In this document: piece after piece, positions 1 through 64,000 of the stretch | Numbering within the stretch: position 1 is the stretch's first letter | Layout of the letters: each line of letters begins with the position of its first letter | Source: Chondrosia reniformis | Taxonomy: Eukaryota > Porifera > Demospongiae > Chondrillida > Chondrillidae | Length of the DNA stretch: 64,000 nt | Assembly: GCA_947172415.1 (NCBI GenBank) | Contig: OX359193.1 | Location: 4,458,501-4,522,500, forward strand | Reading direction: 5' to 3' | Made by a program: the position numbers and the translations under genes | The notes under the pieces: generated by a model | Seen by the model: only the letters and a program-made list of their open reading frames with translations | Database searches by the model: none | What the model was told of the DNA's origin: nothing

Positions 1-1260
1 ATGTATGTTGTAGGTTATATATATTTGTGTAATGTATATTCTTGTACCTTGGGAGAGAATAGACATCGATGATTTTTTGATTTCAAGTACGCTTCAACAC
101 TGCCGACATCATTCTTAAAATCCTCAAATTGCTGAAGCCTACAAACCATATCAATCTTCACCATACCAGTGGTGTCCACACACCTCTCGCAAAACCAGCT
201 CCAACCCCTTAGGAGTGCCATTTGGTAGACACATCTCCTGTAAATTGCCATTAGGTAATCCCCCATCCCGCATCACTGGCTGATTCCCACCTGGCTTTAC
301 ATTCATTCGTGTGGCTACTAATGCGTTGTCATTATATGCCTGGTGACCACTGCTGTGGTCAAGGATCCATACAAGATCATATTTTTCTCTTGGATACTTG
401 AATTGGGCTATCATTGCTGCTGCTTTAATTTGATTCATGAACTTAGCATTGTCCCAATAGCCATCTCTCTGATGTTCGGTAATCCTACTGGCTTCCTTTG
501 GGCAAAAGGGATATTCTCGTTGCACAGCTCTGTGCTCTTCATCAGTAAGGCGGAGATAGCCAGAAAACTCATCAACAAAGTAGCTTACCATAATACCTTG
601 CCCTGTGCCTTTTGGTCGAACCTCACTACTACCACATGGATCCACCCAAACTGATGGTTTGGCATCATAGGCATTAAATGTTGTCTCGTCATGATAGATG
701 AATACCACATTTTTTACCCTTGAATTGCTGCCACTGTTCCATTATGGTATGTTGTCTTCACATGTGGGTGGAGGTAAAAGGGATGCCTCAAAAATCCTTA
801 CCTTCTTTAAATACAGCTTTCTGTATTCTACCATGTCTTCCCTCTCATGGCCATCTGCGTAGCCATGCTTGTATCGTCTGTGAGTAAATCCTAACCTTTT
901 CATATACCTAAAGGCAGTAGCTTCTGAAACATTCTTTTTAATGGTATCTGGGAACTCCAGCTTTTGAAGATATTCATTTAACCATGTCTGAAATCTCTTG
1001 TGAGTCAGGTTGAATTTTCTGTCATGAACTTTCTCCCTCAGCCATCTGACAGCTTTTCTGGTGACATCTTCTTGATCTAGTACAGTATCTCTTTTGTACT
1101 TACCCCTTTCAGAAGTTGCAAATTCACCTTCATTTCTACAGTATTGTCGTACCCATTGGTAGATGGTCTGTCTGGAATATCCCAATGCTAAACCAGCACT
1201 CTGAGCTGCCTTGGTCTTGTCTGGTTCATACATCTTGTGCAAATGGTGATATAGCAGAAC
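1..1260 (-). pseudogene. DDE transposase with N-terminal HTH, 3' part off the window
   Basis: Minus-strand gene for a cut-and-paste transposase, reading from about 1260 to the left edge. The N-terminal part (about 1257-742) looks like a helix-turn-helix DNA-binding region (GYSRQTIYQWVRQY) followed by a basic linker and a PPPTCEDNIP end. The catalytic part (708-151) has YHDETTFNAYD (first Asp), a RPKGTGQGI segment, a DHSSGH motif (second Asp) and GTPKGLELVLREVC (probable third acidic residue). A further exon (about 150-42) ends FSPK followed by a GTACAAG donor-like site. The frame changes between blocks, so introns or frameshifts are present. The same family occurs in fungi and in the 5585-bp repeat units of this window. 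I cannot name its superfamily with confidence. Confidence 0.75.
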
Positions 1261-1262
1261 TG

Positions 1263-1781
1263 CTATTTACTGAGCATTTCTCCAACATCTTTGGTGGTGC
1301 TTGGAATCTTTACAACAAGGTCCACAGCATCACGATGTGAAGTTGTGTTCTGAAGCTTCTGAAACCTTTCAAGAGCTTTCTTCCAATTGTCAAATCCAGT
1401 CTTGGAGAACACATCATCCTTGTTGCCAGATACAGGGAGACCACGTTTGTCTGCCACTAAGCAATAGAAGCAAAGGACATTGTCATTTCCTTCCTGGTAA
1501 TGTAGCCAAGGATATTTACGGTACCACGAGGCGCTAAATCCACGCTGTTGATCACCAAACTTCCTCAGGGGGAACGACAAGACTGGCTGATGAGGACTCC
1601 CCGGAATTAAAGCTGCATCAGGCAGGGGGGTGATTCTCTGCGACTCTTGCACCGCTGGCGCTCCACTTATTGGCTCAGGAGTGATCTGCTCGAGGTTGGA
1701 TTGCTGCTCAGGCTGGTCTGTTTGTGCAGCTGAAGATGTAGACGACTCCCCTGGCTTTTCCAGCCAAGACAACAGCGACAT
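1263..1781 (-). pseudogene. TTF zinc finger / hAT transposase N-terminal fragment
   Basis: A 172-codon frame with a Ser/Gln/Pro-rich leader and then RGFSASWYRKYPWLHYQEG and CFYC, the signature of the TTF-type zinc finger that opens ZMYM1-like hAT transposases. A conserved tail follows (FDNWKKALERFQ, SHRDAVDLVVKIPSTTKDVG). In this family the tail should lead into the long catalytic region, but the frame stops at a TAG (1263-1265) exactly where the neighbouring DDE transposase begins. Only the DNA-binding third survives. A BED-type hAT piece elsewhere in the window (35 kb) is a different family. Confidence 0.7.
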
Positions 1782-3308
1782 CTCTTGCTACGCTGCGTAC
1801 ACGCTCAAGCGAACATACACAAAGAAAAACGTACAGTATCGCACACGCATAATAATGGAGTCCCAGTCAAAATGGCGGCTGAGACGGTGTTAGTCACTAC
1901 TGCGTACGCGAACAAGTAAATACATGTTCCTAGCGAACAAAAGCCTATTAAAAGCAGTTTAAAGTGGAACAGCTGCATAGGAGAACAACAGTTTGAAAGA
2001 GATTGTTTTGCGAGCGTAGCGAGAAAAAATTTTTTTTCAAGCCCCCCCACTTGCTCAGCTGTTCCTACGCCCCTGTATAGGACAAGCAAGCTCAGGATTC
2101 AAGATTCAACTGACATTTGCACTTGTAACTTTATAAACCTATTGTAAATTATGTAATTTGTAAATTTATATATAATATGCATTGCATGTTCATGTGTGCT
2201 ATATACTGAACATACACAGGCAAGTTAATAAAGAATTTTATTGTATATGGATGCATGTGGCCTCTAAACTAACTTCTGAATCAAGATATGAAGTTGAGAA
2301 GGGACCATGTTGAAGTAACAAACTCTCTTCTGCTTCCCCACTTAAGCTGCTAGGTAAGTCATCTGGAGTGCTTTGCCATATGGGATGCTGGTTTGCAATG
2401 GGACTAGTACTAGCATGGAATAGGACTGTTGGTTGTGGATTCCAGCGTTTATTTATGGCTTTATATCTTCTGGCAGAACACTTTCTTTTGCCTTTCCATG
2501 GTGCTTGAGGTGAACTCAATTTTAAATTAATTGGATGACAACTGCTAGGTCCTTGAGTCGATTGCAGATGCTGCTTCGCAAAACTGAATTATCATGATGG
2601 CTGTCAGTATTGTTTCTTTCTTCCGTATTATCAGACATGGTGAGCTTTTAAACACCTTAAGGATCCTTATTAGAGTTGTTACGCTATTGTGATAGACGAT
2701 ATTTGCTTCGCAAGCTTTTCCAAAGATGAAAAAGCTTACGTATTTAAAGATCGTAAAGTGCCTTAGTACAAAAAGCTTCAAAGCGCCTCCCGCAATCGCA
2801 GGCCACTTTTATCTGAATGTTTACATCTTCTTCCGGAGGGTAACTAAAAGAAAATGCTGAATTTAAGGCTCCTTAGCATTTAAAGCCATACATAATACAA
2901 AAGTATTATCCTGCTTAACGCTGTGTTCGTTATCACTAGTGTTATGCCTCATTATATATGCAAACGTGACGAACTTCTCAAATCTGATTCGCCGATATAG
3001 TTACACCTACGTTTTGATTCCTTTCTCCCGAACGGAATAAGATACTTCAAATCCGAAAACATCATCTGAAGGCTGAATAAATTCTCTATCAAATGGTATA
3101 TTAGATGGTACCAACTATTGCTAATTTCACCTAGATTAGCTTTAAAGAAATTTGGTAACTTTATGATGAAATGAACTATATATATATTCTAAATATTTAA
3201 AAAAGAAAAGCATGAATATCTTCTTTGGTTCTCCTGTTATTATCCGCTAAATGTTAACAAAGTTGAAATTTTTCGGTCGGCTATTTTCGTATATGGTGGG
3301 GTCACAGG
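1782..3308. other. Intergenic, no recognised gene
   Basis: About 1.5 kb. It contains two minus-strand frames of 93 and 78 codons (2519-2238 and 2781-2545). The first is basic at its N terminus (KGKRKCSARRYKAINKRW) and could be a decayed exon, but I do not recognise either. The rest is AT-rich with short low-complexity runs. Confidence 0.4.
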
Positions 3309-3310
3309 GT

Positions 3311-3471
3311 TAAGGAAGATTAAAGACAGTAAAGGTATCTTTATAATCTTTAAGTAAGATTAAAGACAGTAAAGGTATCTTTACAGTGTTTAAGGAAGAT
3401 TAAAGACAGTAAAGGTATCTTTATAATCTTTAAGTAAGATTAAAGACATGTAAGATAATCTTTCAGATCTT
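3311..3471. repeat. 40-bp minisatellite, four units
   Basis: Four head-to-tail 40-bp units, each containing AAGATTAAAGACAGTAAAGG and a poly-T/ATCTT end. Units 1 and 3 are identical. Unit 2 differs at one position near its start and in its last bases, and unit 4 is degenerate. The pattern is therefore an 80-bp dimer duplicated once, with a decayed distal end. Confidence 0.9.
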
Positions 3472-5122
3472 TAAGCAACTTCCAAGGACTGGATCATCTA
3501 AATAATGTTATGTATAGGAAGACTGCTATAATTAGATCACTCTGATCCATGAATATATACGTACATTATCACATGCTATATAAATAGATTGATAATGCAT
3601 CATTTGCTATTGCTTCGGTATATAAAAGGGCACAACATGTACATGTAAGAAGGTCAAGAGAAGTCAAAAATATCGTGTCTTCCAATACATCTCTTAAACA
3701 TTAAGTTTCCTCAATTGAAGCAATTATATAGCTATATAATTATATATATAATAAGAGAACTGCATGAGCAAATGGAGCATATATATATACGTATATGATT
3801 AGTGCATGGAATTATAAACTGTATATGAAGATAGCGTTTCAGTAGAAATTTTTATATGACAACTTCTATAGTGGGAAAAGTAGATGAATCAAAGAGGGCA
3901 AAACAGTTAAAAACTGTAAGAGTTAGAGATGAATTTCAGGTGTCCAGCAGAAGAAAGCCAGCAGACTATGACAAGTTTAAATGGGCCATAAATGCAGTCC
4001 CAGAAGGAGGGGACAACAATGATATAAACCATGTATCTATAAATGGAAGGGAAGCACCAGTATCACAAAGCATACCAAGACATGCAGTAGCATAAAGAAC
4101 ATACTAGGAATTTTTAATAGCTAATCTGACTAGTAATTTACTAATTCTCAGTTAATATTTACCATTTTACTGTTGCTGCTTATAATGGTGGATTCATATA
4201 GTATATCAAATTTGTGGGGTGCTTAAGGACATACCATACAATATAGGGCAGTAAACATTCAAGCTATATAGTGACTTTACTTTTGGTATTTAATTGGTAG
4301 CCATTTTATGAATGACGTAAGCCCTTCATTTTATGAATGAAGTATTCTCTTCATTGATTGCTTTATTTATTTCAAATTGGAAATACACCTTAACCTTTTT
4401 CGACTGTGTGTACACATCACAAGAAACCACCAGTCAGACACGAAACATTGTGGTACTGTACCATCTGTGACATCTACCTTTGTCACACTGAGAAGTATGA
4501 ACAGACTGCTTTTATACAGTACCATAGGACAATTTACAGTACTGATTAGTGTATATATAACCTTAGATACTGTATACTACATATACGTATCTATGGTGTA
4601 ACTACTAGAAGTGACAAAAGTAGAGGTATTTTTGAGCCACTATAAATCAGAGAAGGATGGAATCAGTCTAACACGAAGACTTGTCTCGAATTGTTGAAAA
4701 TCTCAATAGACAAGAGGGCCGTTATATGTAGGAAAAGTGCCCTTACTAAAGCGAGAGCGGGTCAGGTAAAGTGAAGTGTATACTGACGTTTCACTTTGGG
4801 TGAAGAATATTACTGTAGTCCATCGATATACGTATTTTCTTATCATGAAAGAATTATGAACGCCCACCGTTTGCGATGATTGTCAATTTCCTTTGCCTTT
4901 ATCTCTTCGAAAAATGAAAGTTGTCTATACAAAAATTGTCTCGCTTCGATACTACAACCGGTTAAAGACACAGTGATAAAAATTTCTTCGACCTGTATTA
5001 TTCCGGCAAAAGCTTATGGTGGTTTCTGGTCACGCGCCCTTGCCAGAAGCAGCGGTTAATCGGTATATATAAAATATCATATAGGTGACATTACCTTTGC
5101 AAAAGAATTTACAAAATTAGGA
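3472..5122. other. AT-rich region without a recognised gene
   Basis: About 1.6 kb of AT-rich sequence with short ATATAT tracts. One plus-strand frame of 79 codons with an ATG start (3856-4095) is rich in Lys, Arg, Asp and Asn. It has no motif I know and may be chance. Confidence 0.3.
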
Positions 5123-5225
5123 CAGCCCATTCATACACAACTATTACACCACTTAACTTATAGGTCAATACATCATTTTGCAAATGGGGGCATTCAGGAA
5201 GCTTTAGTTAACGAAGATTTTCCAT
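5123..5225 (-). repeat. Dispersed repeat family R1, copy 1 (partial, inverted)
   Basis: Reverse complement of a block also present at about 17874-18030 and 44350-44520. The shared core reads CTTCGTTAACTAAAGCTTCC on the other strand, followed by a G(C/T)CGCCATTTGCAAA-like segment and a TATTGACGTATAAATTAAGT-like segment. It is non-coding and behaves like a MITE remnant. Confidence 0.7.
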
Positions 5226-5285
5226 TGTTATTTATTAAGTTCAGGACACTTTCTAAATAACAAGACTCTGTGGATTCCCACTCCA

Positions 5286-5573
5286 TTGTCAGGAGGCTTT
5301 TTTCGCAAGATGTAGATTGGCAGTGTGGTGTAGAACAGATATCCACTTTTCTTTCAGGAGTTCGGTGTTGCCATCACATGTCTGGCATGCCCACCACAGA
5401 TGATTACATATTGAACGAATCCATGGAAGAAGGTCGTTGCATCCTTTGTTTTTTGCAGCCTTTGTCAATTTCTTGACAATTCCTTTGGTCACATCCCAGA
5501 TGTCAAATTGATTGGTGATGTGTTGGTACTCCTTTTGGCAGAGAGAAGCAATACCAATGAAAATCGTGTTCAT
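5286..5573 (-). pseudogene. Kolobok-like DDE transposase fragment
   Basis: A 94-codon minus-strand frame contains NQFDIWDVTKGIVKKLTKA, then NHLWWACQTCDGN and LLKEKWISVLHH. This matches the central part of Kolobok-type transposases, where a [FY]D[VI]W[HD]xxKxxxKKL block precedes an NHLWW...C...GD block. The canonical His of the DxWHxxK motif is Asp here. No THAP finger, catalytic ends or TIRs are visible, so it is a short internal relic. Assignment to Kolobok rather than a related THAP transposase is from memory of the family. Confidence 0.55.
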
Positions 5574-7542
5574 CTGTCACCCCCATCCACCTCTGTCCCA
5601 GTATCTTGCTTTGAGAAATACCACAAATCAAAGAACATCCCTTAGTTACACTAATATGCTTTATAAAAACCTTTTGCAGAACAAACAGCCATTTTGTTTT
5701 ACTTATAACATTTCTTTACTTTTTTTACTTTTTTACATAACTGCATACTTGCGGTTTTCTGTAAACACTTCGATAAAATTTCCGTATATCGTTTTAACAT
5801 TATTTCTAATATATATAACTTTTTATATAGAAGGCTAGACGCTATAACTTTACAAACACATTTCTATTGCTAGCAACTTAGTACATACCTAAATATATAT
5901 GCATTGAAAAGAACATGGTGGAAGTGAAAGGCTGGCCATAACTAGCAATTTACTGCCAAAAACAGTAGAGTTAAAAAGTCGCTTACAAGCAGCACATCTT
6001 AGTAATGAAATTATATTTTAAGAGGCACCTCAGTGAACAGTTAGATACCTCTGCTAGAAGTCTAGTTACACTAGCATTACGAAATTTTAACCGTTATTTT
6101 CATGATTGTGTTTTCGACTAAGACTTTTGAATGAATAGCTGTTTTCAATAGGTAAAGCAGTTATGAGGAAATTAACAGTCAAACATTAAAGTAGATAGGC
6201 TCAAATGTTTTTAGTTCTTTCTAGATCTTCTGATTACTAACAGAAGCGGGGAAAAATATGGATTAATAATAATTATGTGATCATTTTGTGGTGGCCATTT
6301 TGTTTTCAGCTGCAATATGCAGGTTATACCTGCGTCAAATTTAGCCGAGACCCCTAAAAGGTAGACTAGCTACTTTGCTAAAGGGTAACAATGATTATTT
6401 TAAAGTACAGACTAGTCAAATCATAGCACTTAAATGGAAATCATTTTCTGTGCTATGTAACGGCCACTCTGATATTGGCATGTAATTATATGTATGATCT
6501 TGAGTGCCATAATGACCAGTCCCAATATATTGTTAGCACAGGAGGCAAAAACAAGTATTTCAAACACCTCATGGGTTGCCTGGCACCCCCAAACTGAAAC
6601 TACTTGCTGGTTATTAAATGTTCAGTCAACTGAATCTGGTCATCACTTGATTCCTATCAATTTCAAGGCCATGTCTTGTAGAAAACGTTTTTGCCTAAGC
6701 ATTTAATTAGTAGAAGCGATTTCTAAAGGAAGCAAAAGCTGATTTTTAAAGTAGAAAACGAAAGCTAGTCGAGCATCCGCCATTTTGTTGACAGATACAA
6801 ATAGTATACAGTTCAAGTTACAGTATTCTAAGGTAATCTGATATTTATGAATGGAGTCTTCTTTGTCTCCTTTAAGTGAAAACCACTTCAGGGATCACCT
6901 CTATTGGGTAAGTCATGGTATCTAAGGAAGTTGAATGAAGCTGGGAACTTTTGCCACTGTGATTAAGGCAGTGTACAATTTTATTTGTCCAAGCACAAGG
7001 CCAAGGCAAATGGAGTTGTTACACCAGGTGGTGTCTTTTTAGTTTTTAGAATAGACTGCCCACCTTGCAAGTGGAAAGATGTAGCTAGCTTACACTGCAA
7101 GAAAATACCTAGTTTGCAAGCATGGAAGCTGCTATGCTTTACAAGCAAAGGGAAACATTTGCAATTTTGAAAACTACATGTTTGATGAAGTGCACACTTT
7201 AAAAAAGGTTACTGAAATTGCAAAGGTTTTCTGTAGTTTGCATTATTTACAATAGTTTCAACCACAAGGTGAGATGGATTATGAACATAATTGAAGATAG
7301 GTCTTAAATAACGCCCCTTCCTAATGGATTAAATAATATACATTCCACACCTCTAGGTATCTGGCATGTGATTGACCTCTTTTTGGTGATCTTATACTGC
7401 ACTTTTATTGCACAATTGAATTAAAATGTATTTACAATCAGTTACAGTTTCAGTAAAACAAGTAATTCAAGTTTAAGGTAATAGGGGGGGCTAAAGGCTT
7501 TCTTTGGGGTACATTGGTCTTAGTGATGTATCTCTCTGACTA
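5574..7542. other. Non-coding stretch
   Basis: About 2 kb. Only short frames occur (70 and 61 codons at 6494-6706 and 6985-7170), with no recognisable motif. The sequence is AT-rich with A/T homopolymers and no clear internal repeat. Confidence 0.35.
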
Positions 7543-7935
7543 TAAGAAGGAGCTACGGAATAAACGAGTTGTAGCCAAGGTTAGATAAAGCGTATTTGTG
7601 TACGTTTCCGTTAAGTTTGAGGCAGAATTGTCCCTATATTCATGCAAATGAAATTTGTTTAGTCAACCGTATTAAAACTTTGGTAATTTAAGCTCAGTCT
7701 TCTCTTCTTACGTTTTTTGTTCATATTTTTACTTGTCCATGTGTAGGAATTAGGAATGTTTGTTGCGATTACTATGAGAATAAAGCCTTGTTGAGTGTTA
7801 GCAACATGAATTTACTAATTTCCTACCTGCTATTCCCATTCCTGTATTACTAATGAAGACCCCCGGGTTGAAACGTCCAGAATTAGTAAATTTATGTTAC
7901 TGATGTTCAACAAGGCTTTATTCTTATCCATGTGT
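7543..7935 (+). repeat. Dispersed repeat family R2, copy 1, with hammerhead-like core
   Basis: Begins near AAGGAGCTACGGAATAAACG and is clearly related to 18646-19040. The distal half is a foldback: a block around 7772-7820 (AATAAAGCCTTGTTGAGTG, then GAATTTACTAATTT) returns inverted at about 7880-7924. Between the arms lies TGAAGA (7854-7859), a short G/C hairpin, then GAAAC (7870-7874). That is the order of the hammerhead ribozyme core, although the C of the canonical CTGANGA is A here. No protein is encoded. Confidence 0.7.
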
Positions 7936-8223
7936 GTACGTTTTCCATGTGTACATACATGTACAGTAGAATCTCATAATGAAATTGCTCAAAGTGAATG
8001 TCTAAGTATAGTGAAGTACTTTGCTGGCTAATTACACTCAAGTACACTACACAGTGAAAGTTACTGGCAAATATATATAATATGAAAATTACTATCAAGT
8101 ACTAGACAGTTCAAGTTACAAATTTATGGGGTCCAAGTGACTATATAATATTAAAATTACAATCAAGTACTAGCTGCACATGCAGTGGAAGTTACAAATT
8201 TAAAGAAATCCAAGTGACCCATA

Positions 8224-8928
8224 GGATAATCAGTATTTTAAACAGTACAAGACTTTAGTCACACTGTTGGAGGCTTTGAAATTCTCAACTACTGCATAGA
8301 GAGAAGTAGTCGATACAGATCATCCAATTGCAAGGTAGAACACATGGCCTACCAATTACCTTTTCACACCTTAGTGTAGACTAAAGATGATGCATCTGCA
8401 TGCCATATATCAATACAGATTCCAGTCTTAAAAGGGTCTCAGCTAATAACCACAACAGATTTGATTTACCATGTGAGGGAGCTAAGAATACCGACGGTTG
8501 GTGGCATACATTCGTAAAATCAACAGGGTTACAGACCATTTTGTAACTTGTACACAAGGACATAAAAGGCCCAGGCCTTTATATACGTATGTCATATGAT
8601 ATCCCTTGTGTACAAGTTACAAAATGGTCTGTAACCCTGCTGATTATGCGAATGCATGCAACCAACCGTCGGTATTCTTAGCTACCTCACATGGCAAATC
8701 AAATCTGCTGTGGTTAGTAGCTGAGACCCTTTTAAGACTGGAACTTTTGTTGATATATGGCATGCAGATGCATCATCTTCAGTCTATACTAAGGTGTGAA
8801 AAGGTAATTGGTAGGCCATGTGTTCACTTTGCAATTGGATGATCTGTATCGACTACTTCTCTCTATGCAGTAGTTTGGAATTTCAAAGCCTGCAACTATA
8901 CGTACTATTTAAAATACTGATTATCCTA
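8224..8928. repeat. Large imperfect palindrome, ~335-bp arms
   Basis: The left arm starts GGATAATCAGTATTTTAAAC and the right arm ends with its near-complement GATTATCC. The inner ends pair across about 43 bp: CAGGGTTACAGACCATTTTG at 8523 against its complement at about 8620-8639. The arms differ by scattered substitutions and small indels. The spacer holds its own small palindrome, AAAGGCCCAGGCCTTT. There is no convincing coding capacity: the two ~60-78 codon frames are mirror products of the arms. It is probably a foldback transposon or an old inverted duplication. Confidence 0.9.
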
Positions 8929-8935
8929 TATATAT

Positions 8936-9050
8936 ATATTTCCATAACATGAAGCCATACAATGTAATCGGCAAATGGAAACAATATAAGGGGCTGCACC
9001 ATACAACGTAATCAGCAAATGAAAACAATACTCTGGCAGCCCCTAAAAAC
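8936..9050. repeat. Short dispersed repeat with CCGTAACATGAAGCCATAC-like motif
   Basis: Contains AACATGAAGCCATACAATG, then two copies of a block reading G(T/C)AATC(G/A)GCAAATG(G/A)AAACAATA, then GGCAGCCCCTAAAAAC. The same components recur at 19157-19230 and 44560-44600, and the GGCTGCC...GGCAGCCCCTAAAAA end also at about 12975-13010. Confidence 0.65.
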
Positions 9051-9191
9051 AATCTATTGATATAAACCAAAGTTAGTCTTTCATTAGTGTTCTTGCAGAG
9101 ATCTACATTGTGAAAGAAAAATGGTATTTAAGACTTAGCTACTAGTATATATATGTATAGCTAGCTACTTAGTTATATACCTGTAATTTCC

Positions 9192-9500
9192 AGGTTTTTT
9201 ATAATCCACTCTGCTGGAGGAGTTGATGTTGCATTTTCCCCTGATATCTTTGGTGCCCTATATGCCTTCTTCTTTTGACTATCTTCATACCTTCTGTCAA
9301 GTTCTGAGATGCATGCATTGGCCTCTATTATGTAGGTAAGATTTATGTTGATGGTGAATATAACTTATTGCAATTCTATATGAGTTGCCTTCTGATCTAC
9401 AATGGTGTTTGTGTAACACTATTGCTATTTCACCTGTTTCTGGATCTTCCAGGTCAGATACTTCAATCTGCCTTGAAGTCCAGTAAGTTTTCTAGCTCTT
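9192..9500 (-). pseudogene. Two exon-like coding pieces, unknown protein
   Basis: On the minus strand, about 9335-9192 reads openly as an acidic/basic segment containing ELDRRYEDSQKKKAYRAP and STPPAEWIIKNLEI, ending at a GTATAT donor-like site. Upstream, about 9500-9400 reads RQIEVSDLEDPETGEIAIVL. The composition is protein-like and the boundaries look splice-like, but I do not recognise the family. It may be another TE-borne protein. Confidence 0.35.
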
Positions 9501-9597
9501 CATCTTTCACCTCTGCACTGTTAAAATGGTGGTGTGCATAGTACTCCAATTTGCTAGCACACTTATGGTGTGATAACACACTCTCCTCTTTCAGGGA

Positions 9598-9803
9598 GAT
9601 TGCAAAGTTGGTTCATTTGCCAACGATACACGGTCGCTTGCCTTCAAGGCCAATTTATAGCATGACTGTTCTATATTTAACTCTACATAGTCTCATTTCG
9701 GCGATTTTCAGCCTATTACAGAATTTCGCTCCTATACCAATGTATGGGGAAAACGAAACAACCGGTACCATCCCTACATAGAGAGTACTACCGTACTCTC
9801 TGA
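9598..9803 (+). repeat. Dispersed repeat family R3, end module, copy 1
   Basis: A ~190-bp module running from a TTCATTTGCCAACGATACAC start, through CCAATTTATAGCATG, to ACTACCGTACTCTCTGATA. Copies lie at about 12285-12480 and 35790-35980, where they form the right end of a longer repeat. The end is itself a small hairpin (GAGAGTACTACCGTACTCTC). Confidence 0.75.
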
Positions 9804-10427
9804 TAAGTGAAGTACTAAAACGAACTTGACCTGAGAGCAATCAGTCATTTATAATGTGTGTTCACTCACTTGAAAACACCATTGGAAAATATTGCATTTG
9901 ATTACGAAATTTCTATATTAAACAAGCCAGTTTGCTCAAGGCAAGTCTTCCCTTAGGAGGAAGAACCGATTTAAGTATGCAGGTAAGCCACAGCTATATA
10001 CAGGGACATCCTTATAATAACACTGTCCCTTTCGCTTATTTAATTTTCTAATTACCATAAGATGTGCCCTAATGTATGTAGCTAAGTTACTCACTTCTAG
10101 ATGCAGGCTAGTTTGTACTTACTTCAGTTGCCCCCAAAGCATTTGTCATATATTATTCTTTCCCTTATGTACGGTACGCATCACAATAGGTAACTATAGT
10201 GTTTAGTAGCGAGACCGAGGCACTCGTCACGGCAAGTGCCGCGACTAGCGAGTGTTTACCGAGTACTAATCGAGTGATTCATAAGCTGTTAACGAATTAA
10301 AGCGTCCTATTGAGTGATCTTTAAAGTACTGACGAGGTAAAGTCTACAAATGAGTGTCACCTCGAGGTGTATTATTATTTTTCATTTGATTGCAAAAGAG
10401 CCGAATTTTCAATTCAAAAGGTTAGCA

Positions 10428-11650
10428 ATGGCAACTAAAAACACAGACAATTGGATACAGATTGAGTGGATTGGAGACAAATTTGATGGCATCACTGTGA
10501 TGTTAATATTCGTAGCAATGTGGAGAAACCACCTTTTAAGATTGGACAAGAGGTGACACTACGCAAAATTAAAGGAAGCAGGCCTGGACAAAAAGGAATA
10601 ATTGTTGAAGCCCCTCATAAATGAATTGTTAAAAATTAGAGAATACCAGAAAATGTAGAAAAAGAAATAAGTTATCATAAAGACAAGGCAAAGACAGTGG
10701 CAAAGAAAAGAAAGCCAGGAAATGAAGTCGATGAAATTAATAATTACCAGAAAGACTCCTTTTTAGTGGCCAAGAAAAAGAAAGCTAATCCAGAAGAGGG
10801 ACATTCCTAAGGTGTTAAGCATTGCATCAGGGCCTACCACAGAAAGAACAGAATCTGCAGAACCTTTAACTATTGATTCTGAATCAGATTTAGATATATT
10901 GAATTTAGTGTCAGAGGAGTTATTTCCTGCAGCTATAAATGAGTCACCAAAAGTAACACCTGTATTGGCGGATCTGACAAACAAGAGACAAGCCTCAAGC
11001 TTTAATTCACAAGCAGTGGCAGCTGACAATTATGCAAGACTTAACATGGAAGATGCCATTGCTGATATGAGGATGACATCCTGGATTACTTTTATGATCA
11101 GCTGTATGAAACAAAAAAAGAGATTGTGACAAAGATGAACAGTGAAGGCTTAAAGTTAAAGAAGTTACTTACAGATATGCAAAGTAAACAGAGAAGTTTC
11201 TTAAAAAACAATAGGAAATTACTTGTATTCCATCACATGAAGTTAGTCAGACCCTGCTAAATACATCTATACAAAGCCATGTGTTTTCGCCGGAGGCATT
11301 TTTACCCACATCAACAAAGCACTTGTGCTAGCACTGCTGGAATGTCAGAGTATTACATTGATGATAGTAAAATTGGTGAAGTGCTTAAAGCAGTTAATCC
11401 AACTCGTACGAGGACAAAGTTTGCTTGAGAATTAGTGAAAAGAAAGCTTCCAGCACATTTATGGGCAATATTTAATTGTAATGGTACTCTAGGAAAGCAC
11501 CCCATTGTGATGGCTTTGCTGAAAACTGTGGAGATGAAGTGTTTTGCACACTTCCCGTTAAAAGAAGGTGAAGAGAAGAATGTTTCATGGCAGCCTTGCA
11601 AAGATGCCATTAATGAATGGTGTAGAAATGCTTACAGAAAAAGAGAATGA
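10428..11650 (+). pseudogene. BEN-domain protein, broken
   Basis: ATG at 10428 opens NWIQIEWIGDKFDGITV. The frame shifts near 10499 and continues in another frame as KPPFKIGQEVTLRKIKG, a small KOW/SH3-like stretch. A Lys-rich linker and an acidic segment follow, then a heptad-like region (YETKKEIVTKMNSEGLKLKK). The C-terminal ~90 residues (11368-11640) have a BEN pattern: IGEVLKAVNPTRTRTKF, LPAHLWAIF, LGKHPIVMALLKTVEMKCF, and WQPCKDAINEWCR near the end. An in-frame TGA (11426-11428) interrupts it where Arg is expected. BEN proteins bind DNA or chromatin. This copy cannot be translated as one chain and may be a TE accessory gene. Confidence 0.6.
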
Positions 11651-11815
11651 ACTTCCAAAACTAGTTATAGGCACTTAATGTAACGCGTACCGTATTTAGG
11701 CTGATCTCTCTTGTATGTGCAAGCTTGTTTTGTACCGACAGTTTCACTTTACAAGTATCCATGGTAAGTACTCTAAATTATTGATTATACTGTATTGCAT
11801 GGCTTATGTGGTCTC

Positions 11816-12480
11816 ATTAGCTATGCATGAATCATACAACATCCTTGTTTGTAGGATTCATGAATAGCTAATGCTTCACTGTGTAACATCCCTTTCTTGT
11901 TTCTGTACTTTTTGTGCCATCCCTACATCTTCACTATTTTTGTAGAAAATGTTTAATATTTCTTGTTTCTGTACTTTTTATGGAGCATGAGCTAGGAATC
12001 AGATTTGTATAATTAAAGCCATTTTCGTTTCACAATCTTCAACTGATTATGACGTCATTAAAATAGCGAATTTATTGAAACCTTGGCTCTTGGGCCACGA
12101 AAACCGTCATCCTCAACAATAACGTTATCGCTCTCACTTCTATAAAAGAATACAGCTGGGAAAATTTAGAATATTTTCGCTTAAGAAGTAGTCCGAAGGC
12201 TTATTTTCTTACTTAGTTACCGTGACCAAGAAGATGAGATGAAGAAGATGAAGAAGAAAACGAAAATGGGATATTTCAAAGTTCGTTCATTTGCTAGCGG
12301 AACATGTTTGCTTGCCTTAAAAGCCAGTTTATAGCATGGCTGGTCTAATTTTAACTATACATAGCTTTTTTCGGCGATTTTCAGCCTGTTTCGGATTTTC
12401 GTTCCTATACAAATGTATGGAAAAAACGAAACAGCCGGTACCATCCCTACATAGAGGGTACTACCGTACTCTCTGATAGG
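11816..12480 (+). repeat. Dispersed repeat family R3, long copy
   Basis: Homologous along most of its length to 35340-35980. It starts with a GCATGAATC...GATTCATG hairpin, runs through TAGCTAATGCTTCACTGTGT, a GTGCCATCCCTACATCTTC segment and a GAAGATGAAGAAGA-rich tract, and closes with the ACTACCGTACTCTCTGATA end. No open frame of note. Confidence 0.75.
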
Positions 12481-13034
12481 GTTAAGTTGCTAATAGTGGT
12501 ATATAACTAATAATTAATTCCTTAAAAGGGTTTTCTTATGTGAAGACATATATATTAGAATATGAAGACCACAAAGTTTGTTTAGTAATAAAATTAGGAT
12601 AGTTCTAGGTTGATTTACTCAATACCGATTTCTATACGTGAATGGAGAGTTCTGTCTTTAGCCTTTCCATTGATGTAAGACTCAGACAGTATAGTATAAA
12701 AAGTAACAGGGGAAAAGTGGATTAAACGACCCTATACCGTCAGGGCGCATAGGGTGCATGGTTCACAGAAACCACAGGGTGCATGCGGCGTATGGTGCAA
12801 TATGCCTAAAGTAACATTGGTGATTGCATGGTGTGCTGCATGCATGAGTGATATTATACCCCATTCGTTTATGTTGGTCTTCATGTATCCTCATTTGGGT
12901 TCTAAAATGTTTACAGGTCTCTGTCGACATTGTATGTATGACTTTTACTTCACACACTTAATACCAAAAACAATAGAGGAGGCTGCCTGTGGCAGCCCCT
13001 AAAAATAACTGTGCAGTGTATGCATGATATATAA
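12481..13034. other. Non-coding flank of the Harbinger element
   Basis: About 550 bp with no supported gene. An 82-codon plus frame (12754-13002) is antisense to a 64-codon one, and neither has a family motif. It ends in the GGCAGCCCCTAAAAA motif seen in other repeats. Confidence 0.4.
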
Positions 13035-13209
13035 AGGCACTTTCACACTGAATGCGCATTCCGTCAATGCGCATTAATGCGCTTCGATTGAATGCACATT
13101 AACGTTAACCAACTTGTTCAGACTGCTTTCAGTGGAACCGATTCGATGCGCATTAAGGCTATAGTCGTTTTGCGTCTTCACCAAGTTTTGGTTTGTTTCA
13201 ATTATTAAG

Positions 13210-14672
13210 ATGGCAACCGTAAGTGAACTCTTAGCGTTTAGTCTGTTGTTCTGGCTCTTTTACTCCCGCCTTTGTTCTAAAGATCGAAAGATCGAAGACA
13301 AAGGGTACAAAGACAGTTGCAAGGCTACAGGCGACGGATGCTGTTTGATGAAATGCACATGAGAAGAATCAGGTAAGTTGTCAGTCGCCCTATATAGCGT
13401 TCGAGTGAAGAACGCCTATAATAAGCTGAGCATATACAGAAGCAATCGTAAAGTTATAAATGATGGAGCGACTATGCTTGTGCTACGTAGGAACATATAG
13501 CATCAATACTCCATATTGCATTACTAGCTCATCATAATTCTGCTACACCATCTAGGAGAATTGTCATTAACCTTGGGTGTTATAGCAGGCTATCATCAAG
13601 AAACTACACCCGTTCAGTGTGGTGCAGGCCAAGAAACAACAGGTGGTGGGAATCGGTGACTGGTGGAATTTTTGGTGAAACCTCGTGGAAGGAAAATTTA
13701 AGAATGTTACAGTCATCCTTTAACATTTTGTGTAGTGAAGTAAGGCCATACATTCAAAAGCAAACTACACAACTTCGTCATCCAGTGAGTGTTGATAGGC
13801 GTATGGCTGTCACCCTTTGGAGGCTTGCCACAAATATTGAATATAGGACCCTCTCCCAGCTTTTTGGCATTGGTATATCAACAGTTGGTACAATAGTGAA
13901 TGAAACATGTGATGTGATATCTAAGAGGTTACTGAAGAAGTATGTGTGCATACCACAGGGCCAGCATATGAGGGAGAATGTTAATGGGTTTGATGCTATA
14001 TGGGGTTTCCCACAGGTGGCTGGTGCTATTGATGGCAGCCACATACCTATCATAAGGCCTAAACAAAGTGCATCAGATTACTATAATCAAAAAGGTTACT
14101 ATTCCATCATATTACGGGGATTGGTGGATTTTAGGGGACTTTTTATTGATGTTTATATTGGATGGCCCGGAAAAGTGCATGATGCAAGAGTTTTTGCAAA
14201 TTCTAATGTATATGCAAAAGGTAGCACAGGTACCCTGTTTCCTGACTGGAAGAGGAACCTTTTGGGAGTAGATGTACCTCTGGTAATTTTTGGAGATCCT
14301 GCTTATCCAGCAATGCCTTGGCTCATGAAGCCGTATCCAGAGAATGAGCACACACCAGCTGATAAAAAGCAATTTAATTACAGGCAAAGTAGGGCACGCA
14401 TGGTGGTAGAAAATGCTTTTGGGCGGCTGAAGGGTAGATGACGTAGTCTTCTCAAGAGAATAGACAGTAGTCTAGATAATGTACCTAACATTGTTGCAAC
14501 TTGTGTAGTGTTGCACAATATTTGTGAATACTATAGAGATAACTACTTGGAAGAATGGAGCTATCATAACAACCACCTCCAGCAACCAGTAGCTACTTAT
14601 AGCAATTTAAATGAGGAACCAGGGTCAAATACCATTCGTGATGCCATTAAGGATTACATAGTTGCTAATTAA
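13210..14672 (+). pseudogene. Harbinger transposase (HARBI1/ALP1-like DDE), one in-frame stop
   Basis: DDE_Tnp_4-type transposase. The main exon opens after a probable acceptor near 13588 and reads to TAA at 14670-14672. The catalytic residues are visible: Asp in VAGAIDGSHIPI, Asp in GWPGKVHDARVF and Glu in VVENAFGRLKGR. An HTH-like segment precedes them (TLSQLFGIGISTVGTIVNE). A TGA at 14439-14441 replaces the Trp expected after GRLKGR; the sense frame resumes at once (RSLLKRIDSS, then VLHNICEYYRD) and runs 76 codons to the true end. A short first exon may start at ATG 13210 and splice at the CAGGTAAG near 13371, but its frame does not join cleanly. Apart from the stop it is close to full family length. 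Confidence 0.9.
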
Positions 14673-14751
14673 TCAACAGGGACCTTCACCATTTAACTGC
14701 ATGACTATATGGTTTGCATGTATGTTAATTATTCTTAATTTCTGGTCCTGA

Positions 14752-16127
14752 TTAATCGGTAGTGGTAGTGGGTGGATGATTAGTTGGAGATGATGATGAA
14801 CCTTCATTATCTGGCATGAAGGTTCCTGGCTGCATTGTTGGTGGGTAGGGGGGAGTTGGGTCCCACATTATCTGGTTCATGAGGGAGGTAAACATGAACA
14901 TCATTCTTTCTTCATGCCATCTGTCCCTTTCCTGCTGTTCCTAGCCTCAAATTCCCTTATATCCCTTTCTCTCCTAGCAGCCCTTTCCTCGGCCTCTATC
15001 TCCAGTTGTCTGATGAGGCTTAGGCTGTCTTGTCTATCATTCATCCCTATATATACGAATATATACCGTCACATGATGAGTATATATATAAAATTTGACC
15101 TACATAGTATTCAAAGCTTCAATTTGAAAATTCCTCTTTTCCTTGTTCGCCTCTGGAGTCTTGTTCCAGCAGCACCTCTGGTAAATTGACCTTGGCCATT
15201 GCTAGTACTAGGCTGGTCTTGGCCATTGCTAGTACTAGGCTGGCCTTGGGCAGCGCTAGTACTAGGCTGGCCTTGGGCAGCGCTAGTACTAGGCTGGCCT
15301 TGGGCAGTGCTAGTACTAGGCTGACCAGCTTGGTCAATACTCTGCAGGGCCTGGGATTGGCTTTGGGCAGTGCTAGTACTAGCATTCAGGTCTATATAAT
15401 TGCATGTAAGCAAACTATATTAATTAATTTATACATACTATTATAAAGGAAATAACATACCATCATCAAACACCGCAAAAAGGTCAGGAGGTTCATCAGA
15501 CTCCGGATCATCATTCACATTCTCTATATATAATACTAATAAAATGACTTCCTATGCATATATATAAAGAAACTTATTAATTTGAATGTATTACATGCAT
15601 GTTGTGAATATATACACAGTATATATAGACACATGCATGCTCATGTACCTGCATTATGCACTGACTCATTATGATTGTCACCATCACTTGACTGCAACAA
15701 TTGGGCTGGTTGCGTTGCAGCCCTAGTCCCGAGTATGGCATCCATCTCATCATAAAATGGGCAGTTTTGCCTATCAGTGCCACTAACATTATTCCCATCT
15801 CTAACCTACATTATGATGTACTCCCTATAGCTGCAGCATTGCACAGATGCATGGATTTTCACAGTGAGTAAAGAATAATACCTTCCTGTAACGCTGGACC
15901 ATATTCTTGATTTTGGTCCTGCATTGCTTCCATGATTTCTCATACCCGAGCTCCTGCATCTCCCTAGCAATGCCTTGATAAATAACAGCGTTCCTTTGAA
16001 CGCTGTCTAGTTGGGCTTGTATATTTGCTTGTCCCCAAAAACCGATTAGTGCGCTACCCTCTGCTGTAGTCCAAACTCCCGCCATTTCACTTCGAATCAT
16101 TGGGAAAAGACGTATATAAGCACGCAA
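14752..16127 (-). pseudogene. Harbinger Myb/SANT-like DNA-binding protein, frameshifted
   Basis: Second gene of the Harbinger element, needed in this superfamily to bring transposase to DNA. Exon 1 (M at 16127 or 16085) holds the Myb/SANT-like domain: GVWTTAEGSALIGFWGQANI, then SWKQCRTKIKNMVQRYRK. Exon 2 (about 15807-15650) reads CPFYDEMDAILGTRAATQPA, a typical linker. Exon 3 (about 15526-15463) is acidic (DDPESDEPPDLFAVFDD). Exon 4 (about 15396-15111) is a Gln/Ser/Thr tract made by a 27-bp minisatellite and ends RLQRRTRKRGIFK. The last exon (about 15046-14752) is a coiled-coil-like region. One base is gained or lost near 14940, and the conserved tail (WHEERMMFMFTSLMNQIMW to stop at 14752) continues in another frame. 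Confidence 0.85.
15191..15325. repeat. 27-bp coding minisatellite, five units
   Basis: Five 27-bp units sharing GCTAGTACTAGGCTGG. They sit in frame in the Myb-protein gene and, on the minus strand, encode repeats of the type GQPSTSxAQ. The length is a multiple of three, so copy-number change keeps the frame. Confidence 0.92.
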
Positions 16128-16492
16128 ACGAATCTTGGTCGTTTTTAATAATTATACCGTACGACAGTATCCTCCTGCTGAAAGCCGTTCGTTAAGAATG
16201 ACGCATTATTACGCATTCAGTACAATTTTCGTTTTCCTAATGCGCATTAGATCATCCCAATTCACCTCCCGAGGTGGATTGGGACAATGCGCATTAATGC
16301 GCTTCAAGGAGTCGAATGCGCATTGACGATATGCAGTGTGAAAACGATTAATGCGCATTAACGTTGCCAGTGTGAAAAGGCCTTAAATCTTCGCTGACAG
16401 ATAAGATTAAATTTCCAATTATGAAATTTTGAATTGTAATGCTATTAACTCTCCTGATTGTCCATTCCCTTTTATGTCAATTAATGTTATAA

Positions 16493-16819
16493 TTAACACT
16501 GATCATCAATTATATACTTTGGTACAATGAACATGGTATCATTAATGGTTTTTAGAGCAAGTGGGTGAAAATCTGCTAAGTCATTCTGGTGACAAAATGT
16601 TATAGGTGTATGCTTCTCTCTGCTAACTCCAAATACATGTAGATGATTCGTATAGCCTTCTGTCTTCAGCAGTTCACAAACAAAAGTAACCCTGTCTGCA
16701 TCTGTTAGCAGTAAGTCAGTTAATTGACCAAAGGTAGGTTTTGTTTCCAGCACAACTATTAATCCAATCATATATTTAGAGTCTTTTTCCTGTACTGATT
16801 TTGTTCTAGTAAAGGACAA
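16493..16819 (-). pseudogene. Exon-like fragment of a TE-associated protein
   Basis: A 108-codon frame just outside the Harbinger target site. It contains KPTFGQLTDLLL, HLHVFGVSREK, HPLALKTIND and IVPKYIIDD. Proteins carrying the EAKH...AERHQ module (seen at 37693-37896) often end with a segment of this style, a 'FG-x-I ... H-x-H ... KY-I' pattern. I think it is the C terminus of such a gene. Function unknown. No neighbouring exons were found, so it is a relic or a separated exon. Confidence 0.35.
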
Positions 16820-17755
16820 CTTTAATTAGATGTATATTTATAACAGGGAGTACGGTAGTACTATGTAGAGCTAAATATACATTAAATATTTTATAAATTG
16901 ACCTTAGAGGCAAGCAAATATGTCCCACTGGTGAAACAACAAATTTCAAAAATTCCCGTTTTCGTCTTCTTCATGTTCTTATTCTTACTCGTCAGCCATA
17001 ACTAAAAATTATATAAGCTTTTGGATTAATTGTTAAACAAAACTATTGCAAATTTTTTTCGCGCTGTATTCTTTTTTAGGAGCGAGAGCAATAACATTGT
17101 TATTGGGTATGACGGTTTTTGGAGCCCCCATAGCAAAGGGATCAATAAATCGGCCATTTATTAATAACGTCATCTCTAGGATACCTTGGAGATTGCGAAA
17201 CAAAAGTAGTCCTTTATCAATTGTGGTTCCGTTGTATGGCTTCATGTTTCGGATTTGACTATTTGAGTATGTCTAATATTGAAGATGTGGTGGTATAACC
17301 TTAATGGATTCTATTGACGAAGTATTGCCTAAAAGTGATTTTATACTGTTCGCAAATTATCTAGCCATGTACTTTCGTTCTGTACCCTTGACATCATTAA
17401 TGGGCTTACCCCATGGCTGTTAACGAAATAGCATTACGGGAAACTTAGTTTTTTGCGTTTGCATGCATTTGTACCTTCCCGCTGTGTCACAATTGAAATC
17501 ATCGTATTTCATTTTGGTTTCAGCTGTCCATAGGAAGGCCTGTCATATCCTAGTTGATATTCAGCCTAAGAAAGTGTCCCAAGGAAATGTTTCGAAATGT
17601 AAGAAGCTGCTCTCTGTATTCATTAAGGTAAATAAGGAAATCTGCGGATTTTTCTATTTAGACTTATTTAACATAACTGAAAGTTTTTACAAGACCCCTT
17701 TCATTGGCATATGTGGAATATGTTTGTTCAGGCATAATGAATCTGTAATAACAAG
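16820..17755. other. Non-coding region
   Basis: Includes a short GAGTACGGTAGTACTATGTAGAG trace resembling the R3 end. Frames of 70 and 135 codons (17046-17258; 17463-17870) have no recognisable motif, and the longer one runs into the R1 repeat. Confidence 0.35.
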
Positions 17756-18065
17756 TAGTTGGAGTTTAAAAATTCGTGGGGCTGCCGCCCCCCGAATTTA
17801 CTCCAACTCCTTGGCCGCATCGTTGGGCTTTGATATATTATTCTTAATCCTAACGATTGAGGACGCTTAAGTGTCCCGAAAATTATAAATAGTGACAGAA
17901 AAGCTTGGTTAACTAAAGCTTCCTGAACGCCGCTATTTGCAAAAACAATGTATTGACGTATAAATTAAGTGTTACAATAGGTGCGTATGAACTGTTATTA
18001 TACATATATCGACGTATAAAATGTGTTATAATAGTTGCGTATGAACTCGTATTATATACAGTACA
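17756..18065 (+). repeat. Dispersed repeat family R1, copy 2
   Basis: Starts near AAAATTCGTGGGGCTGCCGC and contains CCTTGGCCGCATCGTTGGGC, TCCTAACGATTGAGGACGCT and GCTTCCTGAACGCCGC. It shares this order with 44230-44540 and more distantly with 31410-31600. It ends in several TATAAA...GTGTTATAATAG sub-repeats. Non-coding, MITE-like. Confidence 0.8.
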
Positions 18066-18639
18066 AGTTACAATATACTAAGGTAATCTAATATAATATA
18101 AATAAATAAATAAATAATATAATTAATTCATATGGCTCCAAGAAAGAACCTAGAAACAAAATGGGCATATCATCATAAAGTTTAGGGTATAAAACTCATT
18201 TTAAATTAAGGGATTTTTGATTTAGGCCTCCGTTTGTTAGAAAACAGAGGACAAAGTCTGCATATAAAAGGCCATAGGACTATAGAAAACCTATGGGAAA
18301 TTTATATGCAAACCACGTGTTATATTGATAAAAATTGTCAGTTTGTCAGATAACTGTGAAATCAACATATATCATGGTACATGCGTATAAGAAACGTCTG
18401 GCGAAGTTTTGCTTAATTAAATGAGCAAAATAATCAAGATATAATGAAGAATTCAAAGTTACGATTGCGCAAGCTGGTGATGTATTGTGATGTTTTTCTA
18501 ATGCGTCACCAACACCTTCGTATGTCCCTCCGTACACACATTTTGTGAATCATGTGACGTTGCGTAAACGTCACCGACTCGTTGCTAAAGAAGATCATCC
18601 TTCGAGAACGGCTATGACAAGTCGACGCTCTCCTACGAG

Positions 18640-19060
18640 AAGGAGCTACCGAACAGGCGAGTTGTAGTGAAGGTTAGATAAAGCGTTTTTGTATACGTTC
18701 CCGTCAAGTTTGAGGCAGAGTTGTTCTTATATTGATGCGAAAGACTGGATTCGTTTGGTCGACCGTATTGCTTTGGTAATTTAAGCTCTGCCTTCTCTTC
18801 TTACGTTATCTGTTAATATTTTTACTTGTCCATTTGTAGGAATTAGGAGTGTTTGTTGCGATCATTACGAGAATAAAGCTTTGTTGAGTGTCAGCAACAT
18901 GAATTTACTAATTTCCTATTTATACTGAATTGTATTCCCACTCCTCATATATTGCTGATGCATGAAGACCTCTGGGTCGAAACGTCCAGAATTAGTAAAT
19001 TCATATTGCTGACTTTCAACTAGGCTTTATTCTTATCCATGTTAGTACGTTTTCCATGTG
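18640..19060 (+). repeat. Dispersed repeat family R2, copy 2, with hammerhead-like core
   Basis: Second copy of the element at 7543-7935, with the same order: AGGAGCTACCGAACAGGCG, then GGTTAGATAAAGCG, a foldback block around GAATTTACTAATTTCC, and a closing TTTATTCTTATCCATGT. TGAAGA (18963-18968), a GACC...GGGTC stem and GAAAC (18979-18983) resemble a hammerhead core; here the stem II pairing is better preserved than in copy 1. Confidence 0.75.
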
Positions 19061-19134
19061 TACTACATACAGTAACGAAATTGCTTATAGCGAATGTCTA
19101 TAAGTATAGTGAAATACTTTGTTAGCTAATTACA

Positions 19135-19235
19135 CTATATATATATATATATATATCCGTAACATGAAGCCATACATAAATCGTGTTACGAAAGGAATAG
19201 AGGGGGCTGCCTATGGCAGCCCCTAAAAACTTTTA
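19135..19235. repeat. TA microsatellite plus short dispersed repeat
   Basis: A (TA)n tract is followed by CCGTAACATGAAGCCATAC and a GGGGGCTGCC...GGCAGCCCCTAAAAA hairpin, the same arrangement as at 8936-9050 and 44545-44600. Confidence 0.7.
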
Positions 19236-20216
19236 GTTAGACTTCAAATGTTTCATTTCCGGCAGTTAACTATTTCAAATTTTGAATTTTTGTGGCAGTC
19301 ATCAGTAAATTTTATCATTACTTTATTGAAATTGGTATAATACCTTCCTGATTGTATGGCTATTCAGTATCTTATATACATAACCGGACTGAAGAGATAA
19401 TATCCATCATCATCATGAGTTTAATTTCGTAAATATTAACAGTGGCATGACTATTGTACTATTTATTTTCAATACAATGTATTGAAACGTACAGTCAATA
19501 TGCAGGTTTTGGCCCCAGGAAGTCAGCACACAGTTTCTTTGGTGACCCTAGGGCAGTTGCATTTTCACAACTCATAGGAATCTCTGGGATTATAGATATG
19601 GAATCACTGTTTTTTCCTATTCAAATGATAATTAATATACCACAAAGTTACCATGAGGCTATTTAATATTCAGTTCATGATGGACAGTTAACAGGCTGAG
19701 GAGTAGAAAAGAGAGGCTTTAATTGATTTGCCTCTGTGATGCAGTATAGATACACCCACATCTACATACATATGTAGTTTATGCACTAGAAAAATACATA
19801 CCATCAGATCCATCATGCGACACAGTCCAAAAAGTCTAGCAAATATATAATTAAGAATCAGTTATAATGTCATTGTTAGTCATTATATAAATCTTGCATG
19901 CAGTATAGAATAGAACGTAATCTGGTAAGCATTGAATTTCAGTGTTTTCAACTTACCAACTTTTGATGTATCCCAATCTGATTCCAGCATGTATCTGCAC
20001 AATCAGTGGGGGCCACAAATAATGAAGTGTAATTTACATGCAGTAGCCATGTAGCTGTAAATTGGCATGTCGGACATTTACATATACATGCAACTCTGAT
20101 GCAACCTACCATAAGTTAGAATTGAATTATCAGCCTCGATCTACCTGTTCTTGAGACTTGGCACATATTCCTGGTGTAGGCAGCTTGGGAGAATCTTCAT
20201 GGTTTAATGGTGATAA
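19236..20216. other. Non-coding flank
   Basis: About 1 kb without a recognised gene. One 70-codon plus frame (19454-19666) has no known motif. The remainder is AT-rich unique-looking sequence up to the Tigger target site. Confidence 0.35.
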
Positions 20217-20218
20217 TA

Positions 20219-22227
20219 CAGTGCTACCTGGTTTGAGAGACCACCTCATGGTTCAGAAAAAGTGGTCTCTCAAAACAGGTGGTCTCTTATCGCAGATCAA
20301 CCAACACATTGAAACATCAACAAGCTAGTCCAACAAAATTAGTGACTGTGACTATTAGGCACAACTAAAGAAAAGTGAATGCATAGTTGTAAGTTATTCA
20401 ATATTGAAGAAAACTATGAAGTGTAGTAGTCTCGTTTTTACCTCTGACATCGTCTTCGAGCAAATCTTCAGCTGTTTGCATTGTTGTAAGAAGTTCTGTA
20501 TTTCTCCCAGTCACAGCATAATTCTTGAAGTCTGCGATGAGTTGGATTGCCTTTAAAGAAGTCAAGGACTGCGTAACTGATGTACCAGATACATTATTAT
20601 CATCACTGTCACTGTCCTGATCCTCCTCTGCGGTGATTTCATCACCTCTGGCATTGGCAACAACTTGCTGCTCCCAGTCATTGTCAAGTGCAGGAGAAGT
20701 AGTCACATCCTCAAACTCAACAAATTGGACCATTGTTATGCCATTCATTACAGCTTCCACTCCACATGATGGTGGACACCGACACTGAATCCCAAGCTGC
20801 CTTTAGCCATAAGATTGCATCCGGAACATTAACTTGCTTAGCCTAATCTGAAGAATTGCACTAATCCACTTTGAATAGAAGGTGTCTCAAAGGGTTTTTC
20901 CTGTAGATCACCTTCACAGCTTGAATAATACAAGCATCCATGGGCTGCAGCCAAGATGTAGTGTTAGTGTTGGCAAAAAGACAAGGTGGATGTTGCTGAG
21001 ATGGACTCCAGGATGAGCTGTGTAGTTGTCAATGAAAAGAAAAATGTGACGTTTTTGCTGAGCAAACATCTGGTTGGCCTTTTCAAGCCATTTGCGAAAT
21101 ATGCTAGCCGTCATCCAGGCCTTTCTATTTGCTTCGTAATCAACTCGAAGTGCTCCTTTGTTGATGCCTTTAAAACACCTGGGATTGGCTGCTTTTCCAA
21201 TCACCAGCGATTTGAGTTTCTCACCTGTCACACTGAGACCCAAGCTAGAACAGTGACCCTGTCTATTGCATTCTCCCCCCCTTTACACTTGTCACCTTTC
21301 TGAACCATAGATCTACTCGGAAGTGTACGATAGAACAATCCTCTTTAGTCTGCATTGGAAATGTTGCATGTTTCATACCCTGCACAAAGAGTGGGTAATC
21401 TTTTTGACCAGTCTGCTACATCCTCCTCACGAACATCTGCTGATCCTCAACTAAGAGCGGCAAACTTCACACCAAAATGCTGTTTCCATGACTCAAGCCA
21501 TCCATTTGAGGCTGCAAAGTTCTCATGATGGAGTTCCTCACCCAGCAAGCTAGCCTTCTCTTCAATTAGCCTTCCAGTCACTGGGATGTTTCTAGCTTGA
21601 GCATTCACAAACCATTCCCAAACAAGTTCATTGACATCAGCATACAATGTTCCTCTGGCCTTAATGTAATTGCGCTCACCCCAGATTCCGTCTTCCCATG
21701 ACTTTAGAATGGCAGTCTTCTTTGCAATGATGTTCTACACTTGTGTCTTCCCTACGCCCTAAGATATAGCTATGGATTGTGCTGACTCGTTCTTTCCGGC
21801 TCTCTTGATTTCTTCTATACGCTGTTCTAAAGACAAACTGTTCTCTTGTCGCCTGTGGCTGGGGACGAACCACGGGATAAACTCGCCAGATTTACCATGA
21901 GTTTGTCTGCATATGATATCACAAAATAATGGCCGCCAGCAGACAGGCGAGTTTTTTTCCTTTTACAATACAGAACAACTGCAGCCGGGCTGATATCATC
22001 CTGAAAAGTTGAAGTATGTCCTATTATTTGCCTTGTGACATCTGGATGGTCATTCCTGAAAGTTAAGTTTGTATTATTTTTGACTGCAAGCCCTGGTCGC
22101 CGGTCGCGTTTTACAGGTAGTCGCTCTTCAAAGGTGAATGTCTATTGGTGAGCATCAGTGCCTGAAAAAACGTCTTTCAAAACAGGTGGTCACTCTTGAC
22201 AGTCGTCTCTCAAACCAGGTAGCACTG
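20219..22227 (-). mobile_element. Tigger/pogo (Tc1-mariner superfamily) transposon, complete ends
   Basis: A 2009-bp element with TIRs CAGTGCTACCTGGTTTGAGA on the left and its near-complement TCTCAAACCAGGTAGCACTG on the right. TA dinucleotides flank both sides (20217-20218; 22228-22229), the expected target duplication. A second internal TIR-like pair of AAAACAGGTGGTC motifs lies just inside each end. The single transposase gene reads on the minus strand and is inactivated. Confidence 0.92.
20398..21870 (-). pseudogene. Tigger/pogo transposase, degenerate
   Basis: The N terminus (about 21840-21660) reads LSLEQRIEEIKRAGKNESAQ and TAILKSWEDGIWGE in one frame with stops inside, a CENP-B-like HTH. 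The next block (21647-21447) has LIEEKASLLGEELHHENFAA and NGWLESWKQHFGVKF, the second CENP-B DNA-binding half. The DDE_1 block (21243-20914) shows GEKLKSLVIGKAANPRCFKG, KAWMTASIFRKWL, FLFIDNYTAH (catalytic Asp) and HLVFLPTLTLH. The usual LPPNTTS/QPMDQG is mutated, so the third catalytic region is unreliable. The tail (20760-20398) is acidic, with SLTSLKAIQLIADFKNYAV. Frameshifts separate the blocks. The family is usually about 450-500 residues. Confidence 0.85.
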
Positions 22228-22639
22228 TACAGTTTGTGGAGTCCTGTTCTTGGTATACCTGTATGGTACTTACATGATAAATGGTTGCCACGTGAGGAAA
22301 AGTGTCAGCTAAGTTACCCGGTAGACATTTAACATTTGCCTCCAAAACCTGAGAATGTTATCAAAGTTATGAGGGTGGTCCTACTAATAAATTAGTCTGC
22401 TAAAGTGGCAGCTGCACTGAATTACATATAGTAACTTGTCAATTGTTGCATGTGTGTGCTTGTATACAAAGTGTAAAGCTTATAAATAGTTATTAAGGAT
22501 TAGGGATTAAAGTTAATGTGTATTTTATATATGTATTGCATACATATATCAATTATGTAACTTTTTACTATATAATAATTATGTTTCTGTTTCTGCATTC
22601 ACTTGACTACTAATAACCTTTCTTTTCTTTATGGCTGAT
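22228..22639. other. Non-coding spacer
   Basis: About 400 bp of AT-rich sequence between the Tigger right end and the last recognisable exon of gene X. No motif or frame of note. Confidence 0.4.
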
Positions 22640-22910
22640 CTTAAAGCAGCCACATGTGGTGAAACATAAATATAATGGCATTCCAATTGGTGTCTCAACC
22701 TTTCATTTGGAATTTTGATAGGTTTGTAGGCTGGAGCCATCCTGCATGTATAGATTCAGCTCCCTGCTCTCCATGAAAACCAAGTCAAAACTTTCACTTC
22801 CTTAGCCAGGGAACTATGTGTCTTTCCAGCATGTGCATTTTTGGGGTAATGTGTATGTTTTGAGCTCTTAATCTTGTCAAAAATCTTGAGATAGCTCTAT
22901 CTGTGAAGGA
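22640..22910 (-). pseudogene. Gene X, C-terminal exon (TE-associated protein)
   Basis: After a CTTCACAG acceptor-like site the minus strand reads RAISRFLTRLRAQNIHITPK, then MHMLERHIVPWLRK, a stop, and in a shifted frame GLGFHGEQGAESIHA. The 'PKMHMLE-H-VPFLRKWG-GLGFHGEQGAESIH' signature belongs to a multi-exon protein family common in sponge and cnidarian genomes and apparently mobile. I do not know its biochemical role. Other probable exons of the same gene lie on the same strand at 32254-32760, 34488-34706, 36155-36345 and 36420-36734. Confidence 0.5.
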
Positions 22911-23432
22911 AAATACCCAATTAGCAATAAACAACATAGACAATATTCACTTAGCTTATGAATGGCAAAGCATTTTGCAAAATAACAATAGCAGATTGTT
23001 TTTGACCACCATGTGAATACCTACCTAATTCATCAATTTCTCTATCAATATTTTAAGATACTCAATATGTCTAAAGATCAATCTGTACCATTAAAGAGGC
23101 ATGATGCAGTGTTATTTATGCACTTGCTCAGATTTATAAGGCTTTTATATGTGCAGTTTTAATGTATTGACTATATATGTCACATACACGTATACTTGCA
23201 ACTTGCATACACATGGTTGCCTACAAACAAGCTACTGCATCTGGTAGGCCTTCCTCACTACATGTATCTTCTTTAACTCATTATTTACAGCTTTAATACA
23301 TGGGCCATCACCTCTTCTAAATTCAGAGAGGCGAGTGATAGCTTCCTACTATATTAAGTATAGAATTTGTTTATTATTGTTATACATATGATAATATCCT
23401 TCTTAAATAGTCCTTACAGCTTGTTTAGCCGA
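22911..23432. other. Probable intron and partial exon of gene X
   Basis: Mostly non-coding. The last ~40 bp before the target site read, on the minus strand, as the continuation of the gene X exon at 32254-32494 (SAKQAVRTI, then stop). Confidence 0.4.
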
Positions 23433-23437
23433 ATCCC

Positions 23438-23684
23438 TTATGGCGACAGATTAGTGTCACAATTAGAGGGTATATACATACCCATTAGAGGGTATATACA
23501 TAACAATTAGAGGGTAATATCCTTTCATTTGGGTGTATACACCTTTCATTTGGGTGTGTATATTTTAATTGGGTGAGTGCGTGTGAGCATTCTGTTTGGG
23601 TGTATAACATCGAGAATTAATCGCCCTCTGTGAAATCACACATGGGCCTGTAACACGTAACTTGTCACGTGAGCCTTTTCGATG
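23438..23684 (+). repeat. Left terminal inverted repeat of the 8.8-kb element
   Basis: Contains three copies of a (A/C)ATTAGAGGGTA(T/A)AT motif, two or three of CATTTGGGTGT, then AATTAATCGCCCTCTGTGAA and GGGCCTGTAACACGT, ending TTTTCGATGCA. It has one extra tandem unit in each motif array and a ~15-bp insertion relative to the right repeat. Confidence 0.88.
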
Positions 23685-24465
23685 CATGCACAGTCAATTC
23701 AAGTTCCTGTTTTATTTCTGCTAAAGACCTGCTTCATGCTCTTATGGTGTTGAAGTCACTTTCCTTTTTATTAGTAAGTTGAAGTGTCTATAGGCCGTCG
23801 ATTAAAGAGTGTTTCTGAAGATTTCAGCTCAGGTGCCACCTTATGATTGCTTATGTTAACGTCCATTTACTGTATTTAGAATCAGCAAGAAGCTTCAGCC
23901 ATTTTCTTGTATCTCTGAGGGCAGAGTTATTCCAACACAGGCTAAAAATAGGTTAATCCCATCCTAATGCGTGCTAATTTAGCTGCACGTTTTAGGAACA
24001 GCGCTTTATGAAGGCTATTTTAGCACTCGCCTCATGGTACAATTATGCAAGCTATTTTGATATTTCACTCGCATTTCCATGTCATTTCACGCTGTAGTAA
24101 TAAGGTATCTTTTGAAACAAATAGTTTGCCGTATGCTGTACGCATTAGGATGGGAAGTGTATACACTTCTCTGATCTAATCTTACGTATGAAAAAAATTT
24201 TTCACTTTTGATGATTATCTCTTTGTGATCTACACTTCCAGTTTTACCTGCAGCTCATTTTAATGTTGAACTCTTGGATATGCCAATATGTAAGGTCTAT
24301 TGTGGTGGACCTGACCGATCAGGATGAGTATACTTATGAGGCAATTCAAAACTATGTGTGGAGGATTGAAATGATATATTGAGATCTTTTGGCTAAGGAA
24401 TTAGCTAATGGACTAGAAGACTCGGAGAAAGAAGCACTAGAATACATAGCTCAAGCCCATTGTAG

Positions 24466-24695
24466 TGTAATAATGATGGGGACAAACAATTACTTCGAGA
24501 TGGCAGAGGATATAGCAAGCGTCCGACAACACCGCGATGAACAGCAATATGATTCAATCAAGGTACAGCTACAAGAACTCAAAAGGATTAACTAACACGA
24601 GGACACTCAAACACGTTACTTCCGTTCATATATAATTGAGTTCACAGGTAAGTGAGAACACATACACTAATCTGACAGTCAGGGGGCATACTACA
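24466..24695 (-). repeat. Gypsy 3' LTR
   Basis: A 230-bp direct repeat of 27525-27755. In element orientation it starts TGTAGTATGCCCCCTG and ends ...CATTATTACA. It abuts the polypurine tract on its high-coordinate side. Confidence 0.93.
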
Positions 24696-24733
24696 CACTT
24701 CCCCCCTAAATCCTACAAGTTCAACATGCATAG

Positions 24734-27505
24734 TTAAACGTGTCCATAACGTTCCACTGGCTTCACAGCTCTTCCACTTCGAGTAGTCACGCAAGGAGGA
24801 CAGGCCAGACGTGTGGTGGACGTGGCTTCTAGATCTGGTGGTTCAGCGTGCATCTCCTCGGTTTCTTCAGAGCTTGGAGGAGCTGCTCCAGCTGTAGAGG
24901 AATGAAGTGGCTGCTGTCGAGGGTCAGAAGGCGGTGCAGAAGGCAGCATTGAGGAAGCCCCTACATTATCCTCGTGGTGAAATAGGGGAGACGACCACTC
25001 AGCCTGTGGCTCCTGATTTTTGCTTTCCTCTGTGAGCAGGGGGCATACACGATTCATGTGCACTGCACGATTTTTGGATCCTAGGCGCAGCAATACTGTT
25101 GTGGGCCCTCTCAGGCCACTGACTGTCCAAGGACCTGTCCATCTTGGGTCCAGCTTTCCCCTGGTAGGGTTGTTCAGTAGCACCTTCTGCCCAACAAGGA
25201 GTCTTGAACTGTTTTCTCTGTCTTGGCCAGCTCGACCTTGACGATATGCTGATTCCACAATGTTTGCATCCACAATCTCTCTCAAATGAAGAAGCTTGCT
25301 CTTCAGGTTCATGCTGTAGTCTGAGGGTTCAGGAATCACAGTGCCAGGCACGTCTGGGATTTGTAGAGAAGGCGGATTAGATCCAAAGAGAACCTCGTAG
25401 GGTGACATTCCAGTCGAAGCATGTTTTGTTGTTCTGTACAGGAACAGGAGCAGCTGTAAGTGTTTCTCCCACTCCCCCTCCTTTTCAGTATAGGAACGCA
25501 GTAAGTTTAGGAGTGATCTGTTCATACGCTCCACTAGGCCATCTCCCATTGGGTGATAGGGGGTGGTGTGGGACTTTCTCACGCCAAACGCCTCACATAA
25601 ATCACCAAGGATTCGGCTTTCGAAATTTCACCCCTGATCCGAGTGGAGCTGTTGAGGAGGACCAACCAGGGAGAAGACGTTGTCTCTCAGTGTTTGTGCT
25701 ATCCTCTCCGCTTTCTGGTCTGGCATTGCCTGAGCGAAGGACCACTTTGAAAAGTAGTCTTGGGCCACCAACAAGTACTGGTTTCCTGTGGTGGACATGG
25801 GGACCTTGAGAATGTCGACAGCTACAAGTTCCCATGGTCGTCTGGCAATCACAGGTTGTAGAGGGGCCGGCTGGTTGTTTGGAGCCTTGGTGAGTTGACA
25901 ACGTACACAGAGCCAGCAATGATGGGCCACATCTCTTCCTAGTCCGACCCAGTAGGCAATCTGGCCATGGTCCTGTCAATGCCCTGGTGTCCAGACTCCT
26001 CATGAGACCTGCGCAGAAAGTCCGGCTGTTTAGATTTGGGGATAATGAGTAACAGGGAGTCTTCTGACAGGGTAGGTGACCTCACCCTGCGGTACAGGAC
26101 ATCATCATGCAGAATCAACTGGGACCATATTTGCTTGTAGCGCTTCAGGGGATATTGCCCCCACTCCCTTGTAGCAGGGGGTGTCTGGTGGCGTTCAAAC
26201 AGGTCTATAACCTTGATTAAAAGTGGATCCGACCTCTGGGCCTGACTGAATTCGTGCCTGTCCAGAGGGGAGCGCAGAGCCACCAGTCCAATGGGCATCC
26301 CAGAGAGTGCATCTGCATTTTGGTTGGTTGCTCCAGGCTTATAGACTATGTTAAACTGGTAGGCCCTGAGCTCAAGAGACCACCGCTCTAGACGTTGTGA
26401 TCGGGCATGGCTGGTTCTGGCGGACTCCAGCCATTCAAGTGGCTTGTGGTCTGTTTCCAGAGTGAAGTGTTCTCCGACCACATAATGACGTAATTTGCGG
26501 ACTGCCCAGACAATGGCAAGGCACTCCTTTTCTATTGTGGCATACTTCTTTTCCGCTGAAGAGAATGTTCGACTGGCATATTCCACCACTCTGCCACGTG
26601 AAGTTGAGAGAACTGCGCCCAGACCAACATCGGAGGCATCTGTGGTGAGAATGAACTTGTCAGTCTGTCTTGGGTAGTCAAGGACTGGGGGTGATATTTA
26701 GCGCCTGTTTCAAGGACTCAAAGACTTTTTGATGAGTGTCCTACCATGTAAAGGATACCTTGTTCTCAGTGAGACTGGTGAGTGGGGCAGCAAGATCAGC
26801 AAACTTGGGAATGAAACGCCTGTAGAAGTTGACAAGACCCAGGAAGGACCAGACTTCCTTAGTAGATGGGGGTATGGGCCACTTGGTAATTGCTTGTGAC
26901 TTTCCTGCTGCTGGGGTCACTCCACTGCCTGTATACTCAACCCCAGGTGAGTTACCTTGTTTCTGCCAAAGAAGCACTTCGAGCCGCGAAGTGTGAATCC
27001 AGCCTGGTGGAGTCTGCCAAGAACACGTCTGAGGTCTTTGATGTGAGACTCCATGCTATCCGAATAAACAATGCAGTCATCCACATAGTTTTCCACACAG
27101 TCCTTGCAGTCTTTCAAGACTCTGTCAAGTCCTCGTTGGCATGTCTGGGTGGCTCCTGTTAGCCCGTATGGCATTACAGTGAATTCCCAGAGTCCATATC
27201 CTCTCTTGATCACGAAGTCGCCTCCTGGAGAGTACGTCGCGGGCGCTCAGTCTGTCCTCATCTGTGTCCGGACTCAATCTCTCAAGGATAGCCGTCTTCA
27301 GACTATCGTAGGATTTCTTCTGCTCCTCGGACAAAGCGTCAAAGACGGCCCATGCTCAGCCACGCAAGAGGGTCGGCAGTCGCAGGAGTTTCTTTGCTGC
27401 GTTCCACTCATTAGCGGCAGCACAAACTTCGAATCGCTTGAACCACGACTTTGCATCGTTGTCTAGAAGGGGCTCCGGTAGTGCAAGGCCAACGTTGGAA
27501 GCCAT
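24734..27505 (-). pseudogene. Gypsy gag-pol remnant
   Basis: The gag start lies at 27505 (ASNVGLALPEPLLDND, KSWFKRFEVCAAANEW). A TGA at 27356-27358 interrupts it, and sense frame continues to ARDVLSRR near 27235, where a deletion fuses it to the middle of reverse transcriptase. RT keeps FTVMPYGLTGATQTCQRG and the catalytic YVDD, then FLGLVNFYRRFIPKFADLAA. RNase H shows YASRTFSSAEKKYATIEKE and TDHKPLEWL. Integrase has an HHCC-like zinc region (HEESGHQG, CWLCVRCQ), Asp in VAVDIL, Asp in LHSDQG followed by a TGA (25628-25630), and Glu in LVERMNR, with a tail to 24734. A frameshift lies near 25940. It cannot make functional proteins. Confidence 0.9.
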
Positions 27506-27523
27506 TCCCGGGTTTCGGCACCA
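27505..27523 (-). promoter_or_regulatory. Primer-binding site, tRNA-Phe type
   Basis: The plus strand here reads TTCCCGGGTTTCGGCACCA, which is the 3' end of animal tRNA-Phe including CCA. In element orientation it is the complementary PBS, beginning one base after the 5' LTR. The tRNA identity rests on my memory that metazoan tRNA-Phe begins GCCGAAA. Confidence 0.8.
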
Positions 27524-27524
27524 G

Positions 27525-27755
27525 TGTAATAATGATGGGGACAAACAATTACTTCAAGATAGGCAGAGGATATAGCAAGCGTCCGACAACACCGTGATGA
27601 ACAGCAATACGATTCAATCAAGGTACAGCTACAAGAACTCAAAAGGATTAACTAACACGAGGACACTCAAACACGTTACTTCCGTTCATATATAATTGAG
27701 TTCACAGGTAAGTGAGAACACATACACTAATCTGACAGTCAGGGGGCATACTACA
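27525..27755 (-). repeat. Gypsy 5' LTR
   Basis: A 231-bp direct repeat of 24466-24695 with TG...CA-type ends in element orientation. One extra base and about four substitutions separate the pair. Confidence 0.93.
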
Positions 27756-29515
27756 GTAGCATTAACAATTGCGCAGGTTCTGCACTTTCTCAAAATGACT
27801 TTTATACTCCTTCTCAAGCACAGCTATTGTATACTGGTGCTGTTGGATGGCCTTCGTTCGATATACCACATAGCCAATTGCTAAACCTGATAGAGTGGAG
27901 ATTTTCAGTTCCACGAATTGCCCAACTTATGGCTGTATCAGTTAGCACCATCAGACGCTCTATATCTAGATACAGCCTATCTAATCGAGCTACTTATTCA
28001 TCAATTAGTGATGAAGAATTAGATCATTTAGTAGCAACTGCACAGCAACAGTTTCCAAACAAGGGAAATAGGCAAATGTATGGTCGCTTGATAAGCCAGG
28101 GCATAAGGGTTCCTTTCCTCCGTGTGCAACAATCACAGAGAAGACTTTATCCAGAGGGTTCTATGATGCGAAGACTGCAACACATTGGAAGGAGGTGTTA
28201 CTCTGTTCTTGGACCCCAGCACCTTTGGCATGTTCATGGTCATCATAAACTCATCAGGTTTGACTATATGATTCAGGCTTTAATATGAGTTTATATAGTT
28301 TACGTGCATCATATACACTGGGATATAGGTGGGAGTGTTCTCCCATGGTATATATGTTAATTATTTTTTATTTATAACAGATCATCCACAGTGATGCAGC
28401 TCTTTTCTGAAGCAGTTAATATGTATGGTCTGCCAAGTAGGGTTAGAGCTGACAGAGGGGGCGAGAACATCCAAGTTGCTGACTTTATGATTTCACAACG
28501 TGGATGTAACAGAGGAAGTTTTATTTGTGGTCGAAGTGTTCACAATCAACGCATTGAGCGGCTATGGCGTGATGTGTTCAATTCCTGCCTAGTGCTATAC
28601 TATAGCTTGTTCAAATACATGGAAAATATCGGCATAATATACATTGACAATGACCTACACATTTTTTGCCTCCACTTTGTCTACTTGCCTAGGATAAACA
28701 GCAGTTTAATCCAATTTGAAACTACATGGAATGATCATCCACTGTCATCAGTTGGTCAGTTGAGTCCAAATCAATTATGGATGTCTGGATCCCATCCCAA
28801 TGACACTTGTACTGATGTAAGTATCTTAGTAGATTAATATTTTGTATGAACATATATATGTAAAATTCTGTTCTGTATCCAAATGAATTACCATTTTTTG
28901 GTATTGACTGGGATGGACCACTACCTAACTGTGATGATGATACTGTTGATGTGGATCCACCCAGGGTACCATTGACTCATGAAGACTACCAAGAACTGTC
29001 TCAAACTATCAATCCTCTTGAACATACTTCTGAATACGGCATTGAACTTTATGTAGAAACTCTTCAGTTTGTTCTGGACAAATTTGTTTCTGATTAATGA
29101 TTTATACATTTAAAAAAGGGTTCACACATCTATTTTGTAACTTATATATACTACATAGTAATTAATGTCTGTCTGTTTGCTATATAAATTATATATATAA
29201 CCTTGTCATTCAAAGGACAAGTTCATACATTACACATTTATTAAACACTGTTAAATATTTGGGGTGAGGCAAATTATAAGCGTATATCAAAATTTGCAAA
29301 ACTCTTTGGATATGTTTAATGGATGTCTGTGAATGCTGAGACCAAGTTTCAGCTTCCTATCCGTCCATTTGAAGGAGTTGCAGCACATATAATAAATTCA
29401 GGTATACCAACTTAATGTATGGTGAGAGATATATACTACCCAAGTTACAAAATACTATAGCAATATAATTAATGTAATATATTATATATATAATGTAATT
29501 GTACAGGCATACATG

Positions 29516-29544
29516 CTGAAGAGGACCTAGCTACGGGTCGAAAC
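29516..29544 (+). ncRNA. Hammerhead-ribozyme-like core
   Basis: CTGAAGA (29516-29522), then a hairpin pairing GGACC with GGGTC, then GAAAC (29540-29544). This is the conserved CUGANGA - stem II - GAAA order. The sequence after it (ACGTTTACTTC, then TGTTGCTGATTGCTCCTATA, CCTTTATTC) resembles the tail of repeat family R2. Stems I and III were not verified, so activity is unknown. Confidence 0.45.
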
Positions 29545-29924
29545 GTTTACTTCAAATCAATTTGTTGCTGATTGCTCCTATAAACCTTTATTCATATAAA
29601 TATATATACATTTACCTGGATGTTCATTTATATACAATGATGGGCATGTAACTTGGGTATACCTTGCATGCCATGGACATCGATCGTTAGGGTTAGGGTA
29701 GGATTTAGTGTTACCCCTAACCATATATATATACATATATACCTTATGGTGCTTATACATTTTTTTGAGACATGCTTACACACATATACATTAACTATAA
29801 TTTCAATTGAATTTATAAATTATTACAATTACAATTACAAAGAATAACATAAAATCACTGTTTAATTAATCTGCAGAAATCAAACAATGCATACAGCTGG
29901 TACTAAGTAGTACCAAAGCCATCC

Positions 29925-30014
29925 TACCAATTAGCCATTCATCATATGAATCATTCAAGTACTGCATGGCTATGCAGTACTTGAATGATTCATATGATGA
30001 ATGACTAATTGGTA
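29925..30014. repeat. Near-perfect 43-bp palindrome inside HECT C terminus
   Basis: Arms 29925-29967 and 29972-30014, with a 4-nt loop (GGCT) and one mismatch in 43. In the HECT frame it turns SYESFKYC... into its mirror-strand translation, so the normal C-terminal tail has been overwritten by an inverted copy of adjacent sequence. Confidence 0.95.
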
Positions 30015-31399
30015 AGGTCAGTCTCAGTGAGCAAGTACTTGCCAAGGCCAATAATCCATCACAAAAATGAAGCTCTGGTTCAGAAGTAAATCCAAGAGGG
30101 GGTACTTTATCTGTACCCATAAAGAATTGAAGTACATCCCCCATCTTGACAGGTTTTCTGTCTTCTGTTTGTACATTTCCATCTAAAATGAAACAAAACC
30201 TGGCAACTTAAAAATTACATATACTGAAATATAAACCTTCACACTCATCTAAAAAGTCCATGAAGTAGATGAATACTGCTTCTTCCTTCATTTTCTCATC
30301 AGGTTTGGCATTTCTAGTAAACTTCACTTCCAACAAGGATTTAATATACCCTATAAAATATAGAATGCAATAGTACTTATATATATATAATAAGTTGATT
30401 AATGAACAAATATACCTTTGTTGACATCAGCGCTTTCTTTAGCTGTAAAAAGTGGTTCCATGATGGTGGGGAATTCTCCAATTTTCATCTAGAATCCCCA
30501 ATGTCTTCAGGCCATCACAAAATTGGTCCAATTCTGGTTTGATTTTGGTCAAAGTGTGGTAATCACGGATAGCCTGCTGTACCTGGGGCTTTTCTTCAAT
30601 GGTCATAATGCACAAAGGCCTTTAGAATCCTTTCTCTAAAAGAAGGGCTAAATTTCCTTCATCTTCAAAAAGTAGCTCCAATGAAGAATTTGTTTCAGCT
30701 CCCTGAATCTAAAAAAATAAGTATATATATGAGTTAATTCAAAGCTAATAATCAGTACTGTATATAAATGTACCTGCTTTAATATTTCCTTCACAAACGG
30801 ATCAGGGATGTCATCATCAGGGATATCTAGCCTCAGGTACTCTCCAGTCACTATATACTGATATGCTACAGGCAGCAAGACTGGAAACCCATTACCCCCT
30901 TGGATAATTGACTTGGTAATCAACATTCCAATGTATCTGAATTCTTCCTTCTATAGACATATCAATTATATATGTACGTATATGTATATGAATGGATAAC
31001 AATTAAGGTATATTATATATGCATGCTACATTAGATAAATTACATGCTAGCTCTCTTGCAAAGCTGAAACATTTTTAAGAAAGAAACATTCTCCTGGCTC
31101 TCCCAATACAGAAGGAAATTACACAAGATCCTTTACAAATAGGCGCCAAAATTCTCTACTGAGCCCTCCTATGTAAATTCCCTGTTTCCCAACAAAGTGT
31201 ACCTAAATTGGAATATTGTACGTGCAAGCCTGATATCAAATATCAAACATTCATATACTAATCATATACCTTTAACAGTTTTGTAGGATCAAATCTTGGC
31301 TTTTGTGCTTCCCTTAAACCATCCTTTACCACCATTGATCTTCGTATGTCAATACTGTTGCGGTGAGCCTCAAGCCGAACAAGCAAAAACCGAAGTTCA

Positions 31400-31600
31400 T
31401 ATTAAACAAGTATTTTGAGTTAAAAAACTCGTGCCCCCGCGCTCGAATTACTTGGTCACTTTGTTGGACTTATATTTAGTTGTAATCTTAATGATTCTGA
31501 ATGTTTACGTGTCCACAAAATTAGAATGAACAATTACCAAAAGCTTCTCAAATGCCGCCATTTGCACTTGCATATAAAATAAGTGCTTATTCAATCTACT
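31400..31600 (+). repeat. Dispersed repeat family R1, diverged copy in HECT intron
   Basis: Shares the order AAAAACTCGTG..CC..CCGC, TAATCTTAATGATT, GTGTCC, AAAAGCTTCTCAAATGCCGC, CATTTGC with the copies at 17756 and 44230, at clearly lower identity. It lies between HECT exons 1 and 2, so the element lengthened an intron. Confidence 0.6.
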
Positions 31601-32061
31601 GTAATATATTATGTACGTATGTGTCTACGCCTGAACTTACTATTTCTTGTGTCACTAACTCTATCTAGCTGGGCCATAGCCCTCCGCAAAAACTCCCTCG
31701 TTGCTTGTACTTCTTTAGAATCCATTATACTAAAACAAAAAAGTGTAAGAATCGCTTCGCACTGCGACAGTTAGAGTGAATAAATGTTGATAAACTAACT
31801 ATATTCTCGATGCAAACTTACATTTCACTGAAAGAAAACTTATCTTCACCGAAGTAATAACTAATAACAATAGAGAAAGCAAAAATCCATACGACATAGA
31901 GAACCAAACAATCTACCAGAAAACTAGTGTCTGTATATAGACTGCGCATGCGCAGGTTTTCTCAACAGAGCATGCTCGGGACAATGTGCTACGGGACAAC
32001 TTAAAATCAATTAAAATTATAATACACTTCTATAGCGCTATTTCGTCAGCTGGAGTCCTTG

Positions 32062-32253
32062 CATCGAAAATGGTCACGTGTTACAGGCCCATGTGCGATT
32101 TCACAGAGGGCGATTAATTCTCCATGTTATACACCCAAACAGAATGCTCACAAGCGCTCACCCAATTAAAAAATACACACCCAAATGAAAGGAAAATACC
32201 CTCTAATTGTTATGTATATACCCTCTAATTGTGACACTACTCTGCCGCCATAA
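32062..32253 (-). repeat. Right terminal inverted repeat of the 8.8-kb element
   Basis: Inverted counterpart of 23438-23684. It has two AATTAGAGGGTA motifs instead of three and fewer CATTTGGGTGT motifs. The outer end CGCCATAA abuts ATCCC. Confidence 0.88.
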
Positions 32254-32760
32254 ATCCCATGCCTATTTTCCCAATTGTTGTACCTCTTGCATATCCTCAA
32301 TTGAGGTGTCTTGTAGTGCCAACCACATTAGTGTATCATCAAACTGCTTAGCATTCATCTCATGGAAAAGTGCATTTTCTCGCATTTCACAAACAGAACC
32401 GGCATCACAATTACAGAATATCCGATCTGTGGCAAGCATCCTTGAATTCCTTGAACAGTTTGCTAGGCTGACATGAAGAGCAGGAATGGCAACCTATATG
32501 CCGAGAAATTTATACTGGTTAGAACTTTCACACCAATTAATTCAAGGTATTTATGTACTTAAAAATATATATTGATCCTAACCTGATATAGTGGAATGTC
32601 AAAAAAGTGTTGTTCTATTACAATGTTGCAAAATTTTGCTTAAGGCAGTTTCCTACCAGCTTCAGTAAACTTCTTATAATCTTCATCTAAAGATGCCAGA
32701 GATCTAGTAGGAAACTGCCACACTGCTTGTTCCTCAGATGGCTGTTGCATAGACTTAGCG
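32254..32760 (-). pseudogene. Gene X, central exons, split by the 8.8-kb element
   Basis: Upstream exon (about 32760-32585): MQQPSEEQAVWQFPTRSLAS, then DEDYKKFTEAG, one stop, AKFCNIVIEQHFFDIPLYQ. After an ATAG acceptor at 32495 the next exon reads VAIPALHVSLANCSRNSRM, FCNCDAGSVCEMRENALFHE and a stop near the target site. If the inserted element and one ATCCC copy are removed, the frame runs on into the short piece below 23437 (AWD then SAKQAVRTI). The 'W-FPTRSLASL ... LFDIPL-QV-IP-LH-SLG' style matches the family whose C terminus is at 22640-22910. Function unknown. Confidence 0.5.
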
Positions 32761-33586
32761 TCTACATTGCACCACAATCAGCAGTGACGAACTATATGGT
32801 GGAAAGTGTTTTGCTTGTTTCATGTGATTATATAGCATGTACAGTGTATACCTGGAGCACCTGAAATACCATATAGGTAAGCTAAGAACTGGTAGTCACC
32901 ATACACAACAAAAGAATGAAAAATAAAAAAGTACTATATACTAATTGTATACATAAATGTCTATCTGATCAATTTATTTGTAATAGTAGCTAAACTACCA
33001 TTTTTTGATTGAACATGTTTGCAATAAGCAAATTTCATAGTATCTGGAGAGATTTTAATTTCAATTCATTAATGACCAGGGATTCAAAAGGAGTTCTCAT
33101 TTATTTTAGCCTCTAAGAGAGAAGATACAAATCAGTAAACCATTAACTGTTAATTATCATAGTAGGAATTACTTGAATGCATGGAATTCATAAGTGAGCA
33201 AAGGAGCATGTTGACATCACATATTCTCCAAATTAGAAGATGGTGTCCTAAAGGGTACAAAAGAAATCAACTTCTTTTAGAAAACCTTCAAACCAAACAT
33301 TATTTCTTCCCTAGTTTTAATAACTGAGTGATGATTTGCACCTTACATGTGTCTGTACACATTTTTGTGTCCCTTATGAAAGAAGAAAACCTATTTGCTG
33401 TTGATTTTTAAGGTGATTATATATTAGCCATAATTGGGCCACCATGTTTTTCATGCCATACCTACTTAGGGAGTATTGTACTACCTGACATAATCCTAGC
33501 TAGTTATAACCTTAGCATGCATGTTATTACTTGGTGCATGAATGATTAAACTCCATGTTTCAGTTTGAATTTTTGAGATCTGATCA
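32761..33586. other. Non-coding region, probable gene X intron
   Basis: About 800 bp of AT-rich sequence, no frame with a recognisable motif. Confidence 0.35.
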
Positions 33587-34122
33587 TTGTATATTGGTCC
33601 TTGTGCAACACTTGATCTTAACTCTATTGTACATCTTACCACCCAAAGTATCCGTGTTAATTATGACCTACTCTGGTATCAAAATATTAATAGAATCCCT
33701 TATAACTCCAGTTCTGGTGATAGATTAAATCTTTACCGTAAGATAAAATTTGCTCCCAAGGTAGATAGTTGAATAATGAGATGTGACAAAGGCAGAAGAT
33801 GAGTCATCGCTGGTCTACGTACTGGTTGCCTTCCCCTTGCGGTCGAAGTTGGTCGTTAACCTCCATCCCATTTGATCAGAGGACATGTCAGGTCTGTGCT
33901 GGGGGTGAGGTGGAGGACCAAGCACATTTTTTGCTTGATTGTTGTAAACTTAATATTATAAGAAAAGATTTATTTACCTACTGTACCTATCTTAACCCCA
34001 ACTTTACATGTATGTCTCCCTCCACTAAATTACAATATCTTTTAACCTCAGACAATACAAAACTCATTAACTTTATTTATAGAATGTATAATCTTAGACA
34101 ATCCCTCTTATTCCCATCATAA
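33587..34122 (+). pseudogene. LINE (non-LTR retrotransposon) ORF2 C-terminal fragment
   Basis: The first block (33587-33770) includes GDRLNLYRKIKFAPKV. After stops and a frame change, the second block includes a zinc-knuckle CQVCAGGEVEDQAHFLLDC (CCHC spacing), NPNFTCMSPSTKLQYLL and YRMYNLRQSLLFPS before a stop at 34120-34122. This is the post-reverse-transcriptase C terminus of LINE ORF2, 5'-truncated as LINE insertions usually are. A (TAA)n tract at 34207-34220 may be its 3' tail. It lies between gene X exons, on the opposite strand. Confidence 0.75.
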
Positions 34123-34487
34123 TTTATTGTTAACACCCTCACCAATCGTTTTTGTGACTAATAAGCCAAACCTGGCTGGTCAGCTTGTATACTGATAGTC
34201 ACTTTAATAATAATAATAATATTCCCAGAGTTATGTGCATATTTATGTGGCTATCATTAGCCTCAAAAATACAAAATACTGTAGTATTCTTGGGAGAATT
34301 AGGACTTGATATATTTGCCACCTGGTAGGGCATCTTGAAACTTCCTCCTCCCTTGTCGCCCCCCACTTAAATCCAAATCTAATATTCAGGAATCTGCTCA
34401 TCATGCCAGGTCAGCTGGTCAGTCTTAAATACATTCAATTTTGTAATTACTATGGAATTAACTCTGTATAAACTATCGTGTGATTGT

Positions 34488-34706
34488 TTAATACATAGAT
34501 ACATGCTCTTTTAGCTCTTCCAGGGTGAAGCATATTCTTTCCCACAATTTGTAAACATATGCACATGGAGCACTTCTTATTTTCTCTCTGTCTGCTGATG
34601 AGAATGGGAATGGCATGATTTCACATTCTATATCATCCAATTTCCATTCATTACAAATAGCTCTTATCCTGGTTTGGCTATCAATTTTGATGCTCCATTG
34701 TGTCAA
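34488..34706 (-). pseudogene. Probable gene X exon
   Basis: A 72-codon frame reading TQWSIKIDSQTRIRAICNEW, ECEIMPFPFSSADREKIRSA and CAYVYKLWERICFTLEELKE. It looks conserved, and the PxAYVxxLW...L-EL pattern occurs in the same TE-associated family that carries the MHMLE motif. It is on the same strand as the other gene X pieces. No catalytic motif recognised. Confidence 0.4.
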
Positions 34707-35061
34707 TCACCTGCATGTTTCAAAGAAACGTACTTAGTTCATTAATTGGTATTATATTGTGTACCTTCTTAATTGTCAAAGTTTTGACCAAGTTAGCTTG
34801 AGATCAGCTTTCAGGGCTAACCCACTTCCCTCAGGGATTTCTGAGTTTATACTGAGACCTATGAGTTGTGTTCAACAAGAGATTCAATAAGTAATGTAAA
34901 TCCATGCATGCATTTACTGATTAGACATAGCGCATTTTGTACATAAATCCTAATTAATACTAATGCTGAAACGAATAGTGATTTTGCTATTCGAATAATT
35001 GCTTGCTTTAACGATCGAATATCGAATAATTGGTCTATATGTGTGTAGTAGTATAGCCCAC

Positions 35062-35170
35062 CATGATAAGCTAAAGTAGTAGCGGCAGGTGGTGTGCACA
35101 ATTTGCAGTGAACCTTGAAATAGTCCCATACAGGGCTCCTCAACGGCCTAGACTTACTCGAGGTCACCAT
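35062..35170 (-). pseudogene. BED-type zinc finger, hAT transposase N-terminal fragment
   Basis: Starts MVTSSKSRPLRSPVWDYFKV and continues HCKLCTPPAATTLAYHGG. The spacing of the aromatic WDYF, the CxxC pair and the YHGG is that of a BED finger, the DNA-binding domain at the start of many hAT transposases. The expected second half (TSNLxxHL...H) is lost directly after YHGG. Confidence 0.65.
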
Positions 35171-35227
35171 ACTATTCGCGACATGTGGTACATCATCAGG
35201 AGGACATAATTGATACTAGAGAACAAT

Positions 35228-35980
35228 AAAAATTTTCTACAAAAATAGTGAAGATGTAGGGATGGCACAAAAAGCATAGAAACAAGAAAGGGATGTTACA
35301 CAGTGAAGCATTAGCTATATATGCACGAATCATACAACACCCTTGCTTGTAGGATTCATGCATAGCTAATGCTTCACTGTGTAACATCCCTTTCTTGTTT
35401 CTATGCTTTTTGTGCCATCCCTACATCTTCACTATTTTTGTAGAAAATTTTTATTGTTCTCTAGTTTCTGTACTTTTTATGGAGCATAAGCTAGGAATTC
35501 GTTGTATTTTAAACCACTTTGGTTTCGCAATCTTGGACTGATTATGACGTCATTAAAATGGTGAATTTATTGAAGCCTTGACTCTTGGGCCACGAAAACC
35601 GTCATGCTCAATAATAACGTTATCGCTCTCGCTTCTACAAAAGAATACAGCGCGGAAAATTTGGAGTATTTTCGCTTCAGAAGTAGTCCGAAGGCTTATT
35701 TCGTTTTTTAGTTACAGCGGGCGAAGAAGATGAAGAAGAAGAAGATGAAGAAGAAGAAAACGAAAATGGGAGATTTCAAAGTTCGTTCATTTGCCAACGA
35801 TACACGGTCGCTTGCCTTCAAGGCCAATTTATAGCATGTTTGTTCTATATTTAACTCTACATAGTCTCGTTTTGGCGATTTTCAGCCTAATTCGGAATTT
35901 TGCTCCTATACCAATGTATGGGGAAAACGAAACAACCCGTACCATCCCTACATAGAGAGTACTACCGTACTCTCTGATAC
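35228..35980 (+). repeat. Dispersed repeat family R3 with foldback head
   Basis: The first part (35228-35452) is a near-perfect inverted repeat with ~100-bp arms (left AAATTTTCTACAAAAATAGTG, right its complement) around a 40-50-bp loop that contains its own ATGCACGAATC hairpin. The remainder matches 11880-12480, including the GAAGAAGAAGATGAAGAAG tract and the CTCTCTGATA end. The 11816 copy lacks most of the left arm. Confidence 0.85.
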
Positions 35981-36154
35981 GTGGACACGAATATTCGTAT
36001 ACACACTGTGACATTCGAATGGTACTGTAACGATCAAATATTTGAATATTAAACTATTTGTTTCAATACTAATAACTACTAATATCCAGCAAAACTTGTA
36101 TGTACCCATTTATAATATTATGTATACATGCATATCTGTTCCATTTGTACCTGC

Positions 36155-36345
36155 CAACTTCAGCATTTGTTCCCTTTCATGAAGATTTGTCCACCTTATT
36201 TCATTGCTCATTTGTATGGTTATGGCATTGGTACTTTTCCCATTCAGTATGCTACTTGTATTCATAAGTTCCTTACTTCTGTTTGCTACAGTCTTTTGAT
36301 GAGCTTCATCTGATCCCCTTCTGGCTTTTGCTATCCTTTGAAAAT
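36155..36345 (-). pseudogene. Probable gene X exon
   Basis: The minus strand reads openly through RIAKARRGSDEAHQKTVANR, SKELMNTSSILNGKSTNAI and NEIRWTNLHEREQMLKLAG, ending at an AG|GTAC donor-like junction. Hydrophilic and probably helical. Not recognised by itself; placed with gene X on strand, spacing and composition. Confidence 0.4.
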
Positions 36346-36419
36346 ATATTGGCTGTATACAAGGGATAGTGAACAGTGACTCAAGTAATCCCCATCATAG
36401 GTATAAGCCTAATTGATAG

Positions 36420-36734
36420 CTAATGCTTCAAGTAATCACTGACCTGACCCCCAGCTGGCAACTGTATACCATGAATAGACTCATACTGGCTCCTTGATAA
36501 GATTAGCCTCTTGGCAAGATGACCGGCTACCCTTCTTTCGACAGTGGTAGGTGTATTGTTGTAGTCCTTTTGTAAAACATCCCTCAGTGTTTCTCCATGT
36601 GGTGTAACTGTTTGCATAATTTCTGTTTCACATCTAGAGTGTAATTTGAGATTGCTGATTATCAGATCAGTGTGACAAACCTGGGAATATGGGCATTTAA
36701 CTTTTAGAGAACCAATGATGTTTAAAATTAGCAA
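36420..36734 (-). pseudogene. Probable gene X 5' exon
   Basis: A 104-codon frame with VKCPYSQVCHTDLIISNLKL, HGETLRDVLQKDYNNTPTTV, ERRVAGHLAKRLILSRSQYE and IHGIQLPAGGQ. The middle is basic and helical. No known domain. It precedes the 36155-36345 piece in the direction of transcription and is probably the same gene. Confidence 0.4.
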
Positions 36735-36799
36735 AGAAGTGGGTGATAACTATACTATTGCTGGCATCTCATCGAACTAGGTGACTATGCGTGTCTTGC

Positions 36800-37480
36800 A
36801 GAACAAATGGTTGCCACAGTGAGGCATTATCCGTGCATATAAACCATACAAGCAAGTATGTTGCACCATATCTCTACATATGGCAGCATTTTGCATGATG
36901 AGCCTCCCACTAGAAACTGGTCTCTACTCTTATTCTTCCCATGAACATGCATAGGCATACAGGTAGCCTTGGTCCTTCCATTCTAATAGCTATATAGTGC
37001 AAAGAAATGTTTTATTCCTTTGAATCACTTACATTTTACACATAAAATGTGTAACAAAATTCTTCTCTGCTCTACTCAGTAGAAATTGTGACTCGGTCCT
37101 ATTTCCCTATATACTTATTTTCAGCCTTTAATTTACTGATAATTTCACTGCACGTCTTGTGCGGAGTGATTTTGAAATGATAATACATTAATAACCTCTT
37201 ATGGTCTTTAGCTACATCCATTTAGCTATGCTTGCATATGAAAACACCATTTGCAGTGGTTCATTCCTGAATGGTTATACATGTTAGGGGACTGCAGCTT
37301 CATTTGCCCCAGTTCCTATGCCAATGCTGCCATATGCAGGGATATGGTGCAACATCCTTGTTTGTATGGCTTATATCCACGGATAATGCTTTACTGTGTA
37401 ACATCCCTTCCCTGTTTCTGTACTTTTTACACCATCCCTACATCTTAAATATTTTTTGTAGAAAATGTTTAATGTTTCTA
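36800..37480. repeat. Foldback-like repeat related to R3
   Basis: A block at about 36830-36895 (AAACCATACAAGCAAGTATG, TTGCACCATATC, ATATGGCAGCAT) returns inverted at about 37325-37375. The right side then continues with the R3-like TAATGCTTTACTGTGTAACATCCC and ACACCATCCCTACATCTT blocks. Non-coding. Confidence 0.65.
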
Positions 37481-37692
37481 TTATCTATTAATACCACAAA
37501 GAATAAGATATTCCAATGCTACTGTGCATGCTGGTGCATGCATGTAGTTGCTATGCATGGAGCCTAAAGGAACAAACTCAAGTTAAATATTCAAACAGAT
37601 GTGGAATAATGTACAAAATTTACCATCAGCTCCTGCGTGCATGCTGATTGAGGGTTGTAAGGTGTTAGTGCAATAAAACAAGTGGACATACT

Positions 37693-37896
37693 TCATCTAT
37701 ATATATTAGCACACTTACATTTTCCAGTCTTCATTTCTTTTACTAGTGATTGTGATCCAAGAAATTGATAGCATATAAGAAGCTGGTGCCTTTCTGCTAG
37801 AGACTTTGGAATGTTTTTGAAGTTCTTGAACTTTAGGGCAAGATCTTTAAAACAGCTATGCTTTGCCTCGTACCTCATGTACCAGTATCTGGTCAT
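37693..37896 (-). pseudogene. TE-associated protein fragment with EAKH/AERHQ module
   Basis: A 67-codon frame: TRYWYMRYEAKHSCFKDLAL, then NFKNIPKSLAERHQLLICYQ. The 'W-MRFEAKH-YFK-LA----NFKN---LA-RHQ' module is the C-terminal signature of a C2H2-finger TE-associated family whose N-terminal and central parts are seen at 42300-44095. This piece is 4 kb away and probably belongs to another copy. Confidence 0.55.
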
Positions 37897-37954
37897 AGGT
37901 CCACATCTATAAAAATAATAATGAAGCTTATTATTATTTATGCATATATAACAT

Positions 37955-38515
37955 ATATATTATTAAATTCAGTAAATTATTAGGACTATTAACATACGGC
38001 TTTGATCAATTCATTTCAAAAATAATCACTACAACGTTTCACGCTTCTCGGGCTTCTTCAGGTATACAACAATAAGCTGACAATGGATTAAAATACTGTA
38101 TGGGATGGTGATTGGTTGTTAATAAATTGAAAAATAATTGAAAAAAACGATAAAAATAATTGAAAAAACAACCAATGGCATGTGTGGAATGAAAACAATA
38201 TTGTTAGGTAATACCTAATAAGGAGTCCCATGTTGGATGGATAGGGACTCCTTGGTCCAGGTTGTAGGTCCTTTCTTGTTTGATGTGTAGGCTTTCCTTG
38301 ATCTTCCTTAGCTTCAACATTGATTCCCTGTCCAGACGGTGTGCACCCTTCCAATTGATGGTGTATCCCATTATCTCCGTGTGGACAGCGTTGGCATTGT
38401 TCTTGTCCCTCCAAGAAGGGTGAAACGTTGTAGTGATTATTTTTAAAGTGAATTGATCAAAGATGTGTGTTAAAAGTCCTAATAATTTACTGAATTTAAT
38501 AACAAACCGGCATGT
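37955..38515 (-). mobile_element. Penelope-like element, C-terminal fragment flanked by inverted repeats
   Basis: Minus-strand frames at 38414-38225 read HTEIMGYTINWKGAHRLDRE, LKLRKIKESLHIKQERTYNL and DQGVPIHPTWDSLLG, the tail of a Penelope protein after GIY-YIG. It is flanked by inverted ~90-bp blocks (37955-38045 and 38408-38510) that contain AACGTTGTAGTGATTATTTT, TGAATTGATCAAAG and TCCTAATAATTTACTGAATT. Such inverted flanking copies are typical of Penelope insertions. Confidence 0.75.
38036..38061 (-). ncRNA. Hammerhead-ribozyme-like core in Penelope fragment
   Basis: In minus orientation CTGAAGA (38061-38055) is followed by an AGCCCGAGAAGCGT hairpin-like segment and GAAAC (38040-38036). 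It has the same orientation as the coding fragment. Penelope elements are known to carry hammerhead motifs in their terminal repeats. Flanking stems not verified. Confidence 0.5.
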
Positions 38516-38629
38516 CTAATAATTTCCACTATATTATAACATATATATATTACCAATTACTTATAAGTTACAATATAAATATAATTCACCTGATTCCAAC
38601 CAAATGATTCACAATAGATCATTACTAAC

Positions 38630-38659
38630 GTTTCAGCCACATACTGTGGCCTTCATCAG
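38630..38659 (-). ncRNA. Hammerhead-ribozyme-like core downstream of Penelope ORF
   Basis: In minus orientation: CTGATGA (38659-38653), a GGCCACAGTATGTGGC hairpin (a strong stem II) and GAAAC (38634-38630). This fits the conserved core exactly and lies in the sense orientation after the ORF, where Penelope hammerheads are expected. Stem I and the short stem III, and so the cleavage site, were not confirmed. Confidence 0.6.
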
Positions 38660-38774
38660 TGTAAAACAAAAAACACATATGGTGGACAAAAAGGAAGTCT
38701 ACAATTTAAAGAGCTATAGCAAACAACAAATCTAGTAGGCAAATAAGGAAGTCTATAATTTGAATAGCTACAAT

Positions 38775-41219
38775 TTATAGTACACAGATGACATCATTTC
38801 TGTCTTGATCATTGCTGTTGCTCTCCTGCCTCGTCATCTGCCTTCTGCTTTGCTGGATGGGGTGCTTCCAACAGCAGCCAATGCTGAGGCCCTGGTCTCT
38901 GTTCACCAGGTCCCCTGGGTTCTGAAGGGAGATGTGGATGGATTCACAGAAGATCACGAGAGAGAAAAGACAAAGACTCCCAGGATCACTGATGAAGGGT
39001 GGAATTCCCAGAAACGGCTGTCTGACCCAGTGGAGAAGAAGAGGAAAAAACAGAAAAGAAGGAAGAAAAGACTCCTCTATATTCATCCAAAGCTCTCTTC
39101 AGGTATAGATCCCCTATAGGCTCTTTTACAGACTAAGCTCTCTTCAGGTTTAGTTCCCCTATAGGCTCTTTTACAGACTAGGCATATAGCATGTAGAAAA
39201 ACGGTATCTTAGATTTTTCATGGCCTCTTTGATAAGCAAGTTGGTGTTATTGTCTGCCTTATCATGAATCCTAGTCCCCTCCCAAAGGGGTTGGTGGTGT
39301 TGAGTTCAGGCATGCTCAGCAATGGCTGACTTTTCAATCTCTCCCCTTCTAGTGGCTGCCTGGTGTTCTTTCAATCTGCTACCCAAGGTCCTCCTGGTTT
39401 CACCTATGTACCTCTGTCCGCAGCTACAAGGGATCTCGTATACCACACCCGATCTCAACATTACAGAGTCTCTATCCTTGAACCTGCACAATTCACGTCT
39501 GAGGGTGGAGGAGGTTCTGAACACTATTCTGATGTTAAATTTTCTGCAGATCTTCCTGAGGTCCTCACCAAGACCATATACGTAGGGGATGTAGAGTGTA
39601 TGACGTGGCTGCTCCTCTTCTCTTCTCCCTTGTCTCTTCTGTGTTGCCATCTTGACCACACCAAGTGGATAGCCATTCTCCAGTAGCACCTGGGTAAGGT
39701 GCCGCTCTTCTATTTTTCTGTTCTCTCCTTGAGTGATGGCTCTGGCTCTGTAGAAGAGACCAAAGACCATACCGTGCTTCACATGGTTTGCATGATGAGA
39801 AGAGTACTGGAGGTAGCAGTCCGTATGTGTGGGTTTCCTATACACACTGGTCTCAATCAATCCTTCATCATTGCGTCTCAACAGTGTGTCTAGGATGGGG
39901 AGACTGCCATTCTCCTCCATTTCCATAGTGAACTGTATTGATGGTCTCAGGCTGTTAATCTGTTCAAGTAAGACACTGGTGCGTCCCTTCTCCATTATGC
40001 AGTAGGTGTCATCTATGTACCTCTTCCACATCCTGGGTTTGTTCAGTACTGAGCTCAGTGCCAGGTCCTCGAAACTCTCCATGTAGATGTTGGCAAATGC
40101 TGGTGAGACCAGGGGGGGATCCTATCACTGCTCCATCCTGTTGTAGGTAACAATCACCGTGAAAGGTGAAATAGGTTGTACGTAGGCACAGTTCAATGAG
40201 TTGGACAATGCGCTCCGGTGGCAGCATCGTCCTGTCCACCAATGTTGAGACATTCTGTAGTCCTCAGAGGATGATCTCCAAGGCCTCACTGATAGGGAGA
40301 TTGGTGAACAAAGACTTCACATCAAAACTTACCATAACTTCCTCTGGCTGTATTCGTACCCCCTGTAACATTTCCACAAAAAAAGTGTTTGGAGTTCCTC
40401 ACATAGGCAAATGTCTTGCCAGCCAAAGGAGCAATCAAGTCTCTCATATGTTTGGCCAGTCCATAGGTGGGTGAACCTATGTTTGACACAATTGGCCTGA
40501 GTGGAACATCCAGTTTGTGATTTTTGGGGAGTCCATACAATTTGGGTGGTCGACTAGCATTTGGTTTGAGTCTCCTTCCCAGGTCACTGCGTAACAGTTT
40601 CTGACTTTCCAGCTGCCTTACCTCTTTAAGAATTCTTCTTTCAGTAGCTGGTTTGGGGTCACTCTTAACCATTCTGTAAACAGGATCACCGAGTAGGGTT
40701 CTTATCTTCCTTTCATAGTCCTTACAGTCCATGACTACTGTGGCATTTTCTTTATCCGCTGGGAGGATAACGATGTTTCCTTCTCCCTCAGGGTACCAAT
40801 GCTAATCTCTCCTCCTTGGTGATGTTGGATGGTGGTGCTTTGGATCTCTTAAGTACGCTACAGACACTTCCACACAGCTTACTGACATCATGTCCGTTCA
40901 TCTCACAAGCTACACCTTTGATCGCTGCCGCTATTTCAAAGGTTGGCATCTTCCGTGGAGCGTGTGCAAAGTTCAAGCCTTTCTGAAGAACTGTCTGTTC
41001 AGCGTCTGTTAGGGTCTTGGAGGATAGGTTGACTAGCCATCTGTTTTTGTTCACAGCACTGGATCGATCTTCTGGTGCCTGAGTTGTTCCAGCTACCAAA
41101 AGTCGACTGAACTTGGCTATGTGACGATCCCTAGCTATCACGAAGAGAGGAAAAAGATTGTGTATGTATGTATGTGCATACCTTTCCATCCATGAAGGAA
41201 TGTGTACCATGTAATGCAT
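38775..41219 (-). pseudogene. Penelope-like reverse transcriptase with GIY-YIG endonuclease, multiply frameshifted
   Basis: N-terminal block (41219-40788): NLSSKTLTDAEQTVLQKGLN, FAHAPRKMPTFEIAAA. After a frame change (about 40790) comes the 40732-40322 block: TLLGDPVYRMVKSDPKP, PPKLYGLPKNHKLDVPLRP and SNIGSPTYGLAKHM, the first RT motifs. Next (40242-40110): YFTFHGDCYLQQDGAVIGSP. Then 40082-39306: the catalytic RYIDDTYCI, SVYRKPTHTDCYLQYSSHH and the GIY-YIG core VVYEIPCSC-GQRYIGETRRTLG-RLKEH. A TGA (39306-39308) replaces the Trp expected after AEHA. The tail continues as IHDKADNTNLLIKEAMK and, further on, NPGDLVNRDQGLSIGCCW (about 38900). At least three frameshifts. RT would prime at telomeres or nicks and GIY-YIG would nick DNA; this copy cannot. 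Confidence 0.88.
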
Positions 41220-41242
41220 TTTTGGTAGTGTAGTAACTTTTA

Positions 41243-42195
41243 TGTAGACTTACCTATAGCTATGTTGCATTATGTCATTTTAGGTAGTTGGTGTATATGA
41301 CTATTTTTAGTCCCACTTGTAGTATATGTATAATTGCATTGTGCATTAATCTGTATCAGCTGTAATTGTTGAAATCATTATTAAACGTTCCATGCTAGTG
41401 TTGTGCTTGGTTAGTCTGGATATCACAAAGTGGCGACAGGGCACGATTTTAGCATGACAACCCACAGAACAGCAGGAGAATTCGATCAAAGCCGAGAGCA
41501 ATGGCCATCATACGTGGAAAGGATGGTGCAATATTTCATGGCAAACGACGTCAAGGAAGATGCCAAGCAGAGAGCAATTTTGCTTAGTGTTTGTGGGCCG
41601 AACACTTATCAATTGATATGCAATTTGGTAGCGCAACAAAAGCCGACAGAATTCAAGTTCAAGGAGTTAGTGGCAGGAATCCAAGAGCACTTCTGTCTGA
41701 GACCATCAGTAATTCAACTTCTTCAACTTTCATTCCCGGTTCCAGAATGATATAGAAAATGTGGCCGACTATGTAGCCGAATTACGACGATTAGTAGTAC
41801 ACTGGAAGATATGATTCGGGATTGACTGGTGTGCAGCCTAAAGGACGCAAATCTGCAACGCTGACTCTTGGCAGAGCCAGAACTCACCTTTGAAAAAGCA
41901 TTTGGACTAACCCAGGCATCAGAGTTAGCGAAACAGAACGCAAAAGAACTGCAAGCAAAGAAACAAGCTGCTGTTGGTAAGCAGGAGCTAGGATGTAAAT
42001 TTACCTATAGCCATGTTGTATTATGTCATTTTAGGTAGTTCGTGTATGTGACTATTTTTAGTAACACTTGTAGTATATATATAATTGCATTGTGCATTAA
42101 TCATTTTTTTGGTTAGAGTGTGTATCATCTGTAATTGTTGAAATCATTATTAAACGTTCCACGCTAGTGTTGCGCTTGGTTTGTCTGGATTCACA
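41243..42195 (+). mobile_element. Small Ty3/gypsy derivative (LTR-gag-LTR)
   Basis: Two direct repeats, 41243-41427 and 41994-42195, share TTACCTATAGC, TATGTCATTTTAGGTAGTT, ATAATTGCATTGTGCATTAA and ATTATTAAACGTTCCA, and each ends ...TCACA. The second has a ~17-bp insertion. Between them lie a TGGCGACAGGG primer-site-like stretch (41431) and a gag piece only; pol is absent. No target duplication was seen. The LTRs are more diverged than those of the 24-27 kb element, so it is older. Confidence 0.75.
41454..41985 (+). pseudogene. Gypsy gag fragment
   Basis: ATG at 41454, TTHRTAGEFDQSREQWPSYV, ERMVQYFMANDVKEDAKQRA, ILLSVCGPNTYQLICNLVAQ: a Ty3/gypsy capsid (retrotransposon gag) region. A frameshift near 41735 moves the continuation (NDIENVADYVAELRRLV) to another frame, and stops separate it from the last piece (LAEPELTFEKAFGLTQASEL). 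The nucleocapsid zinc knuckle and everything downstream are missing. Confidence 0.8.
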
Positions 42196-42310
42196 GGTAG
42201 TATGGTACAATCTGGATACAATGTTTTGAATCAGGTATGGTGATGTTTTTTAAGCCGTCTGACATAGGCTACAGTGTCCAGTGATGTCTTTGAAGCAAAA
42301 CATAGTCCAT
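42196..42310. other. Short spacer
   Basis: No feature seen between the gypsy LTR and the last piece of the C2H2 gene. Confidence 0.3.
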
Positions 42311-44095
42311 AATGGTGAGTAATAAAAGGAAAAGTTGCCAATTAGGATTATTCTCAGTGACAAGATCTGCAATTAAGAGAGGCAAACGTCTTCCTAAGCA
42401 CAACATCTTTGATGCTCTTTGATTGATACATATTATATAATCAATAATTTTGTAATACTTGCAGTTATGAATAATATATAAAACTTGCCATTTTGCTTTA
42501 AAAGATGATTGCTGCTCTTTAAAGTCTCAGATGTTACAGGATTGGGTTTGTTGTCCTTGTCAGGAAAAACATAAGGAAACATTTCTATATTTAAGTATTT
42601 ATGGTATCCAAATTCAGACCTTCTTCCAGTATCAAAAGCTCCTTGACTTCATACTGAAGAAAACCCTCTAGGATGTCATGCATGATGTATGGTGGCAAAC
42701 CTTCTGTCACATGGATGAATATAGGATGGAGTTATGGTGAATCCCATAGGTTGATGCAACATGGTCATGAAAGGGGCCAGTAAATTTTACACAGTGTTTT
42801 TTGTGAGCATCCCTGGTCCTTTGCTAAAAATCATCTGCAAAACACTTATGGTCAAGAGAAACCATAATTACATTATGTGACAAATGTATTATATCAAAGC
42901 TTTTGTCACCTTATATAGCAATGCAATATCAACACTTTCGAAGAGCAGAAGACAGCTGCTTATAGCCTCCGATGTATTGACTGCCCAGGTTGTCTCCTGA
43001 CACAAGTGTCAGTGTACATCTGGAAGTGTATTTTTCATTAAGAGGCCCTACCTTGAAGACAATGCCTTCATCCGAGAATATAAATAGTATCCTTTGTATA
43101 TACATATATAATAATTGCAACTAATACCTGTTCTAACTTATGTATTGAATTCATGAAAGGTTTTAAGATGTTTTTGTTTCCAATGTTGGAACATTTAGCA
43201 GCTGAATGATTCTCAGTGATGAACAATACTGAGGAGACCAAGTTGATAGTAGAAAAATGCTAGAGTGAAATACAGTATATACATGTAACTATTTAATTCA
43301 ATAAATGCCTCAAGCTCTGCATACCGAGCTTGTGCAATTTTGCTGATTATCCAAGTGGATTACAGATTTCTACCTCATCAAAATATAGCATCATGTGTAA
43401 GGCATTTCTGTCACTACAAAAAAGAGGGTGCTCTTTAAATTGTACAAATGACAAATGACTTGCAGCATGCAGACAAATGACAAGTAATACATATGCAAAA
43501 TAATACGATATTATATGACTTACTGCTAAGCTGAGGTTTTTAGAAAAGTATTTCTTCTGTAAATAACCTGTAAGAAGACCTTCAAAGGGTCTTTTGTAAT
43601 CATTGAATATGGAATCAATTTTTCTAATCACTGATGAGTTGTAGTTGGCATCTTTAAGGGTTTCTTACACTAAATTCCAAATGACATAACAGTTGACGTA
43701 AGCAGGAAAATCTCCCATTAAGCCATCTACAATGCTTTGAGAGACCTTATACCATTCCTTAGCTATCAGAAGAAGCAGGGCCACTGAACATTTGGTTAAT
43801 TCTGATTCAGGATTTCCAGCATGTTCAAGTGGCACCAAGTATGTCTCCTCATCATCCATAGCTATCTCATTACATCAATCATCATTTACTTCTGATTCTT
43901 CCAGTGCTCCTTCAATAGATGGTTATGAAGGCTTCGATACGAGGTGTACGTCCTTGGACAGCCTTCTATCCCACATATCAATTGTAGATTAGGTTCAAAA
44001 CTATGGATAGAGCTTATATGCCTTAGAACTGACACAAAACTTGGAGCTGCAAGGTTGTGGCAAATGGAACAAATATATTTAACTGCTGTAGCCAT
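42311..44095 (-). pseudogene. C2H2-finger TE-associated gene, multi-exon, no catalytic domain recognised
   Basis: Exon 1 (44095-43886): two C2H2 fingers, YICSICHNLAAPSFVSVLRH and LICGIEGCPRTYTSYRSLHN. Next (43859-43665): SVALLLLIAKEWYKVSQSIV. Next (43631-43347): YKRPFEGLLTGYLQKKYFSK, then FKEHPLFCSDRNALHMMLYF and DEVEICNPLG. Next (about 43060-42929): TLTLVSGDNLGSQYIGGYKQ. Then about 42715-42550: VTEGLPPYIMHDILEGFLQY and LNLDTI. The order of these motifs (fingers, HPLF...YYDDVE-CNPLG, GDNLA, IMHD-LEG) matches a gene family repeatedly found beside TEs in sponges, cnidarians and fish. A stop in the last block and a lost C-terminal EAKH module suggest decay. Head-to-head with the tnp2 gene at 45147. 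Confidence 0.6.
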
Positions 44096-44210
44096 GAAAC
44101 AGAATTCAATGCTATAAGTATATATAATGCTTTATATTACATGGCAGCTGCAGCAGTATACATTTTACAGTAATAATGGCAGTAATATAAAAGAATAATA
44201 ATAATATAAA

Positions 44211-44600
44211 TAAATAAAACCTAACAAGTATTTCGGGTTTAAAAACTCGTGGGGCTACCGCCCCCCAATTAACTCGAACTCCTTGGCCGCATCGTTGGGC
44301 TTTAATATATATATTCTTAATCCTAACGATTGAGGACGCTCAAGTGTCCTGAACATTATAAATAGCGACAGAAAAGCTTCGTTAACTAAAGCTTCCTGAA
44401 TGTCGCCATTTGCAAAACGATGTATTGACGTATAAATTAAGTATTATAAAGTATTATAATAGTTGCGTATATATGAACCTGTATTAAATATATATCGACG
44501 TATAAATAAAGTGTTATAATAAGTGCGTATCAACCCGTATTATATATATATATATTTTTCCGTAACATGAAGCCATACAGCGTAATTGGCAAATGAAAAC
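44211..44600 (+). repeat. Dispersed repeat family R1, copy 4, with tail repeat
   Basis: Closest relative of 17756-18065: GTGGGGCTACCGCCCCCC, CCTTGGCCGCATCGTTGGGC, CCTAACGATTGAGGACGCTC, GAAAAGCTTCGTTAACTAAA, then TATAAATTAAGTATTATAA sub-repeats, a TA tract and CCGTAACATGAAGCCATAC. Inserted between the two head-to-head genes. Confidence 0.85.
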
Positions 44601-44761
44601 AATATAAAAATATAATCATATAATATCAGCACAAAATTAATCTTGAAGTTTTGAATGGCTGACTGCACCTGCTGTCATTCAAGTCAATATAGCTAAAATA
44701 CAGTGAATGTGAAAGGTTAAATGACAGCTGCTGATGTTAGCGACAGCTGCTAGCTAATTCT

Positions 44762-45073
44762 GTGGATTGTGGAATGGATTCTTTTAGTAAGATTGTCTCG
44801 ATTTCCTTCAAGGAAAGGAAGCAAGCTGCAATACCATTGAAAACAGAGGAAAACGATATTCAGTACCTTGTAAATCAGTTCTTTACACTCTTCAAGCAGG
44901 AGTCTAACATGCTGGATGTCACATTTCAAAGATATCATCCAGACCTAGAAGGCCCAGGGGAACTAAAAGACAGAGATAAACTAAAAGCAGTGGTAGTGCA
45001 GAGTCAAATATTCAACACAGAGTCTTCATCGAGTGATTCCTTCAGTATCAATGTAGGTTTAAAGCATGAATAA
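44762..45073 (+). CDS. Hypothetical exon, possibly N-terminal part of the tnp2-like gene
   Basis: Open for 103 codons. It reads DSFSKIVSISFKERKQAAIP, DIQYLVNQFFTLFKQESNML, VTFQRYHPDLEGPGELKDRD and KLKAVVVQSQIFN. The DVxFxRYxPDLxxxxEL-D-DKL pattern recalls a small ubiquitin-like or PB1-like fold, but that is only a resemblance. It lies just upstream of, and on the same strand as, the tnp2-like pseudogene, so it could be an N-terminal exon or another relic. Confidence 0.35.
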   Translation: MDCGMDSFSKIVSISFKERKQAAIPLKTEENDIQYLVNQFFTLFKQESNMLDVTFQRYHPDLEGPGELKDRDKLKAVVVQSQIFNTESSSSDSFSINVGLKHE

Positions 45074-45146
45074 CATTACAATGAATTGTACATAGTAGAG
45101 ATGTAAGTTATTAAGGGTATAAAGTTCTTAAAAACCTTTCTGTATA

Positions 45147-46440
45147 TGGCTGATATACATAAGCCAAATTATGGGGGATTTGATTCTGATAATTGGCAAA
45201 AAAGGATCGTAAACAACTTTTGTCCTATGCTGATAAATGGAAAAAATGCTGTAATAGGGCTGAACAAAAAATGCTTGAACACCAGTATGGTGTGAAATAC
45301 TTAGCACTATTTGAATTGCCCTATTTTGACCCTATTAGAATGGTTATTTTTGACCCAATGCACAATATGCTCTTGGGTACTGCAAAGCATATGCTAAATA
45401 TTTGGGAAAAATAAAACAGAATGATATGGAATTAATGCAGGAAAAGGTTGATAGTTTTGTAGGTCCTTCTGATGTTGAAAGAATACCCCTATAAATGGCA
45501 TCTGGGTTCTCATCTTTTACAGCAGACCAATGGAAAAATTGCACTTTGTTGTATTCTCTTGCATGTTTAGAACCAATCTTACCTTTACAAGATATTAAAT
45601 GCTGGTTAAATTTTGTTGAAACATGTCATATCTTTTGCTCTAGGAAATTAACCTTAGCAAAGCTGCCGGGGCTCATGACTGGTGAGACCTTGTACTCAAC
45701 TGCCTTTTTGACACCAAATGTACATTTTCATCTCTCTCTACTTGAATGTATAAATCATTTCTGGCCTATCTATAGCTTTTGGCTGTTTGCATTTGAGACA
45801 TTAAATGGCTTACTTGGTGGTTATCCAACAAATAACAGAAGCATTGAAGTCCAATAAATGAGAACATTTTGCATGCTAGATATATCTGTTAATTCAAGGA
45901 AATTAGTGCTCTATTAAAACCTGGAAGTTTAAGAGGTTCTCTTTGTGCTTGCTACAAACCCGTTGGCACTGAAGTAAGGTTAGTTATGCCTTAGCCTCCA
46001 GTATTTGAATCTTCACTTGATGACAGGATGAAAGCCAGTTTAATTGAGGTTTTGTGTCAGGATCAAGTTGATGTAGGAATTTTGTGTTCAAAATGTAAGG
46101 CATTAAAAATCTGGTTGTGTTGTTGGCTCTTTCGAAGGCAGGTACCATGCAAATAGCCATGTGCTTGCAAATATAGGTAGCAGTGTTAAACTATGTAAGA
46201 GAAATTATTTTGTAAAGGTAACAGTTAAAGTATCATTGCATGATATGTCAGTACAACAGTTATGGTTTGCTAATGTAAATTTCTATATTGCTGATGAATT
46301 TAAGTGATGGCTGGGAAAGCCTTCAGAAATTTGGAGTAACTGTTTGGAAATTCACTCTTCCTGTGTTCCACCAACAAAATGGAGTCTTGTAGCTCGTATC
46401 CATTCCAAGCCAAATACTGCTTAAAATGTTAAAGCTATTT
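45147..46440 (+). pseudogene. EnSpm/CACTA (tnp2-like) transposase, degenerate
   Basis: ATG at 45147: ADIHKPNYGGFDSDNW. A shift at the A-run at about 45200 is followed by CNRAEQKMLEHQYGVKYLAL, FELPYFDPIRMVIFDPMHNM and LLGTAKHMLNIWEK, the tnp2 DPMHNLLLGTAKH signature with catalytic Asp. After another shift: VDSFVGPSDVERIPL, a TAA (45492-45494), ASGFSSFTADQWKNCTLLYS, and FLTPNVHFHLSLLE with FAFETLNGLLGGYPTNN, the second catalytic region. The C-terminal pieces (46200-46400) read SLHDMSVQQLWFANVNFYIA and SCVPPTKWSLVARIHSKP. No CACTA termini were found. Its 3' end is the left border of the tandem array. Confidence 0.7.
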
Positions 46441-48978
46441 ATTTTATGAAGCAGCACAAAGTAGGCCACTAATTAGTTGAATTTATACTTTCTTGTGCAT
46501 GCTTACTCAGACAACATTATTGACAAAAGGACACCAGTCAACGTATCGTGCCGTTGACAATGGACTTTCCTGTCTAACCTGTTGTGAGGAGACCACCATT
46601 CAGTAGCGAGGAGGTGGGGACACAAGAGCTCTTGTCTAGGCGACTGTAGTGTTGCAACGCTGAATACAACACCTGTGGGGCCTGTGAGTGGTCAGTCCAT
46701 TGAGGAAGGGATCAGTTACTGGTTGAGGTTCTTGGGTTTGGTTGCCTTTGCCTGTTTGGGAAACAAGAGATTTTGGATATTGCCTTCTTCCGTACAGATG
46801 GATGTAAAAAATATAACATTCAATAAGGAAATAAAACTAATGAAAAATAGAATGTACACTCAAACGCCTCTATTATGGACACCTTGGGACCAGACCCTGT
46901 CCGTAAGTGAGAAAAGTCTGTATATTAGAACAGTTCAATAAGTATGCACCTATTCTTAGGAAGCATGACAGAATCTACAGAAAACGGCTGTTCACGGCGA
47001 TGGAAGAAGCCTGTATTCGTCAGCATATTAAGAGTAATCACTATAGCTTCGAAACCGTCCTTTTTGATCAGCAGTAAGCCTAGCAGTAAGCTGTTTCCAT
47101 ATAGGTACGTATTAGGCGCCATTTATTGTGTATTACGCAATCGGAAATGGCTGCCTAGGGAAGCGAGTTCGTATTTGTTCAAATTCTACCGTTCGTCCCT
47201 GAAGTACTTCTCCGAATCCATACAGAAGAGAGTCATTTTAAGGTAAGCTTTTAACCAAAGTTTAGTTTAGATCTTAAAATACACTTTAAGGGTTGATTCG
47301 ACGGTGCTGGCTCAGAAGGGGTGTGCAGTCGTTTACAGCCTTGCGAAAGTAGAAAACGCAGTCATTAAAAGGTTAAGACCTAGTAGCCACTTTAGTGGCT
47401 CTAGGGATAGATGACGGCGACTTGAAAATCATGGCCTATGACAACGAAATTTATATGATTTGATAGGGTAGTTCTTATGTATATTGTGTACATAAGTTTT
47501 ATGTTTAAACTGTTAAGTACTTTCTGTATAAAAACAAATAAAATAATGTATATTATGGAGCCAATAACCAAACAACGCAATGTAAATGGAAAATGGAGTA
47601 ATTAACTAAAGTTTACTGAAGTAAAAATGGCTGAATTAAAGTTATTATGACAGAGTTCCTTTACAGTTTCTTTGTTAGTTGCTTGATGTATTCTGTTTGG
47701 ATCACTTTGATGAAAGTATTTCTACATTGTGGAATAGCTTAAAACACGGAACGGGGCAAAGAGGAACAGAATGCGATGGTGAGCAGCAGTACACAGTCCG
47801 TTTTTGGGACAGATTCAGCAGTGTGCTTGCTTTTCTTGACGCTCGGGAAAATGTCTCTCTTGAAGTCTCACACTTCTAACGTACAGTACAGTGACTGAAT
47901 TCGGCCGAAAAATTAGTAATCTAAAACAGGTGTAATATACTTCCAAACTTTACCTAAAGGTTGGCAAAGTACAGCGGCTTTTTTTAAGAATTCAATTGTT
48001 CACGAAATGATCTGCTTGAAGCTTTCAACTGCCCTGAGAAATCAAGGAAATAGGTCTTCAAAGTTTGCATCGCTAAAGTGGTGTTTAGGCCTTAACGTTA
48101 CTGTGGAAAAGGTTAACAGAGTACTGCCATGTATATAAGGATTATGCATACATATATACACATATATGACTCCAATAAAGTAATAATTCTTACTTTATAT
48201 CTTTACCAAGGGATTCATGCGCAGTGTTTTCTGAATGGGGGCCATCTGTGTGGCCACTCGTCTCCTACTGCGATCAGTATCCAAGGAAACTGCTTGGGTA
48301 GCTGTAACATTTCTTACAGCAGTAGGGTTCAAAACGCTACGCTCATTGGTTTCATAAGTTAGCCTGATTGAAATTTGTAACCTTTCTACTAGTTACAGTG
48401 GCAAAAAACAGTTCTTCATTAAATAGGAAGCCAATCTAAAATACAGGATGTATATATTATAAATATAATATAATTCTCTTAATATACAAATATTAAAGTT
48501 ACTAATCTGTGGACGAACAAACTTTCTAAAAACTTCGAACCATTTGGACACTTAACTGTTCAAAACAAGCTTCGAGGCTCCATAAGTTTTACGCATTTTA
48601 TGGCTTTCAACTATCACACAGTATGGCACTGTGATTTTATGCTAATATCTGTTGGTACACAGGACAGACATCTGGTGGACCTCAATATCACCAGATAATA
48701 ACAAAGATCAAAATAGAATGCCTGCTGCTATTGTAATAGCGTTTCTGTCGGTAAATCTTACAGTGTCATTTGAGCTTGACTTAAATGATCCAATACAATG
48801 CTATAAAATGGAAAAAAGTCTCTTATTAATAGTTACTTCATGCCTAAAATGATCAATAATATATGCTCATTTGGAGCTTTCCACTTGAAGGGATAGGCAA
48901 ACTAAGCCATAAACCAATAAGCAAAAACTTGGGATGGAAGAATGTTTTTCTTTTGAAACATTCGTCTAACTGGAATAT
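46441..48978. other. Unexplained half of tandem unit (copy 1)
   Basis: Plus-strand pieces such as 46675-46941 (GISYWLRFLGLVAFACLGNK, PLLWTPWDQTLSVSEKSLYI) and 47140-47246 (RNRKWLPREASSYLFKFYRS, ending at an AAG|GTAAGC donor-like site) look mildly protein-like, but I recognise no family and the initiation codon of the first is not ATG. The same holds at 52026-54563 and 57611-60148. Confidence 0.35.
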
Positions 48979-49454
48979 TCAAATATCCAAATTGTGGTTG
49001 TCCATCACTCTTTGGCTCTTCCCATTCCAGATTGTGTCTTGCATAAAGGGTTGAGATCCACCAGGTTCTACTTTCATTTGTTTTGCATTCAGGGCATCTT
49101 CACCAAAAGCCCAATGGTTTGGGCTCTGATCAAAAAGGAAGACCACCCTATGACTGCTGGAAAGGTATTTGAGTTCAGCAATGGTAACAACTTTTTTCAA
49201 CTGACTAAGGAATTTGTCGTTAGTTTAATAACTCTCTGTTGCTGAACCTATTTCTATCTTTTGGGCCAATTAGGGAATTCTGGCCAAATGTCTTCATATT
49301 CTACATCTGTCAGAGTTAACGTGCCCCAGTGTTCTTCAACAAAATCACAGACCAAAATTCCCTGACCATCACCTTTTCGCTTGAAGAAACTCCTACCATG
49401 CTCAATCCAATGATAAACTATATCTTCATTCGAATGAAAAACTGATACCTGCAA
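48979..49454 (-). pseudogene. DDE transposase relic A (copy 1)
   Basis: Two frames: VSVFHSNEDIVYHWIEHGRS, KGDGQGILVCDFVEEHWGTL and, after a shift, FLFDQSPNHWAFGEDALNAK, PGGSQPFMQDTIWNG. These align block by block with YHDETxFN / KGxGxGI / FDxSSGHxAxxxDAL / PGGxQPxMxD of the transposase at the left edge, but the first motif is corrupted (FHSNED), removing the catalytic Asp. It is more diverged than relic B and lies immediately downstream of it, so two separate insertions or an old tandem duplication are possible. Confidence 0.65.
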
Positions 49455-49559
49455 GCTTCCTTCACCTTAATCCAAATTTCCTCATCTGGTAGTTGTTCAT
49501 CGTGAGCTGACCAGTCCTATAGGGTTATAACTTAATCAGAGAGTATGATGGACTTGTTG

Positions 49560-51696
49560 AGGCCATCTGTGTTCACTCCCCTCTCCCTTAAGACAATTTC
49601 CAGTCCTTTTGGTGTGCCGTCACCAAACGCCATTTCCTGAGTGCTCCCATTCAGCAATCGGCCTGTATTGAGATAAGGTGCACATGAGCCTGTAGCATTC
49701 ATCATTGCCTATATACCTCGATGCATCTTTGGCTGCTTTCTTCCAGGTTTAACGTTCATTCTAGAAGCCACCAGAGCATCTTCAGCAAAGGCGATATGTC
49801 CACTGCTGTAATCGAAGATCCAAGTTAACTCAAACCTGTCTGCGGAGTACTTGAATTCAGCTATCCGGACTGCTTTCTTAACGTTTTTTTATGAACCTTT
49901 CAGCATCCCAATAGCCATCCCTTTGGAACTCAAGGCTTTCACGAGCCTCTTTTGGAAAATTAACATACTCCTTCCGTGCCTCAGTCCATTCCTCATTAGT
50001 CAGTCTTAGATAGCCACCAAACTCTTGGATGAAATCACTTATCATTATTCCCTTCCCTTTACCCTTAGGTCTGATGGCTGAAGAGCCCATAGGGTCAACC
50101 CACACAGAAGTGTGGGCATCATGGGTGTTGAATACCGTCTCATCATGGTATATGAAAATTACATAACGAGCCTTCACTGGATTACCTAAACAACATAAGG
50201 TACATGCATATATAATTATTACACTAGCTGCATCTACATATAGATATATATACCTGAATTTCAAGATGGTATTCCGTCTTCACATGTAGGTGGAGGCTTA
50301 TGGGAAACTTCTAAGGCCCTTATCCTATTTAATAAATATGCAATACGTTCTAAATATGTCTTTCATGGCGTATCATGTCACTGTGTGAACTCTACCTATT
50401 TAAAAAGGTTTTGTGATTGCTTGTTGATAAGGTCGATGTTTGAATCCTAGTCGTCTCATATATAGACAGCATGTAAAGTGTATCAAACACACTAGTTTCT
50501 TAGTTTGATGAGACAAATATAAGTGTAAGGAATAAATCAAGATGTTTATCAAGTATATACTGTAATAAAGACAAGATCTCAGATGCTTTGTGTACCTGTT
50601 GGCTGTGGCCTCTGATATCCCATTGGTGAAATTAGGAGGCAAAGTAATAGTGTGGCAGTATTCATTAAGCCAGGCCTGGTATTTGGCACTTGTGAGGTGG
50701 TAGTTTGGGGTTGTGAACTTTACTGCGCAGCCATGCTACAGATTTCCTTGTTATGTCTTCCTGGTCCAGGAGTGAAGGCCTAATCCATTTTAAAGGTATA
50801 GGTAGATATTTGTCTATAGATTTATCTACAGCATACCTTTTGTATTTTCTTCGCTTTTCACCTGATATGTTACCACTCTCCCTAAAGTATTCCTTATTCC
50901 ATCTTCTAAGAGAACTGCTTCCAACTCCAAATGCTGTAGATACACTTTTACTTGCTACAGCCTTGGTGAAACCATGATGGTGTTGTAAGTGATTATATAA
51001 AAGTATAGTTACATCCTTTCTCTCTATTAGGGGTACAAGTTGGAATGACTCCTTGAGCAATGGATGTGCCTCCAAGAAACTAAAAGAAGGGTGTTCATCA
51101 ACATCTTCATCATCACTGTCCTACAAGTGTAAAAATTAGATTTAATATAATCATTAATAAGATTTTCTTTTATCTCTTGAAATAACCTTTTTATAATGGT
51201 TTAATTTTAGCATGCATTATATTCACCTCTTCAGAAGATGAAGATACAGGATCAGCTAATGAACTTAGGAGTTGGGGATGATCATCTTCCAGAGAAGGTA
51301 AGACAAAGGAAACCTCCGTGGAATAAGACTCTTCCACTGAGCTTGTAGACACATCTACTGGTGCTGGGGAAGTTTGCAATAGCACTTGTTCAGCCTCTGC
51401 ATGATTGTTTAATGTATTATGGCTTAGAGAAAGGTATACATTTTACAGTGAGCGGTTTACATATTTTCTTTTAACTATGTACTTTCATTGGATGATTCAT
51501 TTATTAAAGGAGGTGAGGAACTTTGAAGTCTGCTAGAAGCTATGCCTCTAGCAGTTTGCAGATGCCTCCTCCTCCTGTTCAGTGGACCTGGCTTATTATT
51601 AGGGGACTTTCTCTTTGGTCTTGGGGTCTCTTCTCTTCTTTTCTCCGATTGATTTTCGCCCTGAAAAGTTGCTGACTTTTTACTGTTTTTGGACAT
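49560..51696 (-). pseudogene. DDE transposase relic B (copy 1)
   Basis: Reads from M at 51696: a basic Lys/Arg-rich leader (KRREETPRPKRKSPNNKPGP), a Ser-rich exon (51385-51191), then the HTH exon (51075-50665) with VTILLYNHLQHHHGFTKAVA, FGVGSSSLRRWNKEYFRESG and LLDQEDITRKSVAWLRSKVH. A linker (50642-50400) contains EATANRYTKHLR and YMRRLGFKHRPYQ, split by intron-like sequence. The catalytic exon (50190-49878) has VIFIYHDETVFNTHD and IRPKGKGKGIMISDFIQEFG. The last block (49870-49560) has WIFDYSSGHIAFAEDALVAS and GTPKGLEIVLRERGVNTDG. Two of the expected acidic residues are visible. Frame changes and a stop make it a pseudogene unless splicing fixes them. Confidence 0.7.
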
Positions 51697-54563
51697 ACTT
51701 GCTCTTCAAAAAGGGCCAAAATGATTCAAAAATTATCGTTTAACTTTGAACTTAAATTTTGGTATCGAGAAATGACTTTAATATATAGGAATCGCCTAGA
51801 ATATTCTAAATTTATATTTGGTTACTTAGTGGCAACCATTTTGTGTTTATAGATAAACGCTTTTGTATTGCTTGTAATCCCGTTGCTATCTTATTATATA
51901 TTCATGCGTGACTAAATACCGTAATCTGATTGGTTAAAATGGGTACCCTCATTTAAACAGTAATAATTCCTTAATAAAAAAAGATATTTCCAAGCCAAAT
52001 ACTGCTTAAAATGTTAAAGCTATTTATTTTATGAAGCAGCACAAAGTAGGCCACTAATTAGTTGAATTTATACTTTCTTGTGCATGCTTACTCAGACAAC
52101 ATTATTGACAAAAGGACACCAGTCAACGTATCGTGCCGTTGACAATGGACTTTCCTGTCTAACCTGTTGTGAGGAGACCACCATTCAGTAGCGAGGAGGT
52201 GGGGACACAAGAGCTCTTGTCTAGGCGACTGTAGTGTTGCAACGCTGAATACAACACCTGTGGGGCCTGTGAGTGGTCAGTCCATTGAGGAAGGGATCAG
52301 TTACTGGTTGAGGTTCTTGGGTTTGGTTGCCTTTGCCTGTTTGGGAAACAAGAGATTTTGGATATTGCCTTCTTCCGTACAGATGGATGTAAAAAATATA
52401 ACATTCAATAAGGAAATAAAACTAATGAAAAATAGAATGTACACTCAAACGCCTCTATTATGGACACCTTGGGACCAGACCCTGTCCGTAAGTGAGAAAA
52501 GTCTGTATATTAGAACAGTTCAATAAGTATGCACCTATTCTTAGGAAGCATGACAGAATCTACAGAAAACGGCTGTTCACGGCGATGGAAGAAGCCTGTA
52601 TTCGTCAGCATATTAAGAGTAATCACTATAGCTTCGAAACCGTCCTTTTTGATCAGCAGTAAGCCTAGCAGTAAGCTGTTTCCATATAGGTACGTATTAG
52701 GCGCCATTTATTGTGTATTACGCAATCGGAAATGGCTGCCTAGGGAAGCGAGTTCGTATTTGTTCAAATTCTACCGTTCGTCCCTGAAGTACTTCTCCGA
52801 ATCCATACAGAAGAGAGTCATTTTAAGGTAAGCTTTTAACCAAAGTTTAGTTTAGATCTTAAAATACACTTTAAGGGTTGATTCGCCGGTGCTGGCTCAG
52901 AAGGGGTGTGCAGTCGTTTACAGCCTTGCGAAAGTAGAAAACGCAGTCATTAAAAGGTTAAGACCTAGTAGCCACTTTAGTGGCTCTAGGGATAGATGAC
53001 GGCGACTTGAAAATCATGGCCTATGACAACGAAATTTATATGATTTGATAGGGTAGTTCTTATGTATATTGTGTACATAAGTTTTATGTTTAAACTGTTA
53101 AGTACTTTCTGTATAAAAACAAATAAAATAATGTATATTATGGAGCCAATAACCAAACAACGCAATGTAAATGGAAAATGGAGTAATTAACTAAAGTTTA
53201 CTGAAGTAAAAATGGCTGAATTAAAGTTATTATGACAGAGTTCCTTTACAGTTTCTTTGTTAGTTGCTTGATGTATTCTGTTTGGATCACTTTGATGAAA
53301 GTATTTCTACATTGTGGAATAGCTTAAAACACGGAACGGGGCAAAGAGGAACAGAATGCGATGGTGAGCAGCAGTACACAGTCCGTTTTTGGGACAGATT
53401 CAGCAGTGTGCTTGCTTTTCTTGACGCTCGGGAAAATGTCTCTCTTGAAGTCTCACACTTCTAACGTACAGTACAGTGACTGAATTCGGCCGAAAAATTA
53501 GTAATCTAAAACAGGTGTAATATACTTCCAAACTTTACCTAAAGGTTGGCAAAGTACAGCGGCTTTTTTTAAGAATTCAATTGTTCACGAAATGATCTGC
53601 TTGAAGCTTTCAACTGCCCTGAGAAATCAAGGAAATAGGTCTTCAAAGTTTGCATCGCTAAAGTGGTGTTTAGGCCTTAACGTTACTGTGGAAAAGGTTA
53701 ACAGAGTACTGCCATGTATATAAGGATTATGCATACATATATACACATATATGACTCCAATAAAGTAATAATTCTTACTTTATATCTTTACCAAGGGATT
53801 CATGCGCAGTGTTTTCTGAATGGGGGCCATCTGTGTGGCCACTCGTCTCCTACTGCGATCAGTATCCAAGGAAACTGCTTGGGTAGCTGTAACATTTCTT
53901 ACAGCAGTAGGGTTCAAAACGCTACGCTCATTGGTTTCATAAGTTAGCCTGATTGAAATTTGTAACCTTTCTACTAGTTACAGTGGCAAAAAACAGTTCT
54001 TCATTAAATAGGAAGCCAATCTAAAATACAGGATGTATATATTATAAATATAATATAATTCTCTTAATATACAAATATTAAAGTTACTAATCTGTGGACG
54101 AACAAACTTTCTAAAAACTTCGAACCATTTGGACACTTAACTGTTCAAAACAAGCTTCGAGGCTCCATAAGTTTTACGCATTTTATGGCTTTCAACTATC
54201 ACACAGTATGGCACTGTGATTTTATGCTAATATCTGTTGGTACACAGGACAGACATCTGGTGGACCTCAATATCACCAGATAATAACAAAGATCAAAATA
54301 GAATGCCTGCTGCTATTGTAATAGCGTTTCTGTCGGTAAATCTTACAGTGTCATTTGAGCTTGACTTAAATGATCCAATACAATGCTATAAAATGGAAAA
54401 AAGTCTCTTATTAATAGTTACTTCATGCCTAAAATGATCAATAATATATGCTCATTTGGAGCTTTCCACTTGAAGGGATAGGCAAACTAAGCCATAAACC
54501 AATAAGCAAAAACTTGGGATGGAAGAATGTTTTTCTTTTGAAACATTCGTCTAACTGGAATAT

Positions 54564-55039
54564 TCAAATATCCAAATTGTGGTTGTCCATCACTCTTTGG
54601 CTCTTCCCATTCCAGATTGTGTCTTGCATAAAGGGTTGAGATCCACCAGGTTCTACTTTCATTTGTTTTGCATTCAGGGCATCTTCACCAAAAGCCCAAT
54701 GGTTTGGGCTCTGATCAAAAAGGAAGACCACCCTATGACTGCTGGAAAGGTATTTGAGTTCAGCAATGGTAACAACTTTTTTCAACTGACTAAGGAATTT
54801 GTCGTTAGTTTAATAACTCTCTGTTGCTGAACCTATTTCTATCTTTTGGGCCAATTAGGGAATTCTGGCCAAATGTCTTCATATTCTACATCTGTCAGAG
54901 TTAACGTGCCCCAGTGTTCTTCAACAAAATCACAGACCAAAATTCCCTGACCATCACCTTTTCGCTTGAAGAAACTCCTACCATGCTCAATCCAATGATA
55001 AACTATATCTTCATTCGAATGAAAAACTGATACCTGCAA
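54564..55039 (-). pseudogene. DDE transposase relic A (copy 2)
   Basis: Same as 48979-49454, shifted by 5585 bp, with no difference seen. Confidence 0.65.
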
Positions 55040-55144
55040 GCTTCCTTCACCTTAATCCAAATTTCCTCATCTGGTAGTTGTTCATCGTGAGCTGACCAGT
55101 CCTATAGGGTTATAACTTAATCAGAGAGTATGATGGACTTGTTG

Positions 55145-57281
55145 AGGCCATCTGTGTTCACTCCCCTCTCCCTTAAGACAATTTCCAGTCCTTTTGGTGT
55201 GCCGTCACCAAACGCCATTTCCTGAGTGCTCCCATTCAGCAATCGGCCTGTATTGAGATAAGGTGCACATGAGCCTGTAGCATTCATCATTGCCTATATA
55301 CCTCGATGCATCTTTGGCTGCTTTCTTCCAGGTTTAACGTTCATTCTAGAAGCCACCAGAGCATCTTCAGCAAAGGCGATATGTCCACTGCTGTAATCGA
55401 AGATCCAAGTTAACTCAAACCTGTCTGCGGAGTACTTGAATTCAGCTATCCGGACTGCTTTCTTAACGTTTTTTTATGAACCTTTCAGCATCCCAATAGC
55501 CATCCCTTTGGAACTCAAGGCTTTCACGAGCCTCTTTTGGAAAATTAACATACTCCTTCCGTGCCTCAGTCCATTCCTCATTAGTCAGTCTTAGATAGCC
55601 ACCAAACTCTTGGATGAAATCACTTATCATTATTCCCTTCCCTTTACCCTTAGGTCTGATGGCTGAAGAGCCCATAGGGTCAACCCACACAGAAGTGTGG
55701 GCATCATGGGTGTTGAATACCGTCTCATCATGGTATATGAAAATTACATAACGAGCCTTCACTGGATTACCTAAACAACATAAGGTACATGCATATATAA
55801 TTATTACACTAGCTGCATCTACATATAGATATATATACCTGAATTTCAAGATGGTATTCCGTCTTCACATGTAGGTGGAGGCTTATGGGAAACTTCTAAG
55901 GCCCTTATCCTATTTAATAAATATGCAATACGTTCTAAATATGTCTTTCATGGCGTATCATGTCACTGTGTGAACTCTACCTATTTAAAAAGGTTTTGTG
56001 ATTGCTTGTTGATAAGGTCGATGTTTGAATCCTAGTCGTCTCATATATAGACAGCATGTAAAGTGTATCAAACACACTAGTTTCTTAGTTTGATGAGACA
56101 AATATAAGTGTAAGGAATAAATCAAGATGTTTATCAAGTATATACTGTAATAAAGACAAGATCTCAGATGCTTTGTGTACCTGTTGGCTGTGGCCTCTGA
56201 TATCCCATTGGTGAAATTAGGAGGCAAAGTAATAGTGTGGCAGTATTCATTAAGCCAGGCCTGGTATTTGGCACTTGTGAGGTGGTAGTTTGGGGTTGTG
56301 AACTTTACTGCGCAGCCATGCTACAGATTTCCTTGTTATGTCTTCCTGGTCCAGGAGTGAAGGCCTAATCCATTTTAAAGGTATAGGTAGATATTTGTCT
56401 ATAGATTTATCTACAGCATACCTTTTGTATTTTCTTCGCTTTTCACCTGATATGTTACCACTCTCCCTAAAGTATTCCTTATTCCATCTTCTAAGAGAAC
56501 TGCTTCCAACTCCAAATGCTGTAGATACACTTTTACTTGCTACAGCCTTGGTGAAACCATGATGGTGTTGTAAGTGATTATATAAAAGTATAGTTACATC
56601 CTTTCTCTCTATTAGGGGTACAAGTTGGAATGACTCCTTGAGCAATGGATGTGCCTCCAAGAAACTAAAAGAAGGGTGTTCATCAACATCTTCATCATCA
56701 CTGTCCTACAAGTGTAAAAATTAGATTTAATATAATCATTAATAAGATTTTCTTTTATCTCTTGAAATAACCTTTTTATAATGGTTTAATTTTAGCATGC
56801 ATTATATTCACCTCTTCAGAAGATGAAGATACAGGATCAGCTAATGAACTTAGGAGTTGGGGATGATCATCTTCCAGAGAAGGTAAGACAAAGGAAACCT
56901 CCGTGGAATAAGACTCTTCCACTGAGCTTGTAGACACATCTACTGGTGCTGGGGAAGTTTGCAATAGCACTTGTTCAGCCTCTGCATGATTGTTTAATGT
57001 ATTATGGCTTAGAGAAAGGTATACATTTTACAGTGAGCGGTTTACATATTTTCTTTTAACTATATACTTTCATTGGATGATTCATTTATTAAAGGAGGTG
57101 AGGAACTTTGAAGTCTGCTAGAAGCTATGCCTCTAGCAGTTTGCAGATGCCTCCTCCTCCTGTTCAGTGGACCTGGCTTATTATTAGGGGACTTTCTCTT
57201 TGGTCTTGGGGTCTCTTCTCTTCTTTTCTCCGATTGATTTTCGCCCTGAAAAGTTGCTGACTTTTTACTGTTTTTGGACAT
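55145..57281 (-). pseudogene. DDE transposase relic B (copy 2)
   Basis: Same as 49560-51696, shifted by 5585 bp. The base change at 57064 alters the last residue of the first exon frame from Thr to Ile. Confidence 0.7.
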
Positions 57282-60148
57282 ACTTGCTCTTCAAAAAGGG
57301 CCAAAATGATTCAAAAATTATCGTTTAACTTTGAACTTAAATTTTGGTATCGAGAAATGACTTTAATATATAGGAATCGCCTAGAATATTCTAAATTTAT
57401 ATTTGGTTACTTAGTGGCAACCATTTTGTGTTTATAGATAAACGCTTTTGTATTGCTTGTAATCCCGTTGCTATCTTATTATATATTCATGCGTGACTAA
57501 ATACCGTAATCTGATTGGTTAAAATGGGTACCCTCATTTAAACAGTAATAATTCCTTAATAAAAAAAGATATTTCCAAGCCAAATACTGCTTAAAATGTT
57601 AAAGCTATTTATTTTATGAAGCAGCACAAAGTAGGCCACTAATTAGTTGAATTTATACTTTCTTGTGCATGCTTACTCAGACAACATTATTGACAAAAGG
57701 ACACCAGTCAACGTATCGTGCCGTTGACAATGGACTTTCCTGTCTAACCTGTTGTGAGGAGACCACCATTCAGTAGCGAGGAGGTGGGGACACAAGAGCT
57801 CTTGTCTAGGCGACTGTAGTGTTGCAACGCTGAATACAACACCTGTGGGGCCTGTGAGTGGTCAGTCCATTGAGGAAGGGATCAGTTACTGGTTGAGGTT
57901 CTTGGGTTTGGTTGCCTTTGCCTGTTTGGGAAACAAGAGATTTTGGATATTGCCTTCTTCCGTACAGATGGATGTAAAAAATATAACATTCAATAAGGAA
58001 ATAAAACTAATGAAAAATAGAATGTACACTCAAACGCCTCTATTATGGACACCTTGGGACCAGACCCTGTCCGTAAGTGAGAAAAGTCTGTATATTAGAA
58101 CAGTTCAATAAGTATGCACCTATTCTTAGGAAGCATGACAGAATCTACAGAAAACGGCTGTTCACGGCGATGGAAGAAGCCTGTATTCGTCAGCATATTA
58201 AGAGTAATCACTATAGCTTCGAAACCGTCCTTTTTGATCAGCAGTAAGCCTAGCAGTAAGCTGTTTCCATATAGGTACGTATTAGGCGCCATTTATTGTG
58301 TATTACGCAATCGGAAATGGCTGCCTAGGGAAGCGAGTTCGTATTTGTTCAAATTCTACCGTTCGTCCCTGAAGTACTTCTCCGAATCCATACAGAAGAG
58401 AGTCATTTTAAGGTAAGCTTTTAACCAAAGTTTAGTTTAGATCTTAAAATACACTTTAAGGGTTGATTCGCCGGTGCTGGCTCAGAAGGGGTGTGCAGTC
58501 GTTTACAGCCTTGCGAAAGTAGAAAACGCAGTCATTAAAAGGTTAAGACCTAGTAGCCACTTTAGTGGCTCTAGGGATAGATGACGGCGACTTGAAAATC
58601 ATGGCCTATGACAACGAAATTTATATGATTTGATAGGGTAGTTCTTATGTATATTGTGTACATAAGTTTTATGTTTAAACTGTTAAGTACTTTCTGTATA
58701 AAAACAAATAAAATAATGTATATTATGGAGCCAATAACCAAACAACGCAATGTAAATGGAAAATGGAGTAATTAACTAAAGTTTACTGAAGTAAAAATGG
58801 CTGAATTAAAGTTATTATGACAGAGTTCCTTTACAGTTTCTTTGTTAGTTGCTTGATGTATTCTGTTTGGATCACTTTGATGAAAGTATTTCTACATTGT
58901 GGAATAGCTTAAAACACGGAACGGGGCAAAGAGGAACAGAATGCGATGGTGAGCAGCAGTACACAGTCCGTTTTTGGGACAGATTCAGCAGTGTGCTTGC
59001 TTTTCTTGACGCTCGGGAAAATGTCTCTCTTGAAGTCTCACACTTCTAACGTACAGTACAGTGACTGAATTCGGCCGAAAAATTAGTAATCTAAAACAGG
59101 TGTAATATACTTCCAAACTTTACCTAAAGGTTGGCAAAGTACAGCGGCTTTTTTTAAGAATTCAATTGTTCACGAAATGATCTGCTTGAAGCTTTCAACT
59201 GCCCTGAGAAATCAAGGAAATAGGTCTTCAAAGTTTGCATCGCTAAAGTGGTGTTTAGGCCTTAACGTTACTGTGGAAAAGGTTAACAGAGTACTGCCAT
59301 GTATATAAGGATTATGCATACATATATACACATATATGACTCCAATAAAGTAATAATTCTTACTTTATATCTTTACCAAGGGATTCATGCGCAGTGTTTT
59401 CTGAATGGGGGCCATCTGTGTGGCCACTCGTCTCCTACTGCGATCAGTATCCAAGGAAACTGCTTGGGTAGCTGTAACATTTCTTACAGCAGTAGGGTTC
59501 AAAACGCTACGCTCATTGGTTTCATAAGTTAGCCTGATTGAAATTTGTAACCTTTCTACTAGTTACAGTGGCAAAAAACAGTTCTTCATTAAATAGGAAG
59601 CCAATCTAAAATACAGGATGTATATATTATAAATATAATATAATTCTCTTAATATACAAATATTAAAGTTACTAATCTGTGGACGAACAAACTTTCTAAA
59701 AACTTCGAACCATTTGGACACTTAACTGTTCAAAACAAGCTTCGAGGCTCCATAAGTTTTACGCATTTTATGGCTTTCAACTATCACACAGTATGGCACT
59801 GTGATTTTATGCTAATATCTGTTGGTACACAGGACAGACATCTGGTGGACCTCAATATCACCAGATAATAACAAAGATCAAAATAGAATGCCTGCTGCTA
59901 TTGTAATAGCGTTTCTGTCGGTAAATCTTACAGTGTCATTTGAGCTTGACTTAAATGATCCAATACAATGCTATAAAATGGAAAAAAGTCTCTTATTAAT
60001 AGTTACTTCATGCCTAAAATGATCAATAATATATGCTCATTTGGAGCTTTCCACTTGAAGGGATAGGCAAACTAAGCCATAAACCAATAAGCAAAAACTT
60101 GGGATGGAAGAATGTTTTTCTTTTGAAACATTCGTCTAACTGGAATAT

Positions 60149-60624
60149 TCAAATATCCAAATTGTGGTTGTCCATCACTCTTTGGCTCTTCCCATTCCAG
60201 ATTGTGTCTTGCATAAAGGGTTGAGATCCACCAGGTTCTACTTTCATTTGTTTTGCATTCAGGGCATCTTCACCAAAAGCCCAATGGTTTGGGCTCTGAT
60301 CAAAAAGGAAGACCACCCTATGACTGCTGGAAAGGTATTTGAGTTCAGCAATGGTAACAACTTTTTTCAACTGACTAAGGAATTTGTCGTTAGTTTAATA
60401 ACTCTCTGTTGCTGAACCTATTTCTATCTTTTGGGCCAATTAGGGAATTCTGGCCAAATGTCTTCATATTCTACATCTGTCAGAGTTAACGTGCCCCAGT
60501 GTTCTTCAACAAAATCACAGACCAAAATTCCCTGACCATCACCTTTTCGCTTGAAGAAACTCCTACCATGCTCAATCCAATGATAAACTATATCTTCATT
60601 CGAATGAAAAACTGATACCTGCAA
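60149..60624 (-). pseudogene. DDE transposase relic A (copy 3)
   Basis: Same as 48979-49454, shifted by 11170 bp, no difference seen. Confidence 0.65.
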
Positions 60625-60729
60625 GCTTCCTTCACCTTAATCCAAATTTCCTCATCTGGTAGTTGTTCATCGTGAGCTGACCAGTCCTATAGGGTTATAA
60701 CTTAATCAGAGAGTATGATGGACTTGTTG

Positions 60730-62866
60730 AGGCCATCTGTGTTCACTCCCCTCTCCCTTAAGACAATTTCCAGTCCTTTTGGTGTGCCGTCACCAAACGC
60801 CATTTCCTGAGTGCTCCCATTCAGCAATCGGCCTGTATTGAGATAAGGTGCACATGAGCCTGTAGCATTCATCATTGCCTATATACCTCGATGCATCTTT
60901 GGCTGCTTTCTTCCAGGTTTAACGTTCATTCTAGAAGCCACCAGAGCATCTTCAGCAAAGGCGATATGTCCACTGCTGTAATCGAAGATCCAAGTTAACT
61001 CAAACCTGTCTGCGGAGTACTTGAATTCAGCTATCCGGACTGCTTTCTTAACGTTTTTTTATGAACCTTTCAGCATCCCAATAGCCATCCCTTTGGAACT
61101 CAAGGCTTTCACGAGCCTCTTTTGGAAAATTAACATACTCCTTCCGTGCCTCAGTCCATTCCTCATTAGTCAGTCTTAGATAGCCACCAAACTCTTGGAT
61201 GAAATCACTTATCATTATTCCCTTCCCTTTACCCTTAGGTCTGATGGCTGAAGAGCCCATAGGGTCAACCCACACAGAAGTGTGGGCATCATGGGTGTTG
61301 AATACCGTCTCATCATGGTATATGAAAATTACATAACGAGCCTTCACTGGATTACCTAAACAACATAAGGTACATGCATATATAATTATTACACTAGCTG
61401 CATCTACATATAGATATATATACCTGAATTTCAAGATGGTATTCCGTCTTCACATGTAGGTGGAGGCTTATGGGAAACTTCTAAGGCCCTTATCCTATTT
61501 AATAAATATGCAATACGTTCTAAATATGTCTTTCATGGCGTATCATGTCACTGTGTGAACTCTACCTATTTAAAAAGGTTTTGTGATTGCTTGTTGATAA
61601 GGTCGATGTTTGAATCCTAGTCGTCTCATATATAGACAGCATGTAAAGTGTATCAAACACACTAGTTTCTTAGTTTGATGAGACAAATATAAGTGTAAGG
61701 AATAAATCAAGATGTTTATCAAGTATATACTGTAATAAAGACAAGATCTCAGATGCTTTGTGTACCTGTTGGCTGTGGCCTCTGATATCCCATTGGTGAA
61801 ATTAGGAGGCAAAGTAATAGTGTGGCAGTATTCATTAAGCCAGGCCTGGTATTTGGCACTTGTGAGGTGGTAGTTTGGGGTTGTGAACTTTACTGCGCAG
61901 CCATGCTACAGATTTCCTTGTTATGTCTTCCTGGTCCAGGAGTGAAGGCCTAATCCATTTTAAAGGTATAGGTAGATATTTGTCTATAGATTTATCTACA
62001 GCATACCTTTTGTATTTTCTTCGCTTTTCACCTGATATGTTACCACTCTCCCTAAAGTATTCCTTATTCCATCTTCTAAGAGAACTGCTTCCAACTCCAA
62101 ATGCTGTAGATACACTTTTACTTGCTACAGCCTTGGTGAAACCATGATGGTGTTGTAAGTGATTATATAAAAGTATAGTTACATCCTTTCTCTCTATTAG
62201 GGGTACAAGTTGGAATGACTCCTTGAGCAATGGATGTGCCTCCAAGAAACTAAAAGAAGGGTGTTCATCAACATCTTCATCATCACTGTCCTACAAGTGT
62301 AAAAATTAGATTTAATATAATCATTAATAAGATTTTCTTTTATCTCTTGAAATAACCTTTTTATAATGGTTTAATTTTAGCATGCATTATATTCACCTCT
62401 TCAGAAGATGAAGATACAGGATCAGCTAATGAACTTAGGAGTTGGGGATGATCATCTTCCAGAGAAGGTAAGACAAAGGAAACCTCCGTGGAATAAGACT
62501 CTTCCACTGAGCTTGTAGACACATCTACTGGTGCTGGGGAAGTTTGCAATAGCACTTGTTCAGCCTCTGCATGATTGTTTAATGTATTATGGCTTAGAGA
62601 AAGGTATACATTTTACAGTGAGCGGTTTACATATTTTCTTTTAACTATATACTTTCATTGGATGATTCATTTATTAAAGGAGGTGAGGAACTTTGAAGTC
62701 TGCTAGAAGCTATGCCTCTAGCAGTTTGCAGATGCCTCCTCCTCCTGTTCAGTGGACCTGGCTTATTATTAGGGGACTTTCTCTTTGGTCTTGGGGTCTC
62801 TTCTCTTCTTTTCTCCGATTGATTTTCGCCCTGAAAAGTTGCTGACTTTTTACTGTTTTTGGACAT
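60730..62866 (-). pseudogene. DDE transposase relic B (copy 3)
   Basis: Same as 49560-51696, shifted by 11170 bp, with the copy 2/3 base at 62649. Confidence 0.7.
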
Positions 62867-63239
62867 ACTTGCTCTTCAAAAAGGGCCAAAATGATTCAAA
62901 AATTATCGTTTAACTTTGAACTTAAATTTTGGTATCGAGAAATGACTTTAATATATAGGAATCGCCTAGAATATTCTAAATTTATATTTGGTTACTTAGT
63001 GGCAACCATTTTGTGTTTATAGATAAACGCTTTTGTATTGCTTGTAATCCCGTTGCTATCTTATTATATATTCATGCGTGACTAAATACCGTAATCTGAT
63101 TGGTTAAAATGGGTACCCTCATTTAAACAGTAATAATTCCTTAATAAAAAAAGATATTGAAATTCCGAAAGAAGTTCTAGATTCTGCATACCCTCTTCAA
63201 TTTGATACCATCTACAGAAATAAGATAGAAATAAGTAAT

Positions 63240-64000
63240 TTATGGCTTTGTAAAAAATTGCTCACTTATGGTGATTTGCACTATAATCACTTTTCTGGTG
63301 ACATGTGTAGCAGTGGCTGTCAATGCCATTACATTCAATCTTGGCATTACTACATGTATTTCTCCAATGTTTGAGAATTCTCTACGAAAGTCACTCCCCC
63401 TAGAAAGAGTGCAAGATGCAATAATTCCACACCTCACAAACACACATCAATCACTAGAACACTAGCACACTCATACCCTCACACCACACGAACATTCATG
63501 CATTATTAGTCTATTGTCGTTCCTACCTTGATATAATTACTGTCTTCTAAGAATTGGCTGTTAACTTTGAACTTGGGAAATTCGCTGGTAATCAAGGACA
63601 AGGATGGTCATGTCCTTGGAAGGCTTGCTGAGAAGTATGATGCACGCATGCCTGCACACACACATCACTAGATTATTCATACACCACTAGCCAAATTCTA
63701 TTATACAGTAGCTTACATACACGCACAGGAACTAAACACTAAACATACTATTCAGCTGTGACTCACCATTCCTTGATACAGTGTGCTACATCCACGGCAA
63801 GTCCTATCAAATACTCTTGGTAAACCTCTGACCTCAACATGTCTTGATTGCGTAAGTCCAAAAGAGCCTCTAGGCTCATGAATATCAGCTGATATTCACC
63901 ACGATGCACGCTTTCCAAGTTGCCACGTCCCTTTGTAGCAATACTTGGTATTCCTATTGCGGAAAAACGGGCTACTTGGTCTTCCATTAGACTGATAAGA
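63240..64000 (-). pseudogene. RecQ-like DNA helicase fragment, motif II altered
   Basis: The exon at the right edge (64000-63767) reads MEDQVARFSAIGIPSIATKG, RGEYQLIFMSLEALLDL and GLAVDVAHCIKEW, and ends at a G|GTGAGT donor. After an intron with a TTCTAG acceptor (about 63404) the next exon reads SDFRREFSNIGEIHVVMPRL and NVMALTATATHVTRKVI. These are RecQ-family motifs Ia, Ib, II and III (the TATAT of motif III is present). Motif II, normally DEAH, is DVAH here, losing the Glu needed for ATP hydrolysis. RecQ-like genes are often dispersed in TE-rich invertebrate DNA, so this may be a mobile or retro-duplicated copy. The 5' part lies beyond the window. Confidence 0.75.

Follow-up and report, generated by a model that had tools for sequence, protein, structure and literature searches.

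We found that positions 23439-32252 of the window, the 64,000-nucleotide stretch of DNA analysed here (C5:4458501-4522500), are occupied by a DNA transposon with ends TATGG..CCATA, inverted repeats of 180-223 nt and a 6-bp target-site duplication (TSD), AATCCC. It is very probably a decayed two-gene element of the IS3EU type with a resident gene for a HECT ubiquitin ligase, the assignment to IS3EU resting on the ends, the TSD, the transposase core and the lack of an HHCC motif, compared with IS3EU by description.

Structure and decay of the window element

The left copy of the TSD lies at 23432-23437 and the same bases recur at 32253-32258; comparison with a second copy, at locus L042, which is flanked on both sides by the 6-bp sequence CATATA, placed an extra T, at 23438, between the left TSD and the TATGG end. 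A reading made earlier from the sequence alone had given the duplication as ATCCC; the duplication is real, but that string holds only five of its six bases. The long terminal inverted repeats (TIRs) around two convergent genes that the same reading had described are borne out: the left TIR (23439-23661, forward strand, about 223 nt) begins with TATGGCGACAG and the right TIR (32073-32252, reverse strand, about 180 nt) ends in CCGCCATA, their arms, more than 8.4 kb apart, are complementary at 91% (23527-23661 with 32073-32207) and 86% (23438-23508 with 32183-32253), and genes matching rva_4 and HECT lie inside. The motifs that it had seen reiterated in the TIRs, ATTAGAGGGTA and TTTGGGTGT, are confined to them within the window, each with three occurrences on the left and two on the right, and a 22-bp tandem repeat forms part of the left array. 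Tandem arrays close to the ends were also present in the elements at L047 and L049, whose TIR sequences differ from those of the window, and the TIR arrays may represent binding sites for the transposase.

The first gene encodes, as had been claimed, an integrase-type transposase, with a match to Pfam PF24764 (rva_4) at E 2e-55. Its 5' coding part (24215-24461, forward), in which two frames align with the transposase frame of L042 at 89.7 and 95.7%, stands ahead of a 3.29-kb LTR retroelement foreign to the transposon (24466-27755, reverse; RT_RNaseH, E 1.5e-35), with LTRs of about 230 bp (approximately 24466-24695 and 27525-27755), a TSD of its own (GTAG, at 24462-24465 and 27756-27759) and an empty site in L042. 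This retroelement, which we take from its domains to be of the Ty3/gypsy type, was ruled out as the origin of the transposase domain, being separate, on the opposite strand and furnished with its own LTRs and TSD; the Integrase_H2C2 match in the window (8.6e-5) belongs to one of its frames. Beyond it, the gene continues on the forward strand with an exon containing a helix-turn-helix region and the first DDE motif (27757-28273), an exon that supplies the two remaining triad residues, the second Asp and the Glu (28376-28834), and a C-terminal exon (28864-29097), the last 100% identical in protein sequence to L042 (6090-6305, reverse) where the two align. The catalytic residues, which we presume to be those of the DDE motif, are partly lost: the codon at 28235-28237 encodes His in the window vs Asp, the first of the triad, in L042, and 74 bp of L042 are absent from the window at 28376/28380. 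The second Asp and the Glu are invariant in a nine-row transposase alignment.

The second gene runs on the reverse strand and was modelled from L042, where it has 10 exons, nine GT-AG introns and 675 codons up to the final stop, and is interrupted by an in-frame stop. In the window, exon 1 (31641-31725) is followed by a loss of about 1.66 kb relative to L042, at 31376/31377, which includes exons 2-4, and then by the 3' part only of exon 5 (31270-31376), exon 6 (31056-31202, the start of the N-lobe, with two indels), exon 7 (30774-30950, N-lobe, open), exon 8 (30416-30708, with an in-frame stop and a 1-bp frameshift), exon 9 (30237-30350) and exon 10 (29965-30182, the C-lobe with a Thr-Cys motif), the end of which has been replaced by a foldback (29925-30014). 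The earlier claim of a multi-exon HECT ligase with a TC motif holds best in L042. The last exon matches PF00632 weakly in the window (E 0.018, below the curated cut-off) and passes the cut-off in L042 (5e-7), and the spliced HECT region of L042, with the Cys present, covers profile positions 28-305 of 306 (E 9.4e-14) and matches residues 128-479 of 481 of WWP2 in PDB (7.8e-10). A complete N- and C-lobe with the catalytic Cys is thus seen in L042, the window copy being broken. The N-terminal half of the ligase gave no Pfam match; its N-terminus is a candidate ubiquitin-like (beta-grasp) domain by prediction, and the protein also carries a C2HC-type motif. Among HECT E3 ligases in PDB (WWP2, Itch, HUWE1 and E6AP), the alignment with WWP2 runs nearly end to end, with Thr-Cys at the catalytic place, whereas in sequence the element protein is only distantly similar to these enzymes and to the host HECT genes of the genome. 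The gene is a candidate E3 ubiquitin ligase gene, with a putative ubiquitin-transfer activity.

The window element is a relic, a dead copy, because its transposase gene has suffered the retroelement insertion, the loss of the first Asp and the 74-bp deletion, and its HECT gene the loss of exons 2-4 and part of exon 5, the stop, the frameshifts and the foldback end. The breakage of both genes had been overlooked in the sequence-only reading, as had the retroelement.

Complete elements and the pairing of the two genes

L042 (contig 4, element at 545-8649) is a second and fuller copy of the window family. Both genes, TIRs and TSDs were found in four elements of three families, namely the window, L042, L047 (2999-8183) and L049 (1377-7608), with the TSDs AATCCC, CATATA, TTGATC and ATCACC, respectively. 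The proposal of a two-gene element is thus upheld both by L042 and by elements of other families, in which convergent rva_4 and HECT genes lie between TIRs and 6-bp TSDs. None of the four retains both genes intact: L047 has Tyr in place of the catalytic Cys and stops in its rva_4 matches, and L049 has stops as well as Gly for the first Asp. In addition, L051 possesses TIRs and both genes, with no TSD found, and a further copy of the L047 family lies at C1:5648117-5649794. The ends TATGG..CCATA are shared by the window (after the extra T), L042, L047, L051, L054, L055 and L056, the left end of L049 being TATAG. All six TSD bases agree in the window, in L042 and L047, whose ends, like those of L051, were chosen by TIR match alone, and in L049, L054 and L056, with five of six in L055, the ends of these last four being partly selected, since at least 5/6 flank bases were required in searches from TA-type starts only (L054-L056) or from TA-type or TGT starts (L049). 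At L046, L050 and L052 the TIRs were not resolved, and only one element end was found at L045 and at L053.

Other relatives are more compact. L054 (630-2514, 1885 bp) and L055 (5645-7852, 2208 bp) contain the transposase gene and gave no match to the C-lobe and N-terminal accessory queries, and L056 (5327-7706) contains a transposase gene and an N-terminal accessory exon, without a HECT domain; a kinase frame at L056 was rejected as cargo, since it lies outside the TIRs. L053 and L055 are identical over their terminal 24 nt and 98% identical over a 936-nt transposase stretch, and L053 keeps a C-terminal HECT fragment where L055 has none, an instance of presence and absence inside one family. 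No full HECT gene was found at any of five high-scoring rva_4 loci (including L053), which had been picked for having no nearby Pfam HECT match. A 414-bp MITE with L047-type ends was found at L044 (831-1244; flanks CCAATG/CCAACG).

A profile search of the genome (117 Mb in 15 contigs) with rva_4 gave at least 77 matches, merged to 54 loci, and searches with two C-lobe and two N-terminal proteins of the elements (E <= 0.05) gave accessory matches merged to 35 loci. Among the matches listed, rva_4 was present within 7 kb of 21 of the 35 accessory loci, 19 of these 21 being convergent and downstream of it, so that a convergent accessory match within 7 kb was present at 19 of the 54 rva_4 loci and absent from 35. 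In 2000 random placements, which used partly approximated contig sizes, the mean numbers were 0.245 near and 0.07 convergent downstream, with maxima of 3 and 2. One of the 19 pairs represents merged matches on contig 1 (5643157 to 5649359), the convergent one being at 5649204. As a control, Pfam HECT gave 77 matches in 30 loci, of which seven, all of the element type, were within 7 kb of rva_4; the remaining 23 comprised one element-type locus (C7:2312196) and 22 of host type, defined as unmatched by the element C-lobe queries, and none of these 22 was within 7 kb of rva_4. The pairing of rva_4 and HECT in this genome is thus systematic. Since related copies are not independent, the counts exceed the number of independent events, and more weight attaches to the complete elements.

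The sequence-only reading had counted copies without HECT, or HECT genes lying mostly outside such TIRs, against a two-gene element. HECT-less copies do exist (L054 and L055, with the N-terminal exon only in L056), and 14 of the 35 accessory loci had no rva_4 within 7 kb among the matches listed, but HECT is frequent, being convergent with rva_4 at 19 of the 35. HECT is thus frequent but dispensable in these elements, and the earlier interpretation is partly supported. It is not strictly needed for movement, because the compact relatives have a transposase without a HECT domain.

Divergence of the ligase gene and its possible role

In blastn, the window element had a match of 23 nt in L048 and none in L045-L047 or L049-L051. 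Six pairs of HECT-gene segments from different families, spanning the N-terminal domain, N-lobe and C-lobe, were 36-58% identical in protein sequence; their dS ranged from 1.2 to saturation and their dN from 0.36 to 0.62, and a between-family pair of transposases showed a similar pattern of dS and dN. The ligase protein has been kept between families at near-saturated synonymous divergence. Cys occupies the catalytic place in eight of the ten element C-lobes read, with Tyr in L047 and L051. Element and host C-lobes separate at a support of 0.913 in a 69-column tree built after removal of seven loci that repeated others, of a window frame on the reverse strand and of all rows shorter than 36 columns; three host rows in it represent the same exon. 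Within families the signal is weak: dN/dS was 0.79 for the window and L042 and 0.38, from nine changes only, for L046 and L048, and the transposases of L053 and L055 differ at 16 nonsynonymous positions and one synonymous position. Transposase and C-lobe distances were uncorrelated (six loci; Mantel r 0.045, equalled or bettered in 270 of 720 permutations), and co-inheritance of the two genes, as judged from these distances, was non-significant for the six loci. Small trees of the two proteins had the pairs L049-L053 and L047-L051 in common and placed L042 and L045 differently, the L053 C-lobe being a 56-aa fragment.

These elements may function as follows. The integrase-type DDE transposase would act on the TATGG..CCATA ends and yield 6-bp target duplications, and movement seems to require only the transposase and the ends, as the compact elements suggest. 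The second, convergent gene would supply a multi-exon E3 ubiquitin ligase, with a predicted ubiquitin-like N-terminus, a C2HC-type motif and HECT, acting as a helper encoded by the element, which would attach ubiquitin to another protein and so favor the spread or persistence of the element; compact relatives without HECT may borrow the ligase in trans or manage without it. Since the same pairing is found in several element families, the ligase probably contributes to the persistence of the elements in the host. We tentatively favor a host factor as its target, although this falls somewhat short of an even chance, and rank a silencing or repair factor of the host ahead of the element's own transposase. 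The sequence-only reading had likewise suggested control of transposase stability or of host silencing, and either may apply.

The ligase might instead act on its own transposase, or on the transposase-DNA complex, limiting its level or stripping the complex after integration. Convergent genes in one element may remain linked and share a matched dose, the HECT gene has been retained over long divergence, and the long open transposase frames of the HECT-less L054 (386 aa), L055 (474 aa) and L056 (394 aa) would be expected if a brake had been lost. However, the lack of a full HECT gene at all five chosen rva_4 loci suggests that such a brake is easily dispensed with, yet the gene is conserved between families, and we consider self-regulation rather unlikely.

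Slightly less likely still is that a host HECT gene was captured once and has since been carried without benefit to the element. The HECT-less elements have moved, as their TSDs attest, the element copies are decayed, the distances of the two proteins are uncorrelated and the within-family dN/dS is weak, all of which would suit a passive cargo. The between-family values of dS against dN in the three parts of the protein, the catalytic Cys kept in most C-lobes and the convergent layout of 19 of the 21 near pairs nevertheless argue against passive carriage.

RAG2 is a required partner of RAG1, and the ligase might stand to the transposase in the same relation. The pairing recurs, and HECT supplied in trans could rescue this reading, but it is lowered by the existence of elements that have the transposase alone between TIRs and TSDs (L054 and L055) and faces, in addition, the MITE with L047-type ends, which makes it quite improbable. 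That an unrelated HECT gene lies beside the transposon by chance, or was inserted into it, has a negligible probability and was ruled out by the second copy, L042, by the 19 convergent pairs against 0.07 expected and by the four complete elements with TIRs and TSDs that hold both genes.

Relation to known elements

According to PMC10045372, IS3EU elements have TA..TA termini, usually 6-bp TSDs and an integrase-like DDE transposase without the HHCC motif. The elements described here resemble them in all of these respects: the termini and TSDs agree, the integrase-like core is matched by rva_4 at 1.7e-77 in L054, and the L054 and L055 frames match helix-turn-helix families and gave no H2C2 zinc-finger match at E <= 1. 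Ginger1, with its 4-bp TSD (PMC10045372), and an LTR-integrase type were ruled out by the 6-bp TSDs and the unmatched HHCC in L054 and L055. The elements differ from that account in their recurrent second gene, neither HECT nor ubiquitin being mentioned in its main text.

A further parallel is found in fungal IS3EU elements bearing TET genes, which, according to PMC12730594, have ends TAYGG..CCRTA, TIRs longer than 30 bp and 6-bp TSDs, with a gene for an alpha-kinase oriented against that of the transposase and TET/JBP between the two. The ends and TSDs match those described here, as does the presence of an accessory enzyme gene opposed to the transposase gene, but the accessory genes of the fungal elements encode an alpha-kinase and a TET dioxygenase, and HECT and ubiquitin are absent from the main text of that paper. 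In the fish Cottus, blastx gave protein matches for 27 of 122 candidate repeats that were unclassified, the ubiquitin ligase G2E3 being named among the proteins (PMC5638112); the match is given there by name, without element structure, and hints at ligase-bearing repeats in other animals. Our literature search, outside which Repbase reports and subscription papers lay, found no IS3EU element with HECT, and prior mention is possible. The identity of these elements, as transposons of the IS3EU type in which a HECT ligase gene resides, is strong, and the function of the ligase is putative.

We give about even weight to a broader proposal, in which animal-type IS3EU elements would have, as an old and conserved second gene, a ubiquitin ligase of their own, with a ubiquitin-like domain, a zinc finger and HECT, that reprograms host protein turnover, and in which some HECT-gene or G2E3-like expansions annotated in animals may be transposon genes. 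If so, these elements would be selfish DNA that parallels, with ubiquitin as its means, the fungal IS3EU elements bearing kinase and TET genes. Enzymes that transposons encode and that act on host regulation, such as SET, TET and kinases, attract broad attention as means of counter-defence; with a ligase resident across families, protein turnover would join them, and there would be a handle on the host factor that restrains such elements. HECT genes counted in genome surveys may, likewise, be genes of transposons.

Searches of viral contigs gave 4 and 16 pattern matches, none of which was confirmed. In prokaryote genomes, three of 34 pattern matches were confirmed, all in one sponge-symbiont assembly, on contigs of 3.4-4.2 kb on which no HECT was found; their rva_4 matches are at 45-48% identity, and these contigs probably represent DNA of the sponge host.

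Interruption and repeats in the two-gene elements

The transposase gene of the window element is interrupted by an LTR retroelement (24466-27755) that has LTRs of about 230 bp and a 4-bp TSD, GTAG. Its reading frames are broken, and on the basis of its domains we take it to be of the Ty3/gypsy type. In the HECT ubiquitin ligase gene, a near-perfect 43-nt foldback (window 29925-30014) repeats the end of the gene in inverted orientation, and just one of its arms is matched as gene by L042, the fuller second copy of this family. Between its transposase and HECT genes, L042 carries a tandem array (5141-5722) of 3.5 copies of a 164-bp unit, with 99% matches; the unit is single in the window.

Accessory domains lacking an rva_4 neighbour

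The N-terminal domain of the element-type HECT gene gave two matches with equal scores on contig 4 of the source genome (G000 C4:1899088-1899453 and C4:1913205-1913570). Both sit inside 245-aa open frames, which may represent either element remnants or a domain used by the host; rva_4 was absent within 7 kb of each. At another locus, L046, an element-type HECT C-lobe and a protein-kinase frame lie close together on the same strand (4849-7014), and no rva_4 match was found nearby. A kinase frame resembling that of L046 is located beyond the TIRs of L056, a compact element without the HECT domain.

Transposases in a bacterial assembly and other transposon sequences

Three contigs (L057-L059) are filed under Cycloclasticus, as the symbiont of a sponge of the Poecilosclerida. 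All three code for transposases of the rva_4 type, and those of L058 and L059 are broken; L058 has additional retroelement-like frames. These contigs are probably sponge DNA within the bacterial assembly.

The window also contains a 316-aa frame for another transposase, DDE_Tnp_4 (13491-14438; E 1.3e-24). In L044, a further locus of the source genome, one 10-kb stretch holds both a solo end of the window element's family and a 414-bp MITE (831-1244) with ends of the type found in L047, a complete two-gene element of another family, and flanks CCAATG/CCAACG.
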